Assembly (NCBI GenBank): GCA_030849065.1
Contig: JASAON010001603.1
Coordinates: forward strand, 20,960-84,959
Length of the DNA stretch: 64,000 nucleotides
Source: Jaenimonas drosophilae
Taxonomy: Eukaryota; Euglenozoa; Kinetoplastea; Trypanosomatida; Trypanosomatidae
Direction of reading: 5' to 3'
The stretch's first letter is position 1, and every line of letters starts with the position of its first letter. A model generated the notes under the pieces. That model did not search any database and was not told the origin of the DNA. It saw nothing but the letters and a program-made list of their open reading frames with translations. Positions 1 through 64,000 of this stretch are shown one piece after another. The position numbers and the translations under genes are program-made.

Positions 1-700
1 GAATCCGTGTTGGTACCCGCAGGTGCCTTGGGCTTTTCCGCCCTGCGAGGTACAGGCATGAGAACCGCGGGGAAGAAAAAATGGTGTCCAGTCAGCGATT
101 AAATCGCGTAGGTGTGGGCAAGTGCTGTAGCCAGCGAAAGGTCAGGTTACGCAAGGGGCTACACGCTTGACGGATGCTGATTCGTCTAGGGATGGATACT
201 TGAGCCCGTCAGCACGTTACTTCAGTACACTACTAGCTACGAGCTTCGGCCCGCGCACCGCGATAGCAACGAGTAATGGAAACAAAGTGAACGTTGAGTC
301 GAAGTTCTGTGGTTGTTTGTGCGGTGAGTACACGCACGCTTAAGTCTCCGATGCCGCCGCAACAACTTAAGAGTTGAAAAATACAAACTCGAATACCACC
401 CGTGGTCTGTGTTGGAAGTGCCTAAGTTGGCTATATGAATCGATGTGTTCTTTGCCAACGGCAAAATACAAGCTAAGAACCGTAGCTGAGTATCTCTATT
501 GGTACTAGGGAGGAGTGCAGTTGTCGCAAAAGAAGTGAAACAGATGGAAGAGGGATGGGGCAGATGGATGAAATGACTCACGGACATTTTTGCTAGCCTG
601 GGGTGGCGAAAACTTCCAGAAACATGTGCAAGAATACTGCAGGAGAGGGGGGGTGTACCCTCAAAGAATACTGGTACGCACCAAACTTCGGAAGACACTC
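1..700. other. Region downstream of the Sec7 gene; no gene recognised
   Basis: This stretch lies 3' of the leftward Sec7 gene and would hold its 3' UTR and perhaps the start of the next leftward intergenic region. A 153-codon leftward open frame (237-698) has low-complexity Ser/His/Thr-rich content, begins just past the stop of the real gene and shows no domain, so I do not call it. No RNA gene was recognised. Confidence 0.5.
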
Positions 701-3700
701 TTAGCCGATACTGGAAGAACCTCCTGACATGCGGCCCCCCTGATTTAGCTTGTGGTCACAAAACCCCACACATGCAAGAAGTGTCTCCGTCGAGTTATCC
801 AGAAGCTCTGTTGGCATGCAAAGTACTTCGCAGCAATGCTCGTAAAGGGGGTTCAAGGATCTCTCTTCCATGGTACTTGGAAGTGCAGGGATGGTGTTTA
901 GAAACAGCTGAAGGTCTGCGCTACGCGCCATCAAAGAAGTCTCTCCGCATGACCAAGACCAGCGCAATCCAATCACGTGGACAAGATAACTTCGCTGTAG
1001 ATAGCGACGCACATTCGCTTCAGTGAGCGGTTCAGAGCAGAGGCTTTCCGGAGCATCGACCGAAAGTGCAGTGTGAAAAAAGTCCTCAAATGACACAGTT
1101 GGTGCCTCCGCTGCACACCACTTTTGAGATTCACGAATAAATACCATATACCTCCGAGTCATGACCTGGGCCATTTCATTCCACCTTGGAAAACTCTGCT
1201 GCACCAAGCCCCCCACGTACTCCATCACACAACACATCCAGGGGATGATAAGCAAGGCCTCAATGGGCATCCTTGACTTTTGAGTTGCTTGCGCTTCCGG
1301 CATCACTTCGTGGAGAGCAACACACTCCTGTTGCAGTTCCTCGAAAATGCGCACAATCCCTTTGCAGCCATCAAATTCATGCGTTGCAACCGCGTGAACG
1401 CCGACTCCAAGTAGCACAAAGCAGAATGAGCGAACGATTTGAGTATTGGCCTCGCACGTATGACTCACTTGGCCTGGCTGAATCCAATGGAACACTTGAG
1501 GTAGCAAAATGTCTGATAGACATCGAGTTACCATCTTCTGAACCGAGGAAATCTGATCTGGGTTCTCTCCAAAGTGAATCGGCTCTGGTATGCAGCACGC
1601 TGGGTTGCAGCTCCGCAGTTCCTCCCACTGAGGATCATCCGCGGCGGCAGCAAACCTTCCAAAGTGCTTTCGGTGATTATCCACTGCCATGAGAAGAAGT
1701 CTGTTACACGTCTCGTCACCAGTCAGATACACATCCGTCGCAGTAGCGACGATGAAATCAATGCACGATCGGACCATCACGTCAACTACATTGTGCCGTA
1801 TCAGAAAAATGGTTTGGCATCTTTCACACAACGACTCCATTGCAGTAACAACAGAATTAGTGAGTTGGGGAACAGCCACACACGAACAAAGCAACGACTG
1901 GAGGGCAACACAGAGCAGGAGACACCATTCTTCCGCTGGAACTTGAGGATTGCTGACACGGTGAGCCCCTTCACCTTCGGCAATGCTGTCTAATATGGAA
2001 TGGAGAAGTCGCTGAATCATCTGGCCCAAGTGGTCAATTACACTTCCGTCAAAGCAATCTCCATGAGTCTGAATCAACACAAAAAACGCATGTGTCGCGT
2101 GGGCGCGGACAGCAAGGGAGCCGTGAAGCTGAGTTTGCGGTACGAGACCATCAAAGAGTGCCATCCACAAGCTGCCACCGGTCTTTGAAGCCGACGAGTC
2201 AGGGATGGTGACTGTCTCAACCACCACATGTGGAACCTTCCGGATGTCCGCCTCCTCAAGTGTGGCAGTGCTTCTGGACCACGTTAGGACATCCCCAGCC
2301 GTACCAAGTGGTGGAGGCGAGAGAAGACCCCAACGTAGCCACTTCCCACACGCAACCATGTATGAAATTGCGTGTTGTGAAACACATATGTCAGTGCTGC
2401 TGGAAAACGCGGTGATGCACCGAATAAGGTCGCCAAAATAGTCCTTGATGAAACCGAGGTGAGATGTCATGATGCGCTCAGTGACAGCCCAAGCATCCGA
2501 CACCACCTCGGGCATACGAGCAGCAGCTTCGAGAGAGCGAAACACAACCCCCCATCCACTTGCAAGGTGCTCGGCGCGTAGCTCAATCAACTCGGACAAA
2601 ATTTCAACGACGCGCCTCCGGATAGTTGTATCGCTTTGAGACTCCAAAATCTCCAGAAATGGCATCAGCACCGCCTTTTGAAAAGAGTAATTGAGCAACT
2701 CCTCTCTCATGATGTACATCAACGCAACGTAGCGAAGTCCGTCAAGTGCAGCGTGTGACAGCTGCGCAACTGCTTTCCCGGCAGTTATAAACACCTCGCT
2801 TGCGTTCAACCATACATCTCGCCACTGCAGCCGAGTGAAATCATTCACACCAATCGTCACGAAGTCGAATAGCTTCAGCGTAGAGAAAGAGCGGCAATTT
2901 TTCAGTTCTCTGTGACACACTTTCGCCAGCCCATTTGTCATGCGGACTCGAGTAGAAGCGGGGTACCGAGTAGCATCGAAAAATCTCTCAAGCCAAATAT
3001 CTACCATAGTGCTTCGAGAGCTTCGAATGCCAGACAAAATTTTTCTTCGCCGCTCTACAGACTCCCGCGACATGCACGACGGTGCATCATGAAGATCGCC
3101 AAACCATAAGTCTGGCCGCGCGGAGCTCAGCGTAGTGGATTTCGAGCTGTTTGATTCCTCCAAATACTTCCTTGTCTGCCGTGCAAACATTCCCTCCATG
3201 CCATTCGCTAGAGCATCCAGAAGAGAGACCACAGTATAGCCGACGTGCCATCCACGGGAAGAGAGTAAATCGCCATAGCTCATGAATAGATCGAGAAACG
3301 TGCAGAGAAGGTCGATCCGTGGACGTGACATAGTTTTCGGAACAGTCACCTTGCCTGCACGGGAGGAGGACTCAATAATGACAGATTGGGAAACTTCGGA
3401 CAATTGAAAGAGCTGCTCCAGCAAGATCTCGACGTGGTCAGCGCCGCCAAAAGTGCGGCATACACGAACAACCTTGTCAACTCCACTTAGCAAACGCCAG
3501 AAGTAGTCTTTGTTACCGTTCTCCGCCAAGTATAGGTCGCACGCAGCGGTAATTGTTTTGTTGGCTGAGTTTGATGCGCCACCATCAGATGGAGGTGAAA
3601 AACTCTCCGCTTCGCAAAAGAACTGTGCCAATGAAGCCACAAGAATGGGCCGCAGCACATCGACAGTTATCTCCCACATTGGCAGTGTGCACTCCACATT

Positions 3701-6652
3701 CGCAGCCGATGCGTTTACCACCGGTGACGGATTGTCTCCTTCCGATGGTGGTGTGGTGAGATGCTGCTGCAGCGCTACGGTAACCTCCTCTAGAACTTTT
3801 TGCAGTTCAGCCTGATAAGCCGCCTCCCACTTCTGTCGTTTGGGTCCGAATCCATTCTCAACACTCTCTGGAAGAAGAGCAGACTCCGTCGTAGCCGTCC
3901 TCGGCGTCGCCGTGGGAGCAAGATACCGTAGGATGGGAACAGAATTAAGCAATCCAGTTGGAGCGTGAGTCTCAGTGAGTGGTACCTGGTTCCACTGGCC
4001 CTTCCCACAGTTTGAGCACCCGGGTGACGGACGCAAAACAATTTCCTTCTGGGTGATTCTTGTATAAATTCCGGAGAGGATATCGACATCAACGTCATTC
4101 CCTTCGTCGATTGATCGATTGTTGCGTAGGAAGCCATCCAACGTCATCTTTTCCTTTACATGCGGGCTGTGGGCATCGGTATTAAGCATGCATATGGAAA
4201 ATGAAAGGATGAATGCAGTATCAGCAGAGCTAAACACGTTTGGATTTTGCCGGCAGTACTCTGCAGCAAACAGTTCCATCGTTCGATCTACTACTTGGGC
4301 TTCACCGAGGAGCTTAAAGCCTCCGAGAAAAAGTCGAACTGCTTCATCCAAAGCAAGATTTCGGAAGTCGTGCAAGTGGACCCATTCCTCCAAAACCGTG
4401 CGCCATTCGGCACGCTCAAAGCACTTTGCAAAGAATTCTCCGAGGATTGTTTTGTCGATGTACTCCTCTCGGGCCTTGAGAAACACAGCAGTAGCATGAG
4501 CAGTCACAGGATTAGAGCCATCATTTGCTTCGTGGTCAGAGGATCCCTCGCTCCGACAGGTGGATGAACTGCCAAATTCACGCTGCAGATCGACATTTGT
4601 TTGGAAGTACTCTAATGCAGTCCTGGGGCTCGACTTGGTGTTAAAAATGTACAAAAATTTCTTGAAAGCGTCTTTGTAGCGCTTCGTTTGGATGAAGGTT
4701 TCACGCTGAAACATAGTGGGAGAAGGATGGGTGGGCTCCCTTTCAGTCGCCTCGGAGTCATCGTGCTCACCCTTGTCATATGCCGCCTCAATTGTCTCTT
4801 CGTGTTGCGGTGGCACACGTTCAATCATTACTGCGCTGCTCTCAAAACGATCAATCCACTGAATACTGGAGTCCACCAAAGAGAGAAGTGCGAGGAGGGA
4901 TTTTCTTCGTAGTGACTCCGGGATTGCGTAGCCTAATCTCACCGAGATGAAAGAAGGCGGAAGTGCCATTGCCTGAAAGGACCCATGCAATGAGCTACCG
5001 TTACTCAAGTCTTCGGCTGTCTTCTTCGAGCCAGAAGCAGTTCCAGTCATTGATGGTGAAAATGAATTTGCCGAGGTAACCTCTAAAGTCTTCTTCAGAG
5101 ACTCTGGAGCAGCAAATGCTGCTAGGTAGTGCACCATCTCCTCGAATATGCTTTGAGAACGAGTGTCACAATCGTAGTTGATGAATAGACTGATCATGTT
5201 CCGCGGTTCCTCAATGTACTTTTCAAATGCCTCGATTACCAGTGCCTTATGTGAATAGGTCGTCAGAGTTGAGTGAAGAACCCGAAAGTACACATGTCGG
5301 AAGATCGTACTGACCTCATTGACCAAAAGGGCTCCCAACTGAGAATAGCACGTCTGCAGGACACTCAATGAAAGACGAAACACATCAATTGTGCACGATA
5401 CCGTTCCCTTTATTGCAGCCGGGATAACTACATGGCGCACACACTCCAGTATGGCCTCCGAATTACGAAAAACAGGTCCGCCGTTGACTGTCAAATGAAG
5501 CATTATACCCAATGAGCACACAAGGAGGGCATCTTTACTAAGAAAGTTGGACAGTGATCCAAGGGAACTTGGGTCTCCTAGTTCGCAACTGTTCGGTGAA
5601 CCCATACTCTGGCTGCCGCCGCCGCCGGCAACTACCATAGGTGCGCACAGTATAATGCTACTGCAGAATCGCATAACGTGAACGAAGTCACTAACAACGG
5701 ATGTAGTGATAGGGGAAGAACTCCCCAAGACCCTGGAATCCCCAAGTGATTCACATCTCTCAAGCTCCATATTGGTCACCAAACACTTTGCCACATCTTT
5801 CAGGGCAGTTTTTGCGCGAGTCGCTAAGTCTCCCAGTATTACCGGCTTCACGTAAATGTGGCAGAGCAACTGAAAGGCTTTGACCAGGCGGTCATTATGA
5901 ACACTTAGCCGCGCAACAGTCTGACGGTTATCAACCATTTGGGTGACGCTTTGTCGGCTTACCGTGGGAGCACAACAAGCCTGCAGCGCAGCCACTAAAA
6001 CAAACACCAATTTCTCACTGGACTCCTTTGCAAGAATGTAGTCCGCAACCTCAAGGATTGCATCGACAAGCAGAGCGCGCATATCATGAGTTGCGGACTC
6101 TGCTCCCTCCAAAACATTTTCACCAGTTTGTGGGGCGCATTCACTTTGCTTCGACTTCTTTGAAGTTATCCATAGCCTTGAAAAAAATGGCGATCCGGTT
6201 GTCTGCTTTTGAGGATCGTATACGGGCAGAGCTGCTAAAAGTGTGGCGGGAACAAGGCCTGAGTTCAGCACATTTGCAGCAAGCTCAAGAGCTGCAGCAA
6301 GACCTTTCGAAGGATTTTTATACACTCCAACACCATCCGGGGAGAGAGCCAGCCTACAAGAGTACGCCAATCTGCTAACATCATCCACAGAGAGTGCAAA
6401 TTTGCCAATAGCCTTCATGCTTTCTGCACTGCATGGAGGATGCGCGACTTCAGCTCTGTTTGGACTAGATTGCTGCGTTCCTCCATCACCATCAACCCCG
6501 TCGCTCCCACGTGCACCCTTCCCCTTCCCATCCCAACAAGATTTCATTCTCGCCACTGCATCTGATAACAAACTGTGCTCCTTGGATCCACTTTTCAGCT
6601 CAATAAGAACGCGCTCCCCGCTTCCCACCACTTCTCTCCAGTACTGTTCCAT
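701..6652 (-). CDS. Large ARF guanine nucleotide exchange factor (Sec7/BIG family)
   Basis: The 1983-residue product has the architecture of the large Golgi/TGN ARF-GEFs (BIG/Sec7p): N-terminal DCB-HUS region, central Sec7 domain, long helical C-terminal HDS-like region. The HUS box is visible near residue 495 as FINYDCD. The Sec7 domain spans about residues 655-865. It has motif 1 with the glutamic finger (LLGEAQ, near residue 790), which expels GDP from ARF, and motif 2 (SICMLNTDAHSPHVKEKMT). About 35 extra residues sit inside the N-terminal part of the Sec7 domain. By family knowledge it would activate ARF GTPases for coat recruitment at the trans-Golgi. The longest open frame begins with TTG at 6664. 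The first ATG, four codons in, is used here. It is the second gene of the leftward cluster and is AT-richer than most genes in the window. Confidence 0.93.
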   Translation of the reverse strand: MEQYWREVVGSGERVLIELKSGSKEHSLLSDAVARMKSCWDGKGKGARGSDGVDGDGGTQQSSPNRAEVAHPPCSAESMKAIGKFALSVDDVSRLAYSCRLALSPDGVGVYKNPSKGLAAALELAANVLNSGLVPATLLAALPVYDPQKQTTGSPFFSRLWITSKKSKQSECAPQTGENVLEGAESATHDMRALLVDAILEVADYILAKESSEKLVFVLVAALQACCAPTVSRQSVTQMVDNRQTVARLSVHNDRLVKAFQLLCHIYVKPVILGDLATRAKTALKDVAKCLVTNMELERCESLGDSRVLGSSSPITTSVVSDFVHVMRFCSSIILCAPMVVAGGGGSQSMGSPNSCELGDPSSLGSLSNFLSKDALLVCSLGIMLHLTVNGGPVFRNSEAILECVRHVVIPAAIKGTVSCTIDVFRLSLSVLQTCYSQLGALLVNEVSTIFRHVYFRVLHSTLTTYSHKALVIEAFEKYIEEPRNMISLFINYDCDTRSQSIFEEMVHYLAAFAAPESLKKTLEVTSANSFSPSMTGTASGSKKTAEDLSNGSSLHGSFQAMALPPSFISVRLGYAIPESLRRKSLLALLSLVDSSIQWIDRFESSAVMIERVPPQHEETIEAAYDKGEHDDSEATEREPTHPSPTMFQRETFIQTKRYKDAFKKFLYIFNTKSSPRTALEYFQTNVDLQREFGSSSTCRSEGSSDHEANDGSNPVTAHATAVFLKAREEYIDKTILGEFFAKCFERAEWRTVLEEWVHLHDFRNLALDEAVRLFLGGFKLLGEAQVVDRTMELFAAEYCRQNPNVFSSADTAFILSFSICMLNTDAHSPHVKEKMTLDGFLRNNRSIDEGNDVDVDILSGIYTRITQKEIVLRPSPGCSNCGKGQWNQVPLTETHAPTGLLNSVPILRYLAPTATPRTATTESALLPESVENGFGPKRQKWEAAYQAELQKVLEEVTVALQQHLTTPPSEGDNPSPVVNASAANVECTLPMWEITVDVLRPILVASLAQFFCEAESFSPPSDGGASNSANKTITAACDLYLAENGNKDYFWRLLSGVDKVVRVCRTFGGADHVEILLEQLFQLSEVSQSVIIESSSRAGKVTVPKTMSRPRIDLLCTFLDLFMSYGDLLSSRGWHVGYTVVSLLDALANGMEGMFARQTRKYLEESNSSKSTTLSSARPDLWFGDLHDAPSCMSRESVERRRKILSGIRSSRSTMVDIWLERFFDATRYPASTRVRMTNGLAKVCHRELKNCRSFSTLKLFDFVTIGVNDFTRLQWRDVWLNASEVFITAGKAVAQLSHAALDGLRYVALMYIMREELLNYSFQKAVLMPFLEILESQSDTTIRRRVVEILSELIELRAEHLASGWGVVFRSLEAAARMPEVVSDAWAVTERIMTSHLGFIKDYFGDLIRCITAFSSSTDICVSQHAISYMVACGKWLRWGLLSPPPLGTAGDVLTWSRSTATLEEADIRKVPHVVVETVTIPDSSASKTGGSLWMALFDGLVPQTQLHGSLAVRAHATHAFFVLIQTHGDCFDGSVIDHLGQMIQRLLHSILDSIAEGEGAHRVSNPQVPAEEWCLLLCVALQSLLCSCVAVPQLTNSVVTAMESLCERCQTIFLIRHNVVDVMVRSCIDFIVATATDVYLTGDETCNRLLLMAVDNHRKHFGRFAAAADDPQWEELRSCNPACCIPEPIHFGENPDQISSVQKMVTRCLSDILLPQVFHWIQPGQVSHTCEANTQIVRSFCFVLLGVGVHAVATHEFDGCKGIVRIFEELQQECVALHEVMPEAQATQKSRMPIEALLIIPWMCCVMEYVGGLVQQSFPRWNEMAQVMTRRYMVFIRESQKWCAAEAPTVSFEDFFHTALSVDAPESLCSEPLTEANVRRYLQRSYLVHVIGLRWSWSCGETSLMARSADLQLFLNTIPALPSTMEERSLNPLYEHCCEVLCMPTELLDNSTETLLACVGFCDHKLNQGGRMSGGSSSIG

Positions 6653-6818
6653 TAAGAAACTCAAGCTCTACCAAACTGTAATATCATCAAGCTATCTCTT
6701 GCAAGAAAAAGAGACACAAGTGAAAAAAAAAAAGCACAATCACTACCAAATCCCTCACCCTGTCATCTCACCACCATTACCCAAAAGTATCAGCAAACCA
6801 CAATAACAACCGCTTTCT
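6653..6818. other. Intergenic region between the two leftward genes
   Basis: Short spacer holding the 3' end of the coiled-coil transcript and the 5' end of the Sec7 transcript. It is A-rich on the plus strand (A runs near 6705-6735), so T-rich in the leftward transcripts, consistent with a pyrimidine tract for trans-splicing. Confidence 0.5.
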
Positions 6819-7979
6819 TCAAACCCTTCCACTGCCAGCTGCAAAGGCAACTCCCCTCCCATCATCTACGGCACGCTGGAGTCTAAAAACTTCTTCATCT
6901 GCCTTCACACACAACGCACTTGCAATCTCCTCCTCACCTCGCGCGCTGCGTAGCATTGCTGTTGCTTCCTCCAGCCTCGAAAGTACATCGCTCACCTCTC
7001 GCTTCCTTCCAACGATTTCCTCAGAAAGCGCCTCCACCTCAGCACGATGTTCACAAATCAGATCATCAATCTCATCATTCAGCTCCTCAACCTCTTCATG
7101 CTCAGCCAAAACAATACCTTCGAGTTCCCCCACAGTACCCACAAGATGTTCAACCTCAGCAGCAAGAGCCTCCTTCTCCTGACGCAATGCTTCAAGCTGG
7201 CCCTCGAGATCATGTGTCTGTTGCTCCGTCTGTGGAATTAATTCGTGGAGACGTCCAACCTCAGCAGCAAGAGCTTCCTTCTCCTGACGCAATGCTTCAA
7301 GCTGGCCCTCGAGATCATGTGTCTGTTGCTCCGTCTGTGGAATTAATTCGTGGAGACGTCCAACCTCAGCAGCAAGAGCCTCCTTCTCCTGACGCAATGC
7401 ATCAAGCTGGCCCGCGAGGTTATCTTTTAGTGTGGCAATTGCTGGATCAGGCTGTGGGAACGGTGAAGGAGACATGTTATTGCAAGGAAGGGAAGGGCTC
7501 GGAGATGAGGTAGTAGCTGTTGCGAAATTGGTAAGAAGATTGGCAATTTCGCTTTCGTAGAATAATGTGTCGTGCGCCGATATGGCAACGTGAGAGGTTT
7601 GTTGTTGTGGGAGAGGGTATGCAAATGGTATAGTTGCTGATGGTTGCATCTGTGATGCGTGGAGCTGATAGGCCTGGTGGAGGTGGAAACGGCAGGAAAG
7701 TTCATCGTAATCAACGGATGTACGATGGAGCTCGCACTCAAGTTCCAAGATTCGTTGAAGTTGGATTGATGCCTGTAGGTAATCACCTGGTGAAACGCCG
7801 TTTTCTCCCGTGTGTGTGAAGGATGAATTTTCTTTTGGGAGTTGATGCGCAATAATTGGATTGCAATTCTGCGAGACGTTCAGAGCATCTCCTGTTCTGG
7901 TTTTCCATCTATTGAAACTGTGAAAGTGAAGCAGCAAATCTGCAACCTCGCACTCGGTGAAAAATTGATCGCTATGCAT
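6819..7979 (-). CDS. Repetitive coiled-coil protein, unknown function
   Basis: 386 residues; not recognised as a named family. The C-terminal half is a long predicted coiled coil rich in Leu/Glu/Gln. It contains tandem copies of a 35-residue unit (core LRQEKEALAAEVGRLHELIP) that are almost identical in DNA. The N-terminal half is less regular and carries two related short motifs (FFTECEVADLLLHF and LFYESEIANLLTNF), which suggest an older internal duplication. The ATG at 7979 is genuine. Upstream in the leftward sense lies a pyrimidine tract ending in a likely acceptor AG (plus-strand CT at 8011-8012). It is the first gene of the leftward cluster, next to the strand-switch region. A cytoskeletal or scaffold role is only a guess from the coiled coil. 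Confidence 0.75.
   Translation of the reverse strand: MHSDQFFTECEVADLLLHFHSFNRWKTRTGDALNVSQNCNPIIAHQLPKENSSFTHTGENGVSPGDYLQASIQLQRILELECELHRTSVDYDELSCRFHLHQAYQLHASQMQPSATIPFAYPLPQQQTSHVAISAHDTLFYESEIANLLTNFATATTSSPSPSLPCNNMSPSPFPQPDPAIATLKDNLAGQLDALRQEKEALAAEVGRLHELIPQTEQQTHDLEGQLEALRQEKEALAAEVGRLHELIPQTEQQTHDLEGQLEALRQEKEALAAEVEHLVGTVGELEGIVLAEHEEVEELNDEIDDLICEHRAEVEALSEEIVGRKREVSDVLSRLEEATAMLRSARGEEEIASALCVKADEEVFRLQRAVDDGRGVAFAAGSGRV
7150..7412 (-). repeat. 105-bp in-frame tandem repeat within the coiled-coil gene
   Basis: Copies begin at about 7156, 7261 and 7366 (same phase, exact 105-bp spacing). The first two are nearly identical through their full length and the third is partial. The unit encodes 35 residues, five heptads, so gain or loss of a unit keeps both reading frame and coiled-coil phase. 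Confidence 0.9.
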
Positions 7980-8684
7980 TGGCTGATCCTGAAAGCAGTA
8001 GTCTCAGTCGCTGGTCGGGAAGAAGGAGAGGGCAAGCGATAATGAAACTCCACCATGCAGCCGCGAATCAATATGCATTCCCCGCGCGATGAGCAACCAC
8101 AAAACTTGTGAAGGCAGCAATTGCAGGTACACAATCCAAACGATCCAAAGCGCAAGTACAAGGCAACACCCCACACGTCAAAAGTGTTTGCGAGAACCAT
8201 GGCGAATGCACTACGCTTTGGCGGCCGCCACCCATACGGCGAATCTGCGAAGCACCGGGGCATTGCCGGGGAATGCCAAACTCCGCACCAACTCACGCCA
8301 AGAAGGGCCCTCCATTTCCCCCACAAGCCAAATCCGCCAAACACACAGTAAGCAGTAAGCTTTAGAACATTCAGAAGAACAGCCGCGCGTATGAAGGAGG
8401 CGACCCCCCCCCCCCCGCGCCGAACCGGAGGGCAGAACAACAACCCCGCCAAACCAGATTCGACGCAGCCCGAGCGGAAGAACAGATTCAAACGCGCGGT
8501 ATAAAGATTTCCCGCACGCAGCAGCCGAACCCGGCACGGGCACCCGCCGCACAAGAAGATAACCGCGGCGGGGGCGGCGGTTAAAGCGCCACGCCCCCCC
8601 CCCATTCAACCAAAATGCCCCGCAGCCGCGGGGGGGGCCTTCGGGTTTAGCAACAAACAAACGCGGGGGAACATGACCCAGCAT

Positions 8685-8712
8685 CCCCCCCCCCCAAAAA
8701 AAAAAGAAAAAA
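8685..8712 (-). promoter_or_regulatory. T-tract/G-tract element, left arm of the strand switch
   Basis: On the plus strand this is C11 followed by A10, a G and more A. Read leftward it is a T-rich tract followed by G11. It lies about 700 bp upstream of the first leftward start codon (7979) and mirrors the element at 9864-9898. A promoter role is inference. Confidence 0.4.
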
Positions 8713-9863
8713 ATCACTCGCCCAAGTCGGAAAAGGGTCTGCTGGTTTCATCCGGCGATCAAAAAAGGCAACCGCCCACCGCCGGCGAAGAAGCCCACAC
8801 ACCATTTGGCTGGACCCGGAAAAGCCCTCGCCCGTTCAACGCGCGCAGGTGTTTTTTTCCCGAAGGCCAAGCCGCGCTCCCGCCCACAGGAAACTGAACC
8901 GCGAAGAGAATTCAGGGGGACACAAAATTGTTCAGAGATTGACGGGGCTTGGATCGAAGGAATAACATCAGAAGCAATATTAAGATAACGACAACCCTTC
9001 CAAGTTTCCTTCAGCGGAGAAGCGTGCTCTTTTCCTTGGGCCAGGATATTTTTGTTTGCGAGCTTGTCCAAACCCAGGCAAACTATACCGGCGGCGGTTG
9101 GGCGGTGCGCCGGCCCCCGTTGGGCCTGGGGCGTCGACCCCCCATTTCCGCGAAGGAGCCCCCCCCCCAACACCACACAGGAAATGGAGAGAATTCGCAT
9201 TTTCACGAATAGCGCAAAGCGAAAACTCTTGGGGGGGGGGGGCGGTTGCTGCCCGCGCCTCCGGAAATTATAGTTCGCAAAAGGGAACGCCCGCCGCACC
9301 ACCGCCAGGATGAGCCGGAATGCCGGATGCAGCGCGGCCCATCGGCAGCGGGGGCCTTTTTCGGAAAAGCAATAATGGAATGCCGGGCCCCGGTGGCTTG
9401 AAGGGTCTTGTCGGATGGTTCGCGCACGCATTTTCCCCTGGGGGCCGCGGCCCTCTCCTCTGTGGCGCGGGGGTTTTCCCCCGCCGCCGCCGGAATGTGG
9501 GGGCCCGTTCCAGCCCCTCGGCAGCTCGACCATATGGCTGCGGGGGGCCTCCGTGGGGTTGGCAGGCGCCGCCAAATCCGGAAAAGCCCCTCTGGGAGGC
9601 TTGGCGGCGGGTTTTGCGCGGGGTATTGCATTCATTTTCCGAGGGGGGGGGCTCTTCGGCTGATGATTCGCGTGGCGTTCGGCATTCTTGCTCATCCTGG
9701 CTGCTTTGCGCGGCGCGGGCCTTTCCATCGCGCAATGTCTGGTCAGGGGGGTGGGTGGGTCTGGGAAATGAAGCAATTCTGCTGGAATATTGATCGCGTT
9801 TCGCTGCCCTAAGAATGTCGTCGCATTGCCCCGCCGCCGTTCCGGTAATTTGGATTTGCCTCC

Positions 9864-9898
9864 TTTTTTTTTTTTTGTGTGTGTGTGTGTGGGGGGGG
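9864..9898 (+). promoter_or_regulatory. T13-(GT)7-G8 element, right arm of the strand switch
   Basis: A run of 13 T, seven GT dinucleotides and eight G lies about 650 bp upstream of the first rightward start codon (10552). GT-rich DNA is reported to be able to drive Pol II initiation in T. brucei. Whether this one does is inference. Confidence 0.45.
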
Positions 9899-10551
9899 AT
9901 TCCCCAGGTAAAATCGGATATGCGGTTGGAGGGGCGGAAAAGGGGATTCTCCGTGGTTGGCCATCGGTAACCAAACCGGTTCATTGTAAACTGTTGGTGC
10001 TTTTGGCGGCGGGTGGCGTCTCCATCCGCGTTTGGTTGGGTCGGCGTTTGGTTTGGGGGGGCGGGCATCGTTTTGGCGCCGAATCGCAGCGGGTGTCGCT
10101 TTGTGGTTTCGCGTGCCCGCTGGAAACCCCCCTTTGGAAAAGGGGGGGCCCGAACTTTATTTTCTATAGAAGTTGTTATTTGTGTGTGTGTGTCCGCGTT
10201 GTGGTGGTGGTGGTGGTGGGCGGGTATTTCTTTCAGGCATAGTGAAAAGCACTTCCCTCTAAAACCAATGCGCTTTTCGGCCCTTGGCCGCGGCTGCTCT
10301 CGGGGTGTGGGTTTGGGGCGGGGGGGGGGGCGGTTTGGAAGATCAATACGTGTATTGGGTGGTTTCTCCGCTGCGGGGCTCCGGCTTGGTCGTCGGAGGG
10401 GGGCTAGTGGGTTATTCGGCAAATTTTCATCCTGGTGGATCGTTTACGCTGGATGGTGGGGTTGATTTGAGTTGGGTCAATAATTGATTGATGCTGGTTT
10501 CTCCTCTGTTTTTTTGTTATTTTTGTTTCTGTGAGGATTAGGCGGTGTGTC

Positions 10552-10953
10552 ATGCAAGAGGAAGTTGCGGATGTTCCACTGTCGCTGGTGACAGAAAGCA
10601 TAAATCAACGCGTTACCGTAGAAACGACACAGAATGGCGTCTACTGCGGTAAGTTAACAAATATGGATCAAAAAGGGAATCTTGAATTAGCTGATGTCAA
10701 AATTCAAAACAGAGACTCATCGTGGACGATATGTGAACGCCTACAGATAAAGGGCTCCACCATTCGTTTGATCCATCTCCCACGTGAAATCAAGCGTGCT
10801 CCTATGGTCCAGTGGGATAAAGAACACGTCGTTCAGTATCTTAAGAAATCATTGAGGTTGCATAAGAAAAAGCACTCTGTGAAGGCTGCGCGTTTGACCC
10901 CTGCAAATAGTGAGAAAAGACAACGGGATCGCCGACTCAAGAAATTGAAGTAG
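10552..10953 (+). CDS. Sm-D3-like core spliceosomal protein
   Basis: 133 residues. Residues 1-80 form an Sm fold that reads like SmD3: Sm1 with TVETTQNGVYCGKL, then Sm2 with LQIKGSTIRLIHLP, followed by the SmD3-typical KRAPMVQW. By family knowledge SmD3 is part of the heptameric ring on U1, U2, U4 and U5 snRNAs, which kinetoplastids need mainly for trans-splicing. The C-terminus is Lys/Arg-rich (ends KRQRDRRLKKLK), longer than the Sm core, with no clear RG repeat. The frame is open back to a GTG at 10531, but acceptor AGs at 10533-10534 and 10540-10541 fall inside that extension, so the ATG at 10552 is chosen. It is the first gene of the rightward cluster. Kinetoplastids also have variant Sm proteins in U2 and U4, so the exact paralogue is not certain. 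Confidence 0.82.
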   Translation: MQEEVADVPLSLVTESINQRVTVETTQNGVYCGKLTNMDQKGNLELADVKIQNRDSSWTICERLQIKGSTIRLIHLPREIKRAPMVQWDKEHVVQYLKKSLRLHKKKHSVKAARLTPANSEKRQRDRRLKKLK

Positions 10954-11111
10954 TGTGGAAGTGCCGTTTCGAGAGTCAGACAACAAAGCAAGCATTTCTG
11001 TAACTGTCGTTGATCTGACCATATATTTCTTGTTGCGGATTTTCATTGATGCCCTCTTCTTCCTTGTTTTTCAGACAGAGATATTTTCAAGGATTTATCG
11101 TTCTTTCTCAA

Positions 11112-11990
11112 ATGGGAGATATGCTGGCAAAACCAGAGTCGCAGAAATTTTCTACAGTTTTCGAAACTTCGCATCTGCGAGTGGGTTGCTGTAGTATGCA
11201 GGGATGGAGAAAGACGATGGAAGATGCATTCATTGCGCAGCTGAACTTGGACAATAACAAATCCAGAGCTTTTTTCGGAGTGTTTGATGGACATCAATCA
11301 GATGAAGCGTCACGGTATTGTCGAGAGTTTCTTCTTCAAAAATTCACTAGTGCGCTTGATTCTCATGGTGACAACTATACTGAAGCTTTCGAAGAGACGT
11401 TTAACGCCATTGATGAACAGATCTGCCAAAAATATAGTTCGAGTGGAACCGTCGCAAACTGCATCTATATCTCTGACAAAAAGATTGTTTGTGCAAATGC
11501 AGGTGATAGTAGATCTGTCCTTTGCCGCAATGGGACACCTGTCCCATTAAGCTTTGATCATAAGCCGTTTCATCCAGGTGAACAAGCTCGAATTCAACAT
11601 GCAGGATGTCATGTTGAGAACGGTCGTATCAATATGGCTCTAGCCGTTAGTCGGGCCCTGGGAGATGTAGATTTCAAGTCAAACGAGGCCCTCTCGTGGA
11701 AGGAACAGGCTGTAACAGCCCTTCCCGATGTTCTTGTTTTCGATACGTCTGACCAAGACAATTTTATTGTGATGGGATGCGACGGAATTTGGGACGTTCT
11801 TTCCAATGAGGAATGCTGCGAATTTATTCGAGAAAGGCTATACCCAGCGAATGCTGGCGAAAAAGTGGATATTGGTTTAGTTTGCGAGCAAGTATTAGAT
11901 CGCTGTCTGGCGACATCTAACACAGTTCGTGAAGGAACGGATAACATGACGCTGATTGTGGTACAGTTCAAACCTCCCTTTTTTGAGTAA
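11112..11990 (+). CDS. PP2C-type serine/threonine protein phosphatase
   Basis: 292 residues covering one complete PPM/PP2C catalytic domain. Visible motifs in order: RKTMEDAF, FFGVFDGHQSDEA, ANAGDSRSVLCRNG, ALGDVDFK, VMGCDGIWDVLSNEE and TDNMTLIVVQF. The metal-coordinating Asp residues expected of the family (in MED, FDGH, CDGIWD and DNMT) are all present, so an active Mn/Mg-dependent phosphatase is likely. Substrates are unknown. The frame opens at a TTG at 11046, but a pyrimidine tract with acceptor CAG lies near 11075, so the ATG at 11112 (MGDML) is used. The N-terminal MGDML is not a convincing myristoylation site. Codon use is AT-richer than in genes further right. Confidence 0.92.
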   Translation: MGDMLAKPESQKFSTVFETSHLRVGCCSMQGWRKTMEDAFIAQLNLDNNKSRAFFGVFDGHQSDEASRYCREFLLQKFTSALDSHGDNYTEAFEETFNAIDEQICQKYSSSGTVANCIYISDKKIVCANAGDSRSVLCRNGTPVPLSFDHKPFHPGEQARIQHAGCHVENGRINMALAVSRALGDVDFKSNEALSWKEQAVTALPDVLVFDTSDQDNFIVMGCDGIWDVLSNEECCEFIRERLYPANAGEKVDIGLVCEQVLDRCLATSNTVREGTDNMTLIVVQFKPPFFE

Positions 11991-12239
11991 CCAAGACAGC
12001 AATCATCACCTGCTTGTGATATGCCCTGAAACGACGTACCATTTTTTCTCTGTGCAGCTTCAGTGGGTGCTCTCACAGAGGAGCCATATACACGAAGAAA
12101 CTTAGTTATTGAGCTATCTTTATTGTTATTATTGTGGAATGAGTTTTGGTTCTGCCATCAATCTCTTTTCCTTTATCTATCCTCTTAGTGGTCGTGGCAT
12201 CAATATTGCTTGAATTCCACAATCGAGAGCAGTCGGGCG

Positions 12240-13673
12240 ATGCTTTCATCAACAGTCGAGGAGTTGAATCTCATTATCAATATTTTTGATAAGCTTTCTT
12301 CCTGCTCACCGAATGAACAAGTGAGAAGAGACCAAATCACCCCTTTGACAGCAAGACTTCGAGCTGTAGCTGATAAACTCACAAAGCTAGATGCTCCTTC
12401 ACTCCCAGGAAAAATAGGGAAGTCCCGCCCACTTGGAAGTATTTCACTTCATGGCGCCTGTGCAGATTCGGTAGACGCTCCCCCTCAGGCTATTTCAAGG
12501 AAAGATTCACAAAGTAGCTCAACTTTTTTGACCAGCGCGCCAAAAGCTGGCCCAAGACAGAGCTTGCTACAGGCACCAGAGATTCGTCCTCAGAAAGCCT
12601 CGAAGAAGGTATCAAGCTTGCGAGCTGTTCCCATCCCTCGAGAAATTCCACCAACAAATAAGCTCCACATTTCAAAAGACCTTGCCCGAAGTCTTACATG
12701 CACATTGTATAATATTCTTGAGGGAACATCATCCCTTCTTCGTGCATCGAAAGCTAGCGTATTTGTGAAGCGTGGTGATGAGATGATATCTATCGTGAAT
12801 GTTTCGCCAAAATTAGCCTTCCCTCCCCAACTCGAGCGCTTCCGTTGCATGGGCTGCCCTGACGCAGAAGTCCTGGGTAGCGGCATTGCGCTGAATCAGC
12901 GCATAAATGATGCAACACAATCATCGTCATCAGTTTTAGTATTTCCTATTTACGCACTGAAGTCATTTCAGCAGCTCCGGAGAACGCCTGTGGCAACTAT
13001 CCACGTCGAAAACAAAGCTCAGGGTACAGAACCGTTTGATCATATTGATGAGGGCGTTTTGTTTTTGGCCGCAAGCTTGATCGGGGAGCTGATGGCACGA
13101 GTTCCTCAAATGGACTGGGTTAACAACTTTTACGATCCAATTACGCAGCATATAGTGGCCCCGTTCGAACCGGCGAAAAATATTCCACTCCCTTCTTGTA
13201 GTGGCAAACGTGTTAGCATTAGCCCCGGACTCCCTCCTTTTAGTACTCTGACAACGGATGCGTCAGATCCAGCCTTTCGAATTGACCCAAAGCTAATTGA
13301 GAGAATTGAGAGCTTTAAGACAGAAATTCTCATCAAACGTGAGGTGCTGCCACACGAAGCGTCAAAACCACCAATTTGCGGGCTGGCTCAGATGCCAACA
13401 ATGAGGGAAGTCGATTCTGTTTTGGAGAACATGCAAGACTGCTGGAAGAAGAATGTCTCCAGCAACGTTCACTTAATGGAAGGAGACCGTGAAACAAAGA
13501 TGGAAATTAAAATTCTGCGGCGCGAACTCAGCAAGACACAGCTTCAATTGAATGACGCTCTGGAGCAGCTTCGGCTGTATCAGTTGGATGCTCGAGACTA
13601 CAAGAAGGAATACAGGAATATGCGAAGCGAACTGGATACGTATCTCCGAAATCTTGACAACAATCTCATGTAA
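12240..13673 (+). CDS. GAF-like domain protein with C-terminal coiled coil
   Basis: 477 residues. The middle (about 145-290) resembles a GAF-type sensory domain: a helix (LARSLTCTLYNILEGTSSLL) leads into strands with ASVFVKRGDEMISI. Later comes SSSVLVFPIYAL and a terminal strand and helix (ATIHVENKAQG, VLFLAASLIGELMARV). The last 75 residues form a charged coiled coil (ILRRELSKTQLQLNDALEQL). The linker around 70-130 is Ser/Pro/Lys-rich and probably disordered. I do not recognise a named orthologue and no ligand can be inferred. The frame runs back to a TTG at 12210; a splice acceptor lies near 12187, and the first ATG after it is at 12240. Confidence 0.6.
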   Translation: MLSSTVEELNLIINIFDKLSSCSPNEQVRRDQITPLTARLRAVADKLTKLDAPSLPGKIGKSRPLGSISLHGACADSVDAPPQAISRKDSQSSSTFLTSAPKAGPRQSLLQAPEIRPQKASKKVSSLRAVPIPREIPPTNKLHISKDLARSLTCTLYNILEGTSSLLRASKASVFVKRGDEMISIVNVSPKLAFPPQLERFRCMGCPDAEVLGSGIALNQRINDATQSSSSVLVFPIYALKSFQQLRRTPVATIHVENKAQGTEPFDHIDEGVLFLAASLIGELMARVPQMDWVNNFYDPITQHIVAPFEPAKNIPLPSCSGKRVSISPGLPPFSTLTTDASDPAFRIDPKLIERIESFKTEILIKREVLPHEASKPPICGLAQMPTMREVDSVLENMQDCWKKNVSSNVHLMEGDRETKMEIKILRRELSKTQLQLNDALEQLRLYQLDARDYKKEYRNMRSELDTYLRNLDNNLM

Positions 13674-13872
13674 AACAAAAGGTGCAAATGGGCATCAACT
13701 CAACTCAATTACTCAGATTATATATATGATTTCAATCAGTCTTTATTTGCTTTTTTTTGCAGGCTTGTTTCCACGAGCACCAAACTACTCCCTTTTCCTT
13801 CTTGATGCGACGTAGTGATAGGCCCTTAGCGTGTCACGTGCGTGCCAGCCGTCGAAGCAAACTGGCCAATAT

Positions 13873-16065
13873 ATGGAAGCTTCTCCATCCCAGAGCCTTC
13901 CATCCGTAGCTGCGGGTTGTCCCGAACCGCAATGTGGGCCATTGATAGCTTCCTCAAATCAAACTCCTATTCTCATTGTTCCTACTGATGTGATTGTTCA
14001 GAAGCTGAAGCCTTTGTGCTCACTCTCAGAAAGCCGCCTACGGGAGCTTGTCGAGTCTTACGATGAGGCAAATGTTGGAGGCTTGTCGGAAATTCAATGG
14101 GCTTCATTTTGCCGTCACAACCGTAAACTCATAGCTTCTCTAGGAGAGAGTATTGTTGATTTTGATAGCTCTGGTGAGTACTCCATTGCGACTGTTGAAC
14201 ATGGTGACATTCCTCAAACCATCAAAAGAAACACTACTCTCGACGGTGTGGCGCAGGGTGTTGTTCGGTTCCTTGAAGGGTTTGTTGCTGGAGGCATTGC
14301 TGGCGCTGTTAGCAAGACGATCATTGCTCCAGGAGATCGAGTGAAGATCATTTTTCAAGTGGACTCGAGCCGCCGTTTTAGTTTTCGAGAAGCCATACAG
14401 CTGGGGGTACAGACTGTGCGAGAATTTGGTGTAACCGGGTTGTGGATAGGCAATGGAGCAACAATGCTTCGCGTTGTTCCCTACGCAGCAATCACTTACG
14501 TATCATTTGACTTCTATAACAAGCTGTTTCAAGCTGCCCTGAACCAAAATGAGAACGGAGACACCATTAGTGAACGTCGCGCTGTGACTGTCAGATTTCT
14601 CAGCGGAGCCTTAGCCGGCGCAACATCCACGACTTTCACTTATCCATTGGATCTCATGCGGGCCCGATTTGCTGCGCGCAGTAGTTCTGGGAAGAGAAGA
14701 TTTCCGAGCTACATAGTAGCTTTTCGTGAAGCTACTGCGAAGGATGGGATCAAGTCGCTGTACTCAGGACTCTTTCCAACTGTTGTTGGAATCATGCCAT
14801 ATGCTGGCTGTAGCTTTGCATGTTTTGAGACCATTAAGCACTACCTCGTTCGTGTGAACCACTACCATAGTGACAAGGACATTCCCACTTGGCAGCGACT
14901 TGCGGCCGGCGGATTTTCTGGATTGATTGCTCAGTCTGCTACGTACCCCCTTGACATTGTCCGTCGGCGCATGCAGGTAACACCTGGGCGTTATCGTGGC
15001 ATATTGCACGCACTGAGCGTTATCTATCGTGAAGAAGGTCTGCGCCAGGGCCTCTACAAAGGTTTGGCAATGAATTGGATTAAGGGCCCGATTGCCACTG
15101 CAACTAGCTTCACTGTCAACGATCTTGTGAAGCGCAGAACACGTGGGTACTATGAAACGACCGCAGTGCACTCCAGTAAGGAGAACGTCCTCACACTGTC
15201 AGAGGCGTTCGTCTGTGGCGGGGTCGCCGCTGGAGTGGCAAAGTTCTGGTCGCTACCATTCGACCGACTCAAAATCATGTACCAGCTGGGACTCACAGAT
15301 GGGACCATCGTCGCCTCTCACTCGGGTAACCTATCGCGGCTGTGGCATCTTGTCCGTCGGAGCCCCAACGTATTCTCCTACGGACGGACCACAATGATGC
15401 GCGTGGTTCCTTACGGCGCACTTACGTACTGCTCGTTTGACGTCTTTCAAACCGTAGCTGAGAGGCTCATGTACTCCCATCACCCGTCCTTTGCAACAAA
15501 TTTTGTTGCTGGTGCCGCGGCTGCGGCGTTGAGCACTTTCTTGGTGTATCCTCTCGATCTTCTTCGCACTCGAAGTGCAGCTTGCTGCGTTCCCAGCTTC
15601 CAATCTTACTATTGGTTGTTTCGAGCGTCTGCCCGCCGCCATGGCATTCCTTCTCTGTGGAAGGGGTGCTACCTCTCAATGGTTGGAGTAGGGGTCATGG
15701 CAGGTATGGGGTTTGCAGTTTACGAAGACTTCAAGGAGCGCTTTGGTTGTGACACTTTCCGCTCGCGGCTGGTGGTGGGAATGACTGCAGGATACCTGGG
15801 TCAAATCTTCACTTACCCACTCAGCGTAGCAAAGCGCAATCGCCAGGCCGAACAAGTTGTCTTTGCCCGCATGGCCAAACCACTGGATGCCGTATTTGCA
15901 AAGCCAAGTCTCTACCGAGCTCTCTATCGCAAAATGCCCTTTTCATGGACCATGAATAGCCTGACTTTTGGAATTTCCTTCGCCGTAAATGATGCCTGCC
16001 GGGACCTAGTAGCAACAGCGAGAAAAGACCTGGTTAGCAACCTGGTGCTATTTCCACACTCCTAG
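13873..16065 (+). CDS. Tandem fusion of two mitochondrial carrier (SLC25) units
   Basis: 730 residues, over twice the usual 300-residue carrier. After about 130 non-carrier residues come six carrier repeats, i.e. two complete three-repeat carriers (about 135-420 and 430-725). Each repeat carries the Px[DE]xx[KR] signature: PGDRVK, PLDLMR, PLDIVR in unit 1, and PFDRLK, PLDLLR, PLSVAK in unit 2. The last has lost its acidic residue. Unit 1 repeat 1 (KIIFQVDSSRRFS and MLRVVPYAAITY) resembles the CoA/nucleotide carriers SLC25A42/SLC25A16. The matching MMRVVPYGALTY in unit 2 suggests the halves arose by duplication. It should sit in the mitochondrial inner membrane with 12 helices. The frame opens at GTG 13831; ATG 13873 is the first ATG. 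The role of the N-terminal extension is unknown. Confidence 0.9.
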   Translation: MEASPSQSLPSVAAGCPEPQCGPLIASSNQTPILIVPTDVIVQKLKPLCSLSESRLRELVESYDEANVGGLSEIQWASFCRHNRKLIASLGESIVDFDSSGEYSIATVEHGDIPQTIKRNTTLDGVAQGVVRFLEGFVAGGIAGAVSKTIIAPGDRVKIIFQVDSSRRFSFREAIQLGVQTVREFGVTGLWIGNGATMLRVVPYAAITYVSFDFYNKLFQAALNQNENGDTISERRAVTVRFLSGALAGATSTTFTYPLDLMRARFAARSSSGKRRFPSYIVAFREATAKDGIKSLYSGLFPTVVGIMPYAGCSFACFETIKHYLVRVNHYHSDKDIPTWQRLAAGGFSGLIAQSATYPLDIVRRRMQVTPGRYRGILHALSVIYREEGLRQGLYKGLAMNWIKGPIATATSFTVNDLVKRRTRGYYETTAVHSSKENVLTLSEAFVCGGVAAGVAKFWSLPFDRLKIMYQLGLTDGTIVASHSGNLSRLWHLVRRSPNVFSYGRTTMMRVVPYGALTYCSFDVFQTVAERLMYSHHPSFATNFVAGAAAAALSTFLVYPLDLLRTRSAACCVPSFQSYYWLFRASARRHGIPSLWKGCYLSMVGVGVMAGMGFAVYEDFKERFGCDTFRSRLVVGMTAGYLGQIFTYPLSVAKRNRQAEQVVFARMAKPLDAVFAKPSLYRALYRKMPFSWTMNSLTFGISFAVNDACRDLVATARKDLVSNLVLFPHS

Positions 16066-16879
16066 GATCGGGGCACATATCATGTGCTGAAGGCGCTCAT
16101 GTGTGTTCTGAGAGTTGCTTCCATTTTTGTGAGTTCTGTGGAGCCGCTCTTACTAGGTCTACACAGTCGTGACCTGCTGAATGCTGATAGCGCTTGAATG
16201 TGATATGAATGATATCATCAAAAGTCGTACAGAATAGCTAACTCGACTTTCGAGGAGCCATTTGGAGAGTGTCAGATCCACTAATGAAAAGGATCTGAGT
16301 GGTCGGTCCCAAGTAGCGAGAGCGCTACCACTTGCCTGGTGTGCGTGCATCTCTCATTCTCATTGGGGTATCGGTGCTTTCGTTTGGTCTTGTTCAGAGG
16401 AGCTCAGCATGAGGCCGACGCTACATCTCGTTTGCCTGGGCTTCTCATGAGCAGTAGAGCTTGGACACGTACGTACTCTCTCACCACAGGATTGCGTTGC
16501 TTCACCGTATCGTACTGCTCAACAGGGTCGATGACACAGGACGAAACCTGCATTAACATGCTGATCAAATCTTCGTGATCTCTGTGCAGTTGTGTATCTC
16601 TCATTTCCATCTTTTTTCAAAAATCCTTTTCGACATTGTGCTCCGTCTTATCCAATATCACAATTGGTGAAGCGCTGCCCATTGGAGTGAATCTTTTACT
16701 TTCGCTCCGCATCTGGACCGCCATCAGACTGCTGCACTATCTAAGAGTGATTTGAAGTAGCCCACAGCGACACCACGGACCGCATTCATCCGTGTGAACA
16801 ACCGAAGCTGCTTTTGCGGCCCTTTCCTATTCCCTACTCTCACACATTATTATCTTCTCCTGGATCCACCTAATCCAGA
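16066..16879. other. Intergenic region upstream of the TPR-DnaJ gene
   Basis: 814 bp without a convincing gene. It holds the carrier 3' UTR and, at its right end, a pyrimidine-rich stretch (about 16815-16876) with an AG at 16877-16878, one base before the next ATG. If that acceptor is used, the 5' UTR is essentially only the spliced leader. Confidence 0.6.
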
Positions 16880-18388
16880 ATGACGAGCCAAAGTTGGGAG
16901 TCGCTGAAGGACAAGGGGAATCAGGCGTTTAAGTCCAACTCCTTTCAGCAGGCGATCGACCTCTACAGCCAGGCTATCGAAGCTAAATCTGATGAGGCAG
17001 TGTTGTATTCCAATCGAAGTGCTGCGCATTTGAAGCTGAGCCATTTTGAAGTGGCAGGGGCTGATGCTCAGAAGTCTATAGACATTGACCCAACCTTTGT
17101 AAAGGCGTATCCTCGACTGCACAGCGCACTTGGCAACCAGGGGCGATTTTCAGAGGCCTCGCAAGCGATGCGAACGGGCCAGTTGAAGGTGTCAGCACCG
17201 TCAGACATTAGAACTCTCAAAGACCTGCAACTAAGCGCGGATCAAGCCCACAACGCGGTAGTTGGGTGCCGTCAACTGATAGATAATGGAAGCGCCGATG
17301 AGGCGATTCGTCTCACTCGCGACCCCGCAAGTACCTTTCCCGATTGCCCGTCTGTGGTCTTTCTGTACGCCGAGGCTCTGGCGCCGCAGAAACCAGAAGA
17401 GGCAAGTCAGCTGCTAAGTCGCTTCACAAACACCCACAGCTCGGATACTAATTACTTGTATCTTCGTGCCTTAGTTCTGTACCATCGTGGCCAGGATGGT
17501 TTCAAGAGTGCGCAGTCAATTCTGCGTCAAACGCTTGAAATGGACCCTGATAACGATCGTGCGCGTGTTCTACTGAAGCGCCTCCGCAGCATCGAATCTC
17601 ACAAGAACGCTGGCAACACAGCATTCACAGCGAAGCGCACTCAGGAAGCAGTGCTCGAGTACACAGCTGCCATCGAGGTTGATCCCAGCAACACGCACAT
17701 GATTGCCACATTGCGTGGCAATCGTGCAGCTGCGAAGATGGACTTAAAGGATTTCCAGGGAGCTTTGATGGATTGCGAATTTGCCATTAAGAATGGTGTA
17801 ACCACTGCCAAAATGTATGCTCGCCGCAGTCGCATTTATGAAAACTTGGAGAAGTATGATGATGCTGTTCGCGATTTGCAGCAGGCTGCAGAACAGGATG
17901 GCAGCTTCAAGACGGAGCTGCGTCAGCTTCAAGTACGAGCAAAACGTGCCAAGCGCAAGGATTACTACAAGACGCTTGGGCTGCAGAAAAATGAGTCTGA
18001 TGAGGCTACCATCAAACGAGCCTACAAGAAGGCCTGTCTTCAGTGGCACCCTGATAAGTGGGCACACACGACTGACGAGGAACGAACCCATGCTGAGTCA
18101 CAGTTTAAGGAAGTTGGCGAGGCGTTTACGGTGCTTTCAGATCCAAAAAAGAAGCGCATGTACGATTCTGGCATGATGGATAACGATGTGGAGGGTGGCT
18201 CTCCCCAGGGATTTGCGGGGGCCTCTCCGTTTGGCCATGATGGTTTTGGGCAAGATATTTTCAGCATGATGATGGGCGGTGGTGGCTTTAGCATGGGAGG
18301 CGGAGGAGGAAGCCCCTTCCACTTCTCTACCGGCGGTGGCGGTGGCCGCCGCTCCAACCAGCATCAGCAATCCAGCTTTTATTTTTGA
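16880..18388 (+). CDS. TPR-containing DnaJ (type III Hsp40) co-chaperone, DNAJC7-like
   Basis: 502 residues. TPR repeats occupy about 1-110 (KDKGNQAFKSNSFQQAIDLY, LYSNRSAAHLKL) and about 240-350 (HKNAGNTAFTAKRTQEAVLE), with further helical repeats between. A J domain follows at about 365-435 with an intact HPD motif (LQWHPDKW) and begins DYYKTLGLQ. The C-terminus is Gly/Met/Phe-rich and ends QHQQSSFYF. This is the order seen in mammalian DNAJC7/TPR2, which passes clients between Hsp70 and Hsp90 in the cytosol. The HPD indicates it can stimulate Hsp70 ATPase. The TPRs would bind EEVD tails (family knowledge). Confidence 0.9.
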   Translation: MTSQSWESLKDKGNQAFKSNSFQQAIDLYSQAIEAKSDEAVLYSNRSAAHLKLSHFEVAGADAQKSIDIDPTFVKAYPRLHSALGNQGRFSEASQAMRTGQLKVSAPSDIRTLKDLQLSADQAHNAVVGCRQLIDNGSADEAIRLTRDPASTFPDCPSVVFLYAEALAPQKPEEASQLLSRFTNTHSSDTNYLYLRALVLYHRGQDGFKSAQSILRQTLEMDPDNDRARVLLKRLRSIESHKNAGNTAFTAKRTQEAVLEYTAAIEVDPSNTHMIATLRGNRAAAKMDLKDFQGALMDCEFAIKNGVTTAKMYARRSRIYENLEKYDDAVRDLQQAAEQDGSFKTELRQLQVRAKRAKRKDYYKTLGLQKNESDEATIKRAYKKACLQWHPDKWAHTTDEERTHAESQFKEVGEAFTVLSDPKKKRMYDSGMMDNDVEGGSPQGFAGASPFGHDGFGQDIFSMMMGGGGFSMGGGGGSPFHFSTGGGGGRRSNQHQQSSFYF

Positions 18389-19076
18389 GCAGCGGCGCGG
18401 GTGTGGCCCATGGCCGATTGCGGGTGGGCGACTCTCTCTTCGGGGAGGCATCTATTAGTAAGTGGTCTAACATGGACGATTTGAGCAAGTTTCGGTCAGC
18501 CGTTGTCACAACTCTCGCGGGTGAGTACCCAGTTGCCTCACTGTTGCCCATTTTGCCGAATTGCTTATCAGGAGGGATAGAATTGTCCAGGGCACAGGTT
18601 AGCAGGATCCGGCGATGCACCAAGGACGGTGGTGTCTTGCGAGTGATTGCGAGAGATTGAAGAGTTGTGATGTAAATACAATCTGCGTTACACGAATCAA
18701 CGGGGTTGTGGACCTGAGGCTCGACTGGCATTCTTCCGCTTAAGGCGCATAATGCTTCACGCGCCGGGAAGTGACTAACCAAAGCAGCTAATCGTGGGCA
18801 TTACTGCCAGTGAAATCTATTGGGGGTGAATACTGCCGTGCTCCAACAAATCGCTCGTTACAATATCTCTCTTCACTTGATGTGCGCGTTGCTTTTGCAA
18901 CGCCCCACACTTCCGTTCGTCACATCGCTGCTTAATCTTTCCCACTATTTCCTCTATTTTTCCCCTTGTTCCCACTGGCTGTTGCTTCTCCGCCATTTAG
19001 GTACCGTTGGTGACTTCTATCAGAGTTTTTACCCCTTTCATTATTCACGAATTGACCTAGGTATTTCCCTTTCAGG
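18389..19076. other. Intergenic region upstream of the C2HC zinc-finger gene
   Basis: 688 bp with no supported gene. A long T/C-rich tract (about 18900-18998) ends in TTTAG at 18996-19000, the most likely trans-splice acceptor. A second acceptor-like CAG ends at 19075, one base before the start codon. Confidence 0.6.
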
Positions 19077-20141
19077 ATGCCCCGCCCAAACTTCATCAGC
19101 TGCCCACTTTGTGGCCGTGGCTTCGGCTCAGCGTCCATTGATATCCATATTCCGCAGTGCTACGATAAATCACTGAAGCGATGGAAGCTCGATCCGTCGG
19201 GACCCAAACCTGTTCTCCCACCCAACTTCGGCGGTGGTGGCGGTGGCGGTGGCGGTGGTGGCCGCGGAGGACGTGGACGTGGACGGGGTGGCGGTGGCGG
19301 TGGAGGCTATCAGTCGTCTCTTGATCAGCAGCCATGTGGGGCAGGCTCGACGGCCGCTCGCTCACTCAAGTTCACCGCGGAAGATGCTGCTCCGGCCGCT
19401 GCGCTGAACCTTCACCCCTGCTCCCGCTGTGGCCGACGGTTCAACTTTGACCGTATTGCGTATCACGAGAGCGTCTGCAAAGGTAACCAGAAGCGTCCCG
19501 TCTTTGATAGTAGCAAGCAGCGTGTCGCAAGTGACGGCGCAGGAAACACGTACTACCCCAGTGGCGGTGGTGGTGGCGGCTATGGGAAGAAGGCTGGAGG
19601 ACGTGGAAAGAAGCGAGATGGAGGTGCAATGGGAGGCTACAGCACAGCCAATGACGCCGGTCGCTACGCACAGACCAGCTGGCGTCAGCAGCACGAAGAG
19701 TTCCAAGCGGCAATGCGCAGCGCCCGCATGGCAAGCACCACATCCCAAAGCATGTGGGGAACGAGCCAACCCAAGCAGTCGAGCCGACCCGCCCCTCCAC
19801 CAGCCCAACGCCGCGTGCCACCGTCGATGGCTCGCCAAAATCAAATGATGAAGGAGTCAGCGGCCACCGGAGGACGCTCGGGCCGCGGCGGGAATGCTCC
19901 TGTTTCTGTGATGGGTGGTGGCGGTGGCGGTGGCCCACGAGGCTCTGTCCGCGGCCGGGGCGGAGCATCTCGCCCTGCTCCAAGTCGTGCCTTTGGTGGC
20001 GGCGGTGATCGATTTGGCGGAGGTGGCGGTTTTGGAGGAGGTGGCGGTGGCGGCGGCGGTGGCGGCGGCGGCGGTGGTGGTAGGATCCTCAACGACAACA
20101 CTTCTAGTATGGGAATGCTTCAAGCCATGGGTCGAGGGTAG
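19077..20141 (+). CDS. C2HC-type zinc-finger protein with Gly-rich/RGG tracts
   Basis: 354 residues. Two small zinc fingers of the zf-C2HC (ZC2HC1) type are visible: residues 9-28 (C-x2-C-x11-H-x3-C) and about residues 113-132 (CSRC, then H-ESV-C). Each is followed by glycine-rich stretches with RG/GRG motifs (GGRGGRGRGRG). The last third is almost entirely Gly with Arg, and the end (NDNTSSMGMLQAMGRG) is more ordered. RGG tracts often bind RNA or are arginine-methylated, so an RNA-associated role is possible but unproven. GGT/GGC codon runs make this region prone to replication slippage. Confidence 0.8.
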   Translation: MPRPNFISCPLCGRGFGSASIDIHIPQCYDKSLKRWKLDPSGPKPVLPPNFGGGGGGGGGGGRGGRGRGRGGGGGGGYQSSLDQQPCGAGSTAARSLKFTAEDAAPAAALNLHPCSRCGRRFNFDRIAYHESVCKGNQKRPVFDSSKQRVASDGAGNTYYPSGGGGGGYGKKAGGRGKKRDGGAMGGYSTANDAGRYAQTSWRQQHEEFQAAMRSARMASTTSQSMWGTSQPKQSSRPAPPPAQRRVPPSMARQNQMMKESAATGGRSGRGGNAPVSVMGGGGGGGPRGSVRGRGGASRPAPSRAFGGGGDRFGGGGGFGGGGGGGGGGGGGGGGRILNDNTSSMGMLQAMGRG

Positions 20142-21074
20142 GCTGCCATCACAGTTGTCCACACTGGTGGACAGCGACGGGGAGATGTATAAAGGTTTTG
20201 CAACACAAGGTTTATCTGCGCCAAGGGTGCTCCGGGGGGGGGAGGAGGATGATCGCACCACCGGTGGAGTATGGCTCCTGGTCAGTGTGAGTGGGTGGTT
20301 TGCTCTGTGCAATGCAACTAGCCACCCAACGCGCATCATCTTTTTTTTTTTTTGGCCACCTCCTCGGAGCCATAACCTGCTTCCGATTCCCCCTTCTCGA
20401 GCGTTCAATAGGTGCTCGGCTACCCATCATGGAGGGGGGGGGGTGGCCACTACCCCCATCTGCCTTTGCGGTGCTTATCTTTACCACTTGATCGCCCCTT
20501 GATGGATTTATTTTTTGTTTGTGCTTGTTCCGCTGGTGAAGATCGCGCCCATGATCCCTCTCCAGGGCTGTTGCGCGGTGAGGAGATGGCGACGACCGGG
20601 ACGACGCGTTACTGTACTTGGACGCGGGCAAGTGTTTCCATATCCTTCATCCATAGCAGCAGGCAGATCAACAGGACACAACTGTTTTGACTCCACCTGC
20701 ACAGCAACTCAACTCTGTTCTTTCTTGTTTTTTGAGATGTCCCAATGTCGTTGTTTGATGCAGCAATGCACACTATGTTCTGTTTTGGACTTGTTCAACA
20801 ATTGTGATGCCGTGGGGAGCCGCTGACCGCAAGGAGCCCACTTTGCTTCGGTCATTGCCCCAGCTCATTATCTCAACGCGGCAGCTCATCCCAACTTGCC
20901 TGTGCCCAAGATGGATTGATGTGTGCTACTGAATGCTAGTGAGGTGGTGATATTGCCACTTTTGCATATCGTCTCATGATTAACGTACTCATCTCTGGCT
21001 TTCCTGCGTATCTACATTTCGTTTTAGTTTGGTGTTTCCGATCTTTAGTCAGTCCAGCATCGCGAGATTTCAAC
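20142..21074. other. Long intergenic region with G and T homopolymer tracts
   Basis: 933 bp without a supported gene. It contains a G run at 20234-20241, T13 at 20341-20353 and a G run at 20434-20443, which recall the strand-switch region. Acceptor-like AGs at 21026-21027 and 21047-21048 follow a T-rich tract and precede the cytochrome oxidase start. An in-frame ATG at 20976 lies upstream of these acceptors and is unlikely to be used. Confidence 0.6.
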
Positions 21075-21752
21075 ATGCTCCGCAAGACCCAGTTGGCGTG
21101 TGTGGCCGCTACGCGTGCCCTCCTCAACGGCGGCGGCCACCACGGCCCTACCCCTTACCAGGACAAATCCTACCCTGTCCAGCCTCATGAGCTGAACGAG
21201 TTGGAGCAGCCGCCGGATCACTGGCGCAAGAGCCCCTTCATGAGTAAGCTGATGGACCAGTCGCTGCCCGTCTACGACGATGTTGTGACCGGTGCTGGCC
21301 GTCTGTACTGGCAGGAGCCCGCGAAGGTGTGGCACATGTTCGAGGCCGATGACACCCTCATGCTGGAGGAGCACGACCGTGAGGAGTGGAACGACCGTCC
21401 TTATGTGGCCGTCAACCATCTGTACGAACCCCCGATTGGCAGCGAGGAGCGCCCCATTCGCATTGAGGGAACCGGCAACCCCGGTGACCAGCAGATCGTG
21501 CTGTGCTTCGGTAACTGTGCCCCCCACGTTCCCCAGACCAACTACTACATGATGATGAAGGGCTACAGCAAGAACAAGTGCCCCATGTGCCAACAGTGGT
21601 TCTACATCCACAACCGCCCATGGCTCGTGATGCACCCCGACTGGACCGATGAGCCTGCTGCTGATGAGGGTCCGGCCTACACCTTCGCGGAGATCGAGAC
21701 TGAGTTCGATCGCGATTTCCACGAGTTCGGCGTGTACCTCAACGCTGAGTAA
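21075..21752 (+). CDS. Cytochrome c oxidase subunit, zinc-binding COX5B/yeast Cox4 type
   Basis: 225 residues. The C-terminal half carries the zinc-ribbon layout of COX5B (yeast Cox4): a GxGxPGDQQIV lead-in (GTGNPGDQQIVLCFGNC), then a hydrophobic strand, then KCPMCQQWFYIH. The N-terminus (MLRKTQLACVAATRALLNGG) is a plausible mitochondrial targeting sequence. Residues 30-110 are extra relative to animal COX5B and are acidic and Trp-rich, as expected of the enlarged kinetoplastid subunits. It would be a nuclear-encoded structural subunit of complex IV on the matrix side. Codon use is very strongly C/G-ending, suggesting high expression. Confidence 0.85.
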   Translation: MLRKTQLACVAATRALLNGGGHHGPTPYQDKSYPVQPHELNELEQPPDHWRKSPFMSKLMDQSLPVYDDVVTGAGRLYWQEPAKVWHMFEADDTLMLEEHDREEWNDRPYVAVNHLYEPPIGSEERPIRIEGTGNPGDQQIVLCFGNCAPHVPQTNYYMMMKGYSKNKCPMCQQWFYIHNRPWLVMHPDWTDEPAADEGPAYTFAEIETEFDRDFHEFGVYLNAE

Positions 21753-22434
21753 ACTGCGCGGTGATGCCACCTAGTTCCAGAAGCGGCATTGACGACGGTG
21801 AGCCACTCTACTCTAGCGTTATGTGCGAGGGCATCCGCCTGACGTGCGCGCATCTGACGTAGTTTAGTCCCGATGACTTCTATCGACAGTTCCTCATGTT
21901 CCATTCATTGGCGGGACATTCAGCGAAGTACCAACGCGAGTGCCCTTTCCTTTGAGGACGAGCCGCTGAGGATCCGCCACAAACTTTCTTTTTCATAGGA
22001 TTTGTTAGTAGGCTTCGCGCTGTCACCCACACTTTGCGAGGATGGACAACACACGCAACCAGGCCTGTGCCAGGTGCTGTGAAACTAGGCTAGCGGACCA
22101 TCCTCAATGGCTGAAACACGTGCAATTTGTGGGTGACACGATGGAGCATTGAAAGTAGGATTTCAAAACATGTGTGGTGACCTCTAGCACCACAGCCATG
22201 CTGGCGATGGTGCGTTTGTGCTATCGAGTGAGTGCTTAACTACCTGTCATGAACGGCGTACTCTTCTTCTTTTCTACTTGTCAATCTTTCTATCGTTCAC
22301 CACAGTAAGACTGTCGTGCTGCTCCTCCAAGTTTTCTGGGCAGACTGTGCGATTAGTGCGCCAACTCTTCATGCTTCATCGGTGAGAAGACCATCACCGG
22401 TACTAGTGAAACAAGACCGCTGGCCAGTCAAACG
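21753..22434. other. Intergenic region upstream of the DUS2-like gene
   Basis: 682 bp with no supported gene. A T/C-rich tract at 22258-22303 ends in CACAG (AG 22304-22305), the likely spliced-leader acceptor, giving a 5' UTR of roughly 130 nt. Confidence 0.55.
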
Positions 22435-23694
22435 ATGGAATCTCTGAATGCGCCAGTTGAGGTTCTGAATGCGCAAAGGTCGTTGTATTACGGCCGAACA
22501 ATGTTGGCTCCTATGGTGCGGATATGCGACGTTGGATTCCGAGCCCTGTGTGCCGCACACGGTGCGGAGGTGGTCTTCTCTGAAGAGGTGGTTGCGGCGA
22601 AGCTGCGCCAGTGTCGTCGGGAGATCTGCAACTACCCTGGGATTGAGCATCCCATGGCCGAGTACGTGACGTACGAACCGTTCAAGCACGGCTTGAAGCG
22701 CTCAGTGGCCTTTTCAACCTTTGCTCGAGGCGCCGACTCCGGTACCTCTGGACAGACGTCAATGTGTCCTGTCATTCTGCAGCTCGGGGTAGCTGACGGA
22801 GCTGTTGGGGCATCAGCGGCTGTGGTTGCCGCACCAGACATCGATGGTGTTGACGTCAACATGGGCTGCCCGAAGAAGTTTAGCGTACAAAACGGCTTTG
22901 GCGCGGCACTGATGGAGAAGCCAGCTCATGCGGGAGAGATACTCCGCAATATTCACGAGGCCGTTAACAGCCCAGCCGAGAGGGCACGTCGAGGTGGCGC
23001 AATGATGCCGATCAGCTTCAAGACAAGACTGAAGGATACTGTAGAGGAAACAGTAGATATGCTTCGTTCAATTGTGATGGCTGCGGGAATGGAGACGATG
23101 ACGGCACTTCATGCCATCACGTTGCACGCCCGTACTCGCGACCAGCGGTCAGAGGAGCAGCCGCTGTACGAGAGAGCGCAGATGGTGGTGACTCACTGCC
23201 GCAAGGACACAGTTCTAAAGGACTTATGCTACGTTCTTAACGGATCTGTTACTTCACAGCATGATGGTGCAAAAAAGCGCGAGCAGTACGGCTTCGATGG
23301 AGTGATGATTGCACGGGCAGCCCTCTGTGATCCATGGTGCTTCAGCCCCGAGTACAACACCATGGACCTCAACGCCGCTCATTACCTCTCTTCGATGAAG
23401 GAGGTGCTTCTTTACTCTATTCGATTTCGCGGAGAGTTTAAAAACCTGAAGTATCACTTCACCCGGTCCTTTCCGGCGGTTCCCGCACTATCGCCACATA
23501 TGCCATCGGTACAACAACGGATGAAGGCCTTTGACAGCGCGCTTGACTTTTTCGGCGTTAGTGGGGACGAGCGCGTTGCAGCAGATCTCTCGCTTGACAC
23601 CCACAAAATTTGCATTTTGCCACCTGATGCATCCCCGGCGATGAGGGAAGACTGTGGCAGCACTGCTCTGAAGCGTCCAAGATCCGTAAGCTGA
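22435..23694 (+). CDS. tRNA-dihydrouridine synthase, DUS2-like
   Basis: 419 residues. The FMN-binding TIM-barrel start is seen in TMLAPMVRICDVGFRALC. The catalytic loop is GVDVNMGCPKKFSVQNGFGA, with the Cys that acts as general acid in Dus enzymes. FKTRL, HARTRDQRS and GVMIARAAL match the remaining FMN/tRNA-binding elements. The CPKxFS form and the wording around it are closest to eukaryotic DUS2, which reduces U20 in the D loop. No double-stranded RNA-binding domain is evident, unlike human DUS2. The C-terminus (about 310-419) is a helical Dus-type domain plus a variable tail. Confidence 0.88.
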   Translation: MESLNAPVEVLNAQRSLYYGRTMLAPMVRICDVGFRALCAAHGAEVVFSEEVVAAKLRQCRREICNYPGIEHPMAEYVTYEPFKHGLKRSVAFSTFARGADSGTSGQTSMCPVILQLGVADGAVGASAAVVAAPDIDGVDVNMGCPKKFSVQNGFGAALMEKPAHAGEILRNIHEAVNSPAERARRGGAMMPISFKTRLKDTVEETVDMLRSIVMAAGMETMTALHAITLHARTRDQRSEEQPLYERAQMVVTHCRKDTVLKDLCYVLNGSVTSQHDGAKKREQYGFDGVMIARAALCDPWCFSPEYNTMDLNAAHYLSSMKEVLLYSIRFRGEFKNLKYHFTRSFPAVPALSPHMPSVQQRMKAFDSALDFFGVSGDERVAADLSLDTHKICILPPDASPAMREDCGSTALKRPRSVS

Positions 23695-23841
23695 TGGTGT
23701 GGCGCAATTGACGGTTAATATTCACGATACCTCCTTCATTGTGTAGTCAAGATGATAGCCATTCCCCTCCAAGCAGTTGTGCCACTTCTATTGAATATGA
23801 TTGAACTTGTGTTAGGACGTCGTAGTAGTTTTGCTTGAAGG

Positions 23842-25704
23842 ATGCTTGTTGGCCATACGTCAACAGGCCCTGGGACGGCACAGCGTCGCAATCTCGTGAC
23901 ACAGTTGTGGGCCTACTTAGATGACATCTTGAGCCGACGGGAGGGTCTCAAGGCTCTCCTGTGCGATGATACCACTCGTACCATCCTCACACTTGGTTAC
24001 ACTCAGCAACAGCTCCTTCGCCATGGTGTTGTGCTCGTTGACTCCTTGAGCAACTCACAGCGATTCTGCATGAAGCACTTCAGCTGCGTGGTCCTTTGCC
24101 GACCTTCGGCCACCTCTCTCGCCTCTCTATTCCAGGAGCTTGCGGAAGGAAACTTCTCGAGCTATCATCTCTTTCTTACATCCGTTGTGAGTGCCCAGTT
24201 GCTGCAGTCGCTGGCGGAGGCTGATGTGCTCAACTTGGTTGCGAGCGTGGAGGAGGTCTTTATGGACTCCGCCCCGATCACGGAGTGGGTGGGAACCACC
24301 TTTCTCAAACCACCAGCCCTTGGCGCATCGCCCATCCTGATGAATCCCATCGGGGCAGCGCACTGGGATAGTAGCTACATCGCGCGTATGGCAGACAGCG
24401 TTGTGAGCATGGCTCTATCAATGAATCGTCGACCTGTGATTCGTTACCGCGGTGGAAGCACAACCGCAAAGCTGTTGGCTGAGCAGGTGGCAACACGCAT
24501 GACAACAGTACACGCGGCCTTTCCCGACTTGAAAGCATCCGATGCGGTGCTGCTGATTTTGGATCGAATGGATGACCCCGTCACCCCTCTTCTCATGCCA
24601 TGGACGTACGAAGCGATGATTCACGAGCTCATTGGCTTCCAAAATGGAAATGAGGTGATGCTTGACAGCGAAAAGAATGAGGATAAGCCCGAGGACCGCG
24701 TGCACGTGCTCACCTCATACTCTGATAGCTTCTACGAACAGCATCGGTATGATGATTGGGGGCAAGTGTGCATTGCGGTGAGTGAAATGGTGAAGACCTA
24801 TAAGGAGATGAACAACTTCGACCGCCAAGCGGTGTCCTTGGATGAGATTCGCAACTTCATGGGCCGCTTCCCCGAGGCCCGAAAACAGTCAGTCCAGGTT
24901 ACCCGGCACTGCGGCATCGCCAGCCAAATGGTGGCGGAGATCAACAGTCGTAGCCTCACGAAGCTCTCGATTCTAGAGCAGGATATGATAGCTCACCACA
25001 ACCTTAGTGAGCACAGCCGCTTAGTGTTGGAGGCAGTTCAAGACCCCACGACAGATGTTGACGATGCCCTCCGAATTGCAATGCTCTATAGCCTCCACTA
25101 TGAGGGAACCAGCGGACACATAATCCCACAGCTGAAGCAGGAGCTACAACGGCGGCAGTGCTCCCCGGATCAGGTGGCACTGATTGATCGACTACTCAAA
25201 TATGGAGGCCAGCAGCAGCGTGCACACGAGCTCTTTCGATCATCCACCGCGAGTAGCGTGTTCAAGTCAATGGCCAAGGCAGTGGGCCAGTTTGGGAAGG
25301 AGGTGCAGAATGTACTCACGCAGCACACACCGCTTCTCCAGAAGTTGGTGAATCGCACCTACAATGGCTCTCTGGATGAGGAGCGCTACCCACCTCAGGA
25401 TGTTCCGGGAAGTCCCATATCTACCGACACGGTTCCGAATCTTCGACCTAAAGACATCTTTGTAGTTTGTCTGGGCGGTGTGACCTTCTCGGAAGCGCGC
25501 TGCATCGCCAACGTCAACGCCGGTTTAGTGGATAACGACTGTGAGCGCCTCATGCGTCTTGGTAAGACCGTATCGAGGAAGCTTGGTGGCGGCTCAACGA
25601 CTGAGGCAGAACCGCAGACGGCAAAGATTGAAGCTCGCGTCACTCTCCTCTCCACAGCCATGATCAGTTCGAAGGAGTTCCTTCGTTCTCTTCCACCCTT
25701 CTGA
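23842..25704 (+). CDS. VPS45: Sec1/Munc18 family protein, VPS45 type
   Basis: 620 residues, full SM-protein length. The family hallmark LLILDRMDDPVTPLLMPWTY followed by AMIHELIG is near residues 232-260 and matches VPS45 better than Sec1, Sly1 or Vps33. Other VPS45-like segments are the N-terminal LLCDDTTRTIL, MNPIGAAHWD, and RYRGGSTTAKLLAEQV. The product should chaperone the syntaxin-16/Tlg2-type SNARE in Golgi-endosome fusion. The C-terminal section (DIFVVCLGGVTFSEARCI) is the usual last SM strand-helix, so the protein is complete. Start is the ATG at 23842; the spacer from the previous gene is only 147 bp. Confidence 0.93.
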   Translation: MLVGHTSTGPGTAQRRNLVTQLWAYLDDILSRREGLKALLCDDTTRTILTLGYTQQQLLRHGVVLVDSLSNSQRFCMKHFSCVVLCRPSATSLASLFQELAEGNFSSYHLFLTSVVSAQLLQSLAEADVLNLVASVEEVFMDSAPITEWVGTTFLKPPALGASPILMNPIGAAHWDSSYIARMADSVVSMALSMNRRPVIRYRGGSTTAKLLAEQVATRMTTVHAAFPDLKASDAVLLILDRMDDPVTPLLMPWTYEAMIHELIGFQNGNEVMLDSEKNEDKPEDRVHVLTSYSDSFYEQHRYDDWGQVCIAVSEMVKTYKEMNNFDRQAVSLDEIRNFMGRFPEARKQSVQVTRHCGIASQMVAEINSRSLTKLSILEQDMIAHHNLSEHSRLVLEAVQDPTTDVDDALRIAMLYSLHYEGTSGHIIPQLKQELQRRQCSPDQVALIDRLLKYGGQQQRAHELFRSSTASSVFKSMAKAVGQFGKEVQNVLTQHTPLLQKLVNRTYNGSLDEERYPPQDVPGSPISTDTVPNLRPKDIFVVCLGGVTFSEARCIANVNAGLVDNDCERLMRLGKTVSRKLGGGSTTEAEPQTAKIEARVTLLSTAMISSKEFLRSLPPF

Positions 25705-26090
25705 TGGGTCAAGACGGTAGAACACTTACGTCACATGCGCATCCTACATTCTCCAATTTTCATGAATTGATGAGCCAAGGCTTCCTCAGTCAGCATCTGA
25801 GTGCCAGAGTTCATTTTCTTTGTTGCCAGGGGACACACAACACAACACGACCTTCAAATATCACTGTTGACCATATTCACGGCAGCTGACTGTACTCCCT
25901 CACTCTTACTCTTTTTTTCTAACTTCTTCTTGACAAGCACACTGTACTATTGTTTCCTCGTTCGTAGATCTTGCGGACTCAACCCACTCGGCCTGTGTCC
26001 ATCGACGGCCCAATAGAACAAGAAGATCCTACAACTCCCTACAGGACAACTTACTCATATATTCTCATTTAGACATTTATATTTCTGGTG
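25705..26090. other. Intergenic region, pyrimidine tract and acceptor
   Basis: 386 bp with no gene. T/C-rich tracts run at about 25885-25960 and 26050-26070, with AG at 26071-26072 just before the next start. Confidence 0.55.
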
Positions 26091-27389
26091 ATGCTTCCGT
26101 CGGACGGACGAACCTCCACCGTTCCCCCCTGGTCTACTGGAGCTGTGCCTAGCTTTATGCCGCCAACACCCACGTTCCCCTCTTATTGGCCAACGGCCAC
26201 CAACCCACCTCCGCTGTTCGGTGCCTCCGCAAGTGAAGCTGTGGAAACAAATCCGGACGTGTTCACCAGCGAGGACCGACTTGCGTTGCGCCTCATCTTC
26301 CATCAGCAACAGGCCATTCAGGCACAGCAAAACGCCATCATCTCGTGGCTGCAACAGATAACTACTCTACTCTCGCACATGGATCGCCCGGGTAGACCTT
26401 CCACGGATTTCACCGCTGCCACCACAACTATGCCACCTCCTGCTCGGCGTGCTTCTGGAGTACATGCGGACGCTGTGCCACCCGTGGAGCGCAAGGCCGA
26501 AACCACAACCGCCAACCTCAGCTCGACTGCGGGAGATGACCCCCGCCGCTCCTCTAGTCGCGGAGAAGATGCACATCGCAGGTTGGAGGCTCATTTGAAA
26601 CTGGAAACACCAAATGTGGGCGGATCTCGAAGCTGCACCCCGCCCGGCGATGACGGTGCCGCAAGCCACAACCGTTCCATCGACTCCATCGCTGCTCCCT
26701 GGGACCCAAACAATCGCTTAGGAAGCAGCTTCCGCAGTGTGAGGAGCTCCCATGGCGGCAGTCAGCTTGGCAGGCTAGAGAATCCCCTGCTGTCCTCCTC
26801 ACAGGCTTCGCTTCTGCGGCAGCGGGCCACCCGCGGAGCTGACGTTACAAGCGCACGCATGCTCTCCCGTCCAGGCAGTGCGAATACCACACAACTCCAA
26901 GAACAAACTGGGATCAGTGGCTTCGCCCAGAGTGGGAGCTTATTGAGTACCTCGTTGCAACGTAGTGGGGATAGCTTGAGCCAACGCCCACATCCAGTTG
27001 TGGCCCCACCACGGCGAGGAGGGGTTGGTAGCGCTTTCCACTCATCGTCAGCTGGCGGCGATCAGGAATCTGAACGACCCGTGCCACCCTATCGCCGTGC
27101 ACCAGAACCTGGAGCTCCACAGACAGCAGACCCCGCTCCTATCTCTCCCAACCCCACGAGGGTGATGGCAGTTGCAGAGGCGTCGCCGGCTTCAATTCGA
27201 AGTATGGGCTTTTACTCCGCTCATGGTGAGGAGAGCCGTGCCGAGGATGAGTCACGAGATCTTCGGGCTGCTCAACCGGCTAAGCGCGCAGCACTGGGTC
27301 AGCCCACTGGCATCTCCGATGACTCACTTAGCGACGGCTGCGGCAGCTACGAAACACGCAAATACCTCAAAGAAATTGGTCTCTTTTGA
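26091..27389 (+). CDS. Ser/Pro-rich, largely disordered protein, unknown function
   Basis: 432 residues, not recognised. Composition is dominated by Ser, Pro, Thr, Ala and Arg with many short RS/SR and SP motifs, typical of disorder and phosphorylation. One short helical segment (about 55-95, DRLALRLIFHQQQAIQAQQN) looks amphipathic and may be a binding helix or short coiled coil. The end (YETRKYLKEIGLF) is more conserved-looking. The frame starts with GTG at 26088; the ATG directly after it is used. Third-position GC bias like its neighbours supports it as coding. Confidence 0.65.
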   Translation: MLPSDGRTSTVPPWSTGAVPSFMPPTPTFPSYWPTATNPPPLFGASASEAVETNPDVFTSEDRLALRLIFHQQQAIQAQQNAIISWLQQITTLLSHMDRPGRPSTDFTAATTTMPPPARRASGVHADAVPPVERKAETTTANLSSTAGDDPRRSSSRGEDAHRRLEAHLKLETPNVGGSRSCTPPGDDGAASHNRSIDSIAAPWDPNNRLGSSFRSVRSSHGGSQLGRLENPLLSSSQASLLRQRATRGADVTSARMLSRPGSANTTQLQEQTGISGFAQSGSLLSTSLQRSGDSLSQRPHPVVAPPRRGGVGSAFHSSSAGGDQESERPVPPYRRAPEPGAPQTADPAPISPNPTRVMAVAEASPASIRSMGFYSAHGEESRAEDESRDLRAAQPAKRAALGQPTGISDDSLSDGCGSYETRKYLKEIGLF

Positions 27390-27857
27390 TAGTGTAGAGG
27401 AGGGTGGCATTGTGTGCTGCTGGGGGCAGTTTAGAGCCTCTCATCCAGTTCTCCTTGATCCATGGTGCCAGTCGTTTTTTTTCTTTGACGGTGCCGCTGG
27501 AAGGTCAGGAGTCGATGCCTTCATCCCTTTCCCTCTCGCCTCCCACGGCCGCTGGTGCTGTGACCTGCGGGAATTGTCTTTGCTAGATCGCAAGTGGTAC
27601 GCACCGCAACCGCAACCCTTCCATGAGACTCCTCACTCTACGTACAAGTTGATGATACGCTCGCTATTTCTTGCAAGTCACACACGATGCTACCGTCCTT
27701 TTCCTATTTCTTCTCAATGGTGTAGCGATCACTCCCCTTCGTCAGGTTCTCTTACCTGCTCACAGAGGGCCTCTCATACGGCCTAATCTCTCACCGCTCG
27801 TTCTAGTTATTCTGTGCAACATACCTAGCTCATTGACGAGACTCCTTGTATACACGC
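27390..27857. other. Intergenic region upstream of the mitochondrial helical-repeat gene
   Basis: 468 bp, T/C-rich, no gene recognised. A likely acceptor is TTCTAG ending at 27806 after a CTCTC-rich stretch. Confidence 0.5.
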
Positions 27858-29297
27858 ATGTACGCCCTACGCTCGCTCTTCCCCCGTGCTTGCTGTTCAC
27901 GTCGCGCCCTCTCCACCGCCGCATTTGTTGCTGAGGTGGAGAAGGTGCAACAGCAGCTCACCTCTGCCCAGGATAGACGAACCGAGCTTCTCCGTCACGG
28001 ACGCCATCTCTTCGAGACTGAGGCACTCGACGACTTGTCACGGAGCTACTCATGCGAGGTGGCTGCCACACTTTGCCATGCCGCCTCGCAGCTTCGAATT
28101 TCACCTATTAAGGGTCAGCCCTTTGTAGCAGTGGTGGCGGCAAGCACTGAGGAAGCTGCCTTGGCCACCATGAATGCCGATGCTCTAGCTCGCATCATTC
28201 ATAGCTGCCTTGTGCTGCGGTCACCTCAGCTATTTGATGTGCTCTTCACCTACCTCCGACCCTTAATTAAGATGGCCCCAGACATGAGTGCCGTTTCGGT
28301 GGCGGTGATCCTGAATGCATATGGCCGTTCAGGGGTCCGCCATGAGGAATTGTACTCCGCTCTGTGCAACCGTGGGGCGACGTGCATGAAGGACCCGCGG
28401 CTGGCCCTTGCGCATGTGGCCAACGTGGCCCACGCCCTCTCCAAGGTACGTTTCGCTCATCCACCGCTGATGCAGGTGCTTCGTGACCAGGCCATTCGCA
28501 TGTGCTCCACCGCTGCTCCACTGGTCGCTGTCACTATACTTGACGCATTTGCCAGCCTTGATATGGTGGATGAAGAGCTCTTCCAGCTCTACGAGGAACG
28601 TCTTCTCAGCCAATTGGCAGACCTTCCCGCCCCGCTGCTAGCCTCGCTGCTCACTTGCCTAGCAACGGCACAACGCGGGCAACAACTCATGTCAGGGCCG
28701 CTGAGTGATCGCATCGTGGCCTTGGCGCCTCAGTGTGACAGCGTGTCCATCACCAAGTCTTGTGATGCCTATGCCCGCGTGGGGGTGCTAGCGGAGGCCG
28801 CGTTTGGCGCGCTTGCTGAGCGTGCAACAAGTATTGCTGGGGAGTTTCGTGCCGACGAGATCGCCACCCTGCTTCATGCCCTCAGCTCCTTTGACCTCTT
28901 CGATGGTGAGCTGTATCCGCTACTGGCATCACGCCTCAGCACCATCTCCCGCCAAAATGGATTTATCAGCCTGCGCGACGCAGCAGGTATCCTAGCGTCT
29001 TTTGCGGCGGTTCAGGAACGTGATGAAACGGTCATCCATGTGTGCACGCAGGTCCTCGCTGCTCACCCTGGAGAAGCCGCTGTGGACCCCGTTGGCTGCA
29101 TCAACGCACTGTGGGGATGCGCCATGCTGAACGTCCACAATGAGGCACAGCTGTCCCTGGTGGCGAAGGTGAAGGCCAATCCCGCACTGATCAGCTTGCC
29201 TCAATCAGATCCCCAGCTTCCAGAGCGATTGCGATCAACGTTGGAGGCCCGTCGCGTGCACGCCGCGAAGGTGTACGCAATTGGGCTCCCTTCGTGA
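27858..29297 (+). CDS. Mitochondrial helical-repeat protein (RAP/OPR-like repeats)
   Basis: 479 residues. The N-terminus (MYALRSLFPRACCSRRALST) is rich in Arg and hydrophobics without acids, a strong mitochondrial presequence. The rest is built of about 35-40-residue helix pairs with a recurring pattern such as ADALARIIHSCLVL, VSVAVILNAYGRSG, ALAHVANVAHALSK, LVAVTILDAFASLD and DEIATLLHALSSFD. This pattern is like the helical repeats of FAST/RAP-family and octotricopeptide-like organelle RNA-binding proteins, several of which act in kinetoplastid mitochondrial RNA processing or ribosomes. No C-terminal RAP domain is evident. The frame opens at a TTG at 27846; ATG 27858 is preferred. Confidence 0.65.
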   Translation: MYALRSLFPRACCSRRALSTAAFVAEVEKVQQQLTSAQDRRTELLRHGRHLFETEALDDLSRSYSCEVAATLCHAASQLRISPIKGQPFVAVVAASTEEAALATMNADALARIIHSCLVLRSPQLFDVLFTYLRPLIKMAPDMSAVSVAVILNAYGRSGVRHEELYSALCNRGATCMKDPRLALAHVANVAHALSKVRFAHPPLMQVLRDQAIRMCSTAAPLVAVTILDAFASLDMVDEELFQLYEERLLSQLADLPAPLLASLLTCLATAQRGQQLMSGPLSDRIVALAPQCDSVSITKSCDAYARVGVLAEAAFGALAERATSIAGEFRADEIATLLHALSSFDLFDGELYPLLASRLSTISRQNGFISLRDAAGILASFAAVQERDETVIHVCTQVLAAHPGEAAVDPVGCINALWGCAMLNVHNEAQLSLVAKVKANPALISLPQSDPQLPERLRSTLEARRVHAAKVYAIGLPS

Positions 29298-29482
29298 TGA
29301 GCGCTGTTGTTGTTTTGAAGTGTTACGAGTCCTCTTCGTCCATAGTGCCTATCTTCGTTGGTTCTGCACCCCCCTTCCTCCCTTCTGATAAGTAGTCCTG
29401 CCCTCCTGTCCCGAAACGCGTCGTCACTTTTTCCGTACTCTCATCACATTTAGCACTTCAGCGGCCACCAGACTTCGGTTGC

Positions 29483-29992
29483 ATGTACCGAAGCAGCTTG
29501 CTTGGTCTGGCCTTTGCCGCCACACTTGCCGAGCTCTCCACCACACAGAACCTTGTGGAGGGCCAACGCGATGCGCTGTGGTCCGTCTTTGACCGCGCGA
29601 TGGATGCCACTCTCGCCGAGGCACCCGTCCTCTCTCGTGTCAACGTGATTGGCGAGACACCGACGCGGCAGCTGGCGAGTAGTTCGTGCGACGCGCCGCC
29701 CCCGGTTGTGCTAACGGACCGACCAGGGGCGGCACCCTCCCCACCAGAGCGCCGGCTCCGTGTGGTCCCGCTTTCTGAGGAGGTTGGTGATGCAAGCGTT
29801 TCCTTCCCCGTTTACCGGTGTGCCGACGGGCTGTGGACCATACTTCTCAAGGATCCCATTATTGAGGTGCGCGATGAGTTCGGGGCGGAGGAGCGCGTGA
29901 AGCTGGATTATCTGAAGGTCCACTTGAAGGAGGGTGCCCCAAAGATAGAGGCTAAGCGTCCTGCCAAGAAGCGGCAACGTGCAGAACAGTAA
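29483..29992 (+). CDS. TFIIA gamma (small) subunit, divergent, with internal insertion
   Basis: 169 residues. Residues 1-57 match the TFIIA-gamma four-helix-bundle part (MYRSSLLGLAFAATLAEL; ALWSVFDRAMDATLAE; RVNVIGE). Residues 108-150 match its beta-barrel part (YRCADGLWTILLKD, VKLDYLKVHL). Between them is an insertion of about 50 Pro/Ala/Ser-rich residues absent from human TFIIA-gamma (about 109 residues in total). The C-terminus adds a basic tail (KRPAKKRQRAEQ), a likely nuclear localisation signal. In trypanosomes divergent TFIIA subunits work with TRF4 and the SNAPc-like complex on the spliced-leader RNA promoter. That role is established for the family and inferred here. Confidence 0.82.
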   Translation: MYRSSLLGLAFAATLAELSTTQNLVEGQRDALWSVFDRAMDATLAEAPVLSRVNVIGETPTRQLASSSCDAPPPVVLTDRPGAAPSPPERRLRVVPLSEEVGDASVSFPVYRCADGLWTILLKDPIIEVRDEFGAEERVKLDYLKVHLKEGAPKIEAKRPAKKRQRAEQ

Positions 29993-30389
29993 ACCTTGCT
30001 CTTGTGTGGTGCCACACTCCCTTCCATGTTCCCCATAGTTGTACCTACTGACGCAAGACCCAGCGCGCGCTATGTACGTGTATGTGTTTTTGCGCATGTA
30101 AAACAATGCCCGACTCTTCCTCCCCCCTTTTTCTCTGTTTGGTTGCTGTGGCTTCTCGTGTAGCGCGGCCCGTCACTGGCCACCCACCTACGCCCCCAAT
30201 ACTCAAGGGTTGGTGTGTAGGACCCCACGCATGCCCCCACCGCTCCCCAATGAGCTCACCCCCCTGACTCTGCCCGTCTTTCAGGATCACCGGAAAGCGG
30301 TCCGGTCGTATACACAGAATGACCTATGCGCCTTCTCCGCAGTACTTCCGAACGAGAGGGAGCAAGCGAATCTCCCCAGTAGAGGTACC
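29993..30389. other. Intergenic region upstream of the amino acid permease
   Basis: 397 bp. A pyrimidine tract (CCCCCCTGACTCTGCCCGTC) ends in TTTCAG with AG at 30283-30284. The reading frame is open upstream to a TTG at 30210, and in-frame ATG 30231 lies 5' of this acceptor. I therefore treat 30210-30389 as leader. Confidence 0.55.
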
Positions 30390-31703
30390 ATGCGGGCGCG
30401 CAGCTTACCTACTCTATTCCTGGAAGACTTGGAGGGAGAGATGATACCCATGTCACCGCTCTTCTGCCGAAAGTTCTACATGACTGCGGGCGGTACCATG
30501 ACCTCCAGTGCCTTCAACCTTGCCTCGGCTACGCTAGGGGCTGGTGTCTTGGCCCTGCCGCATGCCATGTACAACAGCGGCCTCTTACTCGGTAGTCTCC
30601 TCCTCACCATGATATGTGTTGGAACGATATATAGTGTCTTTCTTCTTGCCAAGGTGAGTGCCATGACTGGCCTGCATACCTTTGAGGAGCTCTCTATGCA
30701 TCTTCTGGGACGCATTCCCCAGATGCTGGCGGCACTGATCATCTTTATTTTTTGCTGTGGCGCCGCTGTGATGTTTGTTGTCATTATGGGTGACTTCGTA
30801 TCCCCATTTATCCCCCTATTCCACCTTCAACGCTGGTTCGGTCGAAAGCGTGCGATGATCTTCTTTTGGTCGCTGATTATGCTTCCCCTCTCCTTGGCCA
30901 AGTCGATGCATGCCCTTCGCTACGCGTCGATTGTTGGAGCAGCCTCAACTCTCCTTCTTGCCTTCGCCATCATTGACCGCTTTGTACGTCAACGAGTGGA
31001 AGGCCTCCCTATCAATCATGTGCCACTGGTCCGCATCGATGGAGACACCATTGGCGCGCTCTCAACTTTCCTCTTCAGCTTTTGCTGTCAGCCCGTCGTC
31101 TTCAAGGTCCAGAGCGAGATGCACGACGGTACGGTTCAACGGATGTCACTCTGTGCCAGCTGCGCAATGGGCTGCTGCACCTTGTTATATCTCATCACGG
31201 GCATCTTTGGTGCTATGACATTTGGCAGCGACGCCGCCCCCAATGTGTTGTTCAACTTTGTGGATCACCTGGACGTCCCCTCCGCCAAGCTGGCCTACGC
31301 CGGTATGGCGCTGACGGTGACGATGGTATTCCCCATGACCATCTTTCCTACGCGAGACACCGTCGTGCTGGCCATGGGATACCGAGAGGAGTGGAAGCCC
31401 GCACCGTGGTGGCTGCCACGCACAGTGGCCGGCCTGCTGGCGCTCTTCTCCCTCCTCGTGGGCATCTACGTTCCCAATATCAGAGTGTTGTTTGACCTGC
31501 TTGGAGGCATGTGTGGCGGAGTGCTTTCTTTCCTGCTGCCGGCTGCCTTCGCCTTGCGTAGTGGCCATTGGACGAGGGAGGAGGTGGGTCCTCTCCACGT
31601 GTTTGGTGCGTGGATCATTTTTGTCTCCGGACTTGTCATGTGCGCTGTCGGCACATATAACTCAGTGCTCGTGAACCTGCTTGCCGCTCCTCCCGTGACA
31701 TAG
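30390..31703 (+). CDS. Amino acid transporter, AAAP/SLC38-type permease
   Basis: 437 residues from the ATG at 30390. Eleven or so hydrophobic segments are visible. The first carries the AAAP signature (SSAFNLASATLGAGVLALPHAM in part), an unwound-helix motif that binds substrate. Others include LLTMICVGTIYSVFLLAKV, IIFIFCCGAAVMFVVIMG, ALSTFLFSFCCQPVVF and VAGLLALFSLLVGIYV. Kinetoplastid genomes hold large families of such permeases for arginine, lysine, proline and others; specificity cannot be read from sequence. The N-terminal 30 residues are cytosolic. If the ATG at 30231 is used instead, the protein gains 53 residues. Confidence 0.88.
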   Translation: MRARSLPTLFLEDLEGEMIPMSPLFCRKFYMTAGGTMTSSAFNLASATLGAGVLALPHAMYNSGLLLGSLLLTMICVGTIYSVFLLAKVSAMTGLHTFEELSMHLLGRIPQMLAALIIFIFCCGAAVMFVVIMGDFVSPFIPLFHLQRWFGRKRAMIFFWSLIMLPLSLAKSMHALRYASIVGAASTLLLAFAIIDRFVRQRVEGLPINHVPLVRIDGDTIGALSTFLFSFCCQPVVFKVQSEMHDGTVQRMSLCASCAMGCCTLLYLITGIFGAMTFGSDAAPNVLFNFVDHLDVPSAKLAYAGMALTVTMVFPMTIFPTRDTVVLAMGYREEWKPAPWWLPRTVAGLLALFSLLVGIYVPNIRVLFDLLGGMCGGVLSFLLPAAFALRSGHWTREEVGPLHVFGAWIIFVSGLVMCAVGTYNSVLVNLLAAPPVT

Positions 31704-32078
31704 CGGAGAGGAGTGATTGAATGGGTCGTAGACTTGATGCAGCGTGGCGTGGACGACGTGTCTGCTTCGATGACATGTGGTCTTGTTGAGGATGGAAGGC
31801 CAGGCGTCATTCTTGCTGCGCCCCACCCTTCTCACATACTCAGAATCAAAAGTACATCGATATCGTGACAGCAAACCTATCCCGAATGTTGGGCTTCTCG
31901 CTGCCATGACTCACTTCTTCTTCCTTCTCTCACTCCCGTTCTTTCTCCCCCCCCCGTGTAGGGGTGTCATCCACAGAATTTTTGAAACTACTGCACCCCG
32001 CAATCACCCGCTTTTCACACGTGCGGGATTAAGCAGTACCTTGTGTGTAGTAGCTTCAACCTTATACACATTGGAACC
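31704..32078. other. Intergenic region with strong polypyrimidine tract
   Basis: 375 bp, no gene. A T/C tract at about 31915-31955, ending in nine C, precedes an AG at 31960-31961, a textbook trans-splice acceptor. Confidence 0.6.
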
Positions 32079-32684
32079 ATGTACAGTGATGGTGAACGCA
32101 AAACACTGACAGAGATGCAGCGTGAGGCGGAGGCGACAAGAAGCATGATCGCCGAGGAGGCCCGCCAGCTGGAACGCATTAAGCGTGCTGCCGCAAAGAC
32201 ACAGTTCTCTATTGACCAGCTATTTCGATTCTTTGCACGTGAAGTGACTGCCGAGGAAGAGAAGAAGATGCTGCTCGACCTCCTTCAGTCGAACCCGGCA
32301 GACGTCCACATGGAGTGCGTCCCACTTCTCCCTGTGGCCACTGCCATTGCCAATGGCCGCATGACGAATGCGCGCCGCATCTACGCCGCACAGAACCAGT
32401 TTATTGATGATAGCTCTCTCATCTTCTTTGTGCATGTACTTCGCTTTTCCCCACAATCCGCGCAGGTTGACTACGTGGATATCAGTGGCACCAAAGTTAC
32501 CGTCAAGGGGCTCTACTTCATGCTGGAGATGATGTCTGAACGGTCAACCCTCTTCACCTTAGTGGCGCGGCAGCTGTGGATCGACGCACCAAAAGATGCT
32601 CCAGCCGAAAGCTATGGGGGTAAGTACCTCACAATGTTGCGTGCAGCAAAAGACAGCAAGCACTGCACTGTGGTACTGGAGTGA
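32079..32684 (+). CDS. Hypothetical protein
   Basis: 201 residues, not recognised. Residues 1-60 are a charged helix, probably coiled coil (MQREAEATRSMIAEEARQLE). The remainder is mixed alpha/beta with hydrophobic segments (SLIFFVHVLRFSP, VDYVDISGTKVTVKGLYFML) too short and polar for membrane spans. There is no signal peptide. Codon bias agrees with neighbouring genes, supporting it as real. The frame is open upstream to a GTG at 32043, but the first ATG is at 32079. Confidence 0.6.
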   Translation: MYSDGERKTLTEMQREAEATRSMIAEEARQLERIKRAAAKTQFSIDQLFRFFAREVTAEEEKKMLLDLLQSNPADVHMECVPLLPVATAIANGRMTNARRIYAAQNQFIDDSSLIFFVHVLRFSPQSAQVDYVDISGTKVTVKGLYFMLEMMSERSTLFTLVARQLWIDAPKDAPAESYGGKYLTMLRAAKDSKHCTVVLE

Positions 32685-32942
32685 AGATGATATGGTCCTG
32701 CACACCTTCTGTGGTTTGCCGCACCGCAGATGGTTCTTCTCTCAATACGTCGCCGAATAAAGACACCAAGCTTCATCTCCGTTGCGAGAGCGATGTGAGA
32801 GTGTCATCCTGGTGTCCCTCTTCCTGACATGACGTTCAATCTACGTTACGAAAGTTCACCAACATTCTTTTTTAATCATCTTCTCTTCATTTTGGTTGTA
32901 GCGCACATACACACTCAGCGATTCCCCTTCGGCTGGTGCATC

Positions 32943-34160
32943 ATGACGGTTCTCCTCAACCGCAAATTTGATGAGCTCTGCCGCAGCGGTGTTTGCCCTG
33001 CCTCCCTACTCGACGTGCTCTCCCTGTTGGTCTCGCAAGCTAACGATGCCGCCAACTCAAAGACACATGACCACAGCGCCACCACGCAGAAGCACCACAC
33101 ACCTGCCGACTATGTGATGGACTCTGAGGAGCGAGAGGCGGAGGCACGACGCCATGCTCTTGTTCGTGCCCAATCCAATTCGATTGAAGAGCTCAGCGAT
33201 GCTCTCCGATCGGCACATCAGTCGATTGTTGTGGCGGCGGAGAGGTCAGTGAATCGCTTTGCGGAGGATGTGAAGGCGCTGAGTGATGGTGTGGTGGCCT
33301 CAGCTGCAAAAGAGCTGCGCACACTGCGCGAGTCAACGAAACAGGACTTGGAGGCGTTTGTGGATCGGGCGTGTCAGGCCACCGTGCACCGCACCGAGGA
33401 GGAGATGGATGACGTGCGGGGGAGGTGGCTTGCGGGAACCATGCTGGAGGTGGATAGCATAAAGTCCGAGGTTAGCGTGGCAGGGCTGCAGGCTATGCAG
33501 GAGGTGAGACAGCTTACCGAGAGCTACGCTGTGTACGTGTCCAATGCTCACGACTTGGTTGCGAGCGGGTCTATGGTTGACGTGCACCGTGCGCTAGCCT
33601 CCAGCGCGTTCGCCGAGCTCAAGGCAGATTCCGTTGCCGTGGCTGCAGCACCGATGGCGGAGGTGGTGCTGCTGAGCACACGTCTGCAGCAGGTTGAGCG
33701 ATCCGTTGCTCGTCTTGGTTCTGGCATGTCCGCGGTGGATGACGCCCTCGGCGGGGTACTCACCAAGGCAGATGCGGCCATTCTTCACGGCGTGGTCAAC
33801 GCGCAAAAGCCCGAGGCGGCAGCGGCCGCCCTCCACGGGCAAACAGCGCTAAAGAAGCGCGGGGGCATTAACGTGTTGCGGCGGTCTTTACAAGGTCGCT
33901 ATCCACTTGGCTTAGCTTTAGAGGCTGGCCCGGATGGCGCTGTGGTGACGCACGTTTCGTGGAAGCTCCCAGGCGAGATCACAGTCGGATCTGTCCTAAC
34001 ACACGTTGGTCGGGCATCGGTTCATACTCCCGAGGATGTTCAGGCGCGGGTTCTGGAGCAGGCGGCTACCAACAGCACAATCAAACTGACGCTGTACGAT
34101 GCAGAGACGGCTCGTGTACGAACGGCAGAGGTCGATCTTGGCGCTGAAGAGCAGCTGTAA
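32943..34160 (+). CDS. Coiled-coil protein with C-terminal PDZ-like domain
   Basis: 405 residues. The first 300 are helical and charged (REAEARRHALVRAQ, ELRTLRESTKQDLEAFVDRA), with Ala/Val-rich heptads. The last 85 look like a PDZ domain: a carboxylate-binding-like loop YPLGLALEAGPDGAVVTHV, then GEITVGSVLTHVGRASV, then helix PEDVQARVLEQA and final strand IKLTLYD. PDZ domains bind C-terminal peptides, so a scaffold role is plausible. The frame extends to an ATG at 32829, but a T-rich tract followed by AGs (around 32900-32918) lies between the two, so ATG 32943 (MTVLLNRKF) is chosen. The extension would also add an implausible hydrophobic stretch. Confidence 0.65.
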   Translation: MTVLLNRKFDELCRSGVCPASLLDVLSLLVSQANDAANSKTHDHSATTQKHHTPADYVMDSEEREAEARRHALVRAQSNSIEELSDALRSAHQSIVVAAERSVNRFAEDVKALSDGVVASAAKELRTLRESTKQDLEAFVDRACQATVHRTEEEMDDVRGRWLAGTMLEVDSIKSEVSVAGLQAMQEVRQLTESYAVYVSNAHDLVASGSMVDVHRALASSAFAELKADSVAVAAAPMAEVVLLSTRLQQVERSVARLGSGMSAVDDALGGVLTKADAAILHGVVNAQKPEAAAAALHGQTALKKRGGINVLRRSLQGRYPLGLALEAGPDGAVVTHVSWKLPGEITVGSVLTHVGRASVHTPEDVQARVLEQAATNSTIKLTLYDAETARVRTAEVDLGAEEQL

Positions 34161-34415
34161 GTTGCTGCAGGTTGGGCTTCCGTGACCCACCTCCGCCTCA
34201 TGAGCACCTTTTTGTACATTCATACTACATTTTTACTTGCATCATTTGATGGGATTGATGGTATACTGACTAACTGACACGGTACTCCCGTTGTGTGGTC
34301 AGTTCGTCAGTCATGAGAGAGAGAGTGCGTGTGTGATTGCTGGCAACATCTCAATAATTGTGTCGCCTCTCCATTATCTTCCGTATTTTTCACAGACGCA
34401 CATCATCAAGAGAGG

Positions 34416-34811
34416 ATGGAAGACCAAAATACTCCTTCAATAAATCTGGAAGAGGGCCTCCGCGGAGCCGCATTGATGAGCGAGCTCCTCAGAACACCAG
34501 AGCTCGCTCCCTTGACGACGCATCTCACGCGGAGGCTTATTGATTATGAGCCTAGCTCCTCCAAGCTGGTGAACCTTCCCATCCCTCGACTGCATCAGAT
34601 CCACGATGCTGCTCGCCTCAACCGCTACGCTTCTAATTCTACTTCCACACCCCCGAGTGGTGAGTATCCAATGCCATGCACAATGTCACAGCTGGCTCAG
34701 CCGTCCTTTCTGCGACTCTATGCGTGCCATTGCGGCCACGGCTCCTCGGACAAGTCGCTTGAGTTGTCAAGGATGCGCTTGATTGAGGCCCTTCTCAGCT
34801 ATTCTGCGTAA
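34416..34811 (+). CDS. Small hypothetical protein
   Basis: 131 residues, not recognised. Acidic start (MEDQNTPSINLEEGLRGAAL), a helical region with RRLIDYEP, and a Cys/His cluster (LYACHCGHGS) that is too short to define a known zinc site. The start follows TTTTTCACAG ending at about 34394. Coding status is moderately supported by its position between genes and a fitting acceptor; it could also be lineage-specific. Confidence 0.5.
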   Translation: MEDQNTPSINLEEGLRGAALMSELLRTPELAPLTTHLTRRLIDYEPSSSKLVNLPIPRLHQIHDAARLNRYASNSTSTPPSGEYPMPCTMSQLAQPSFLRLYACHCGHGSSDKSLELSRMRLIEALLSYSA

Positions 34812-35126
34812 CCTTGGTGACTTGGTGGAAGTCTTACTGGTGAGCAACAAGGCGGGGGAGGAGAGTGAGCAAGGACTTCCAATCTACTCCCTTCACACGA
34901 ATTCACCCTCACACGTACCACTGCTGTCTGCTACATTGAAAGTCATCCTTCATTGCTACAACACTCTACTGCAGTGAGTCACCCAGCTATGCATGACGAG
35001 CCACATTATCACGTTCTCCTCCACCTCTTCTTGTGTTTGTGAGCAGATTATAGTAGACCTCCACGGCGTACATCACATAAATAAGCCAACGGGAAACGAC
35101 TTTCGCGCTTCCGCCGGTGGTAGCTC
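34812..35126. other. Intergenic region, pyrimidine tract
   Basis: 315 bp, no gene. A T/C-rich tract at about 35012-35040 runs into AGs at 35042-35046 (GAGCAG), about 80 bp before the next start. Confidence 0.5.
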
Positions 35127-37043
35127 ATGTCTATGGCGAATACCGATGCGAGGGCCACCGAGTCCGTCTCCAGCAGCTCTGTTAGCTCTTCTGAGAGTGA
35201 ATCCAGTGACGATGTGTCATCGAGTTCATCATCGACGGCTTCTTCATCTCCGTCACGAGGGCCATCCCCACCGGCACCCACCGCCACTTCTACCGAGCAA
35301 CGCCGCCCTCCAGTGGCATCTGCAGGGAGCACCTCGTGGAGTGCTAGCGAGTCCAACCGTCGATTGAACCTCAACCCCAATCTTCAGTTTGCTATGGCTG
35401 ATAACCTTTACATTCCTCTTCCCCCACCCGCAGAGTTGCGGCGGATGGATCCGCTGCGGCGCATGGCCCTTGATGTGACCATGTATCCGCAGGGGCGGCA
35501 CCGTATCCTTGACTACTTCCGTGCTGCGGTGGAGATGTTCGTCGCACAGGTTCGAAGCGAGTTCATGACGCAGCAAAAGGCGGCAGAGAGGGCTAACCGT
35601 CCCATGACTCGCTTCATGTGGAGAAACACCGGTGAGCTTGCCGTGTGCTTTGCCTGCTGCTGTGATACCTTGAAGCTGCTCTACGACAGCACACTCCCTG
35701 GACAGAGCAAACCCCTCTGGGAGGCTTTCGTCACACAGTTTACAAGTCTCTTGATGACAGAAAGTAGAGTGCCCAAGGAGGTTCTCACCATGCAGACTTA
35801 CCACACCAAGTACATGGACTGGCAAAAGGGTGGCACTCGCTATGGCGGGGAGCAGGGTACCGCCAACGTTCGCTTCCCCTCCGCCCAGGAGCGGCGCGTG
35901 AAGATTGAGCGCTATCTCTCCGCGGGAAGTGGCTACCGCCTTGAGCCTGTGGTGGTGGAGAGCACGCCGGCTCCAGTCGCCATATCGGCCCCGCCACCCC
36001 TGCGGCCCATCGTCACGCGGCCCCCGGGCCGCCTTGGCGTAAAAATCGCTGCGCGCCCCCTCGTTGGCTCCTTTGCCTCCCCCGCCGGCCCCGGGCCTGT
36101 TCGACCGCCCACGCGCACCCCGGCCAAGACGACTGGAGGGGCAGCGGCCCCGGCCTCCTTCGTGGGCCTCAAGTCACCGCCGGAGGTGGGCCACCTTCAG
36201 TGGCTGGCGACTCTCGCACACATCAAGGGCAGTGACCCACAGACGGCACTGGCGCCACACCGCGCTGGAGCAACCGCGGGCCTCGTCCGACTGTGCAACT
36301 CATCGCGCATGAGCGATTTGTTGGTGCTGAGTGAGGTAATCGCCTCCTCCTGCATCAGCATCCAGTCCATGTTCGAGCGACTGGGTGGCGTGGTGGCCCT
36401 GCGAGACTGCGCAGGTAAGCTTATTCAAGCCGAGGATGCGACCTCGCTCATGCGCCTCATCGATGCGATGGTGCGTATGCGTTCCCCGCAGTGGAGCACT
36501 GTCTCACAGCGTGCGTGGATGAAGGACGTGGCCCAGAACTCAGTCAATGACTTGGAGTGGCTGCGGCGGCTCACCATCATCCCGGACGACCGCCGTGCAG
36601 CATGGGGGGTGCTGATTAATGTGATGGAGCACAAGTTTATTTTTCGTCTCCCCCGTGATGAGGGTAATGGCCGCAAGCGTCCTCGGGTGGAACCCCTCAC
36701 GGAGGGCGGCATTGGCACGAGTGCATCACTCTCAGACATGGTTGAACTCCCTGCATGGAAAATACCGCGGGTGTACACCCTCCATGCCGTGCGGCTACCT
36801 GGTGAGCTGCGTGCCCCACCATTCTCTTCCTCCATGGAACAGAGCATGGCTGCTCTCATAGATGCAAAGCGTCGCTATGCTGAGGAACAACAGCCCGCCT
36901 GGGAAGCTCGCCTTCAGCAGGCCCTCTCAGATGTTGGTGTCGTCATTGGCAGCCGTGAGGTGCCGATACCCTTGTGGTATGACCCTTATCAGCTCCTCGG
37001 CGTGCAGCCCGCCACTGCGGACAGTGGAGCAGACCGAAACTGA
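35127..37043 (+). CDS. Hypothetical protein, Ser-rich N-terminus and two helical regions
   Basis: 638 residues, not recognised. Residues 10-85 are Ser/Glu/Asp- then Pro-rich (casein-kinase-like sites). Residues 90-235 are helical and Met/Arg-rich (DYFRAAVEMFVAQVRSEFM). Residues 270-350 are Pro/Ala-rich linker. Residues 350-510 form a helical domain whose order (FERLGGVVALRDCAG, LMRLIDAMVRMRSP, SQRAWMKDVAQ) faintly recalls the TFIIS N-terminal/LW bundle found in transcription factors. This likeness is weak. A basic cluster GRKRPRVEP near 515 could be a nuclear signal. The end (PIPLWYDPYQLLGVQP) looks conserved. Codon bias strongly supports coding. Confidence 0.65.
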   Translation: MSMANTDARATESVSSSSVSSSESESSDDVSSSSSSTASSSPSRGPSPPAPTATSTEQRRPPVASAGSTSWSASESNRRLNLNPNLQFAMADNLYIPLPPPAELRRMDPLRRMALDVTMYPQGRHRILDYFRAAVEMFVAQVRSEFMTQQKAAERANRPMTRFMWRNTGELAVCFACCCDTLKLLYDSTLPGQSKPLWEAFVTQFTSLLMTESRVPKEVLTMQTYHTKYMDWQKGGTRYGGEQGTANVRFPSAQERRVKIERYLSAGSGYRLEPVVVESTPAPVAISAPPPLRPIVTRPPGRLGVKIAARPLVGSFASPAGPGPVRPPTRTPAKTTGGAAAPASFVGLKSPPEVGHLQWLATLAHIKGSDPQTALAPHRAGATAGLVRLCNSSRMSDLLVLSEVIASSCISIQSMFERLGGVVALRDCAGKLIQAEDATSLMRLIDAMVRMRSPQWSTVSQRAWMKDVAQNSVNDLEWLRRLTIIPDDRRAAWGVLINVMEHKFIFRLPRDEGNGRKRPRVEPLTEGGIGTSASLSDMVELPAWKIPRVYTLHAVRLPGELRAPPFSSSMEQSMAALIDAKRRYAEEQQPAWEARLQQALSDVGVVIGSREVPIPLWYDPYQLLGVQPATADSGADRN

Positions 37044-37242
37044 GATTGCTCTTACTCACCACCGTTCGTATTGGCCGTACCACTCCTGCTGGGTGCCTTT
37101 TCTTAGACCTCAAAAGATTTATGACGCTCATTGTTGGAGATCATGACCAACACACACGCACAAACCAAATCACCTCTCACTGTCCTTTTCTTTGTTCTTC
37201 CATCTCTAGAATTTCACCTAGTAGAAGACGTCTCACCGCTGC

Positions 37243-37318
37243 GCACTGATTCGAAACAACCATGCTTTCAGTGAACATTCATGATCACAATCACGTTATT
37301 GTCATAGTTACAATGAGC
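37243..37318. repeat. 76-bp direct repeat, copy 1
   Basis: Identical over 76 bases to 37525-37600, starting GCACTGATTCG and ending TACAATGAGC. The unit can form small hairpins: CACTGA pairs with TCAGTG, and ACAAT with ATTGT. Confidence 0.95.
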
Positions 37319-37524
37319 GCACGGCCCATCTTCAATAATACTTGCCACTAATGGAAATGCTTACCGCGAGGGTTGCCTCCATCCATGGACCGCCTCGTAG
37401 ATCAACAGCTCCTAGATACTCCCAATCCAACTGCTTTCTATGCGTCATGCATCGCTGATGTGTGATGGTGTGGAGCCAAGTGCGGCGCCGTAATTTTTGT
37501 GGGCATTCTATATGGCGTAAAGAT

Positions 37525-37600
37525 GCACTGATTCGAAACAACCATGCTTTCAGTGAACATTCATGATCACAATCACGTTATTGTCATAGTTACAATGAGC
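37525..37600. repeat. 76-bp direct repeat, copy 2
   Basis: Same orientation as copy 1 at 282-bp spacing, with no mismatch. The sequence between the copies is unique. Confidence 0.95.
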
Positions 37601-37788
37601 ATTTGTGCGACCGTGGGAGTGCCTAATAATTGGAGAAATAACGTACTGGTTGTTTTCACAGTTACACCATGTGGTGCTGTTGTGTATTCTCTTTCTTGAC
37701 ACTATCTGCCAACGCTCTCTCGTGTGGTTTGGTGCTGTAGGCTGTACTAGAGTAAGTGAAGATTGAAATTTGTATCCAGCTGAGCTCT

Positions 37789-38163
37789 ATGGACGGCGAC
37801 CTGAGCAATGTGAATCCAGCGCTGTTGGAGCTGACCAAGGACCCAACACTATGGCGAGAGCAGCGCCGGAAGGCAATGAAGGCAAAGATTTTTGGAGCCA
37901 CACCCAATGAAGGAGAGGTTGCCTCGTCGTACCTGCCGCTCGACGGGACACCAGAGCAGCAGGGTTCCTCTATGCAGACTCCCAGTTATACAGGGAGCCA
38001 GGACGACCACGAGGCCTATGTGCTTGCCCAGCTGCAATCACGAAAGCGCCAGAGGCTGGTTCCACAGGAACCGCAGTTCGCGCCGACTTCAGATTCTCCC
38101 AGCGGGACGGCAGGCGGAGAAAGTCTGAAGGCCAAGCTTCTCCAAAAGTTTGGCCGCCAATAA
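37789..38163 (+). CDS. Small hypothetical protein
   Basis: 124 residues, not recognised. The N-terminus MDGDLSNVNPALLELTKDPT leads into a basic helix (WREQRRKAMKAKIFG). The middle is Ser/Gln/Pro-rich and likely disordered. A KRQRLVP cluster could be a nuclear signal, and the end (SLKAKLLQKFGRQ) is an amphipathic helix. This short helix / linker / helix layout is common in adaptor proteins. Codon bias fits the neighbours. Confidence 0.6.
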   Translation: MDGDLSNVNPALLELTKDPTLWREQRRKAMKAKIFGATPNEGEVASSYLPLDGTPEQQGSSMQTPSYTGSQDDHEAYVLAQLQSRKRQRLVPQEPQFAPTSDSPSGTAGGESLKAKLLQKFGRQ

Positions 38164-38374
38164 TCGAAACGCACTAATACATGTTTTTCTGTGTTACCAA
38201 TGACTTGGTGTGCATTGGTTTTACCTGGGATACTACTGATGCTATTGGACTTGACCGCAAGACTTCTCCTCTGTGTTTTCTCTCTCCGCACATTCGTGGA
38301 TATAGAAGGTTTTCTGTTTTCTCCCTCGAGCCTACTCACAACCACAAACCAACTACTCCCCAACAAACACCACC

Positions 38375-39568
38375 ATGACTCAGATTTTCACAAACAACAT
38401 GCGCAGCGCTGTTGTCTCCCCGGTGGAGAACCAAGAACAGCGTGTGTCTCCCAATGGACGCCGCAGCCCGAAGTCTCGTCGCCCTCACAACAGCTACTAC
38501 GAACGAACGACGACGGTACAACTGATTCATGCATCCACTGCCCACCTCATGGGTACCAAGCTAAACCGGGTTCAGCACACACAGGGTCGTGCGGAGAACG
38601 GCGCGTACCTCTGCGAGAACTTCCTCAAGGGCAACTGCGACAACGGATCGAGCTGTGGCTCCGTTCACGTTCCCCAGCAGTACTTGTGGGAGATCATTGT
38701 CCCCTCTGTGCAGAGTGACACCTACCTCTACCACCCAGGTTTCAGCATCCGCTGCTACACTCCTGGCATGGATGCTTTGTGCGATATCCCGAGCAGCTAC
38801 ATCTACGTGACGCGTGGCAGCAAGCATTATGTGGAGCTCTTCAACGACAACGGCGACAACTTCAAGGAGAAGTGCCGACTGTGCCCTGTGATGCAAGAGA
38901 AGGGCTACTGCGAGAAGGGCATGGACTGCGAGAATGTGCATTGCTGCACGGCGGACCTATCACCCTTTCCCTGCATCCGCACGCACATTGCTGACGAGGA
39001 GACTGTTGCCCTGTACGAGCGTCTGCCTGAGAACGTGAAGGTGCGCGTGTTTCAGCCCAACAACGGCGATGCGAATCAGGACTTTCCTGGCAGTGATGTG
39101 CTGCGTACTGCTGGCGCGACACAGTACGAGAAGGCCTTCCGTGAGGCTGGTGGTGCGATTCCGAACCTGAAGATGCAACACTGCGCACACTTCAACACCA
39201 AGAAGCTGTGCCGCCTGGGTGATGGCTGCCGCTTCCTGCACGTGGTGCCTGTCGCGATGGCAACTCCTTTGGACGATACCTCCGCGCGCACGACTCCTAT
39301 CCCAATTTCCTCTTCACGCTCCACCCCGGTTGGGGCACAAAATGTTGCCGCACGTGCATCCGCTGCAGGGAACGCTGTGGCTGAGATGCTCCGTACGATG
39401 GGCACGACTCCCCCACCGATTGACCCCACCAACTTGGGCCAGGGCACACCAAATGAGGTCAACCTGACCTCAACTGCCCCGGCAGCGCGTGCGGCGAAGG
39501 CACGGCTGAGCCCTGTTCGCCGCAACAATCCGTACAGTCTCACGGGTGCGGACGTGTACTATGATTAA
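38375..39568 (+). CDS. Triple CCCH zinc-finger RNA-binding protein, paralogue 1
   Basis: 397 residues. Three CCCH fingers: C-x7-C-x5-C-x3-H (CENFLKGNCDNGSSCGSVH), C-x8-C-x5-C-x3-H (CPVMQEKGYCEKGMDCENVH) and C-x8-C-x5-C-x3-H (CAHFNTKKLCRLGDGCRFLH). The first two are separated by about 75 residues of a conserved beta-rich segment (SIRCYTPGMDALCDIPSS). The tail is Thr/Pro/Ala-rich. Such proteins bind AU-rich 3' UTR elements and regulate mRNA stability or translation in trypanosomes. Adjacent paralogue pairs of this type are known there (ZC3H20/ZC3H21 and ZC3H39/ZC3H40); I cannot say which pair this matches. Its central 716 bp are almost identical to the gene at 42157. Confidence 0.88.
   Translation: MTQIFTNNMRSAVVSPVENQEQRVSPNGRRSPKSRRPHNSYYERTTTVQLIHASTAHLMGTKLNRVQHTQGRAENGAYLCENFLKGNCDNGSSCGSVHVPQQYLWEIIVPSVQSDTYLYHPGFSIRCYTPGMDALCDIPSSYIYVTRGSKHYVELFNDNGDNFKEKCRLCPVMQEKGYCEKGMDCENVHCCTADLSPFPCIRTHIADEETVALYERLPENVKVRVFQPNNGDANQDFPGSDVLRTAGATQYEKAFREAGGAIPNLKMQHCAHFNTKKLCRLGDGCRFLHVVPVAMATPLDDTSARTTPIPISSSRSTPVGAQNVAARASAAGNAVAEMLRTMGTTPPPIDPTNLGQGTPNEVNLTSTAPAARAAKARLSPVRRNNPYSLTGADVYYD
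38549..39264 (+). repeat. Gene-converted core of CCCH paralogue 1
   Basis: 716 bp matching 42295-43010 with only two mismatches (38602 and 38606), both near the left end. The remaining 658 bp are identical. Outside these limits the paralogues are alignable only weakly. Confidence 0.93.
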
Positions 39569-42156
39569 GAGAAGGACTGACCCACATCTCACCGGATGAA
39601 GCGCATGTCTTCCTATTTCTCTTCATTGGGATCTACAAAGGCCCGCCAATAATTTTGAAACTATTTTTTCACGATTTTGTGTTTGTTTCTGCGTTGGCGA
39701 CAGGTGCCCATTCCCCAACATTGCGATGCTGGTGGAGTACTGCCAAGCACCTCAAAAGCCACGCTGCCCTTCACATGTTTCTTAGTTCGGTGGGGTGATA
39801 CTTGTTTTTGTCGTTGTTGAAATGAAAAACACACCGCAAAAAAACATACAAAGTGCTTTATGTCCAAACACGACGTGCCCCACCCGCGACTGTTCTTGGC
39901 TCTACACATCCTTCGTATTGCCGAGGTGGGTTGGCGCCCTTGCACTGACCGCACAGCCACAGTTTGGTTGCTGGTTAGCTGCCGTGTCGTTGGCTGCAGA
40001 AGGATTGGTCTATAAGCAGCAAATGACAACGTTTTTGGGTGCCAATTCGAGATGCGGTGTCGTGTCGAATATTTCTATATATTTCTTTTTGCTACACATG
40101 TTATATAATGCGTTTATATAGCTGCAGGGGCTGAAGCGTGCCCCAACGTGACCTGTTGCTGGTGAGTTGGCCACATGGTCAGCTGGGACTTTTGTGATGA
40201 GCAGCCACGCACGCTTCTTTTTTCTTTCCTTTTGGTTCATTTCTCTTTTCCACGCCGATTCCCCCCCCTTTCTCTGACTTGGTTTCTGTCCATGGATTCT
40301 TATGCTCAGCTACGACAACGGTTCCTTCCTGTCGTGGTGTGCTGTACGACGTGGGTTGAATACCAACATGCTGTCGTGTGGCTGCCACCGCTGCTGGGCA
40401 GTGGACGGCTGCTGTATTGTGGAAATGCATTCGCGCGGCGTAATGAACATGCGAACACGCCGCAACGCATACTTTGTTTTTCCCCCATCTTTGCGGATAG
40501 GAGCGGTGCTGTTGTCTGTGGTTGAGATACACCTCAGCGGACACTCGTCTCTCATGTACCTCCCTGGAGCTACTTCTTATCCCCAGTTTCGTATGCATTG
40601 ACGGTGCTCAATTCGCCAGCACTGTGCAAATGCGTGTTCCCCTACCATGTTGCATTTGCCATCTCTTGTTTTTCATCACTTTCTTCTTTGGTGCTGCTTC
40701 AGTGCTTTCAGCCGACCTATGGGATGAGGGGTGTACTGCAGAAGTGTCACGCACTTGCTCACCACTCGCAGTACATGTACGCGCCTGAAGTGGAGAATGT
40801 TCAGAGAGAGCAATGAATCATCTCCGGCGGGCCCAACGATTTTCTCCAGCAAGGGGGGCGGCTTTTTATACTTCCCTAGCCCTCTTCCCCCCTTTCGTTG
40901 TGATACCTCTCCCCCAGATGTATAAACACTTAGAGTCTGTGAGCGCTGGCTCTGTGCATGCGTTTTTTTTTGTGTGTTGTGCTTATGGGTTGCTGCCGTT
41001 GGCCTTCTGTGTTGCGCATGTTGATGAGCAAGTTCCTCAGTCAAATACCTCCATTTGCGTGGACTGAGTGCTTCTTACCATCACTTCTATCCTTGCGTTG
41101 CTGGGGGTCGGTGCCTCCCCGTTTTGCCGCCAGCGTCGACAGGCCCATAACACAATCTCTCCTTCACGTTTTGTAATGCTGTTGTAGGTCAAGGTCCTCG
41201 TTGGTCTTTCTGCCCAGCCTTGTTGTGTTTGACTTCCTCCATCACCTCTGCCTCCTTTTCATGTTCTGATTTTTCTGTTCTTTTCTGTTTTTTTTTGCTC
41301 GTTTCTTCCGTTTTCCGGTTGCTGTGCTTCTGTTTCCGTGCGTTCGACCTTACCGAGTTCTCTATTTACCTGCCTTTCCCCCTTGCGCCGCACAGCGTCA
41401 AAAACACCAATTGACGATGTCATTCTGAACTGTTATGAAGGGCTCACACGCTACTGTTCTATAGCAACGCACGCTGTGTGAGAGCTCCGCAGTAGCATGG
41501 CTCAGCTTGAAGCAAGTGACCTGCTGGATGGACTCTCTACTCGTTACACCACAGGGCCAACTCCTTCATTCATTTGCTGTTGTTTATCTTTTTACTGGTG
41601 TACTCTATGTTCCCTGACTTCGATGTGATTTTGGTCCGTCCTCCGTTAACTTCCCTCCCCACGGTTTCGTGCTTTGCGAGTCAACGTCGTGGGGCGCCTG
41701 CTGCTGCACCGCCCTACACACCTTTCCCCTGGTTCCCTGTACATACTACCTTCGGGCCATCGTTGCACACTGTGCAATCCCCACTCCAGTGACTACGCCA
41801 GTGCTTTCAGTAAGCGCTCCAATGGAATAACGGAACCACGATCTTCCTTTCTTTAGCCTCGGTTATCTTTTTGCAACATCTCCCCTTCCCCCTTCCTCCT
41901 GAAGTCTCTTCCCTCCTCTGTGCTCGCTGGTGCATCTAGGTTGCCATGCTCCCTCTTGTCCGCGACTCCTCTGCGCATCGTCATTCATGTCGTCTTTGAT
42001 CCCCTCTCTCTCTCTCTCTTACGTCTTGGTTCAACCGTCTCAAAGGTTTGACCTCTCATATTCACTATTCCATTTTCCTGCAGGTTTTCATTCGCCAACT
42101 TCGTTTTCTGAGATCGTTGCAGGACAACCCTACCACCACTCCAGCTTTGATACACA
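39569..42156. other. 2.6-kb intergenic region between the CCCH paralogues
   Basis: The longest intergenic stretch of the rightward cluster. No open frame here shows the G/C-ending codon bias of the genes. It is T-rich with many pyrimidine tracts, including a CT microsatellite near 42005-42019, and an AT-rich patch near 40075-40120. The probable acceptor for the downstream paralogue is TTTTCCTGCAG with AG at 42082-42083. It would hold an unusually long 3' UTR for paralogue 1, as expected of post-transcriptionally regulated mRNAs. No degraded third copy of the zinc-finger core was seen. Confidence 0.6.
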
Positions 42157-43245
42157 ATGAGCCGCTCATCTGCCGTGAAGCGCTGCGTGCGATCCCGCCG
42201 CTCCCGCCGCCTACCCAAGCCACGCCGGCCACACAGCAGCTACCATGAGCGTACCACAACGGTGCAGCTCCTTCACGCGTCTACAACCCGCCTTATGGGT
42301 ACCAAGCTAAACCGGGTTCAGCACACACAGGGTCGTGCGGAGAACGGTGCGCACCTCTGCGAGAACTTCCTCAAGGGCAACTGCGACAACGGATCGAGCT
42401 GTGGCTCCGTTCACGTTCCCCAGCAGTACTTGTGGGAGATCATTGTCCCCTCTGTGCAGAGTGACACCTACCTCTACCACCCAGGTTTCAGCATCCGCTG
42501 CTACACTCCTGGCATGGATGCTTTGTGCGATATCCCGAGCAGCTACATCTACGTGACGCGTGGCAGCAAGCATTATGTGGAGCTCTTCAACGACAACGGC
42601 GACAACTTCAAGGAGAAGTGCCGACTGTGCCCTGTGATGCAAGAGAAGGGCTACTGCGAGAAGGGCATGGACTGCGAGAATGTGCATTGCTGCACGGCGG
42701 ACCTATCACCCTTTCCCTGCATCCGCACGCACATTGCTGACGAGGAGACTGTTGCCCTGTACGAGCGTCTGCCTGAGAACGTGAAGGTGCGCGTGTTTCA
42801 GCCCAACAACGGCGATGCGAATCAGGACTTTCCTGGCAGTGATGTGCTGCGTACTGCTGGCGCGACACAGTACGAGAAGGCCTTCCGTGAGGCTGGTGGT
42901 GCGATTCCGAACCTGAAGATGCAACACTGCGCACACTTCAACACCAAGAAGCTGTGCCGCCTGGGTGATGGCTGCCGCTTCCTGCACGTGGTGCCTGTCG
43001 CGATGGCAACCCAGCTGGACGAATCTTCTTCCTCTTCGCGATCGACACTCCTGTCGATGGCTTCTTCAGATCGTACCACTCCAGTGGGCACCCCCCATCT
43101 CTCGTGGCCCTCAGCTGCGGAGATGCTTTCGTTGCCAAACTGCGTTGAATACCACGAGGGATTTTCTCTGGAGGGCCGATGGGTCCGCGGTGGCTTCAGT
43201 CGCCGACACAACCCCTACGCCTCCATTGCCCTGCGCTGTGGTTAA
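42157..43245 (+). CDS. Triple CCCH zinc-finger RNA-binding protein, paralogue 2
   Basis: 362 residues. Same three CCCH fingers and intervening segment as the gene at 38375, differing by one residue in the shared core. The N-terminus is different and very basic (KRCVRSRRSRRLPKPRR). It rejoins paralogue 1 at the sequence around YYERTTTVQL / SYHERTTTVQL. The C-terminal tail from about residue 286 is unrelated in detail: Ser-rich, ending in SRRHNPYASIALRCG. Both tails keep a basic-NPY element near their ends (RRNNPYS versus RRHNPYA), so that short motif may be functional. With identical fingers the two should bind the same RNA motif but differ in partners. Confidence 0.88.
   Translation: MSRSSAVKRCVRSRRSRRLPKPRRPHSSYHERTTTVQLLHASTTRLMGTKLNRVQHTQGRAENGAHLCENFLKGNCDNGSSCGSVHVPQQYLWEIIVPSVQSDTYLYHPGFSIRCYTPGMDALCDIPSSYIYVTRGSKHYVELFNDNGDNFKEKCRLCPVMQEKGYCEKGMDCENVHCCTADLSPFPCIRTHIADEETVALYERLPENVKVRVFQPNNGDANQDFPGSDVLRTAGATQYEKAFREAGGAIPNLKMQHCAHFNTKKLCRLGDGCRFLHVVPVAMATQLDESSSSSRSTLLSMASSDRTTPVGTPHLSWPSAAEMLSLPNCVEYHEGFSLEGRWVRGGFSRRHNPYASIALRCG
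42295..43010 (+). repeat. Gene-converted core of CCCH paralogue 2
   Basis: Second copy of the 716-bp near-identical block (3746 bp downstream of the first). Confidence 0.93.
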
Positions 43246-44597
43246 CTTGTATTTTCTTTCTTTGAATGGACGTCGCGGAGTCACACAGATGGGAGTAAGT
43301 GATGCGCCTATTTTTTTTTCCAAGTTGCGGATTTGTTGGGCTAATCTTTAGTTGCTAGCTCGATGCTGTGCGATTTTTATTGGAAAATTTTTTTTTCCTC
43401 CAAACCGAACGTGCCCCCAACACCGCAGCGTTCCAGTGGTCCGCCAACCAACTGGATGTCGCTTCTGCATGTTTTAATGAACTCCCTCCCTACAAACACC
43501 CACCTTCATCCCAGGTATTTGTTGATTGTTTTTATGCGTTTTACGTGGCGTGCTGATCGTTTATGCATATTTAAGGATGATGACTTCCCGGATCATGTCG
43601 AGTGCTCTGAGGCGTCTCTCTCCTTTTTTTTTCTACTGTTTTCCAATTTTTTGTATTCATTTTTGGTGGTGTACGTTCAAACTGTCGTTGCGGATGGCCG
43701 GCGAGTGTTTTTGTGCGTAGCGACGACATCAGTTGCCCCTCCCCAGTGCTCAGTACATCAAACGTACTGCAATGACGACGCTACTTTGTTATTTTCTTCT
43801 CACTTCATGCTCCCCAACAACACTATTCAATGCTTCACTCCTTTGATCTGGTGGCTTTGCTGTGTGATCTTGACGGTGCATCGCGAGTGAGTCTGGCGAT
43901 GCAGGAGGTCCGCGTAGTTTCAGTGCCTTACTCCGCATTTTCTACCTCCCTTATTCCCCTACCCACGACGCATGTGCTGGAGCCTCTTTTGCGTTCTTTT
44001 TTGTTTCTCTTGTGGGCGAGTATCTGCAGTCTTGGTGGCGAGGTATCGACGCATCGCGGGAGAGGCGACGATCGCCGCTGCCGGATGCCTCAAGATCGCG
44101 GATATGCCACATTGCTGCGAGTGAACCACCACCAACAAAATTTATGTGCCATCATCGCCAATTGGATGTGGCGACGAACCGTGATGGACCATCAGTCTCA
44201 TCGGTTACCTTTGTTCTCTTTCTTTGGGTTTGCCCCACTGGGCTGAGATGGATCGAAGCTACCCCATCTCTACTTGTTGAATTGTCGGCGGCACCCACGC
44301 ACATTTGCTACGTTTTCATCGATGAAGTTGTTGGCTAACGATGGCCTGGTTCCTCGTAGCTCTTCTCCCCGTTTTTTCCCTAAGCATTTATTTTACTGTT
44401 TGCGAGCCCCCCTTGACCCCTTTGATGAAGATTAGATGTGCTCCATGATTGATTTTCCTGATCAAGATACATCCTGGTGTTCATGTGTGCGAGGGCGGAA
44501 GGGATTTGATGTGGTTGGTGATTCACGCCTCTTTTTTCCACTTCATGAACCTCTCGATTGTTGTACTAGTTGGTTGTGGCTGATTTAGTGTGTAGGG
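43246..44597. other. 1.35-kb intergenic region upstream of the PIP kinase
   Basis: No supported gene. The T-rich sequence yields a 175-codon open frame (43363-43890) with Phe/Leu/Cys-rich UTR-like content, not called. A likely acceptor is GATTTAG with AG at 44587-44588. It probably holds a long 3' UTR for CCCH paralogue 2. Confidence 0.55.
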
Positions 44598-45743
44598 ATG
44601 GGCACCTGCCAGTCCATTGGTGGGGCGTCGACCAGTGGCGCATCCCTCACGGCGCACGACGTGGCCGCAGCACTTCGGGCCATCATTGATCATCCAATGA
44701 ATGCACACGTCGAAAACACCACAGACATCTGTGAGCCTGCCGATGATCCCCCCATGACATGGGATCTACGCCCCGGTGTTTCCATCACCTGCTACGCTCC
44801 GCAGCAGTTTGCGGCCCTTCGAAAACTCAACGGAATCAGTGACGAACACTTTGTGGAGGAGTGGACGTTGGCGGAGGAGGGGGTTGAGATGGCGCTGGGG
44901 GCCGGTCGGTCGCAGGCTCTCTTTCTCCGCTCACAGTCGCAGCAGTTCATCAGTAAGACCATTGCTGAAGGGGAGGTTGATGTACTCCTCTCCATCTTGG
45001 CCTCCTACCGCGAGCACATGGAGCGCTTCCCTAGCTCGTTGCTGATGCGGTTTTTGGCCCTCGTTCAGATCAAAACCGCAACGGATGTGGGGTACGTGGT
45101 GTGTTCCAACGACGTGTTCGCGGCGGCGACGACACTCCACGAGCGTTGGGATGTCAAGGGACGTCTTCCCAAACCAGGAAAATTTGTTGTGGAGAGCCAA
45201 CCATCTGCAGCCACAGAGCCCGTGAAGGAGGCGGAGTCGCCAGCTTCCATGAGCTCTCCCATTCTGCATGACAAGGATCTGCGACGTTTGTTTTGGATCG
45301 ATGCGGCACCCCGAGAAGCTTTGCTCGGGCAGCTGCACGAAGACTTTGCCTATGCAGAGCGCGTTGGGCTCATGGACTACTCCATATTAATTGGTGTGTG
45401 CTACACACCAGCAGGGAAAACCTCTGGCAGCGGCTTCGTTTCCAGCTTGAATGAGGTACGAGCCGGGCATGCAGAGTACAGCGCCGAGGAGCGACCTACC
45501 TCCCTGCTGCGCCCTTCCTCCATTTTCCAGTCTGGGGTCGAGAGCGTTCGTCAGCAGGAAACTTACTTCATTGGTATCATTGACGTTCTCACGGTGTATA
45601 CCTGGAAGAAGAAAAGTGCCAACTTCTTCAAGTCGTTTTTGTGGAAGCCAATCACACTCTCAACTATTCCTCCAGCAGCCTACCGCGCACGGCTGGAGCG
45701 GTACACCCACTACATCTTCCCCTCCACTTCCTCATCATCGTGA
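44598..45743 (+). CDS. Phosphatidylinositol phosphate kinase (PIP4/5K family), N-myristoylation signal
   Basis: 381 residues spanning a compact PIPK catalytic domain. Visible elements: GVSITCYAPQQFAALRKLNG (N-lobe); FLRSQSQQFISKTI with the ATP-binding Lys; RWDVKGRLPKPGK, equivalent to the DLKGS motif; GLMDYSILIGV, the MDYSLL motif; YFIGIIDVLTVYTWKKKSAN with the metal-binding Asp. The activation segment ends STIPPAAYRARLERY. All catalytic landmarks are present, so it should make PI(4,5)P2 or a related lipid. The N-terminus MGTCQS fits N-myristoylation with a palmitoylatable Cys4, implying membrane attachment without other domains. Substrate preference cannot be decided. Confidence 0.88.
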   Translation: MGTCQSIGGASTSGASLTAHDVAAALRAIIDHPMNAHVENTTDICEPADDPPMTWDLRPGVSITCYAPQQFAALRKLNGISDEHFVEEWTLAEEGVEMALGAGRSQALFLRSQSQQFISKTIAEGEVDVLLSILASYREHMERFPSSLLMRFLALVQIKTATDVGYVVCSNDVFAAATTLHERWDVKGRLPKPGKFVVESQPSAATEPVKEAESPASMSSPILHDKDLRRLFWIDAAPREALLGQLHEDFAYAERVGLMDYSILIGVCYTPAGKTSGSGFVSSLNEVRAGHAEYSAEERPTSLLRPSSIFQSGVESVRQQETYFIGIIDVLTVYTWKKKSANFFKSFLWKPITLSTIPPAAYRARLERYTHYIFPSTSSSS

Positions 45744-46049
45744 ACCATCACGGCTTGGTGCTGGAAGCTGCTCCTCTGTTCAGGCAATGTGTGCTTTGAA
45801 TATGCTATTCTTCCCCCACTTGCGTGCGCTCTTGATCCCCCTCCCCAGAACACAATAACATTGTGTGCCGAGTGCGCTCTGTGTGCTGAGCCTTGGGCTG
45901 AACTGCAACCAACAAAGGCCCCATCTCTGCTTTGATGATTGCACATGGCTGACTAATTCATCAACCTACCTACGCTCCTTCCGTCTTCTCTCCCTTCGTC
46001 ATTTATTTTGTGTGCAGCAATTCTTCCAACAAGATCCACTCCGGCCACC
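45744..46049. other. Intergenic region upstream of EMC3
   Basis: 306 bp, no gene. T/C-rich tract at about 45975-46010 with acceptor GTGCAG (AG 46016-46017). Confidence 0.55.
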
Positions 46050-46814
46050 ATGGAGCAGTCAATTCTCTTAGATCCAAGCATCCGTGATTGGGTGCTTCTG
46101 CCCCTCATCGCCATCGTTCTATTCTTCGGCGTGTTGCGCCACTACGCCACTCTTCTCCTTACCTCTCCGGTACCTCCGGTGATGAAGGAAGCCAAGCTCT
46201 CCAACACCGCCAACTACACCCGCCTGCTGCTCCAGATGGGAACCCATCTCCCACCATCCTCCTTCCATGATCGCGCCGTAGATATGGTGGAGGGCCCCTT
46301 AACGACCAAGTCGGAAGTCAGCAACCCAATGGAGATGATGAGCGACCCCAACATGATGTCCAACATGCTCAAGAGCCAGATGATGAACATGGTGCCCAAC
46401 ATTGGCATGATGATGCTCGTCTCGTACTTCTTCTCAGGATTTGTGGTGGCCAAGTTCCCCTTCCCTCTCTCGAAGCGCTTCGCTGGTATGATGCAGCGCG
46501 GACTGGAGAACGACGACCTGCAGTGCAACTACGTCACCTCACTCAGCTTGTACTTTCTTATTCAATCTGGGTGCCAGGGCCTGCTCCAGCTCTTCCTGGG
46601 CCAGGATGCAGAGGTGAATGATCAGATGGCGATGATGATGCAGGCGCCGCGTGGGCAACCCGTGGACTACAACAAGGTGTACGCTCAACTGTCGGAGGAG
46701 CTCCTCTTCGTGAAGGACCGCCATAAGTGGACGTACCAAACTGCACCCGCAACGTTGCTGGCCAACTGGAAGCCAACGAAGCGCAGCCGCCAGGCATCAG
46801 CCCGCAATCACTAA
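46050..46814 (+). CDS. EMC3: ER membrane protein complex subunit 3 (EMC3)
   Basis: 254 residues, matching EMC3/TMCO1-superfamily (DUF106) length. Three membrane spans are visible: about 12-36 (WVLLPLIAIVLFFGVL), 116-136 (IGMMMLVSYFFSGFVVAKFP) and 165-190 (SLSLYFLIQSGCQGLLQLFL). The linker with NPMEMMSDPNMMSNMLKSQM is the methionine-rich cytosolic loop typical of the family, and FVVAKFPFPLSKRFAGMMQR is a strongly conserved EMC3 segment. It belongs to the Oxa1-like insertases and forms the core of the EMC, which inserts tail-anchored and multipass proteins into the ER. The frame opens at GTG 46008, upstream of the splice acceptor, so ATG 46050 is used. Confidence 0.9.
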   Translation: MEQSILLDPSIRDWVLLPLIAIVLFFGVLRHYATLLLTSPVPPVMKEAKLSNTANYTRLLLQMGTHLPPSSFHDRAVDMVEGPLTTKSEVSNPMEMMSDPNMMSNMLKSQMMNMVPNIGMMMLVSYFFSGFVVAKFPFPLSKRFAGMMQRGLENDDLQCNYVTSLSLYFLIQSGCQGLLQLFLGQDAEVNDQMAMMMQAPRGQPVDYNKVYAQLSEELLFVKDRHKWTYQTAPATLLANWKPTKRSRQASARNH

Positions 46815-47102
46815 CTCCTACCCACCCTTTATTTTGTGGCCATTAACGTTTGCCGACACAACAGCACCACGTGTGGTTGTGGTGCTGATCCTTCCATTCT
46901 TCCTCTCAGTGTGTGCCGAGTGATGAATGGGGGTACGACCGATGGACCACAATCATTGACGATGCTAAGTGGCTGCTTCTGCAGATGTACACCAGCTTCT
47001 TGTGATTAGGTAATTAGGTGCACTTCTTCTTCTTCTATTTTTTTTCTTCTATTTTGCTTCATCATTAGTTGTTGTGTGCTACAACCTACTCAACCCTACA
47101 CC

Positions 47103-47294
47103 ATGCATCTCCAAATCTACGTCGTGAACGGCAAGCGCGTCTACACCTTGAAGAAGGTTGACCCCGAAGGCAAGCCAACTCTCAGCGCTCACCCCGCCCG
47201 CTTTAGCCCCGATGATAAGTACAGCCGCCACCGCATCACCATCAAGCGTCGCTTCAAGGCGCTCGCGGCGGAGAAGAAGGCCAAGGCCATTTAA
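47103..47294 (+). CDS. NOP10: H/ACA ribonucleoprotein subunit NOP10
   Basis: 63 residues, essentially the whole family length (human 64). Residues 1-50 match NOP10 closely: [20 protein letters not shown] at the start and [20 protein letters not shown] in the middle, the latter almost invariant across eukaryotes. NOP10 binds the pseudouridine synthase Cbf5/dyskerin in H/ACA snoRNPs that modify rRNA, snRNA and, in kinetoplastids, the spliced-leader RNA. The frame begins at GTG 47076, but the ATG at 47103 gives the canonical N-terminus. Confidence 0.96.
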
Positions 47295-47678
47295 GCACAT
47301 GTGTTGCTCGACTAACTATCTTTTTGTGAAGGAAGGCACGTGGTAATACCAATAACTGCACCATGAAAAATGACGATGGAGGCCACAATGTGTGCCAGGC
47401 CACCTGGCACCGAACTCACTCGTGCTTCAAAGTCTGCATGGCTATGCAAGGAACGAATAACAATCCACTTCATTCAATCTATTTTTGTTTTGTTTCTATT
47501 GGGCTTACTGTGTAGTTCCTAGCACACCTAGTTGGGCGGGTCATCCGCTCAGTTGTGGAGAAGAGAACGCAAGCGTCTACGGCTCCACTGCATAGAAAAA
47601 ACATCAAAGAAGCACCAAACAGATAGACACAAACTCCGCTGCTTGCTGTGACACCACATCTATCATCAACACAACAGC
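47295..47678. other. Intergenic region upstream of RNase HII
   Basis: 384 bp, no gene. The likely acceptor is TGTGTAG with AG at 47514-47515, following a T-rich stretch (47479-47500). Confidence 0.5.
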
Positions 47679-49100
47679 ATGAGCGGTGTACGTAGATGGG
47701 CCTCCACCACTGTGCCTGCGCTTCGTGTTCGCTCGGCTGCGATGCGCACCTCCACGAGGTGGGGTGGCTCACTCTCCTCTCGCCTGGCGTGGAATGGCCT
47801 TCGTAGCATCTCTGTGGGGAGCAAACAGACTGACTACGGCGAGCCCACGTTGGACGGCACGCTTGACCGCGTTGGGTATCAGCTCTTCCGCGATGGCCTC
47901 CTGCCTCCACCCACAATGGCGGGGATCAGCCCACCCGAAGTGACAGACGACGGCATGAGCCCAGCGGTGAAACGCAAGCTGCTAAAGGAGCGCAACGCGT
48001 TGATTGCCGGCATCAAGAAGAATGGAGTAGCGCTGCGTCGTAGCATCAAGGAAACGGCCATCACGATCGGTTGTGATGAGGCTGGTCGTGGCCCCCTCGC
48101 TGGCCCTGTTGTGGCTGCCGCGGTCTCTCGCCTGCCCATGTCCAGCTTTAACAACCACTTTGATCGACTCTACGAAGCACCGGAGCAGTTCCAAATTTTT
48201 GATAGTAAGTCGGTGTCGGAGAGCCAACGGGACCTCGTCTTTGCCATGATTACCGGCCACGTGGACTTCTTCGACATCACCGATGCACGGCGCTTTTCGG
48301 TGCACCACTGTGGTGCGGATAGCACGCCAGAGGACTTTGCGGCAACGTCCAAGAAGTTTGATTCACACCAGCGCCTTGCCAAGCTCCCCTTCAAGAAGCT
48401 CCTCTCCATGCAGACCCCATACCTCATTAGCTACCACGGATACAACAGCGCGGGCAACTACCTATATCTGTGGTCGATTGGGATAGCCAACCACGCCTAC
48501 ATTGATGCCTTCAACATCTACTCATCCTCCATGGACGCGATGCATCGAACCACACAGCAGATTTGGGTGATGCTAAATGATGCCCGCTTCTCCTATGAGG
48601 TAGCCCCACGGCCGAAGCCCTCGACCGTGGCACAGTACCTCTGCACACGCTACTGTGTCGCTGCCCACCACGACCACGAAAAGCGCTATTGCGTGCCTCA
48701 TCACATTGACTTAGCAGCAGGAGCTACCGACTACTTTGATGTGGAGCCCATCCAGCCTCCACTGGTGTTGGTCGATGGCCACGCCGTACCCGTGGCGAGC
48801 CACAGGTACTTCACCAATGAACGCATATCAGGCGAGGTACAGCCCATCATTGAAGGTGATAAGCGCAGCCTCTCCATCGCCGCCGCCTCCTGTCTGGCCA
48901 AGGTTACCCGTGACGAGATCATGAGCTACCTCGATGCACTCTACCCTGGCTACGACCTGGCAGCACACAAGGGATACCCCGTAGAAAGCCACATGAAGTG
49001 CGTGGCCAGGCAAGGAGTTTGCCCCATCCACCGACGTACCTTTCGGCCATGCCAATTGGCCATTGAGCGTCAACAACGTCTTCTCAATCGGAAGAAGTGA
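47679..49100 (+). CDS. Ribonuclease HII-type enzyme, probably mitochondrial
   Basis: 473 residues, about twice bacterial RNase HII. The type 2 RNase H core starts near residue 127 with CDEAGRGPLAGPVVAAAV (the catalytic DEAGRG). It continues with FDSKSVSE, LVDGHAVPV (second-shell and catalytic Asp region) and GDKRSLSIAAASCLAKVTRD, ending YDLAAHKGYPVESHM. An insertion of about 100-150 residues lies between the substrate-site segments. The first 60 residues are Arg/Ser/Thr-rich without acids, a clear mitochondrial targeting signal. By family, it removes ribonucleotides or RNA primers from DNA. Kinetoplastids have several type 2 RNases H, including mitochondrial forms acting in kinetoplast DNA maintenance, which this resembles. 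Confidence 0.88.
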   Translation: MSGVRRWASTTVPALRVRSAAMRTSTRWGGSLSSRLAWNGLRSISVGSKQTDYGEPTLDGTLDRVGYQLFRDGLLPPPTMAGISPPEVTDDGMSPAVKRKLLKERNALIAGIKKNGVALRRSIKETAITIGCDEAGRGPLAGPVVAAAVSRLPMSSFNNHFDRLYEAPEQFQIFDSKSVSESQRDLVFAMITGHVDFFDITDARRFSVHHCGADSTPEDFAATSKKFDSHQRLAKLPFKKLLSMQTPYLISYHGYNSAGNYLYLWSIGIANHAYIDAFNIYSSSMDAMHRTTQQIWVMLNDARFSYEVAPRPKPSTVAQYLCTRYCVAAHHDHEKRYCVPHHIDLAAGATDYFDVEPIQPPLVLVDGHAVPVASHRYFTNERISGEVQPIIEGDKRSLSIAAASCLAKVTRDEIMSYLDALYPGYDLAAHKGYPVESHMKCVARQGVCPIHRRTFRPCQLAIERQQRLLNRKK

Positions 49101-49483
49101 TGGATGATGATGCACGTTGGCTCGGCGGAATGCGCCGAACGCACGTCTGACTTTGCTTCCAGCTGTGAGGCGAGGTGATCTTCACCGGTGTTTTAGAGGT
49201 GGGCGATGGCGGTGCTCCCGCTAGCCATCATGAGCCAGCAATGTGTGTTTCACCCCCACTGAGCTCCAAAGACGTGAACGCCATGCAACCTATGTTTTTT
49301 TTTGTTGTTGTTGCACTTGCTCTTCTTCTCCCTGGTTGCCTTTCTTGCGTAGTTGTCGTTCGTCTGCACGGACCCAAACATAGTTCTAGCGCTGCATACA
49401 ACACACGTTCATTGCTGCCGCAACCACACACCCCAAACACACCTCCTTCATATCACTTCCCCTTGTTGTTGTTGGTTGCATCC
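49101..49483. other. Intergenic region upstream of the proteasome gene
   Basis: 383 bp, no gene. T-rich tract at 49292-49350 with acceptor TTGCGTAG (AG 49351-49352). The reading frame of the next gene happens to be open through this region back to 49175, but the sequence is UTR-like. Confidence 0.55.
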
Positions 49484-50104
49484 ATGTCCGACACCGCCAT
49501 TGCCTTCCGCTGCAAGGACTTCGTCCTCGTCGCCGCCTCCGGCCTCAACGCTTTTTACTACATCAAAATCACTGAAACCGAAGACAAGATCACGCAGCTC
49601 GACACACATCAAGTCGTCGCCTGCATCGGCGAAAATGGCCCACGTGTGAATTTCACCGAGTACATCAAGTGCAACTTGGCACTCAACCGTGTACGCCAAC
49701 ACGGCCGCCACAGTAGCTGCGCCGCCACCGCCAACTACATGCGGCAGCAGCTTGCCTCCAGCATCCGCAGCCGTGATGGTGCCTATCAAGTGAATTGCCT
49801 CTTTGCTGGCTATGACGTACCCGCCTCGGAGGTGGACGACACGGTGCCTGGCCCGCAACTCTACTACATGGACTATCTTGGCACATTGCAGGCGGTGCCC
49901 TACGGCTGCCATGGCTACGGCGGCTCCTTCGTGACGGCCCTCCTCGACCGCCACTGGCGTGAGGACCTGACGCAGGCGGAGGGTCTGAAGCTGATGCAGA
50001 TGTGCTGCGATGAGGTGAAGAAGCGTGTAGTAGTCAGCAACTCCTTCTTCTTCGTCAAGGCGGTGACGGCAAACGGGGTGGAGGTGGTGGAGAGCGTTCA
50101 TTAG
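49484..50104 (+). CDS. 20S proteasome beta subunit, PSMB2/beta4 type
   Basis: 206 residues, normal for a non-catalytic beta subunit. The start MSDTAIAFRCKDFVLVAASG has the strand S1-S2 pattern of PSMB2 (beta4), with no propeptide or catalytic Thr-Gly-Thr start. Further family segments: VVACIGENGPRVNFTEYIKC, AATANYMRQQLASSIRSR, QLYYMDYLGTLQAVPYGCHG and a C-terminal RVVVSNSFFFVKAV. It would assemble into the beta ring as a structural subunit. The longer frame would add over 100 UTR-derived residues upstream of the acceptor at 49352, so it is rejected. Confidence 0.9.
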   Translation: MSDTAIAFRCKDFVLVAASGLNAFYYIKITETEDKITQLDTHQVVACIGENGPRVNFTEYIKCNLALNRVRQHGRHSSCAATANYMRQQLASSIRSRDGAYQVNCLFAGYDVPASEVDDTVPGPQLYYMDYLGTLQAVPYGCHGYGGSFVTALLDRHWREDLTQAEGLKLMQMCCDEVKKRVVVSNSFFFVKAVTANGVEVVESVH

Positions 50105-50598
50105 GGACCGGCACCTCTCTCAATCTCTCTGCACGGGGTGGATGGAGTGGCTGATGTCGTGGCTTCCACTCACCTCCGTTGCTTGCCTACGCAGAACTGC
50201 AGTGAATGGTATTGAAGAAAAACAAAAAAAACAAGAAGATCATCACCACTGGGGAAACGCTTGCTACATCACTGGCTACACTAATGCATCTGTATGCTCC
50301 GAGTTAAAGATACTGCTTCCCTCTTTTTCCTGGTCTTGTTGCACAGGTTGATGTAGGAGGTGGTTGCATACACGCCATCATCATACACCTTCGTTCATCC
50401 AGTTTCTTGAGGGGACTCGTGACTGCCCACACAATTCGTGCAGCAGCTGTCGTACACTTTCGTGTCATTGTATAGCGCATATAGCTTCTTCAACCAACAA
50501 CAACAACATTGGCCAAGATGGATTGTTGGGGATTCTTCAACCTTCCTCCCTTTTTTACCCCTCAACCTGCTCCGGCAACGTACAGCAAACAATGCGTG
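50105..50598. other. Intergenic region; start of next gene uncertain
   Basis: 494 bp. The last part (50530-50575) is T/C-rich and ends in ACAG at 50582-50585, a good acceptor. An earlier AG lies near 50480. If the earlier site is used, the next protein could start at ATG 50518 instead of 50599. Confidence 0.5.
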
Positions 50599-51201
50599 AT
50601 GTGGGCCCAACTGATCCTCGAGCACGCTTCTTTCCACGGGGCTGCATCCAACGGAGATATCTGCCGCGTACTCCGTTACTACAGCACCACGAGTGACGTC
50701 TTTCACAACGCATCGATTCATCGCCGACTAAGTGAGAGCGCGGCGCAGCGTGTGCTGGAGTCAGTGGCGGAGCTCCAGCCAAACCACATTGTGTACGTGG
50801 CGGGCGAAGTACCCGGTGTGTTGGTGGCCTCTAACCGTGGTGGCTTCAAGGAGCTCTCGCAGTCACTGGTTGATTGGGTGTTGGAGATGGGCCAAGGAAC
50901 AACATCGGCGATGCTTGGGTCGAAGGGTGCCGTGCTCACCTTCGATGAGTTGGCGGCGGGGAAGTGCCTGGAGTACAAAATCAGCCCTGGCGCAGCTGCC
51001 ATGGTGGCCTCTGCCCCATCCAAGGCGGCTGCCAAGGTGGTCGATGCCGGTGCGCTCACGCAGGAACAGAGCGTGCGCCTCTACCTGGAGGCAGTGCAGC
51101 GCAAGCTGGGCACCGTGACGATCCCCTACCGCATGGCCCTCTTCAACCTCGACGGCAGCGATGAGCAGCCCTACCAGGGGGTGAAGATTGGCGGCAGCTG
51201 A
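50599..51201 (+). CDS. Hypothetical protein
   Basis: 200 residues, not recognised. The first 45 residues are of uncertain status. From there the sequence is a well-biased alpha/beta domain: a helix (SESAAQRVLESVAELQ), strand HIVYVAGEVPGVLVAS, helix FKELSQSLVDWVLEMG, strand AVLTFDELAAGKCLEYKI, an Ala-rich linker, and a final helix-strand unit (VRLYLEAVQRKLGTVTIPY) ending FNLDGSDEQPYQGVKIGG. No membrane span or signal peptide. ATG 50599 is the first in-frame ATG after the acceptor at 50585; an alternative start is ATG 50518. Confidence 0.6.
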   Translation: MWAQLILEHASFHGAASNGDICRVLRYYSTTSDVFHNASIHRRLSESAAQRVLESVAELQPNHIVYVAGEVPGVLVASNRGGFKELSQSLVDWVLEMGQGTTSAMLGSKGAVLTFDELAAGKCLEYKISPGAAAMVASAPSKAAAKVVDAGALTQEQSVRLYLEAVQRKLGTVTIPYRMALFNLDGSDEQPYQGVKIGGS

Positions 51202-51465
51202 TCGATGCTCCCCTGCCAACGGGCACTTCGATGATGAAGAACAAAAAAATCTTTGCTCCCGATCTGCTCATGCACGTCACCACACTTCCGGCTTCATCCG
51301 CCACACCAACGTTGTGACGACGTAGGTACCTGTACATACACACACACCTGAGATCCATGAGCATGTGCCACACCTTCTACTCCACTTCCCCGTTTGCTTT
51401 CTGGATGACTCACGTAGCCTTAGGTCGTGGCTCGCTTCCTCCTTGGCCACGTGAAGGGTGAGGCG

Positions 51466-52398
51466 ATGCCTGCCCTTGCCCCGTTGCTGCCCAAGACCAT
51501 GGCGGAGTGGCGGCGGCTCCTGACCGCAGCCGTGGAGCTCCCCATTGGCGAGGTCTGGTTTCCAGAACACTTTTATCTGCACTCCATCCGCGGATCGATT
51601 CGCTACTCACCACAGAAGTCGTCCATCCCGCAACTGAATAGTCAGCGGGCGAGTGCTGTGTTGGTGTTGCTATCACCCCCTTCTCACAGCTCTGCCTCTG
51701 AGGAGGGGGAGGAGGAGGTCGAGGAGCTCTGCATCACCTTGACTAAACGCACCACAACCGTTGGCTCCCACAAGGGCCAAATGAGCTTCCCTGGTGGGAG
51801 GATCGACGATGGAGAGGACGTGATAGCTGCCGCACAGCGCGAGGCCATGGAGGAGGTTGGCCTCCTCCCCGACGAATACGATGTGCTGGGCAGGCTGACC
51901 ACCATCGCCACCAATGCGGCGGGGTCGGCGGCAACACCGATCCTTGCCCTTGCCCCAAACCCCGTCACCCCCACCTGTGCAAGCCCCAATGAGGTGGCCT
52001 CACTTCACTACCTCCATCTACGTCGTTTGTTGCTCCACAGCCAAGACACGCACTGTGGGGTGATCAAACACCGCAGCCTCACGGGGTCAATGCCAAGCCA
52101 GTTTCCCTGCTTCTTTGCCAGCAATTCACAACACACCGCGGCGGGCAGCTTGGTGGCCTCACCGTCGGCTGTGGCAGAGCCGCAGGACATGCATCTCCAC
52201 CCGATGCTGCCGGAAGATTTTCCCGGGGAGTTGGTGTGGGGCTTGACGGGATTCATGTTGTGCGAGCTCCTCGCTCGCATCGCGGTGGTGTTAGAGCGGC
52301 AACATCCCGGTGAGGCCGCGGCGATGGCCCGCCACATGTTGGTTCGATCTTCCATCATCGCCCGCGACCCAGATCATCCCCTGGGGATGAATGCTTAG
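51466..52398 (+). CDS. Nudix hydrolase, CoA-pyrophosphatase (NUDT7/NUDT8) type
   Basis: 310 residues. The Nudix box (Gx5Ex7REUxEExGU) lies at about residues 108-131: GGRIDDGEDVIAAAQREAM continues into EEVGLL with all catalytic Glu residues. It is immediately preceded by SHKGQMSFPGG, the LLTKR..HxGQxxFPGG pattern of the CoA pyrophosphatase subgroup. These enzymes cleave CoA or acyl-CoA to 4'-phosphopantetheine and 3',5'-ADP in peroxisomes or mitochondria. The last residues (GMNA) are not a PTS1. The region after the box is longer than usual, with an insertion around 170-245. The frame begins at GTG 51427, but the first ATG is at 51466. Confidence 0.87.
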   Translation: MPALAPLLPKTMAEWRRLLTAAVELPIGEVWFPEHFYLHSIRGSIRYSPQKSSIPQLNSQRASAVLVLLSPPSHSSASEEGEEEVEELCITLTKRTTTVGSHKGQMSFPGGRIDDGEDVIAAAQREAMEEVGLLPDEYDVLGRLTTIATNAAGSAATPILALAPNPVTPTCASPNEVASLHYLHLRRLLLHSQDTHCGVIKHRSLTGSMPSQFPCFFASNSQHTAAGSLVASPSAVAEPQDMHLHPMLPEDFPGELVWGLTGFMLCELLARIAVVLERQHPGEAAAMARHMLVRSSIIARDPDHPLGMNA

Positions 52399-52420
52399 GG
52401 GTGGTGGTGTACGCTGGACG

Positions 52421-52468
52421 CACACACACACACACACACACACAGACACAAACAAGCACACACACACA
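52421..52468. repeat. CA dinucleotide microsatellite
   Basis: (CA)12 at 52421-52444, interrupted, then a further CA run at 52457-52466. It lies in the 3' UTR of the Nudix gene. Confidence 0.95.
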
Positions 52469-52602
52469 ACTGACAGATTTCATTATCACGGTGGCTGACG
52501 ACTGTACCTTCTTCTCTTCCTTGTCGTTTGGGTAGCGGTTTTTTTTTTCTTGTGCAGAAAGCTGCACAAGAGTAGGTACACCCCACTCTCATCCCCACAC
52601 GC

Positions 52603-53172
52603 ATGAGTACTCGTGGTGATGCCATCACTGGCCTCTTAACCACCTCGCTGACGAAGCTCTCCGACTTCAAGTTGGATGCAGCAGCAGCGGCCACCTATGC
52701 GGCGGAGGTTGTGGCTGCTGTGCGCCTCGCCACCAAGAACGACAAGGAGGAGTTCCGCGATCATATGATGGGCCTCATCATCAACGTCAAGCACCTCGAA
52801 GGTGAAATAGTTTCCAAGTCGGTGAGCCCGACGGCACTGGCCGCGATGGATCTCCCGGCGTTGATGTCGGAGCGCCAGCGGAAGGAGCGTGCGGCAGCCA
52901 TTCGGAAGCGCGGGAAGGCCAAGGTGCTCGTGGATAAGACGTCGATGCTCTGCACGAAGTGCTCGTTGGTGCGTCGCGACCGCCTTAACATCAACGAGGT
53001 TGGACTGGACTCGGAGGAGAATGGAAGCCACTTCGACTACAACTTCGATAACACCTGCGCGTGTTCTCACTCCAGCGAGGATGATGATGATGATGATGAT
53101 AGCTCGTCATCGGGTGATGACAGCCCCGACCGCAAGCGGCCGCGTGGCGATGCAGATGCCAACACAGACTAA
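52603..53172 (+). CDS. TFIIS-like (TFIIS central domain) transcription factor
   Basis: 189 residues. Residues 25-110 resemble the TFIIS central (M) helical domain that binds Pol II: TYAAEVVAAVRLATKNDKEE, MMGLIINVKHLEGEIVSKSV, and SPTALAAMDLPALMSERQRK. The last has the hallmark spacing before Lys/Arg-rich RKRGKAK. After it comes CTKCSLVRRDRLNIN, where a TFIIS zinc ribbon would begin, but only one CxxC and a later CAC are seen. The acidic RSADDGG-type loop needed to trigger RNA cleavage is absent. Instead there is a poly-Asp/Ser tail and a basic end (DRKRPRGD). Trypanosomes carry TFIIS2-type factors of this sort. A role in elongation is inferred. Confidence 0.72.
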   Translation: MSTRGDAITGLLTTSLTKLSDFKLDAAAAATYAAEVVAAVRLATKNDKEEFRDHMMGLIINVKHLEGEIVSKSVSPTALAAMDLPALMSERQRKERAAAIRKRGKAKVLVDKTSMLCTKCSLVRRDRLNINEVGLDSEENGSHFDYNFDNTCACSHSSEDDDDDDDSSSSGDDSPDRKRPRGDADANTD

Positions 53173-53298
53173 GAACACAACTTGTTTTATCAGCCTCGTG
53201 TGCCGCCGTTCTGACGTGTGCTCTTCTCTCTGCTGCTGTTGCTTCACGTACCTCCGCTCTTCTTGTTTCTCTCTTTGACTGTGTGCTAGGCTGCTTGC

Positions 53299-55560
53299 AT
53301 GTTGGCGGAGGAAGAGAGCGGCAACATCCACCGCGAGGCAGTGAGCCTTCTTCAGCGGCTGCGAAGCGAGCTCTACGTCGAGACTGACCTCGGCAGCGTG
53401 GATAATATCATCCGCAACGCAGCCGCGTCGCATCGCCGACAGGCGCGCCGTCAAGCTGCCTTCATCAATGGCGGAGGTTTGCACGTGAGGCCAGAACCAC
53501 CGGCAGGATACCTCTTCGTGCCCATGTCCACGGCCCCAACCTTCTCCATCCATCCACCACCCCTTGATGTTGCTGCTGCTGCTGCTGCTGCTTCTGCCGT
53601 ATCGACGCCAGCGAGGCCACCGACAGGGGCATCTCCTCCGTCTACGACTGCCACGACACGTAGCGGATCCAACACCGCCCGCCGCTCAACATCAAAAACA
53701 CGAGCAAAATCCCCAACCTCAACATCGAAATCATCGCCACCACCACCGAAGAAACAACACTGCGATCCGCACCAACACCAAAAGCCGTTGGCACAGCCGC
53801 GAGCCCTGCGGAGGGAAGTGCCAACAACATCAACGCCACACTCCACACAGACGATTAGAGACTCACCACCGCCACTGAGGACGTCAGCCATGCGCAGAAG
53901 CGCGAGCTCCCGGCAGCTCGATTACGAGCGAGAGCGAATGGCAAGAGATCATCTCCGACGCATGAATATCATTTGCCGCAATCGGAGCTACGACGTCGTC
54001 ATTGGCGGCCAGCGTCAGGAGGATGGCGTCTTCGCCGACCCCCTATACAACGGCACCGCCCTCTGCCAGCTCATTCACGCACTCGTCGACGGCTCCAGCG
54101 CGGTGGATACCATTCCCTGCCGTGACCCCCACAACCTGGCGGAGGTCAGCCGCAACTACGTCGCCGCACTCAGTGCGTTGAGCGACTCAGTCGAGGTGTT
54201 TGGCCTCTCCAAGTCAGTCTTCTGCATCACACCAGAGGACGTCTACGTGGGCGGCAACCCAACGGCCCTGCTGGAACTGTTGGTACATCTTCTGGGCCAC
54301 TGCCCACCGGTGGAGGAGCTGGGCACTCATAACCCCACGTGGACGTGGCAGCCCGCCGCGGATGCGCCATTTCAACGAGACTTTGATGCGACGCGTTGGG
54401 CACGCGCGGAGCGCTTCAGCGTGCAGTTCCTCCGCCGCCTTGGAGCACTTCCCGATCCTCGACGTCAGCCACTGCCGCCAACAACGCAAGTGGTGCCTGG
54501 CCCGCTAGAAGCTCCCTATCTGCGTACCCCAAACCAACTTCAGGATTGTGATGATGAGGATGATGTTGTTGATCATGTTGACGCACGTCGAAGTGCCGAA
54601 GAGCCCATCTCACTTCACACCCCATCCATCTTTCCTTTTCTGCTGAACGGCGTCGTACTCGGTCGAGCTGCGCAGGCATTGATGGATGAGGGTCTTGGCA
54701 CCAACATCAAAGCCGTCGGAAGAAACGGAGGTCTGCGACGTCCACTCATCGTCACGACCAACCCACGAACTCTGTCAGCCTGCCGTGCCAATGTTGTGGC
54801 AGCCCTGGAAGTTTTCAACGCGTGCACGGGCATCCCCGCGCGGCCCTTTGATGCCCTCGTGGCTGACGTTGTCAGTGGCCATCGGCAATCCATCGTGAAT
54901 ATGTTGCTCAATCTCGCCAACAAGTTCATGAGCGATGCAGAGGCAGCAAAGGAGGTAGGAGCCTCAGCACCACCACCACCACCGCAAGCGGCATCAACGC
55001 TACGGCAGCCAGGGATGATGCGTCGCGCCACCACCCCATCCACGATGGATGAGCGCACCAACCCCCGACCGGCGATTCGGGTTACCGCGGTCCGACCGCC
55101 ACCGCAGCCCCTAACAGCTCGCCAGCCCGTTGAGATGGATGAGGAGATGATGTTGGAGGAGGAGGGCCGCTTCACGGCGAAGGAGGTGCGTCAGCTGGGA
55201 AGTTGGCTGCGTAGTGTTCTTGGTGATGATTTCTTGTACGCCGCAGAGGACGACAGCTTCTCCATCTCCATGACCCACTTCTCTTTTGTGGCGCCGTGCA
55301 TGGTCTTTTCGGATGGGGTGGTTCTGGCCCACATGATCCGCGCACTGGAGTGCCGGCGATGCGATGCGCTGGAGTGTGTGAAGCCGACGAGCAAAACCGC
55401 GGCAAAGCGTTTCAACGTTCGGCGCTGCATCGATTTTCTCCGCACGGAGCGACGTGCACGCTTTCTGCTGCCGGGGATAGAAGAGTGCCTTGTGGGCGGG
55501 GATGTGCGCGGGGTCCTCTGCACCATCAAGGCACTGCGATCAACCTACAAGTTCGTGTGA
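53299..55560 (+). CDS. Protein with three divergent calponin-homology-like domains
   Basis: 753 residues. The first 200 are low-complexity (Ala, Pro, Ser, Thr, Lys), with an Ala run coded by GCT repeats. Three segments show calponin-homology-like order. CH1, about 215-335: NGTALCQLIHALVD, then NYVAALSALSD, then EDVYVGGNPTALLELLVHLL. CH2, about 440-545: LLNGVVLGRAAQAL, RANVVAALEVFN, ALVADVVSGHRQSIVNMLLN. CH3, about 620-750: FSDGVVLAHMIRAL, NVRRCIDFLRTE, CLVGGDVRGVLCTIKAL. The linkers are Pro- and Ala-rich. CH domains bind actin or microtubules, and kinetoplastid cytoskeletal and flagellar proteins commonly use divergent ones. The assignment rests on pattern only. Confidence 0.6.
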   Translation: MLAEEESGNIHREAVSLLQRLRSELYVETDLGSVDNIIRNAAASHRRQARRQAAFINGGGLHVRPEPPAGYLFVPMSTAPTFSIHPPPLDVAAAAAAASAVSTPARPPTGASPPSTTATTRSGSNTARRSTSKTRAKSPTSTSKSSPPPPKKQHCDPHQHQKPLAQPRALRREVPTTSTPHSTQTIRDSPPPLRTSAMRRSASSRQLDYERERMARDHLRRMNIICRNRSYDVVIGGQRQEDGVFADPLYNGTALCQLIHALVDGSSAVDTIPCRDPHNLAEVSRNYVAALSALSDSVEVFGLSKSVFCITPEDVYVGGNPTALLELLVHLLGHCPPVEELGTHNPTWTWQPAADAPFQRDFDATRWARAERFSVQFLRRLGALPDPRRQPLPPTTQVVPGPLEAPYLRTPNQLQDCDDEDDVVDHVDARRSAEEPISLHTPSIFPFLLNGVVLGRAAQALMDEGLGTNIKAVGRNGGLRRPLIVTTNPRTLSACRANVVAALEVFNACTGIPARPFDALVADVVSGHRQSIVNMLLNLANKFMSDAEAAKEVGASAPPPPPQAASTLRQPGMMRRATTPSTMDERTNPRPAIRVTAVRPPPQPLTARQPVEMDEEMMLEEEGRFTAKEVRQLGSWLRSVLGDDFLYAAEDDSFSISMTHFSFVAPCMVFSDGVVLAHMIRALECRRCDALECVKPTSKTAAKRFNVRRCIDFLRTERRARFLLPGIEECLVGGDVRGVLCTIKALRSTYKFV

Positions 55561-55762
55561 CGATTGATGGATCAGCACACACGCACCTTTGTGAAGGCAG
55601 GAGATGCTGCCTGATGTGGGAGGAGGGTTCGCCCACCGTCAACTTGTGTTGTTGATGCGAGGATTGCATCCTGGCACATTTGCTTTCCCCCTGCTTCTCT
55701 TCTTGGCTTCCCAAACTGTGTGTAGCACACCATCACCACATCTCATCCACGCAAGAATCTTC

Positions 55763-57226
55763 ATGTACGCCGGCATTGACTTGGGCACTTCTGGCGTGAA
55801 GGTTGCTCTGATGGGCAGCGATGGGGCCATCATTGATAGCGCGACGTCTCCCCTCACCGTGGAGAGCCCTCAACCGCTTTGGAATGAGCAGGACCCAGCG
55901 ACGTGGTGGAGCGCCACCAACGCCGCCATGGCGGAGCTACGCAAGAAGCACAATCTTCTGCAGGTGAAGGCCATTGGCCTCTCAGGGCAGATGCACGGCG
56001 CTACTCTCCTTGACAAGCAGGGGAAGGTGCTGCGTCCGTGCATTTTGTGGTGCGATGGCCGCTGCGCGCGCGAGTGTGCCGAGCTTGAGCGCCTCGTTCC
56101 CACCTCCCGAAGCATCACGGGCAATCTGATGATGCCAGGCTTCACGGCAGGGAAGCTGCTGTGGGTGAGGAAGCATGAGCCACACACTTTTGATCAAGTG
56201 GCACACGTGTTGCTGCCCAAGGACTACCTCCGCTTCCTCATGACGGGTGCCTTTGCCTCGGACATGTCCGACAGCAGCGGCACCATGTGGATGAGCACCG
56301 CCACCCGCACGTGGAGTGATGAGCTCCTCCACGCCACGGGTCTCACGCGGGCTCAGATGCCCACACTCTTCGAGGGCAGCGCCGTCACGGGGGTCCTCAC
56401 GGAGGAGGTGGCCGCGTTGTGGGGCATGGGCCGCGTACCCGTCGCGGGCGGGGGCGGAGACAACGAAGCCGGGGCCGTTGGCGTGGGTCTTCACAAACCG
56501 GGCCAGGCAATGTTGTCGTTGGGTACCTCGGGGGTGTACTTCATTGTGTCGGATGGCTTCCTCCACAACACCAAGGAGGCGGTACATAGCTTCTGTCATG
56601 CACTTCCGGGCAAGTGGCATTTGATGTCGGTGATTCTGAGCTGCGCCGCCTGCCTGGATTGGGCAGCAAAGCTGACGGGCTGCACCTCGGTTGGCAAGTT
56701 TGTGAAGGAGGCGGAGCGCGCGCGTGATTTTGATGCGCGGCCACTCTTCTTCCTCCCCTACCTCAACGGCGAGCGCACCCCTCACAACAACTCCAACGCC
56801 AAGGGCCTCTTTTTTGGCTTCACGCATCAACACGGACGTCCAGAGTTGGCCCGGGCGGTGCTGGAAGGCGTCTCCTTTGCCATGGCTGAGGGCATGGATG
56901 CTGTGCATCGCTGCGGCATCCAGCCCAGCAGCATCTCCCTCATTGGCGGCGGCTCACGCAGCCCATTTTGGCGGCAGATGTTGGCGGACGTGAGTGGCTT
57001 TCCCCTGAACTACTGCGTCGGGTCAGAGGTGGGCCCGGCACTGGGGGCGTGTCGCTTGGCCCAGATTGCGGTGGAGGGCCGCTCCTTGGAGGAGCTCCTC
57101 CCTCCGTTGCCACTGAAGCAGACGCACCATCCAGACCCAGCGAAGCATCGCGTCTACACGGAGCGACGCAAGACCTATGCCAAGCTCTACAAACAGCTCT
57201 ACACACTCATGCCAGCCAAACTATGA
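55763..57226 (+). CDS. D-xylulose kinase (bacterial-type XylB, FGGY family)
   Basis: 487 residues, the size of E. coli XylB. It starts MYAGIDLGTSGVKVALMGSD (ATP phosphate-1 loop). The sugar-binding LSGQMHGATLLDKQG and LWCDGR follow. Then come the hinge ASDMSDSSGTMWM and catalytic-base GGGGDNEAGAVGVGL, and the ATP-binding SLGTSGVYFIVSDG. FLPYLNGERTPHNN and IGGGSRSPFWRQMLADVSG complete the FGGY fold. It phosphorylates D-xylulose to xylulose 5-phosphate, feeding the pentose phosphate pathway. The similarity is to bacterial enzymes, consistent with an old transfer known in some trypanosomatids. Start at ATG 55763 gives the canonical N-terminus; the frame is open upstream to 55604, but a splice acceptor (GTGTAG, near 55723) lies between. 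Confidence 0.93.
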   Translation: MYAGIDLGTSGVKVALMGSDGAIIDSATSPLTVESPQPLWNEQDPATWWSATNAAMAELRKKHNLLQVKAIGLSGQMHGATLLDKQGKVLRPCILWCDGRCARECAELERLVPTSRSITGNLMMPGFTAGKLLWVRKHEPHTFDQVAHVLLPKDYLRFLMTGAFASDMSDSSGTMWMSTATRTWSDELLHATGLTRAQMPTLFEGSAVTGVLTEEVAALWGMGRVPVAGGGGDNEAGAVGVGLHKPGQAMLSLGTSGVYFIVSDGFLHNTKEAVHSFCHALPGKWHLMSVILSCAACLDWAAKLTGCTSVGKFVKEAERARDFDARPLFFLPYLNGERTPHNNSNAKGLFFGFTHQHGRPELARAVLEGVSFAMAEGMDAVHRCGIQPSSISLIGGGSRSPFWRQMLADVSGFPLNYCVGSEVGPALGACRLAQIAVEGRSLEELLPPLPLKQTHHPDPAKHRVYTERRKTYAKLYKQLYTLMPAKL

Positions 57227-57796
57227 CGAGGTGTGAGGTGTGTTGATGTGCTACCGGTCCTCGGTCTCTCTAGTCGTCCGTGTGGATGATTGGGCTCTTT
57301 GGTTTTTCTTGTTTTTGGCATCAGCCTCGTGGTGCCGTCAAAAGTCAGGGGCAGCACACATGAGCCCACACTCCATTCAGCGCGCACAAGTGGGCCCATC
57401 GTCGATACTGCTGCCACCACCCGTCCCCTCCTCCTCCTTCTTATCGAAAACGTTTTTGTGATGTGGGCGGCAGCAGCGGCTGCATCCTTTTTTTTTTCTC
57501 TTTTTTTTTCTCGTGTTGTTGATTGTTGTGTTGATTTTTCGACTCTACCGATTGCATGTCGGTGCGCGAGGTCTCGTGCGAGGGTTCAGTGTCGAGGCAC
57601 CCCCGAAGCAGCCCTGCACTGCGTGCTCGATGATGAAGTTTCAATGCTGTCTGGTGATGCGACACAAAAAGAAACCCCTACTCTTACCCTCTTTTGTTGT
57701 TGCTGCAGTAGTCCTCTCCTCCACGTGGTGGGATTTCTTCTCAAGTAACACATCTCCACACACTCCCTCTCACACACATTCACTTCTTGTGTAGGC
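57227..57796. other. Intergenic region upstream of eIF3L
   Basis: 570 bp, no gene. T-runs near 57488-57510; GCTGCAG near 57709 and GTGTAG (AG 57793-57794) both follow pyrimidine-rich stretches. The second leaves only two bases before the ATG. Confidence 0.5.
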
Positions 57797-59425
57797 ATGG
57801 CAACCAATCCGGATATCGAGACCGACATCCCCGTCGAGGTCTATGAATTCCTCAAGAAGCTGAACCGTGCGGTGGATCGGAATGACACCGCCAAGATCAA
57901 CGACCTCTACGAAAACAAGTTTGATGAGCTCACCAAGGAGTTCTACATTGTTGGCGTTGGCCAGTTCCGCTCTTGGCCTAGCCTGCGCCACAAGACCGTC
58001 TCCGACTGCTTCCCCAACAAGGCCGCGGAGCAGCTCTACAGCTTCCTCTTCTACAAGCACCTCTTTACGGACCGCTCCGTGAAGCAGGAGGATGCCAACA
58101 GCTCCTGGAGCACCTTGACGAGCATCTTTGAGATGCTCCACAAGATGAGCTACAACCTCCCCAGCGGTCTATTGTGGGACCTCTTCGACGAGTGCCTCTA
58201 CCAGATGACGGTGGTGTATCAGAAGCGATTTGCCGGGCCGGTTGAGTGGAGCGTTGCGGAGATGCTCCGCATCTTAGACGCTGTGGCGGAGCGCTTTCCC
58301 GTCGCGGAGGTGCTGCGTACGGCGGACGATGCCGCCGAGGGTAAGAACGATACCCCGAACGCGCTCAGTGGCTTCTTCGCCCTCATCACCAAGGCCAAGC
58401 TGAATGTGTTGCTCGGCGACTACTACTCCGCCCTCTCTGGCCTCGAGCCGCTTGACATCTTCAACGCCGGAAGGGAGGTGCTCCAGCGTGTCTCCCCTGC
58501 CCACATCTCCCTCCTCTACCACGTTGGCTTCAGCTACCTGATGATCCATCGCTACGAGGATGCCGCCAACTGCCTGCGTCGCTGTGTGGTGGTGAAGTCA
58601 TCTGGCCGCAAGTTCTCCGAGCGCATCCAGCTTGCCTCAGCCTACATGCACCAGTGTGCCCGCATCCTTGGTGGCGTCTCCTTCTCCAACCTGAAGTCCT
58701 ACATTGACAAGAAGCGCACGAGCGCCTACGAGGACGACTTGGAGGCACTGCGCCACGGTGACGAGGACCGCTTTGGTGACATCTTCGATTCCTTTAGTCC
58801 AAAGTTCTTGACGGTGTCTCCCGCCTCGGCTACGCAGGTGAAGGGCACGGAGGGGAAGGAGCTCCAGGCGCGTATGTTCCGTCGTGCGGTGCAGCAGCAG
58901 CAGGTCACCATTGAGCTGCGTGGATACTTTGGTGCCTACCAGAACACCAAGCTTAATCAGTTCGAGACGCTGCTAGACATCGCCGACGGCTACGTGCCGC
59001 TCCTGGCGCTGAAGATGCGCTCCCGCCAGCTCGTCCACGACGGCGAGTCGGCCAACCTCCTCTCCGGTGAGTACAAGGTGAGTGCCCAGTTTGACTTCAT
59101 CGTGCGCGATGACAACGTGGAGGTGGTCCCCTGCAGCAACTACGGCGGCACGGAGTCCAAGCTGCTGAATAAGATCAAGGCCCTCCAGCGTGATCAGAAG
59201 CAGATTGAGCGCAAGCAGCAGAGCATGCGCCAGCGCAAGGCCCAGGGAGAGCAGCGCAGCAACCAGAACCAGCACCAGCACCGCGACCCCCGCCGCAACA
59301 ACAACAACGGCAACAGCGGCAACAACAACGCTGGTCCCCGTGGCCAACACCCGCGCAAGAACTTCGCCAACCGCCCCACTGCCCCCTTGGCGAACAATCT
59401 CTTCAACCGCAATGAAACATCCTAA
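57797..59425 (+). CDS. Translation initiation factor eIF3 subunit L
   Basis: 542 residues, close to eIF3l in other eukaryotes. The N-terminus (IPVEVYEFLKKLNRAVDRND, DLYENKFDELTKEFY) and the following AAEQLYSFLFYKHLFTDR match the eIF3l helical core. LLGDYYSALSGLEPLD is the helical-repeat segment, HVGFSYLMIHRYEDAANCLR the TPR-like end, and FRRAVQQQQVTIELRGYFGA leads into the PCI-type winged-helix end. The last 75 residues are a lineage-specific low-complexity tail rich in Gln, Asn, Arg and His (QNQHQHRDPRRNNNN). eIF3l is part of the 40S-binding eIF3 scaffold. Very GC-rich, biased codons fit a highly expressed gene. Confidence 0.86.
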   Translation: MATNPDIETDIPVEVYEFLKKLNRAVDRNDTAKINDLYENKFDELTKEFYIVGVGQFRSWPSLRHKTVSDCFPNKAAEQLYSFLFYKHLFTDRSVKQEDANSSWSTLTSIFEMLHKMSYNLPSGLLWDLFDECLYQMTVVYQKRFAGPVEWSVAEMLRILDAVAERFPVAEVLRTADDAAEGKNDTPNALSGFFALITKAKLNVLLGDYYSALSGLEPLDIFNAGREVLQRVSPAHISLLYHVGFSYLMIHRYEDAANCLRRCVVVKSSGRKFSERIQLASAYMHQCARILGGVSFSNLKSYIDKKRTSAYEDDLEALRHGDEDRFGDIFDSFSPKFLTVSPASATQVKGTEGKELQARMFRRAVQQQQVTIELRGYFGAYQNTKLNQFETLLDIADGYVPLLALKMRSRQLVHDGESANLLSGEYKVSAQFDFIVRDDNVEVVPCSNYGGTESKLLNKIKALQRDQKQIERKQQSMRQRKAQGEQRSNQNQHQHRDPRRNNNNGNSGNNNAGPRGQHPRKNFANRPTAPLANNLFNRNETS

Positions 59426-59776
59426 GTTGGTGGGCAACCGAGGTGGTGTGGCCACTCCAAGACTAAGTAAGTACGCCACAGCTGGAGCATGCATCACATG
59501 AAGGGTGCGTGGCGGTGATGCTAACACCGGTGTGTGCTCCTCTGATTATCTCCATTATAAGGCTACACCCACATGACTGAATATGCCTAACGTAGCCACG
59601 CTCTTTTTTTTTTTTGGCCCAGCTTCCACTGTCGTGGCCGGTGCCGAGAAACGGAGTTACACCACATGCTTCCTCCTTCTGTCTGAATATCTCAATCTCT
59701 TCTCTCTATTCTTGTTGCTGTTGCGTTGCTGTTAGGCTCAGAAAACTAGGCTCCCCTCTTCTTTTCCCATAACGGA
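59426..59776. other. Intergenic region
   Basis: 351 bp, no gene. T run near 59605-59616; C/T tract to GCTGTTAG with AG at 59734-59735. Confidence 0.5.
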
Positions 59777-60445
59777 ATGTATAGCGATGAGGAGGATGAC
59801 CTGCCGAAGATGCCAGCTCGTCGTGCGATGTTGATGTATCCGCCGAGACGCGTGGCACAGGCGAATCAGCTCCATGCACTGGAGGAGAAGCTGGAGCAGC
59901 TGAAATCCACGTGGCATGATGCGGCCCACAGAGGCTCACGCCGAGCGGAGAGCGGCGAGCGAGGACGTAGCAGCTCTGACGTTGATGAGCGTGTTGGTGC
60001 ATCGCCCAGTGTCTCCGACCAGTTGGAGTATGATCTCCGCCGCGCAGTGCCGCACCTCTCTGCCACCTTTTCATGTTCCTACCAGGACCTTTCTCTTCTT
60101 CTCTTCGCCATTCATCAGGGCGGAGGAGCTGATGGGGAGAAAAGTACTATTCAAGAGCAGCTGCGAGCCAGTGAGTCGGAGAAGAAGGCATTGCATAGCC
60201 AACTACGTAGGACAACCGAGGAACGCGAGCGCTGGAAGGACGAAGCTGCAGAGGCCAAGAATCGCCTCCAATCTGCACAGACAGAGTCTCGGCGAGCGAC
60301 GGAGGTACTTGCACTCCGGCGGGAGGAGCTCCGCAAACAGCTGATTGGTGCCGAGAGCCGCATCGAGAAGGAGCAGCATCGATCACGCAAGCTGGAGCTG
60401 GAGCTCAATACGTTGAAGGAGAAGCTGCGAAACCAACTACGGTGA
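59777..60445 (+). CDS. Coiled-coil protein, unknown function
   Basis: 222 residues, not recognised. An acidic start (MYSDEEDDLPKMPARRAML) is followed by a short coiled coil (ANQLHALEEKLEQLKSTW). After a Ser/Gly/Arg-rich linker comes a more globular patch (LEYDLRRAVPHLSATFSCSY, LSLLLFAIHQGG), and then a long C-terminal coiled coil from about residue 118 (LRASESEKKALHSQLRRTTE). The globular patch between two coiled coils is the most informative part for a search. Confidence 0.65.
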   Translation: MYSDEEDDLPKMPARRAMLMYPPRRVAQANQLHALEEKLEQLKSTWHDAAHRGSRRAESGERGRSSSDVDERVGASPSVSDQLEYDLRRAVPHLSATFSCSYQDLSLLLFAIHQGGGADGEKSTIQEQLRASESEKKALHSQLRRTTEERERWKDEAAEAKNRLQSAQTESRRATEVLALRREELRKQLIGAESRIEKEQHRSRKLELELNTLKEKLRNQLR

Positions 60446-60764
60446 AGAGGGTGACCAGCTTGGCGGCGACCTCACTGTCCTGTACCGCAAACCACCCTCA
60501 CATGCTCACTCATTACGTGTGTGTGCCTGTGTTAGATGCGATGGGGGTTGGTTACATATCGAATCATCACCTTCCCTCTCGTTGTACAGTTTCATCCACA
60601 ACTATTCTCAATCCAAATTTTTTTTCGTTCTGGTCGCCTGTTATACCTACCATAGATGCATGTGTCTCGTACCACACCGCTGAACTTCTTCTCACTTCTC
60701 TCCTCCTACAGACGGCCACGTGCCCACCACACACCCCACAATTTTCTCACTCTCAAAACGCCTG
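60446..60764. other. Intergenic region upstream of FKBP12
   Basis: 319 bp, no gene. C/T tract at 60680-60708 ending CTCCTACAG, acceptor AG at 60710-60711. Confidence 0.55.
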
Positions 60765-61094
60765 ATGGGCGTCGTTCGTACCGTCGTGACGGCTGGCAAC
60801 GGGCCAACCCCCTCCCCTGGGAACCAAATCACCGTTCACTGCACCGGATATCTTGCGGAGAATCGCAAGAAGTTTTGGTCCACGCGCGACGATAACAAGC
60901 CCTTCTCCTTCGTGGTGGGGAAGGGCCAGGTGATTCGTGGGTGGGATGAAGGCATGATGCAGATGCAGACCGGAGAAACGGCTGAGCTGCTCATGACCTA
61001 CGACTACGCCTACGGTGAGCGGGGCTTCCCTGCCTGGGGTATCCCACCCAAGGCAGCACTCTTGTTCGAGATTGAGCTGCTCTCCATCGCCTAG
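60765..61094 (+). CDS. FKBP12-type peptidyl-prolyl cis-trans isomerase
   Basis: 109 residues, a single complete FKBP domain (human FKBP12 is 108). Drug- and substrate-pocket residues are kept: Tyr in CTGY, Phe in KPFSF, Val-Ile in GQVIRGWDEG with the pocket Trp, Tyr in DYAYGERG, Phe in LLFEIELL. The 80s loop (GERGFPAWGIPPKA) differs from human by replacement and one extra residue, which can alter partner binding. It is expected to be a cytosolic prolyl isomerase able to bind FK506 or rapamycin. An upstream frame to GTG/ATG-like 60720 has only UTR-like sequence, so ATG 60765 is used. Confidence 0.93.
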   Translation: MGVVRTVVTAGNGPTPSPGNQITVHCTGYLAENRKKFWSTRDDNKPFSFVVGKGQVIRGWDEGMMQMQTGETAELLMTYDYAYGERGFPAWGIPPKAALLFEIELLSIA

Positions 61095-61372
61095 GACATT
61101 GTCCTGAGAAGATACGCTCCATGAGTTTATTGTTGTTCTGATTTTCATGGCGTTTCGGTACCTTCGACGTGAGATGGGTACCTATGTTGCCCAGCAAACT
61201 CGTCCGTCATGCTGTGACGGCGTGAGACTGGCACATCAGCGCACAAAACTGACCCAGCGACACAGGTTTGTGGGCGTGGATAACGGACATGTACTACACT
61301 GCTGATGTACTTCAACTTGCACTCACCTCAACCTATTTTTTTTAGAAGGTTTCCTTCTTTTTATTAGAGAGA

Positions 61373-62206
61373 ATGTCATCCGCGGTGAAGTACTCCATCA
61401 TCGTTCCCTCCTACAAGGAGAGTGGCAACTTGCGACCACTCGCAGAGCGCACCTTCGCCGCCCTACGCTCGAGTGATTTCGTCGATGGTGAGGTTGAGAT
61501 CTTGGTTGTGGATGACAACTCCCGAGATGGATCCGTCGAGGTGATTGAGAGCCTCCAACGAGAGGGCTACAGGGTGCGCATTAGTGTTAGAACAACAGAA
61601 CGCGGGCTTAGCAGCGCCGTGATCCACGGCCTGCGGCTCTCCGAGGGTGAGTTCAAGGTGGTGATGGACGCTGACCTTCAGCACCCGCCCGAGTCTGTGC
61701 CCTCGATGCTTCGAGCGCTGGAGGCGGACCATCACCAATTCGTCTGTGGCTCCCGCTATGGTGCAGGCGTTGCCATTGATAAGGATTGGCCACTGCATCG
61801 CCGCATCATCTCCTGGGGTGCGCGCCTTCTGGCGCGTCCGCTCACCCCTCTCTCCGATCCCATGTCGGGCTTTTTTGGCATTCGAGCCAACGTACTGGCG
61901 GATGGTCTTCAGGATGTTAACCCCATTGGCTACAAGATTGCGCTGGAGCTCTTCGTCAAGTGCAAGGTCATCTCCTACGCGGAGGTGGGCTACAACTTTG
62001 CGACGAGGACCTTTGGAGAGTCCAAGCTGACGGGAAAGGTGATCCTCTACTACATTCTGCACCTCCACGCACTCTACTCGTACCGCTTTGGTATTCTGTA
62101 CTACCTCTTCATTGTGGCTGTCGTGGCAGCTCTCGGATACGCTGCGCAGCTCTTATTCTCGCAGCTGACCGCTCGCAGAGCTGCTGCGAAGAGAAAGCTG
62201 CTGTAG
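61373..62206 (+). CDS. DPM1: Dolichol-phosphate mannose synthase (single-subunit DPM1 type)
   Basis: 277 residues. It is a GT2 glycosyltransferase: KYSIIVPSYKESGNL, the nucleotide-binding EILVVDDNSRDGS, then the catalytic VVMDADLQHPPE (DAD), FVCGSRYGAGV, DPMSGFFGIR and FGESKLTGK. Two hydrophobic features end the protein: an amphipathic stretch and a membrane span (LYYLFIVAVVAALGYAAQLLF), followed by a basic tail (RRAAAKRKLL). The C-terminal span marks the yeast-like single-subunit class, as in T. brucei, rather than the human class that needs DPM2/DPM3. It makes Dol-P-Man at the ER for N-glycans and GPI anchors, essential in these parasites. Confidence 0.95.
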   Translation: MSSAVKYSIIVPSYKESGNLRPLAERTFAALRSSDFVDGEVEILVVDDNSRDGSVEVIESLQREGYRVRISVRTTERGLSSAVIHGLRLSEGEFKVVMDADLQHPPESVPSMLRALEADHHQFVCGSRYGAGVAIDKDWPLHRRIISWGARLLARPLTPLSDPMSGFFGIRANVLADGLQDVNPIGYKIALELFVKCKVISYAEVGYNFATRTFGESKLTGKVILYYILHLHALYSYRFGILYYLFIVAVVAALGYAAQLLFSQLTARRAAAKRKLL

Positions 62207-62368
62207 GCGCCGAGTCACGGCACACCTCTGCAGTCCACAGACAAGCACACCACGCGTTCTATTTTCATCTCACTTTACCTGCCACGACGATGCTGATGGT
62301 AGATGTTGTGATGCACTCCTCCTCCTGCTCCATCTTATTGGTATTCCGCGTGAAGTAGTAGCTGCCGA

Positions 62369-63748
62369 ATGCAAACGATCAGCACTGCGCCAGGGGGAGT
62401 CGCCGTTCTCTTCGACGAGGGTTTGGGCCAAAGCGCTGTGGAGGAGTGGCTGACAGGCTTCACCAACACCAAGTACACCCTCTTTCCTGTATCCTCGGCC
62501 TCCACGCTCATCCGCGCACTCCGGCAGATTGAGGCGGGTTCACCCCACAAGTACAGTGGCGTCCTTAACTGGTGCTGCGGGCCTGAGGCGGAGGGCTACT
62601 CCGCGGCCCATGCCGCCGCCTTCCTCGCCCGTACCCACATTCCTTACTCGGGCTGCCATGCGGATACTCTTGCCTACCCGCTGGACACGCTCTTTATGAT
62701 GGCCCGATACGCGGAGGTTCCCATGCCCAAGTACGCTGTCATCTCCAACGCCACTGCCGATCATTCGCGGCAACTGCGCGTCCTCAACGCTCCGGTGATG
62801 GTACAGAGTGCCTCACCCATGTTGGGCGCCTTCCGTGCACGCGTTGGATCGCAGCGCGATGTAGAGCCCGTCGTTCGTGCCGCACTGGAGGATAACGGCA
62901 GCCTTGTTGTGTGGGAGGTTGGCCAGTCAACCTCCGCGGAGGTGGACGTTCTTATCACCCAAGACGCCACCTACGCCTTCTCCACGCCCCTCACCCCACA
63001 GGAGCTTGACCGCACCGATGCCTTGTGGCAAAACCTGGGCACCCGCTTTGTGGAGCAGGTTCTCTATCACCGTGGTGTTGCTCTTCTCTCCTTTGTGCGG
63101 TCACGGGAGGGGACAGGGTGGCAGCTGATGGACCTTCAGCTCAACCCCACCTCTCAGCGCTTGAGCCAGCTGCTGGGCACCACCACCTGCCCACCCCACC
63201 TCGCGGTGGCATGGCTGACGCAGCTGAGGGCCCTTGACCAACGCCCCAACTTTGAAGTCAAGCTGCACGAGGATTCCCGCAAGGGCTATCACCTGTGCGC
63301 TTCGCGGGCGATTGCCCAGGGAGAGATCGTCTTTGAGGATGAGCGCCGCAGCTTCTCCATTGTGACGAAGCCCTACGTAGAAGAACACTGGACCCCAGCG
63401 CTCAAGACCACGTTTTCCGAGTACGCCTGGCCTCTTGACGGCGGCCATGTCTACGCCATTTGGGAGAACGATCCGCTGCGGTGGCGCCCCATCAACCACT
63501 CATGCGACCCAAACTGTATTTTCAGTGCTCCACACTCACTCAACGTTATTGCACGCCGTCCCATTGCCGCCGGCGAGGACCTGTCGATGGACTATGCCAC
63601 CTTCTGCGATGACGTCATGAAGCCCTTTGACTGCCTCTGTGGAGCGGCAACCTGCCGCAAACGCGTCTTCGCCGATGCCAACGTGTGCCTTCAGTATGGG
63701 CTTAACTCGTGGATCCGACCAAGCCCACAAGCAAGTTCCAACTCGTGA
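62369..63748 (+). CDS. Fusion of degenerate ATP-grasp (Ddl-like) and SET methyltransferase domains
   Basis: 459 residues. Residues 8-285 follow the D-alanine-D-alanine-ligase-like ATP-grasp order: GVAVLFDEGL; then VLNWCCGPEAEGYSAAHAAA; then THIPYSGCHADTLAYPLDT; then VPMPKYAVIS; then VVWEVGQSTSAEVDVLI; then LMDLQLNPTSQRL, ending in the N-x-x-P region. Lysines expected for ATP binding look replaced (LDT where DK is typical; VMVQSAS where VKPAS is typical), so ATP use is doubtful. Residues 293-445 are a SET domain: VKLHEDSRKGYHLCASRAI, the cofactor motif INHSCDPNC near residue 374, GEDLSMDYATF, and a post-SET zinc motif CLCGAATCRKRV. The SET part looks active as a lysine methyltransferase. The fusion is read through one frame with no break, and the gene lies directly upstream of what appears to be eEF2. 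Confidence 0.8.
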   Translation: MQTISTAPGGVAVLFDEGLGQSAVEEWLTGFTNTKYTLFPVSSASTLIRALRQIEAGSPHKYSGVLNWCCGPEAEGYSAAHAAAFLARTHIPYSGCHADTLAYPLDTLFMMARYAEVPMPKYAVISNATADHSRQLRVLNAPVMVQSASPMLGAFRARVGSQRDVEPVVRAALEDNGSLVVWEVGQSTSAEVDVLITQDATYAFSTPLTPQELDRTDALWQNLGTRFVEQVLYHRGVALLSFVRSREGTGWQLMDLQLNPTSQRLSQLLGTTTCPPHLAVAWLTQLRALDQRPNFEVKLHEDSRKGYHLCASRAIAQGEIVFEDERRSFSIVTKPYVEEHWTPALKTTFSEYAWPLDGGHVYAIWENDPLRWRPINHSCDPNCIFSAPHSLNVIARRPIAAGEDLSMDYATFCDDVMKPFDCLCGAATCRKRVFADANVCLQYGLNSWIRPSPQASSNS

Positions 63749-63964
63749 GATACACCCACACCCATAGACGGAAGACATCCTCATCCTCGTGTCCACATCT
63801 ACACACTATTCCCAGCTGCCCCATAACACGGTGATGCACGACCACACGTGTGCCTCTACTCTCAACACAACTCTATCAATGCTTCCTTTCAACACTTTCT
63901 TCCTTCAATCCGCTACATTGATTTTTTTTCCAGCTCACACAACCCACACCACACCCCCCTCACC

Positions 63965-64000
63965 ATGGTTAACTTCACCGTTGATGAGGTCCGTGGCCTC
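63965..64000 (+). CDS. Start of a gene cut by the window edge, probably elongation factor 2
   Basis: Only 12 codons are visible, reading MVNFTVDEVRGL. The eEF2 N-terminus in eukaryotes begins MVNFTVDQxR, just before the first GTPase helix, and this fits closely. The ATG has a good CACC context and follows a T-run (63922-63929) and a CAG. Twelve residues are too few for proof. Confidence 0.65.
   Translation, partial: MVNFTVDEVRGL

Follow-up and report, generated by a model that had tools for sequence, protein, structure and literature searches.

A divergent strand-switch region (dSSR) at positions 7980-10551 of the window (the whole stretch of 64,000 nucleotides analyzed here, C312 20960-84959 in an assembly of 18.79 Mb and 370 contigs) changes from A/C-rich to G/T-rich on the plus strand at ∼9.2 kb. 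This flip is real, strong, and local. The region probably, although by no means certainly, consists of two directional GT-rich Pol II start regions placed back to back, from which two polycistronic units (PTUs) would be transcribed outward. The ORFs taken as genes lie on the minus strand both in the window up to 8 kb and ahead of it in C312:1-20000, and on the plus strand right of 10.5 kb; the gap between them is therefore a divergent strand-switch region. Pfam families were present on both flanks, in the two directional gene clusters that diverge from it. The locus comprises:

701..6664, minus strand: Sec7-domain protein of the leftward PTU (domain match)
6819..7979, minus strand: first leftward ORF, a 386-aa coiled coil (ORF list, repeat analysis)
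7980..10551, no strand: dSSR (ORFs on the minus strand to the left and on the plus strand to the right; V amplitude)
8011..8050, minus strand: pyrimidine-rich tract and AG (complement of CT, 8011-8012) ahead of the first leftward ATG (by eye)
10496..10541, plus strand: pyrimidine-rich tract and AG (10540-10541) ahead of the first rightward ATG (by eye)
10552..10953, plus strand: LSm-domain protein, first rightward gene (domain match)
11112..11990, plus strand: PP2C-type phosphatase of the rightward PTU (domain match and relatives)

A search for relatives of the 386-aa coiled-coil ORF found none, and the left edge of the strand-switch region is less certain for this reason. The same ORF contains three 105-base direct repeats in frame (7144-7458; 97% and 73% to the reference copy). 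For the PP2C-type phosphatase, the top match had 69% identity, and relatives from Porcisia (66%), Strigomonas (65%), and Phytomonas EM1 (64%) were among the best 120 of 1847 matches listed; these relatives indicate that the genome belongs among the trypanosomatids. The two pyrimidine-rich tracts are likely trans-splice acceptors. Two candidate spliced-leader patterns gave 0 matches, and neither ARAGORN nor Rfam at gathering scores detected RNA genes in the 64-kb window. Two ORFs inside the strand-switch region (8748-9974 and 9268-10422, both minus) had no Pfam family above cut-off and were rejected as genes. Farther to the right, a 744-aa ORF (13831-16065) contains five mitochondrial-carrier stretches and perhaps comprises two fused carriers. 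No published account of this locus was found in a non-exhaustive literature search.

The original prediction was that skew changes sign once, near 9200, with C runs to the left of this point, G runs to the right, and a G8 at 8630 as the exception. This description was accurate: cumulative skew over 7980-10551 turned once, with minima at 9178 (GC) and 9226 (G+T minus A+C, hereafter keto; −257), and all runs were located as described. The T-A minimum, at 9380, lies later than the GC and keto minima. The two arms and their axis are:

7980..9226, minus strand: left arm, A/C-rich on the plus strand and thus G/T-rich in the leftward sense; C runs of at least eight bases at 8404 (13), 8594 (10), 8685 (11), and 9159 (10); A10 at 8696
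8630..8637, plus strand: G8, the sole run of at least eight bases against the polarity; part of an inverted repeat (imperfect, 75%) that includes the C10 at 8594
9178..9231, no strand: flip axis, between the C10 at 9159 and the G12 at 9231
9227..10551, plus strand: right arm, G/T-rich on the plus strand; G runs of at least eight bases at 9231 (12), 9643 (9), 9891 (8), and 10320 (11); G7 runs at 10055 and 10142; T13 at 9864; GT and GGT repeats

Keto skew was −0.206 in the left arm and +0.282 in the right arm. After removal of homopolymers of at least four bases (and of GT repeats on the right), it was −0.178 and +0.215, and with each run collapsed to one base −0.150 and +0.205. With 1-kb arms, the largest keto flip in the 64 kb was at 9228 (0.466; next best outside, 0.294; SD 0.098), and with 1.2-kb arms at 9347 (0.500 vs 0.205). 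With 600-base arms, a bigger flip was found at 7195, inside the coiled-coil ORF (0.457 vs 0.337 at 9347), which means that the flip of the strand-switch region is conspicuous only at the ∼1-kb scale. The V amplitude was 12.4; 65 PTU-internal windows averaged 2.7 and reached 6.0 at most. Block shuffling yielded neither the GC nor the TA flip of the dSSR (each 0/500). GC skew of the outward sense strands was 0.108 (left) and 0.224 (right), TA skew 0.338 and 0.364; G and T are over-represented on the coding strand of both arms, as in GT-rich start regions. The G excess of the right arm is not a spill-over of PTU-wide bias, because the sense strand of the rightward PTU is C-rich (GC skew −0.090 outside ORFs and −0.081 at third codon positions, vs +0.224 in the arm) and its G4Hunter clusters (10552-64000) are mostly minus (10 plus, 28 minus), that is, on the template strand and opposite to the arm. 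For T, PTU and arm are skewed in the same direction (+0.15 outside ORFs, +0.22 at third positions, and +0.36 in the right arm). GC content was 0.58 in the dSSR and 0.54 in the rest of the window.

The order of the runs is a weaker feature than the flip in composition. When run labels were shuffled, p was 0.096, 0.076, 0.017, 0.038, and 0.076 for runs of at least 4, 5, 6, 7, and 8 bases, respectively; by itself, without composition, the order is only suggestive. Markov shuffles of each arm (1000 trials) gave a mean of 0.34 and a maximum of 4 C runs on the left (observed, 4), and a mean of 0.97 and a maximum of 5 G runs on the right (observed, 4), so that the right-arm count alone is not extreme. 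An inverted duplication as the source of the mirror was ruled out: the longest inverted pairs between the arms span 31 and 21 bases and are homopolymer-based.

Predicted G-quadruplexes (G4s) also followed the flip. G4Hunter, also called for by the original prediction, returned four minus followed by ten plus clusters in the dSSR at a threshold of 1.5, without exception (p 0.001), and one exception (8622-8655) among 17 at 1.2. The dSSR, 4% of the length of the window, holds 14 of its 53 clusters (5.44 per kb vs 0.63 in the remaining window). A motif search added:

8677..8695, minus strand: canonical quadruplex motif
9746..9765, plus strand: canonical G3+ quadruplex motif
10302..10330, plus strand: canonical G3+ quadruplex motif

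Elsewhere in the window, a G9, a T13, and a G10 lie within ∼210 bases between two plus-strand ORFs (20234-20443), possibly an internal start region.

By analogy with T. brucei, GT-rich sense strands may direct initiation. Each arm would then be a dispersed, directional Pol II start region, in which G and T stretches on the outward sense strand would make the DNA poor in nucleosomes and favor initiation in that direction, and two such elements back to back would give the change of composition at ∼9.2 kb. At T. brucei start regions, long G or T stretches make up most of the 10-mers over-represented on the coding strand, and synthetic GT elements drove expression in a direction-dependent manner and were depleted of nucleosomes (PMC5579346); according to the same paper, G-to-C and T-to-A skew had been reported earlier for L. 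major and T. brucei. The arms share with these regions the G/T-rich sense strand and the long G and T stretches; they differ in that similar flips occur at convergent boundaries of the present genome. In L. major, G-tracts were found near TBP/SNAP50 sites but were judged neither sufficient nor universal: almost half of the predicted initiation sites had no G-tracts, which also occurred elsewhere (PMC2679053). Long G or C tracts in a strand-switch region are common to both organisms; the L. major tracts are peppered genome-wide and absent from almost half of the sites, whereas runs are rare inside the PTUs examined here. The start-region reading is supported by the divergent ORFs (Sec7 on the left, LSm and PP2C on the right), by the local flip axis (9178-9226), which run removal barely alters, and by a keto V exceeding Lambda at four of five dSSRs of this genome. 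Against it speak the less certain left boundary, the patchy occurrence of G-tracts at L. major initiation sites, and the description of L. major divergent strand-switch regions as AT-rich (PMC2679053), the dSSR here being GC-richer than the remaining window.

The dSSR was compared with other PTU boundaries of the same genome, 12 in all: five divergent (the window, C3b, C14, C220, and C295), three convergent (C3a, C364:146k, and C226), and four head-to-tail (C364:32k, C351, C367, and C348). C3a, C3b, and C14 came from contigs with G8 runs and eight others from a list of G15 runs, with picks made by eye for G-to-C order (C87, C189, C220, and C364:146k), C-to-G order (C285, C295, C364:34k, and C351), or runs on the same strand (C226 and C241); of these, two with G-to-C and one with C-to-G order did not stay in the set, and three C-to-G sites were extended. 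This selection inflates run density and tilts the retained set towards C-to-G. L001-L008 overlap C3. Excluded from the 12 were L013 and L015 (no boundary recognized), L025 (C241:4000-8500, about half N), L016 (C87; no clear genes, near a contig end), and L017 (C189) and L020 (C285), both cut by contig ends. For the last three, G4Hunter corrections for V and Lambda were 8 and 8 (L016), 3 and 4 (L017), and 4 and 5 (L020), and keto V and Lambda were 1.1 and 4.5 (against V), 4.9 and 1.4, and 5.8 and 2.0, respectively. Genes were defined by ORF length and Pfam because a codon-usage gene finder was too weak. Pfam-backed genes flanked C14, C3a, C226, and C351 on both sides; at C3b, C364:146k, C220, C295, C367, C348, and C364:32k, at least one flank relied on ORF length or on a putative gene (the right-hand ORFs of C295 and C364:32k). 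ORFs in the gaps were treated as non-coding (e.g., 344 aa in C220, 421 aa in C295, and 278 aa in C364:146k), those of C220 and C295 having no Pfam match. N content was 86 in C220 and 108 in C364:32k.

Runs of at least eight G or C amounted to 2.4-6.5 per kb at the 12 boundaries, compared with 0.075 per kb in the rightward PTU of the window and none in leftward stretches; in this partly run-selected sample they occurred at divergent, convergent, and head-to-tail boundaries alike. A C-left/G-right order around the keto axis was found for 30/46 runs of at least seven bases at dSSRs (p 0.054), 24/34 at convergent (p 0.024), and 33/51 at head-to-tail boundaries (p 0.049), counts that are biased upward, since G and C enter into the keto axis. 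Around an axis from T and A only, the counts were 27/46 (p 0.30), 24/34 (p 0.024), and 30/51 (p 0.26), and around the midpoint 28/46 (p 0.18), 21/34 (p 0.23), and 29/51 (p 0.40). Genome-wide, runs of at least 13 G occurred at 230 places, with 47 clusters of at least two runs; neighboring pairs were C-to-G in 23 cases and G-to-C in 17 (p 0.13), on which ground G-run polarity was dropped as a rule of the genome, and 53/93 pairs were on the same strand (p 0.12). Searching for C8-to-G8 and G8-to-C8 within 60 bases showed no preference (255 vs 247 overlapping matches). The clean mirrored run order of the window is thus the extreme of a weak tendency, not the rule of the genome. Two other arrangements were seen: about eight runs of at least eight G, all plus strand, within ∼190 bases (C363:90400-90591), and a G8-spacer-G8 pattern present three times, 211 bases apart (C117:21053-21512), likely a tandem repeat.

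The keto V exceeded Lambda at three of the four head-to-tail and two of the three convergent boundaries, in addition to the dSSRs mentioned above; the excess was above 3 units at 6/12 boundaries compared with 1/65 PTU-internal windows. By block shuffling (500 each), the keto V reached p ≤0.010 at eight of the 12 (four dSSRs, two convergent, and two head-to-tail). Both G and T skew had p <0.02 at four (the window, C295, C226, and C364:32k). Among the convergent boundaries, C226 gave 0/500 shuffles, the flip of C3a was in G/C only (keto V p 0.002; TA p 0.53), and C364:146k points the opposite way (V 5.3, Lambda 8.3). One dSSR, C3b, has no flip (V 1.9, Lambda 3.2), which counts against the start-region reading. 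So does the same-sense flip at two of three convergent regions, where outward promoters are not expected: our own expectation, not a published criterion, had been that the flip would be specific to initiating boundaries. The flip thus does not simply follow outward transcription, and outward promoters alone are insufficient for it, in a sample that is small and partly biased. Of the original prediction, a divergent strand-switch region whose outward sense strands are GT-rich, the composition published for Pol II start regions (PMC5579346), stands; read as a rule of G-tract polarity, the prediction is not supported, given the mixed run polarity elsewhere and the same-sense flip at convergent and head-to-tail boundaries.

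The serious rival to the start-region reading, possible but on balance doubtful, is that a replication start (possibly also a centromere) left the flip as its imprint, with a leading strand that is G/T-rich on both sides regardless of the direction of transcription. Whether in a divergent, convergent, or head-to-tail setting, early-S regions of L. major (AcH3/base J/KKT1) change locally from negative to positive in G as well as T skew, and their G4s lie on the reverse strand upstream and on the forward strand downstream; internal AcH3 sites flip in T skew only and have G4s centered on both strands (PMC7511235). The dSSR resembles the former: both of its skews flip from negative to positive, and its G4s, predicted here and mapped there, are mirrored likewise. 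In addition, V called for fewer corrections of the G4Hunter clusters than Lambda did at 11 of the 12 boundaries, two of three convergent ones included, with one tie (C364:146k). This figure leans to V, because eight of the 12 came from G15 runs and three of them were pre-known as C-to-G; without these three (C295, C364:32k, and C351), it was 8/9 with one tie. The order was individually significant only at the window (C226, p 0.051). Furthermore, just three convergent boundaries were sampled, one of them pointing the other way, and L. major has one such locus per chromosome (PMC7511235), whereas both skews flip here at 4/12 sampled boundaries, which is not a per-chromosome count. Stranded SNS-seq origins of T. 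brucei have poly(dA)/poly(dG) upstream and poly(dT)/poly(dC) downstream (PMC13179062). The A10 at 8696 and the T13 at 9864, on the left and right sides of the axis, respectively, fit the poly(dA) and poly(dT) of this pattern; C upstream and G downstream do not, the G/C order being reversed. In the same study, start, end, and head-to-tail regions of T. brucei were reported as not enriched for such origins (PMC13179062). Initiation sites in L. major have raised G4 levels but are reported as AT-rich (PMC12890776), in contrast to the GC-rich dSSR (0.58). Slightly more doubtful still is the broader proposal that an AC-to-GT flip with mirrored G-rich strands occurs at PTU boundaries of any orientation and marks the polarity of replication (or of origin and centromere) rather than promoter direction, the window being its cleanest copy.

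The original proposal that the G-richness of the sense strands exerts its effect by way of R-loops or G-quadruplexes trailing the polymerase is improbable. The density of G4Hunter clusters in the dSSR would agree with it, as would the canonical motifs, two on the right and one on the left sense strand, and in L. major RNase H1 binds strand-switch regions, which have raised DRIP signal (PMC11807225). Yet these motifs number just three despite the many G runs, and T. brucei R-loops were reported not to depend in any obvious way on positive GC skew (PMC6294496). It is most improbable that the homopolymers arose in part as artefacts of assembly or sequencing, despite the fact that 31 of the 230 G13+ places are found no more than 1 kb from a contig start (∼4.5 expected by our own arithmetic from 370 contigs and 18.79 Mb), that runs reach C42, and that N blocks adjoin some clusters, since the flip survives homopolymer removal and the runs of the window are modest (13 at most). 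The assembly itself seems to break at G13+ clusters, and in C241:4000-8500 ∼2.2 kb of N directly adjoins C15, C17, and C9 runs.

The region is mostly ordinary, because its strand-biased G/T-rich flanks resemble those described at start sites of Leishmania and T. brucei. GT skew with G and T stretches has already been published for T. brucei start regions (PMC5579346), as has a local flip with mirrored G4s for early-replicating regions of L. major (PMC7511235). What marks Pol II start sites in these parasites, in the absence of conventional promoters, continues to be debated. Because convergent boundaries of the same genome show a similar flip, the compact and unusually clean flip found here, in another trypanosomatid, offers a natural sequence for separating promoter from replication polarity.
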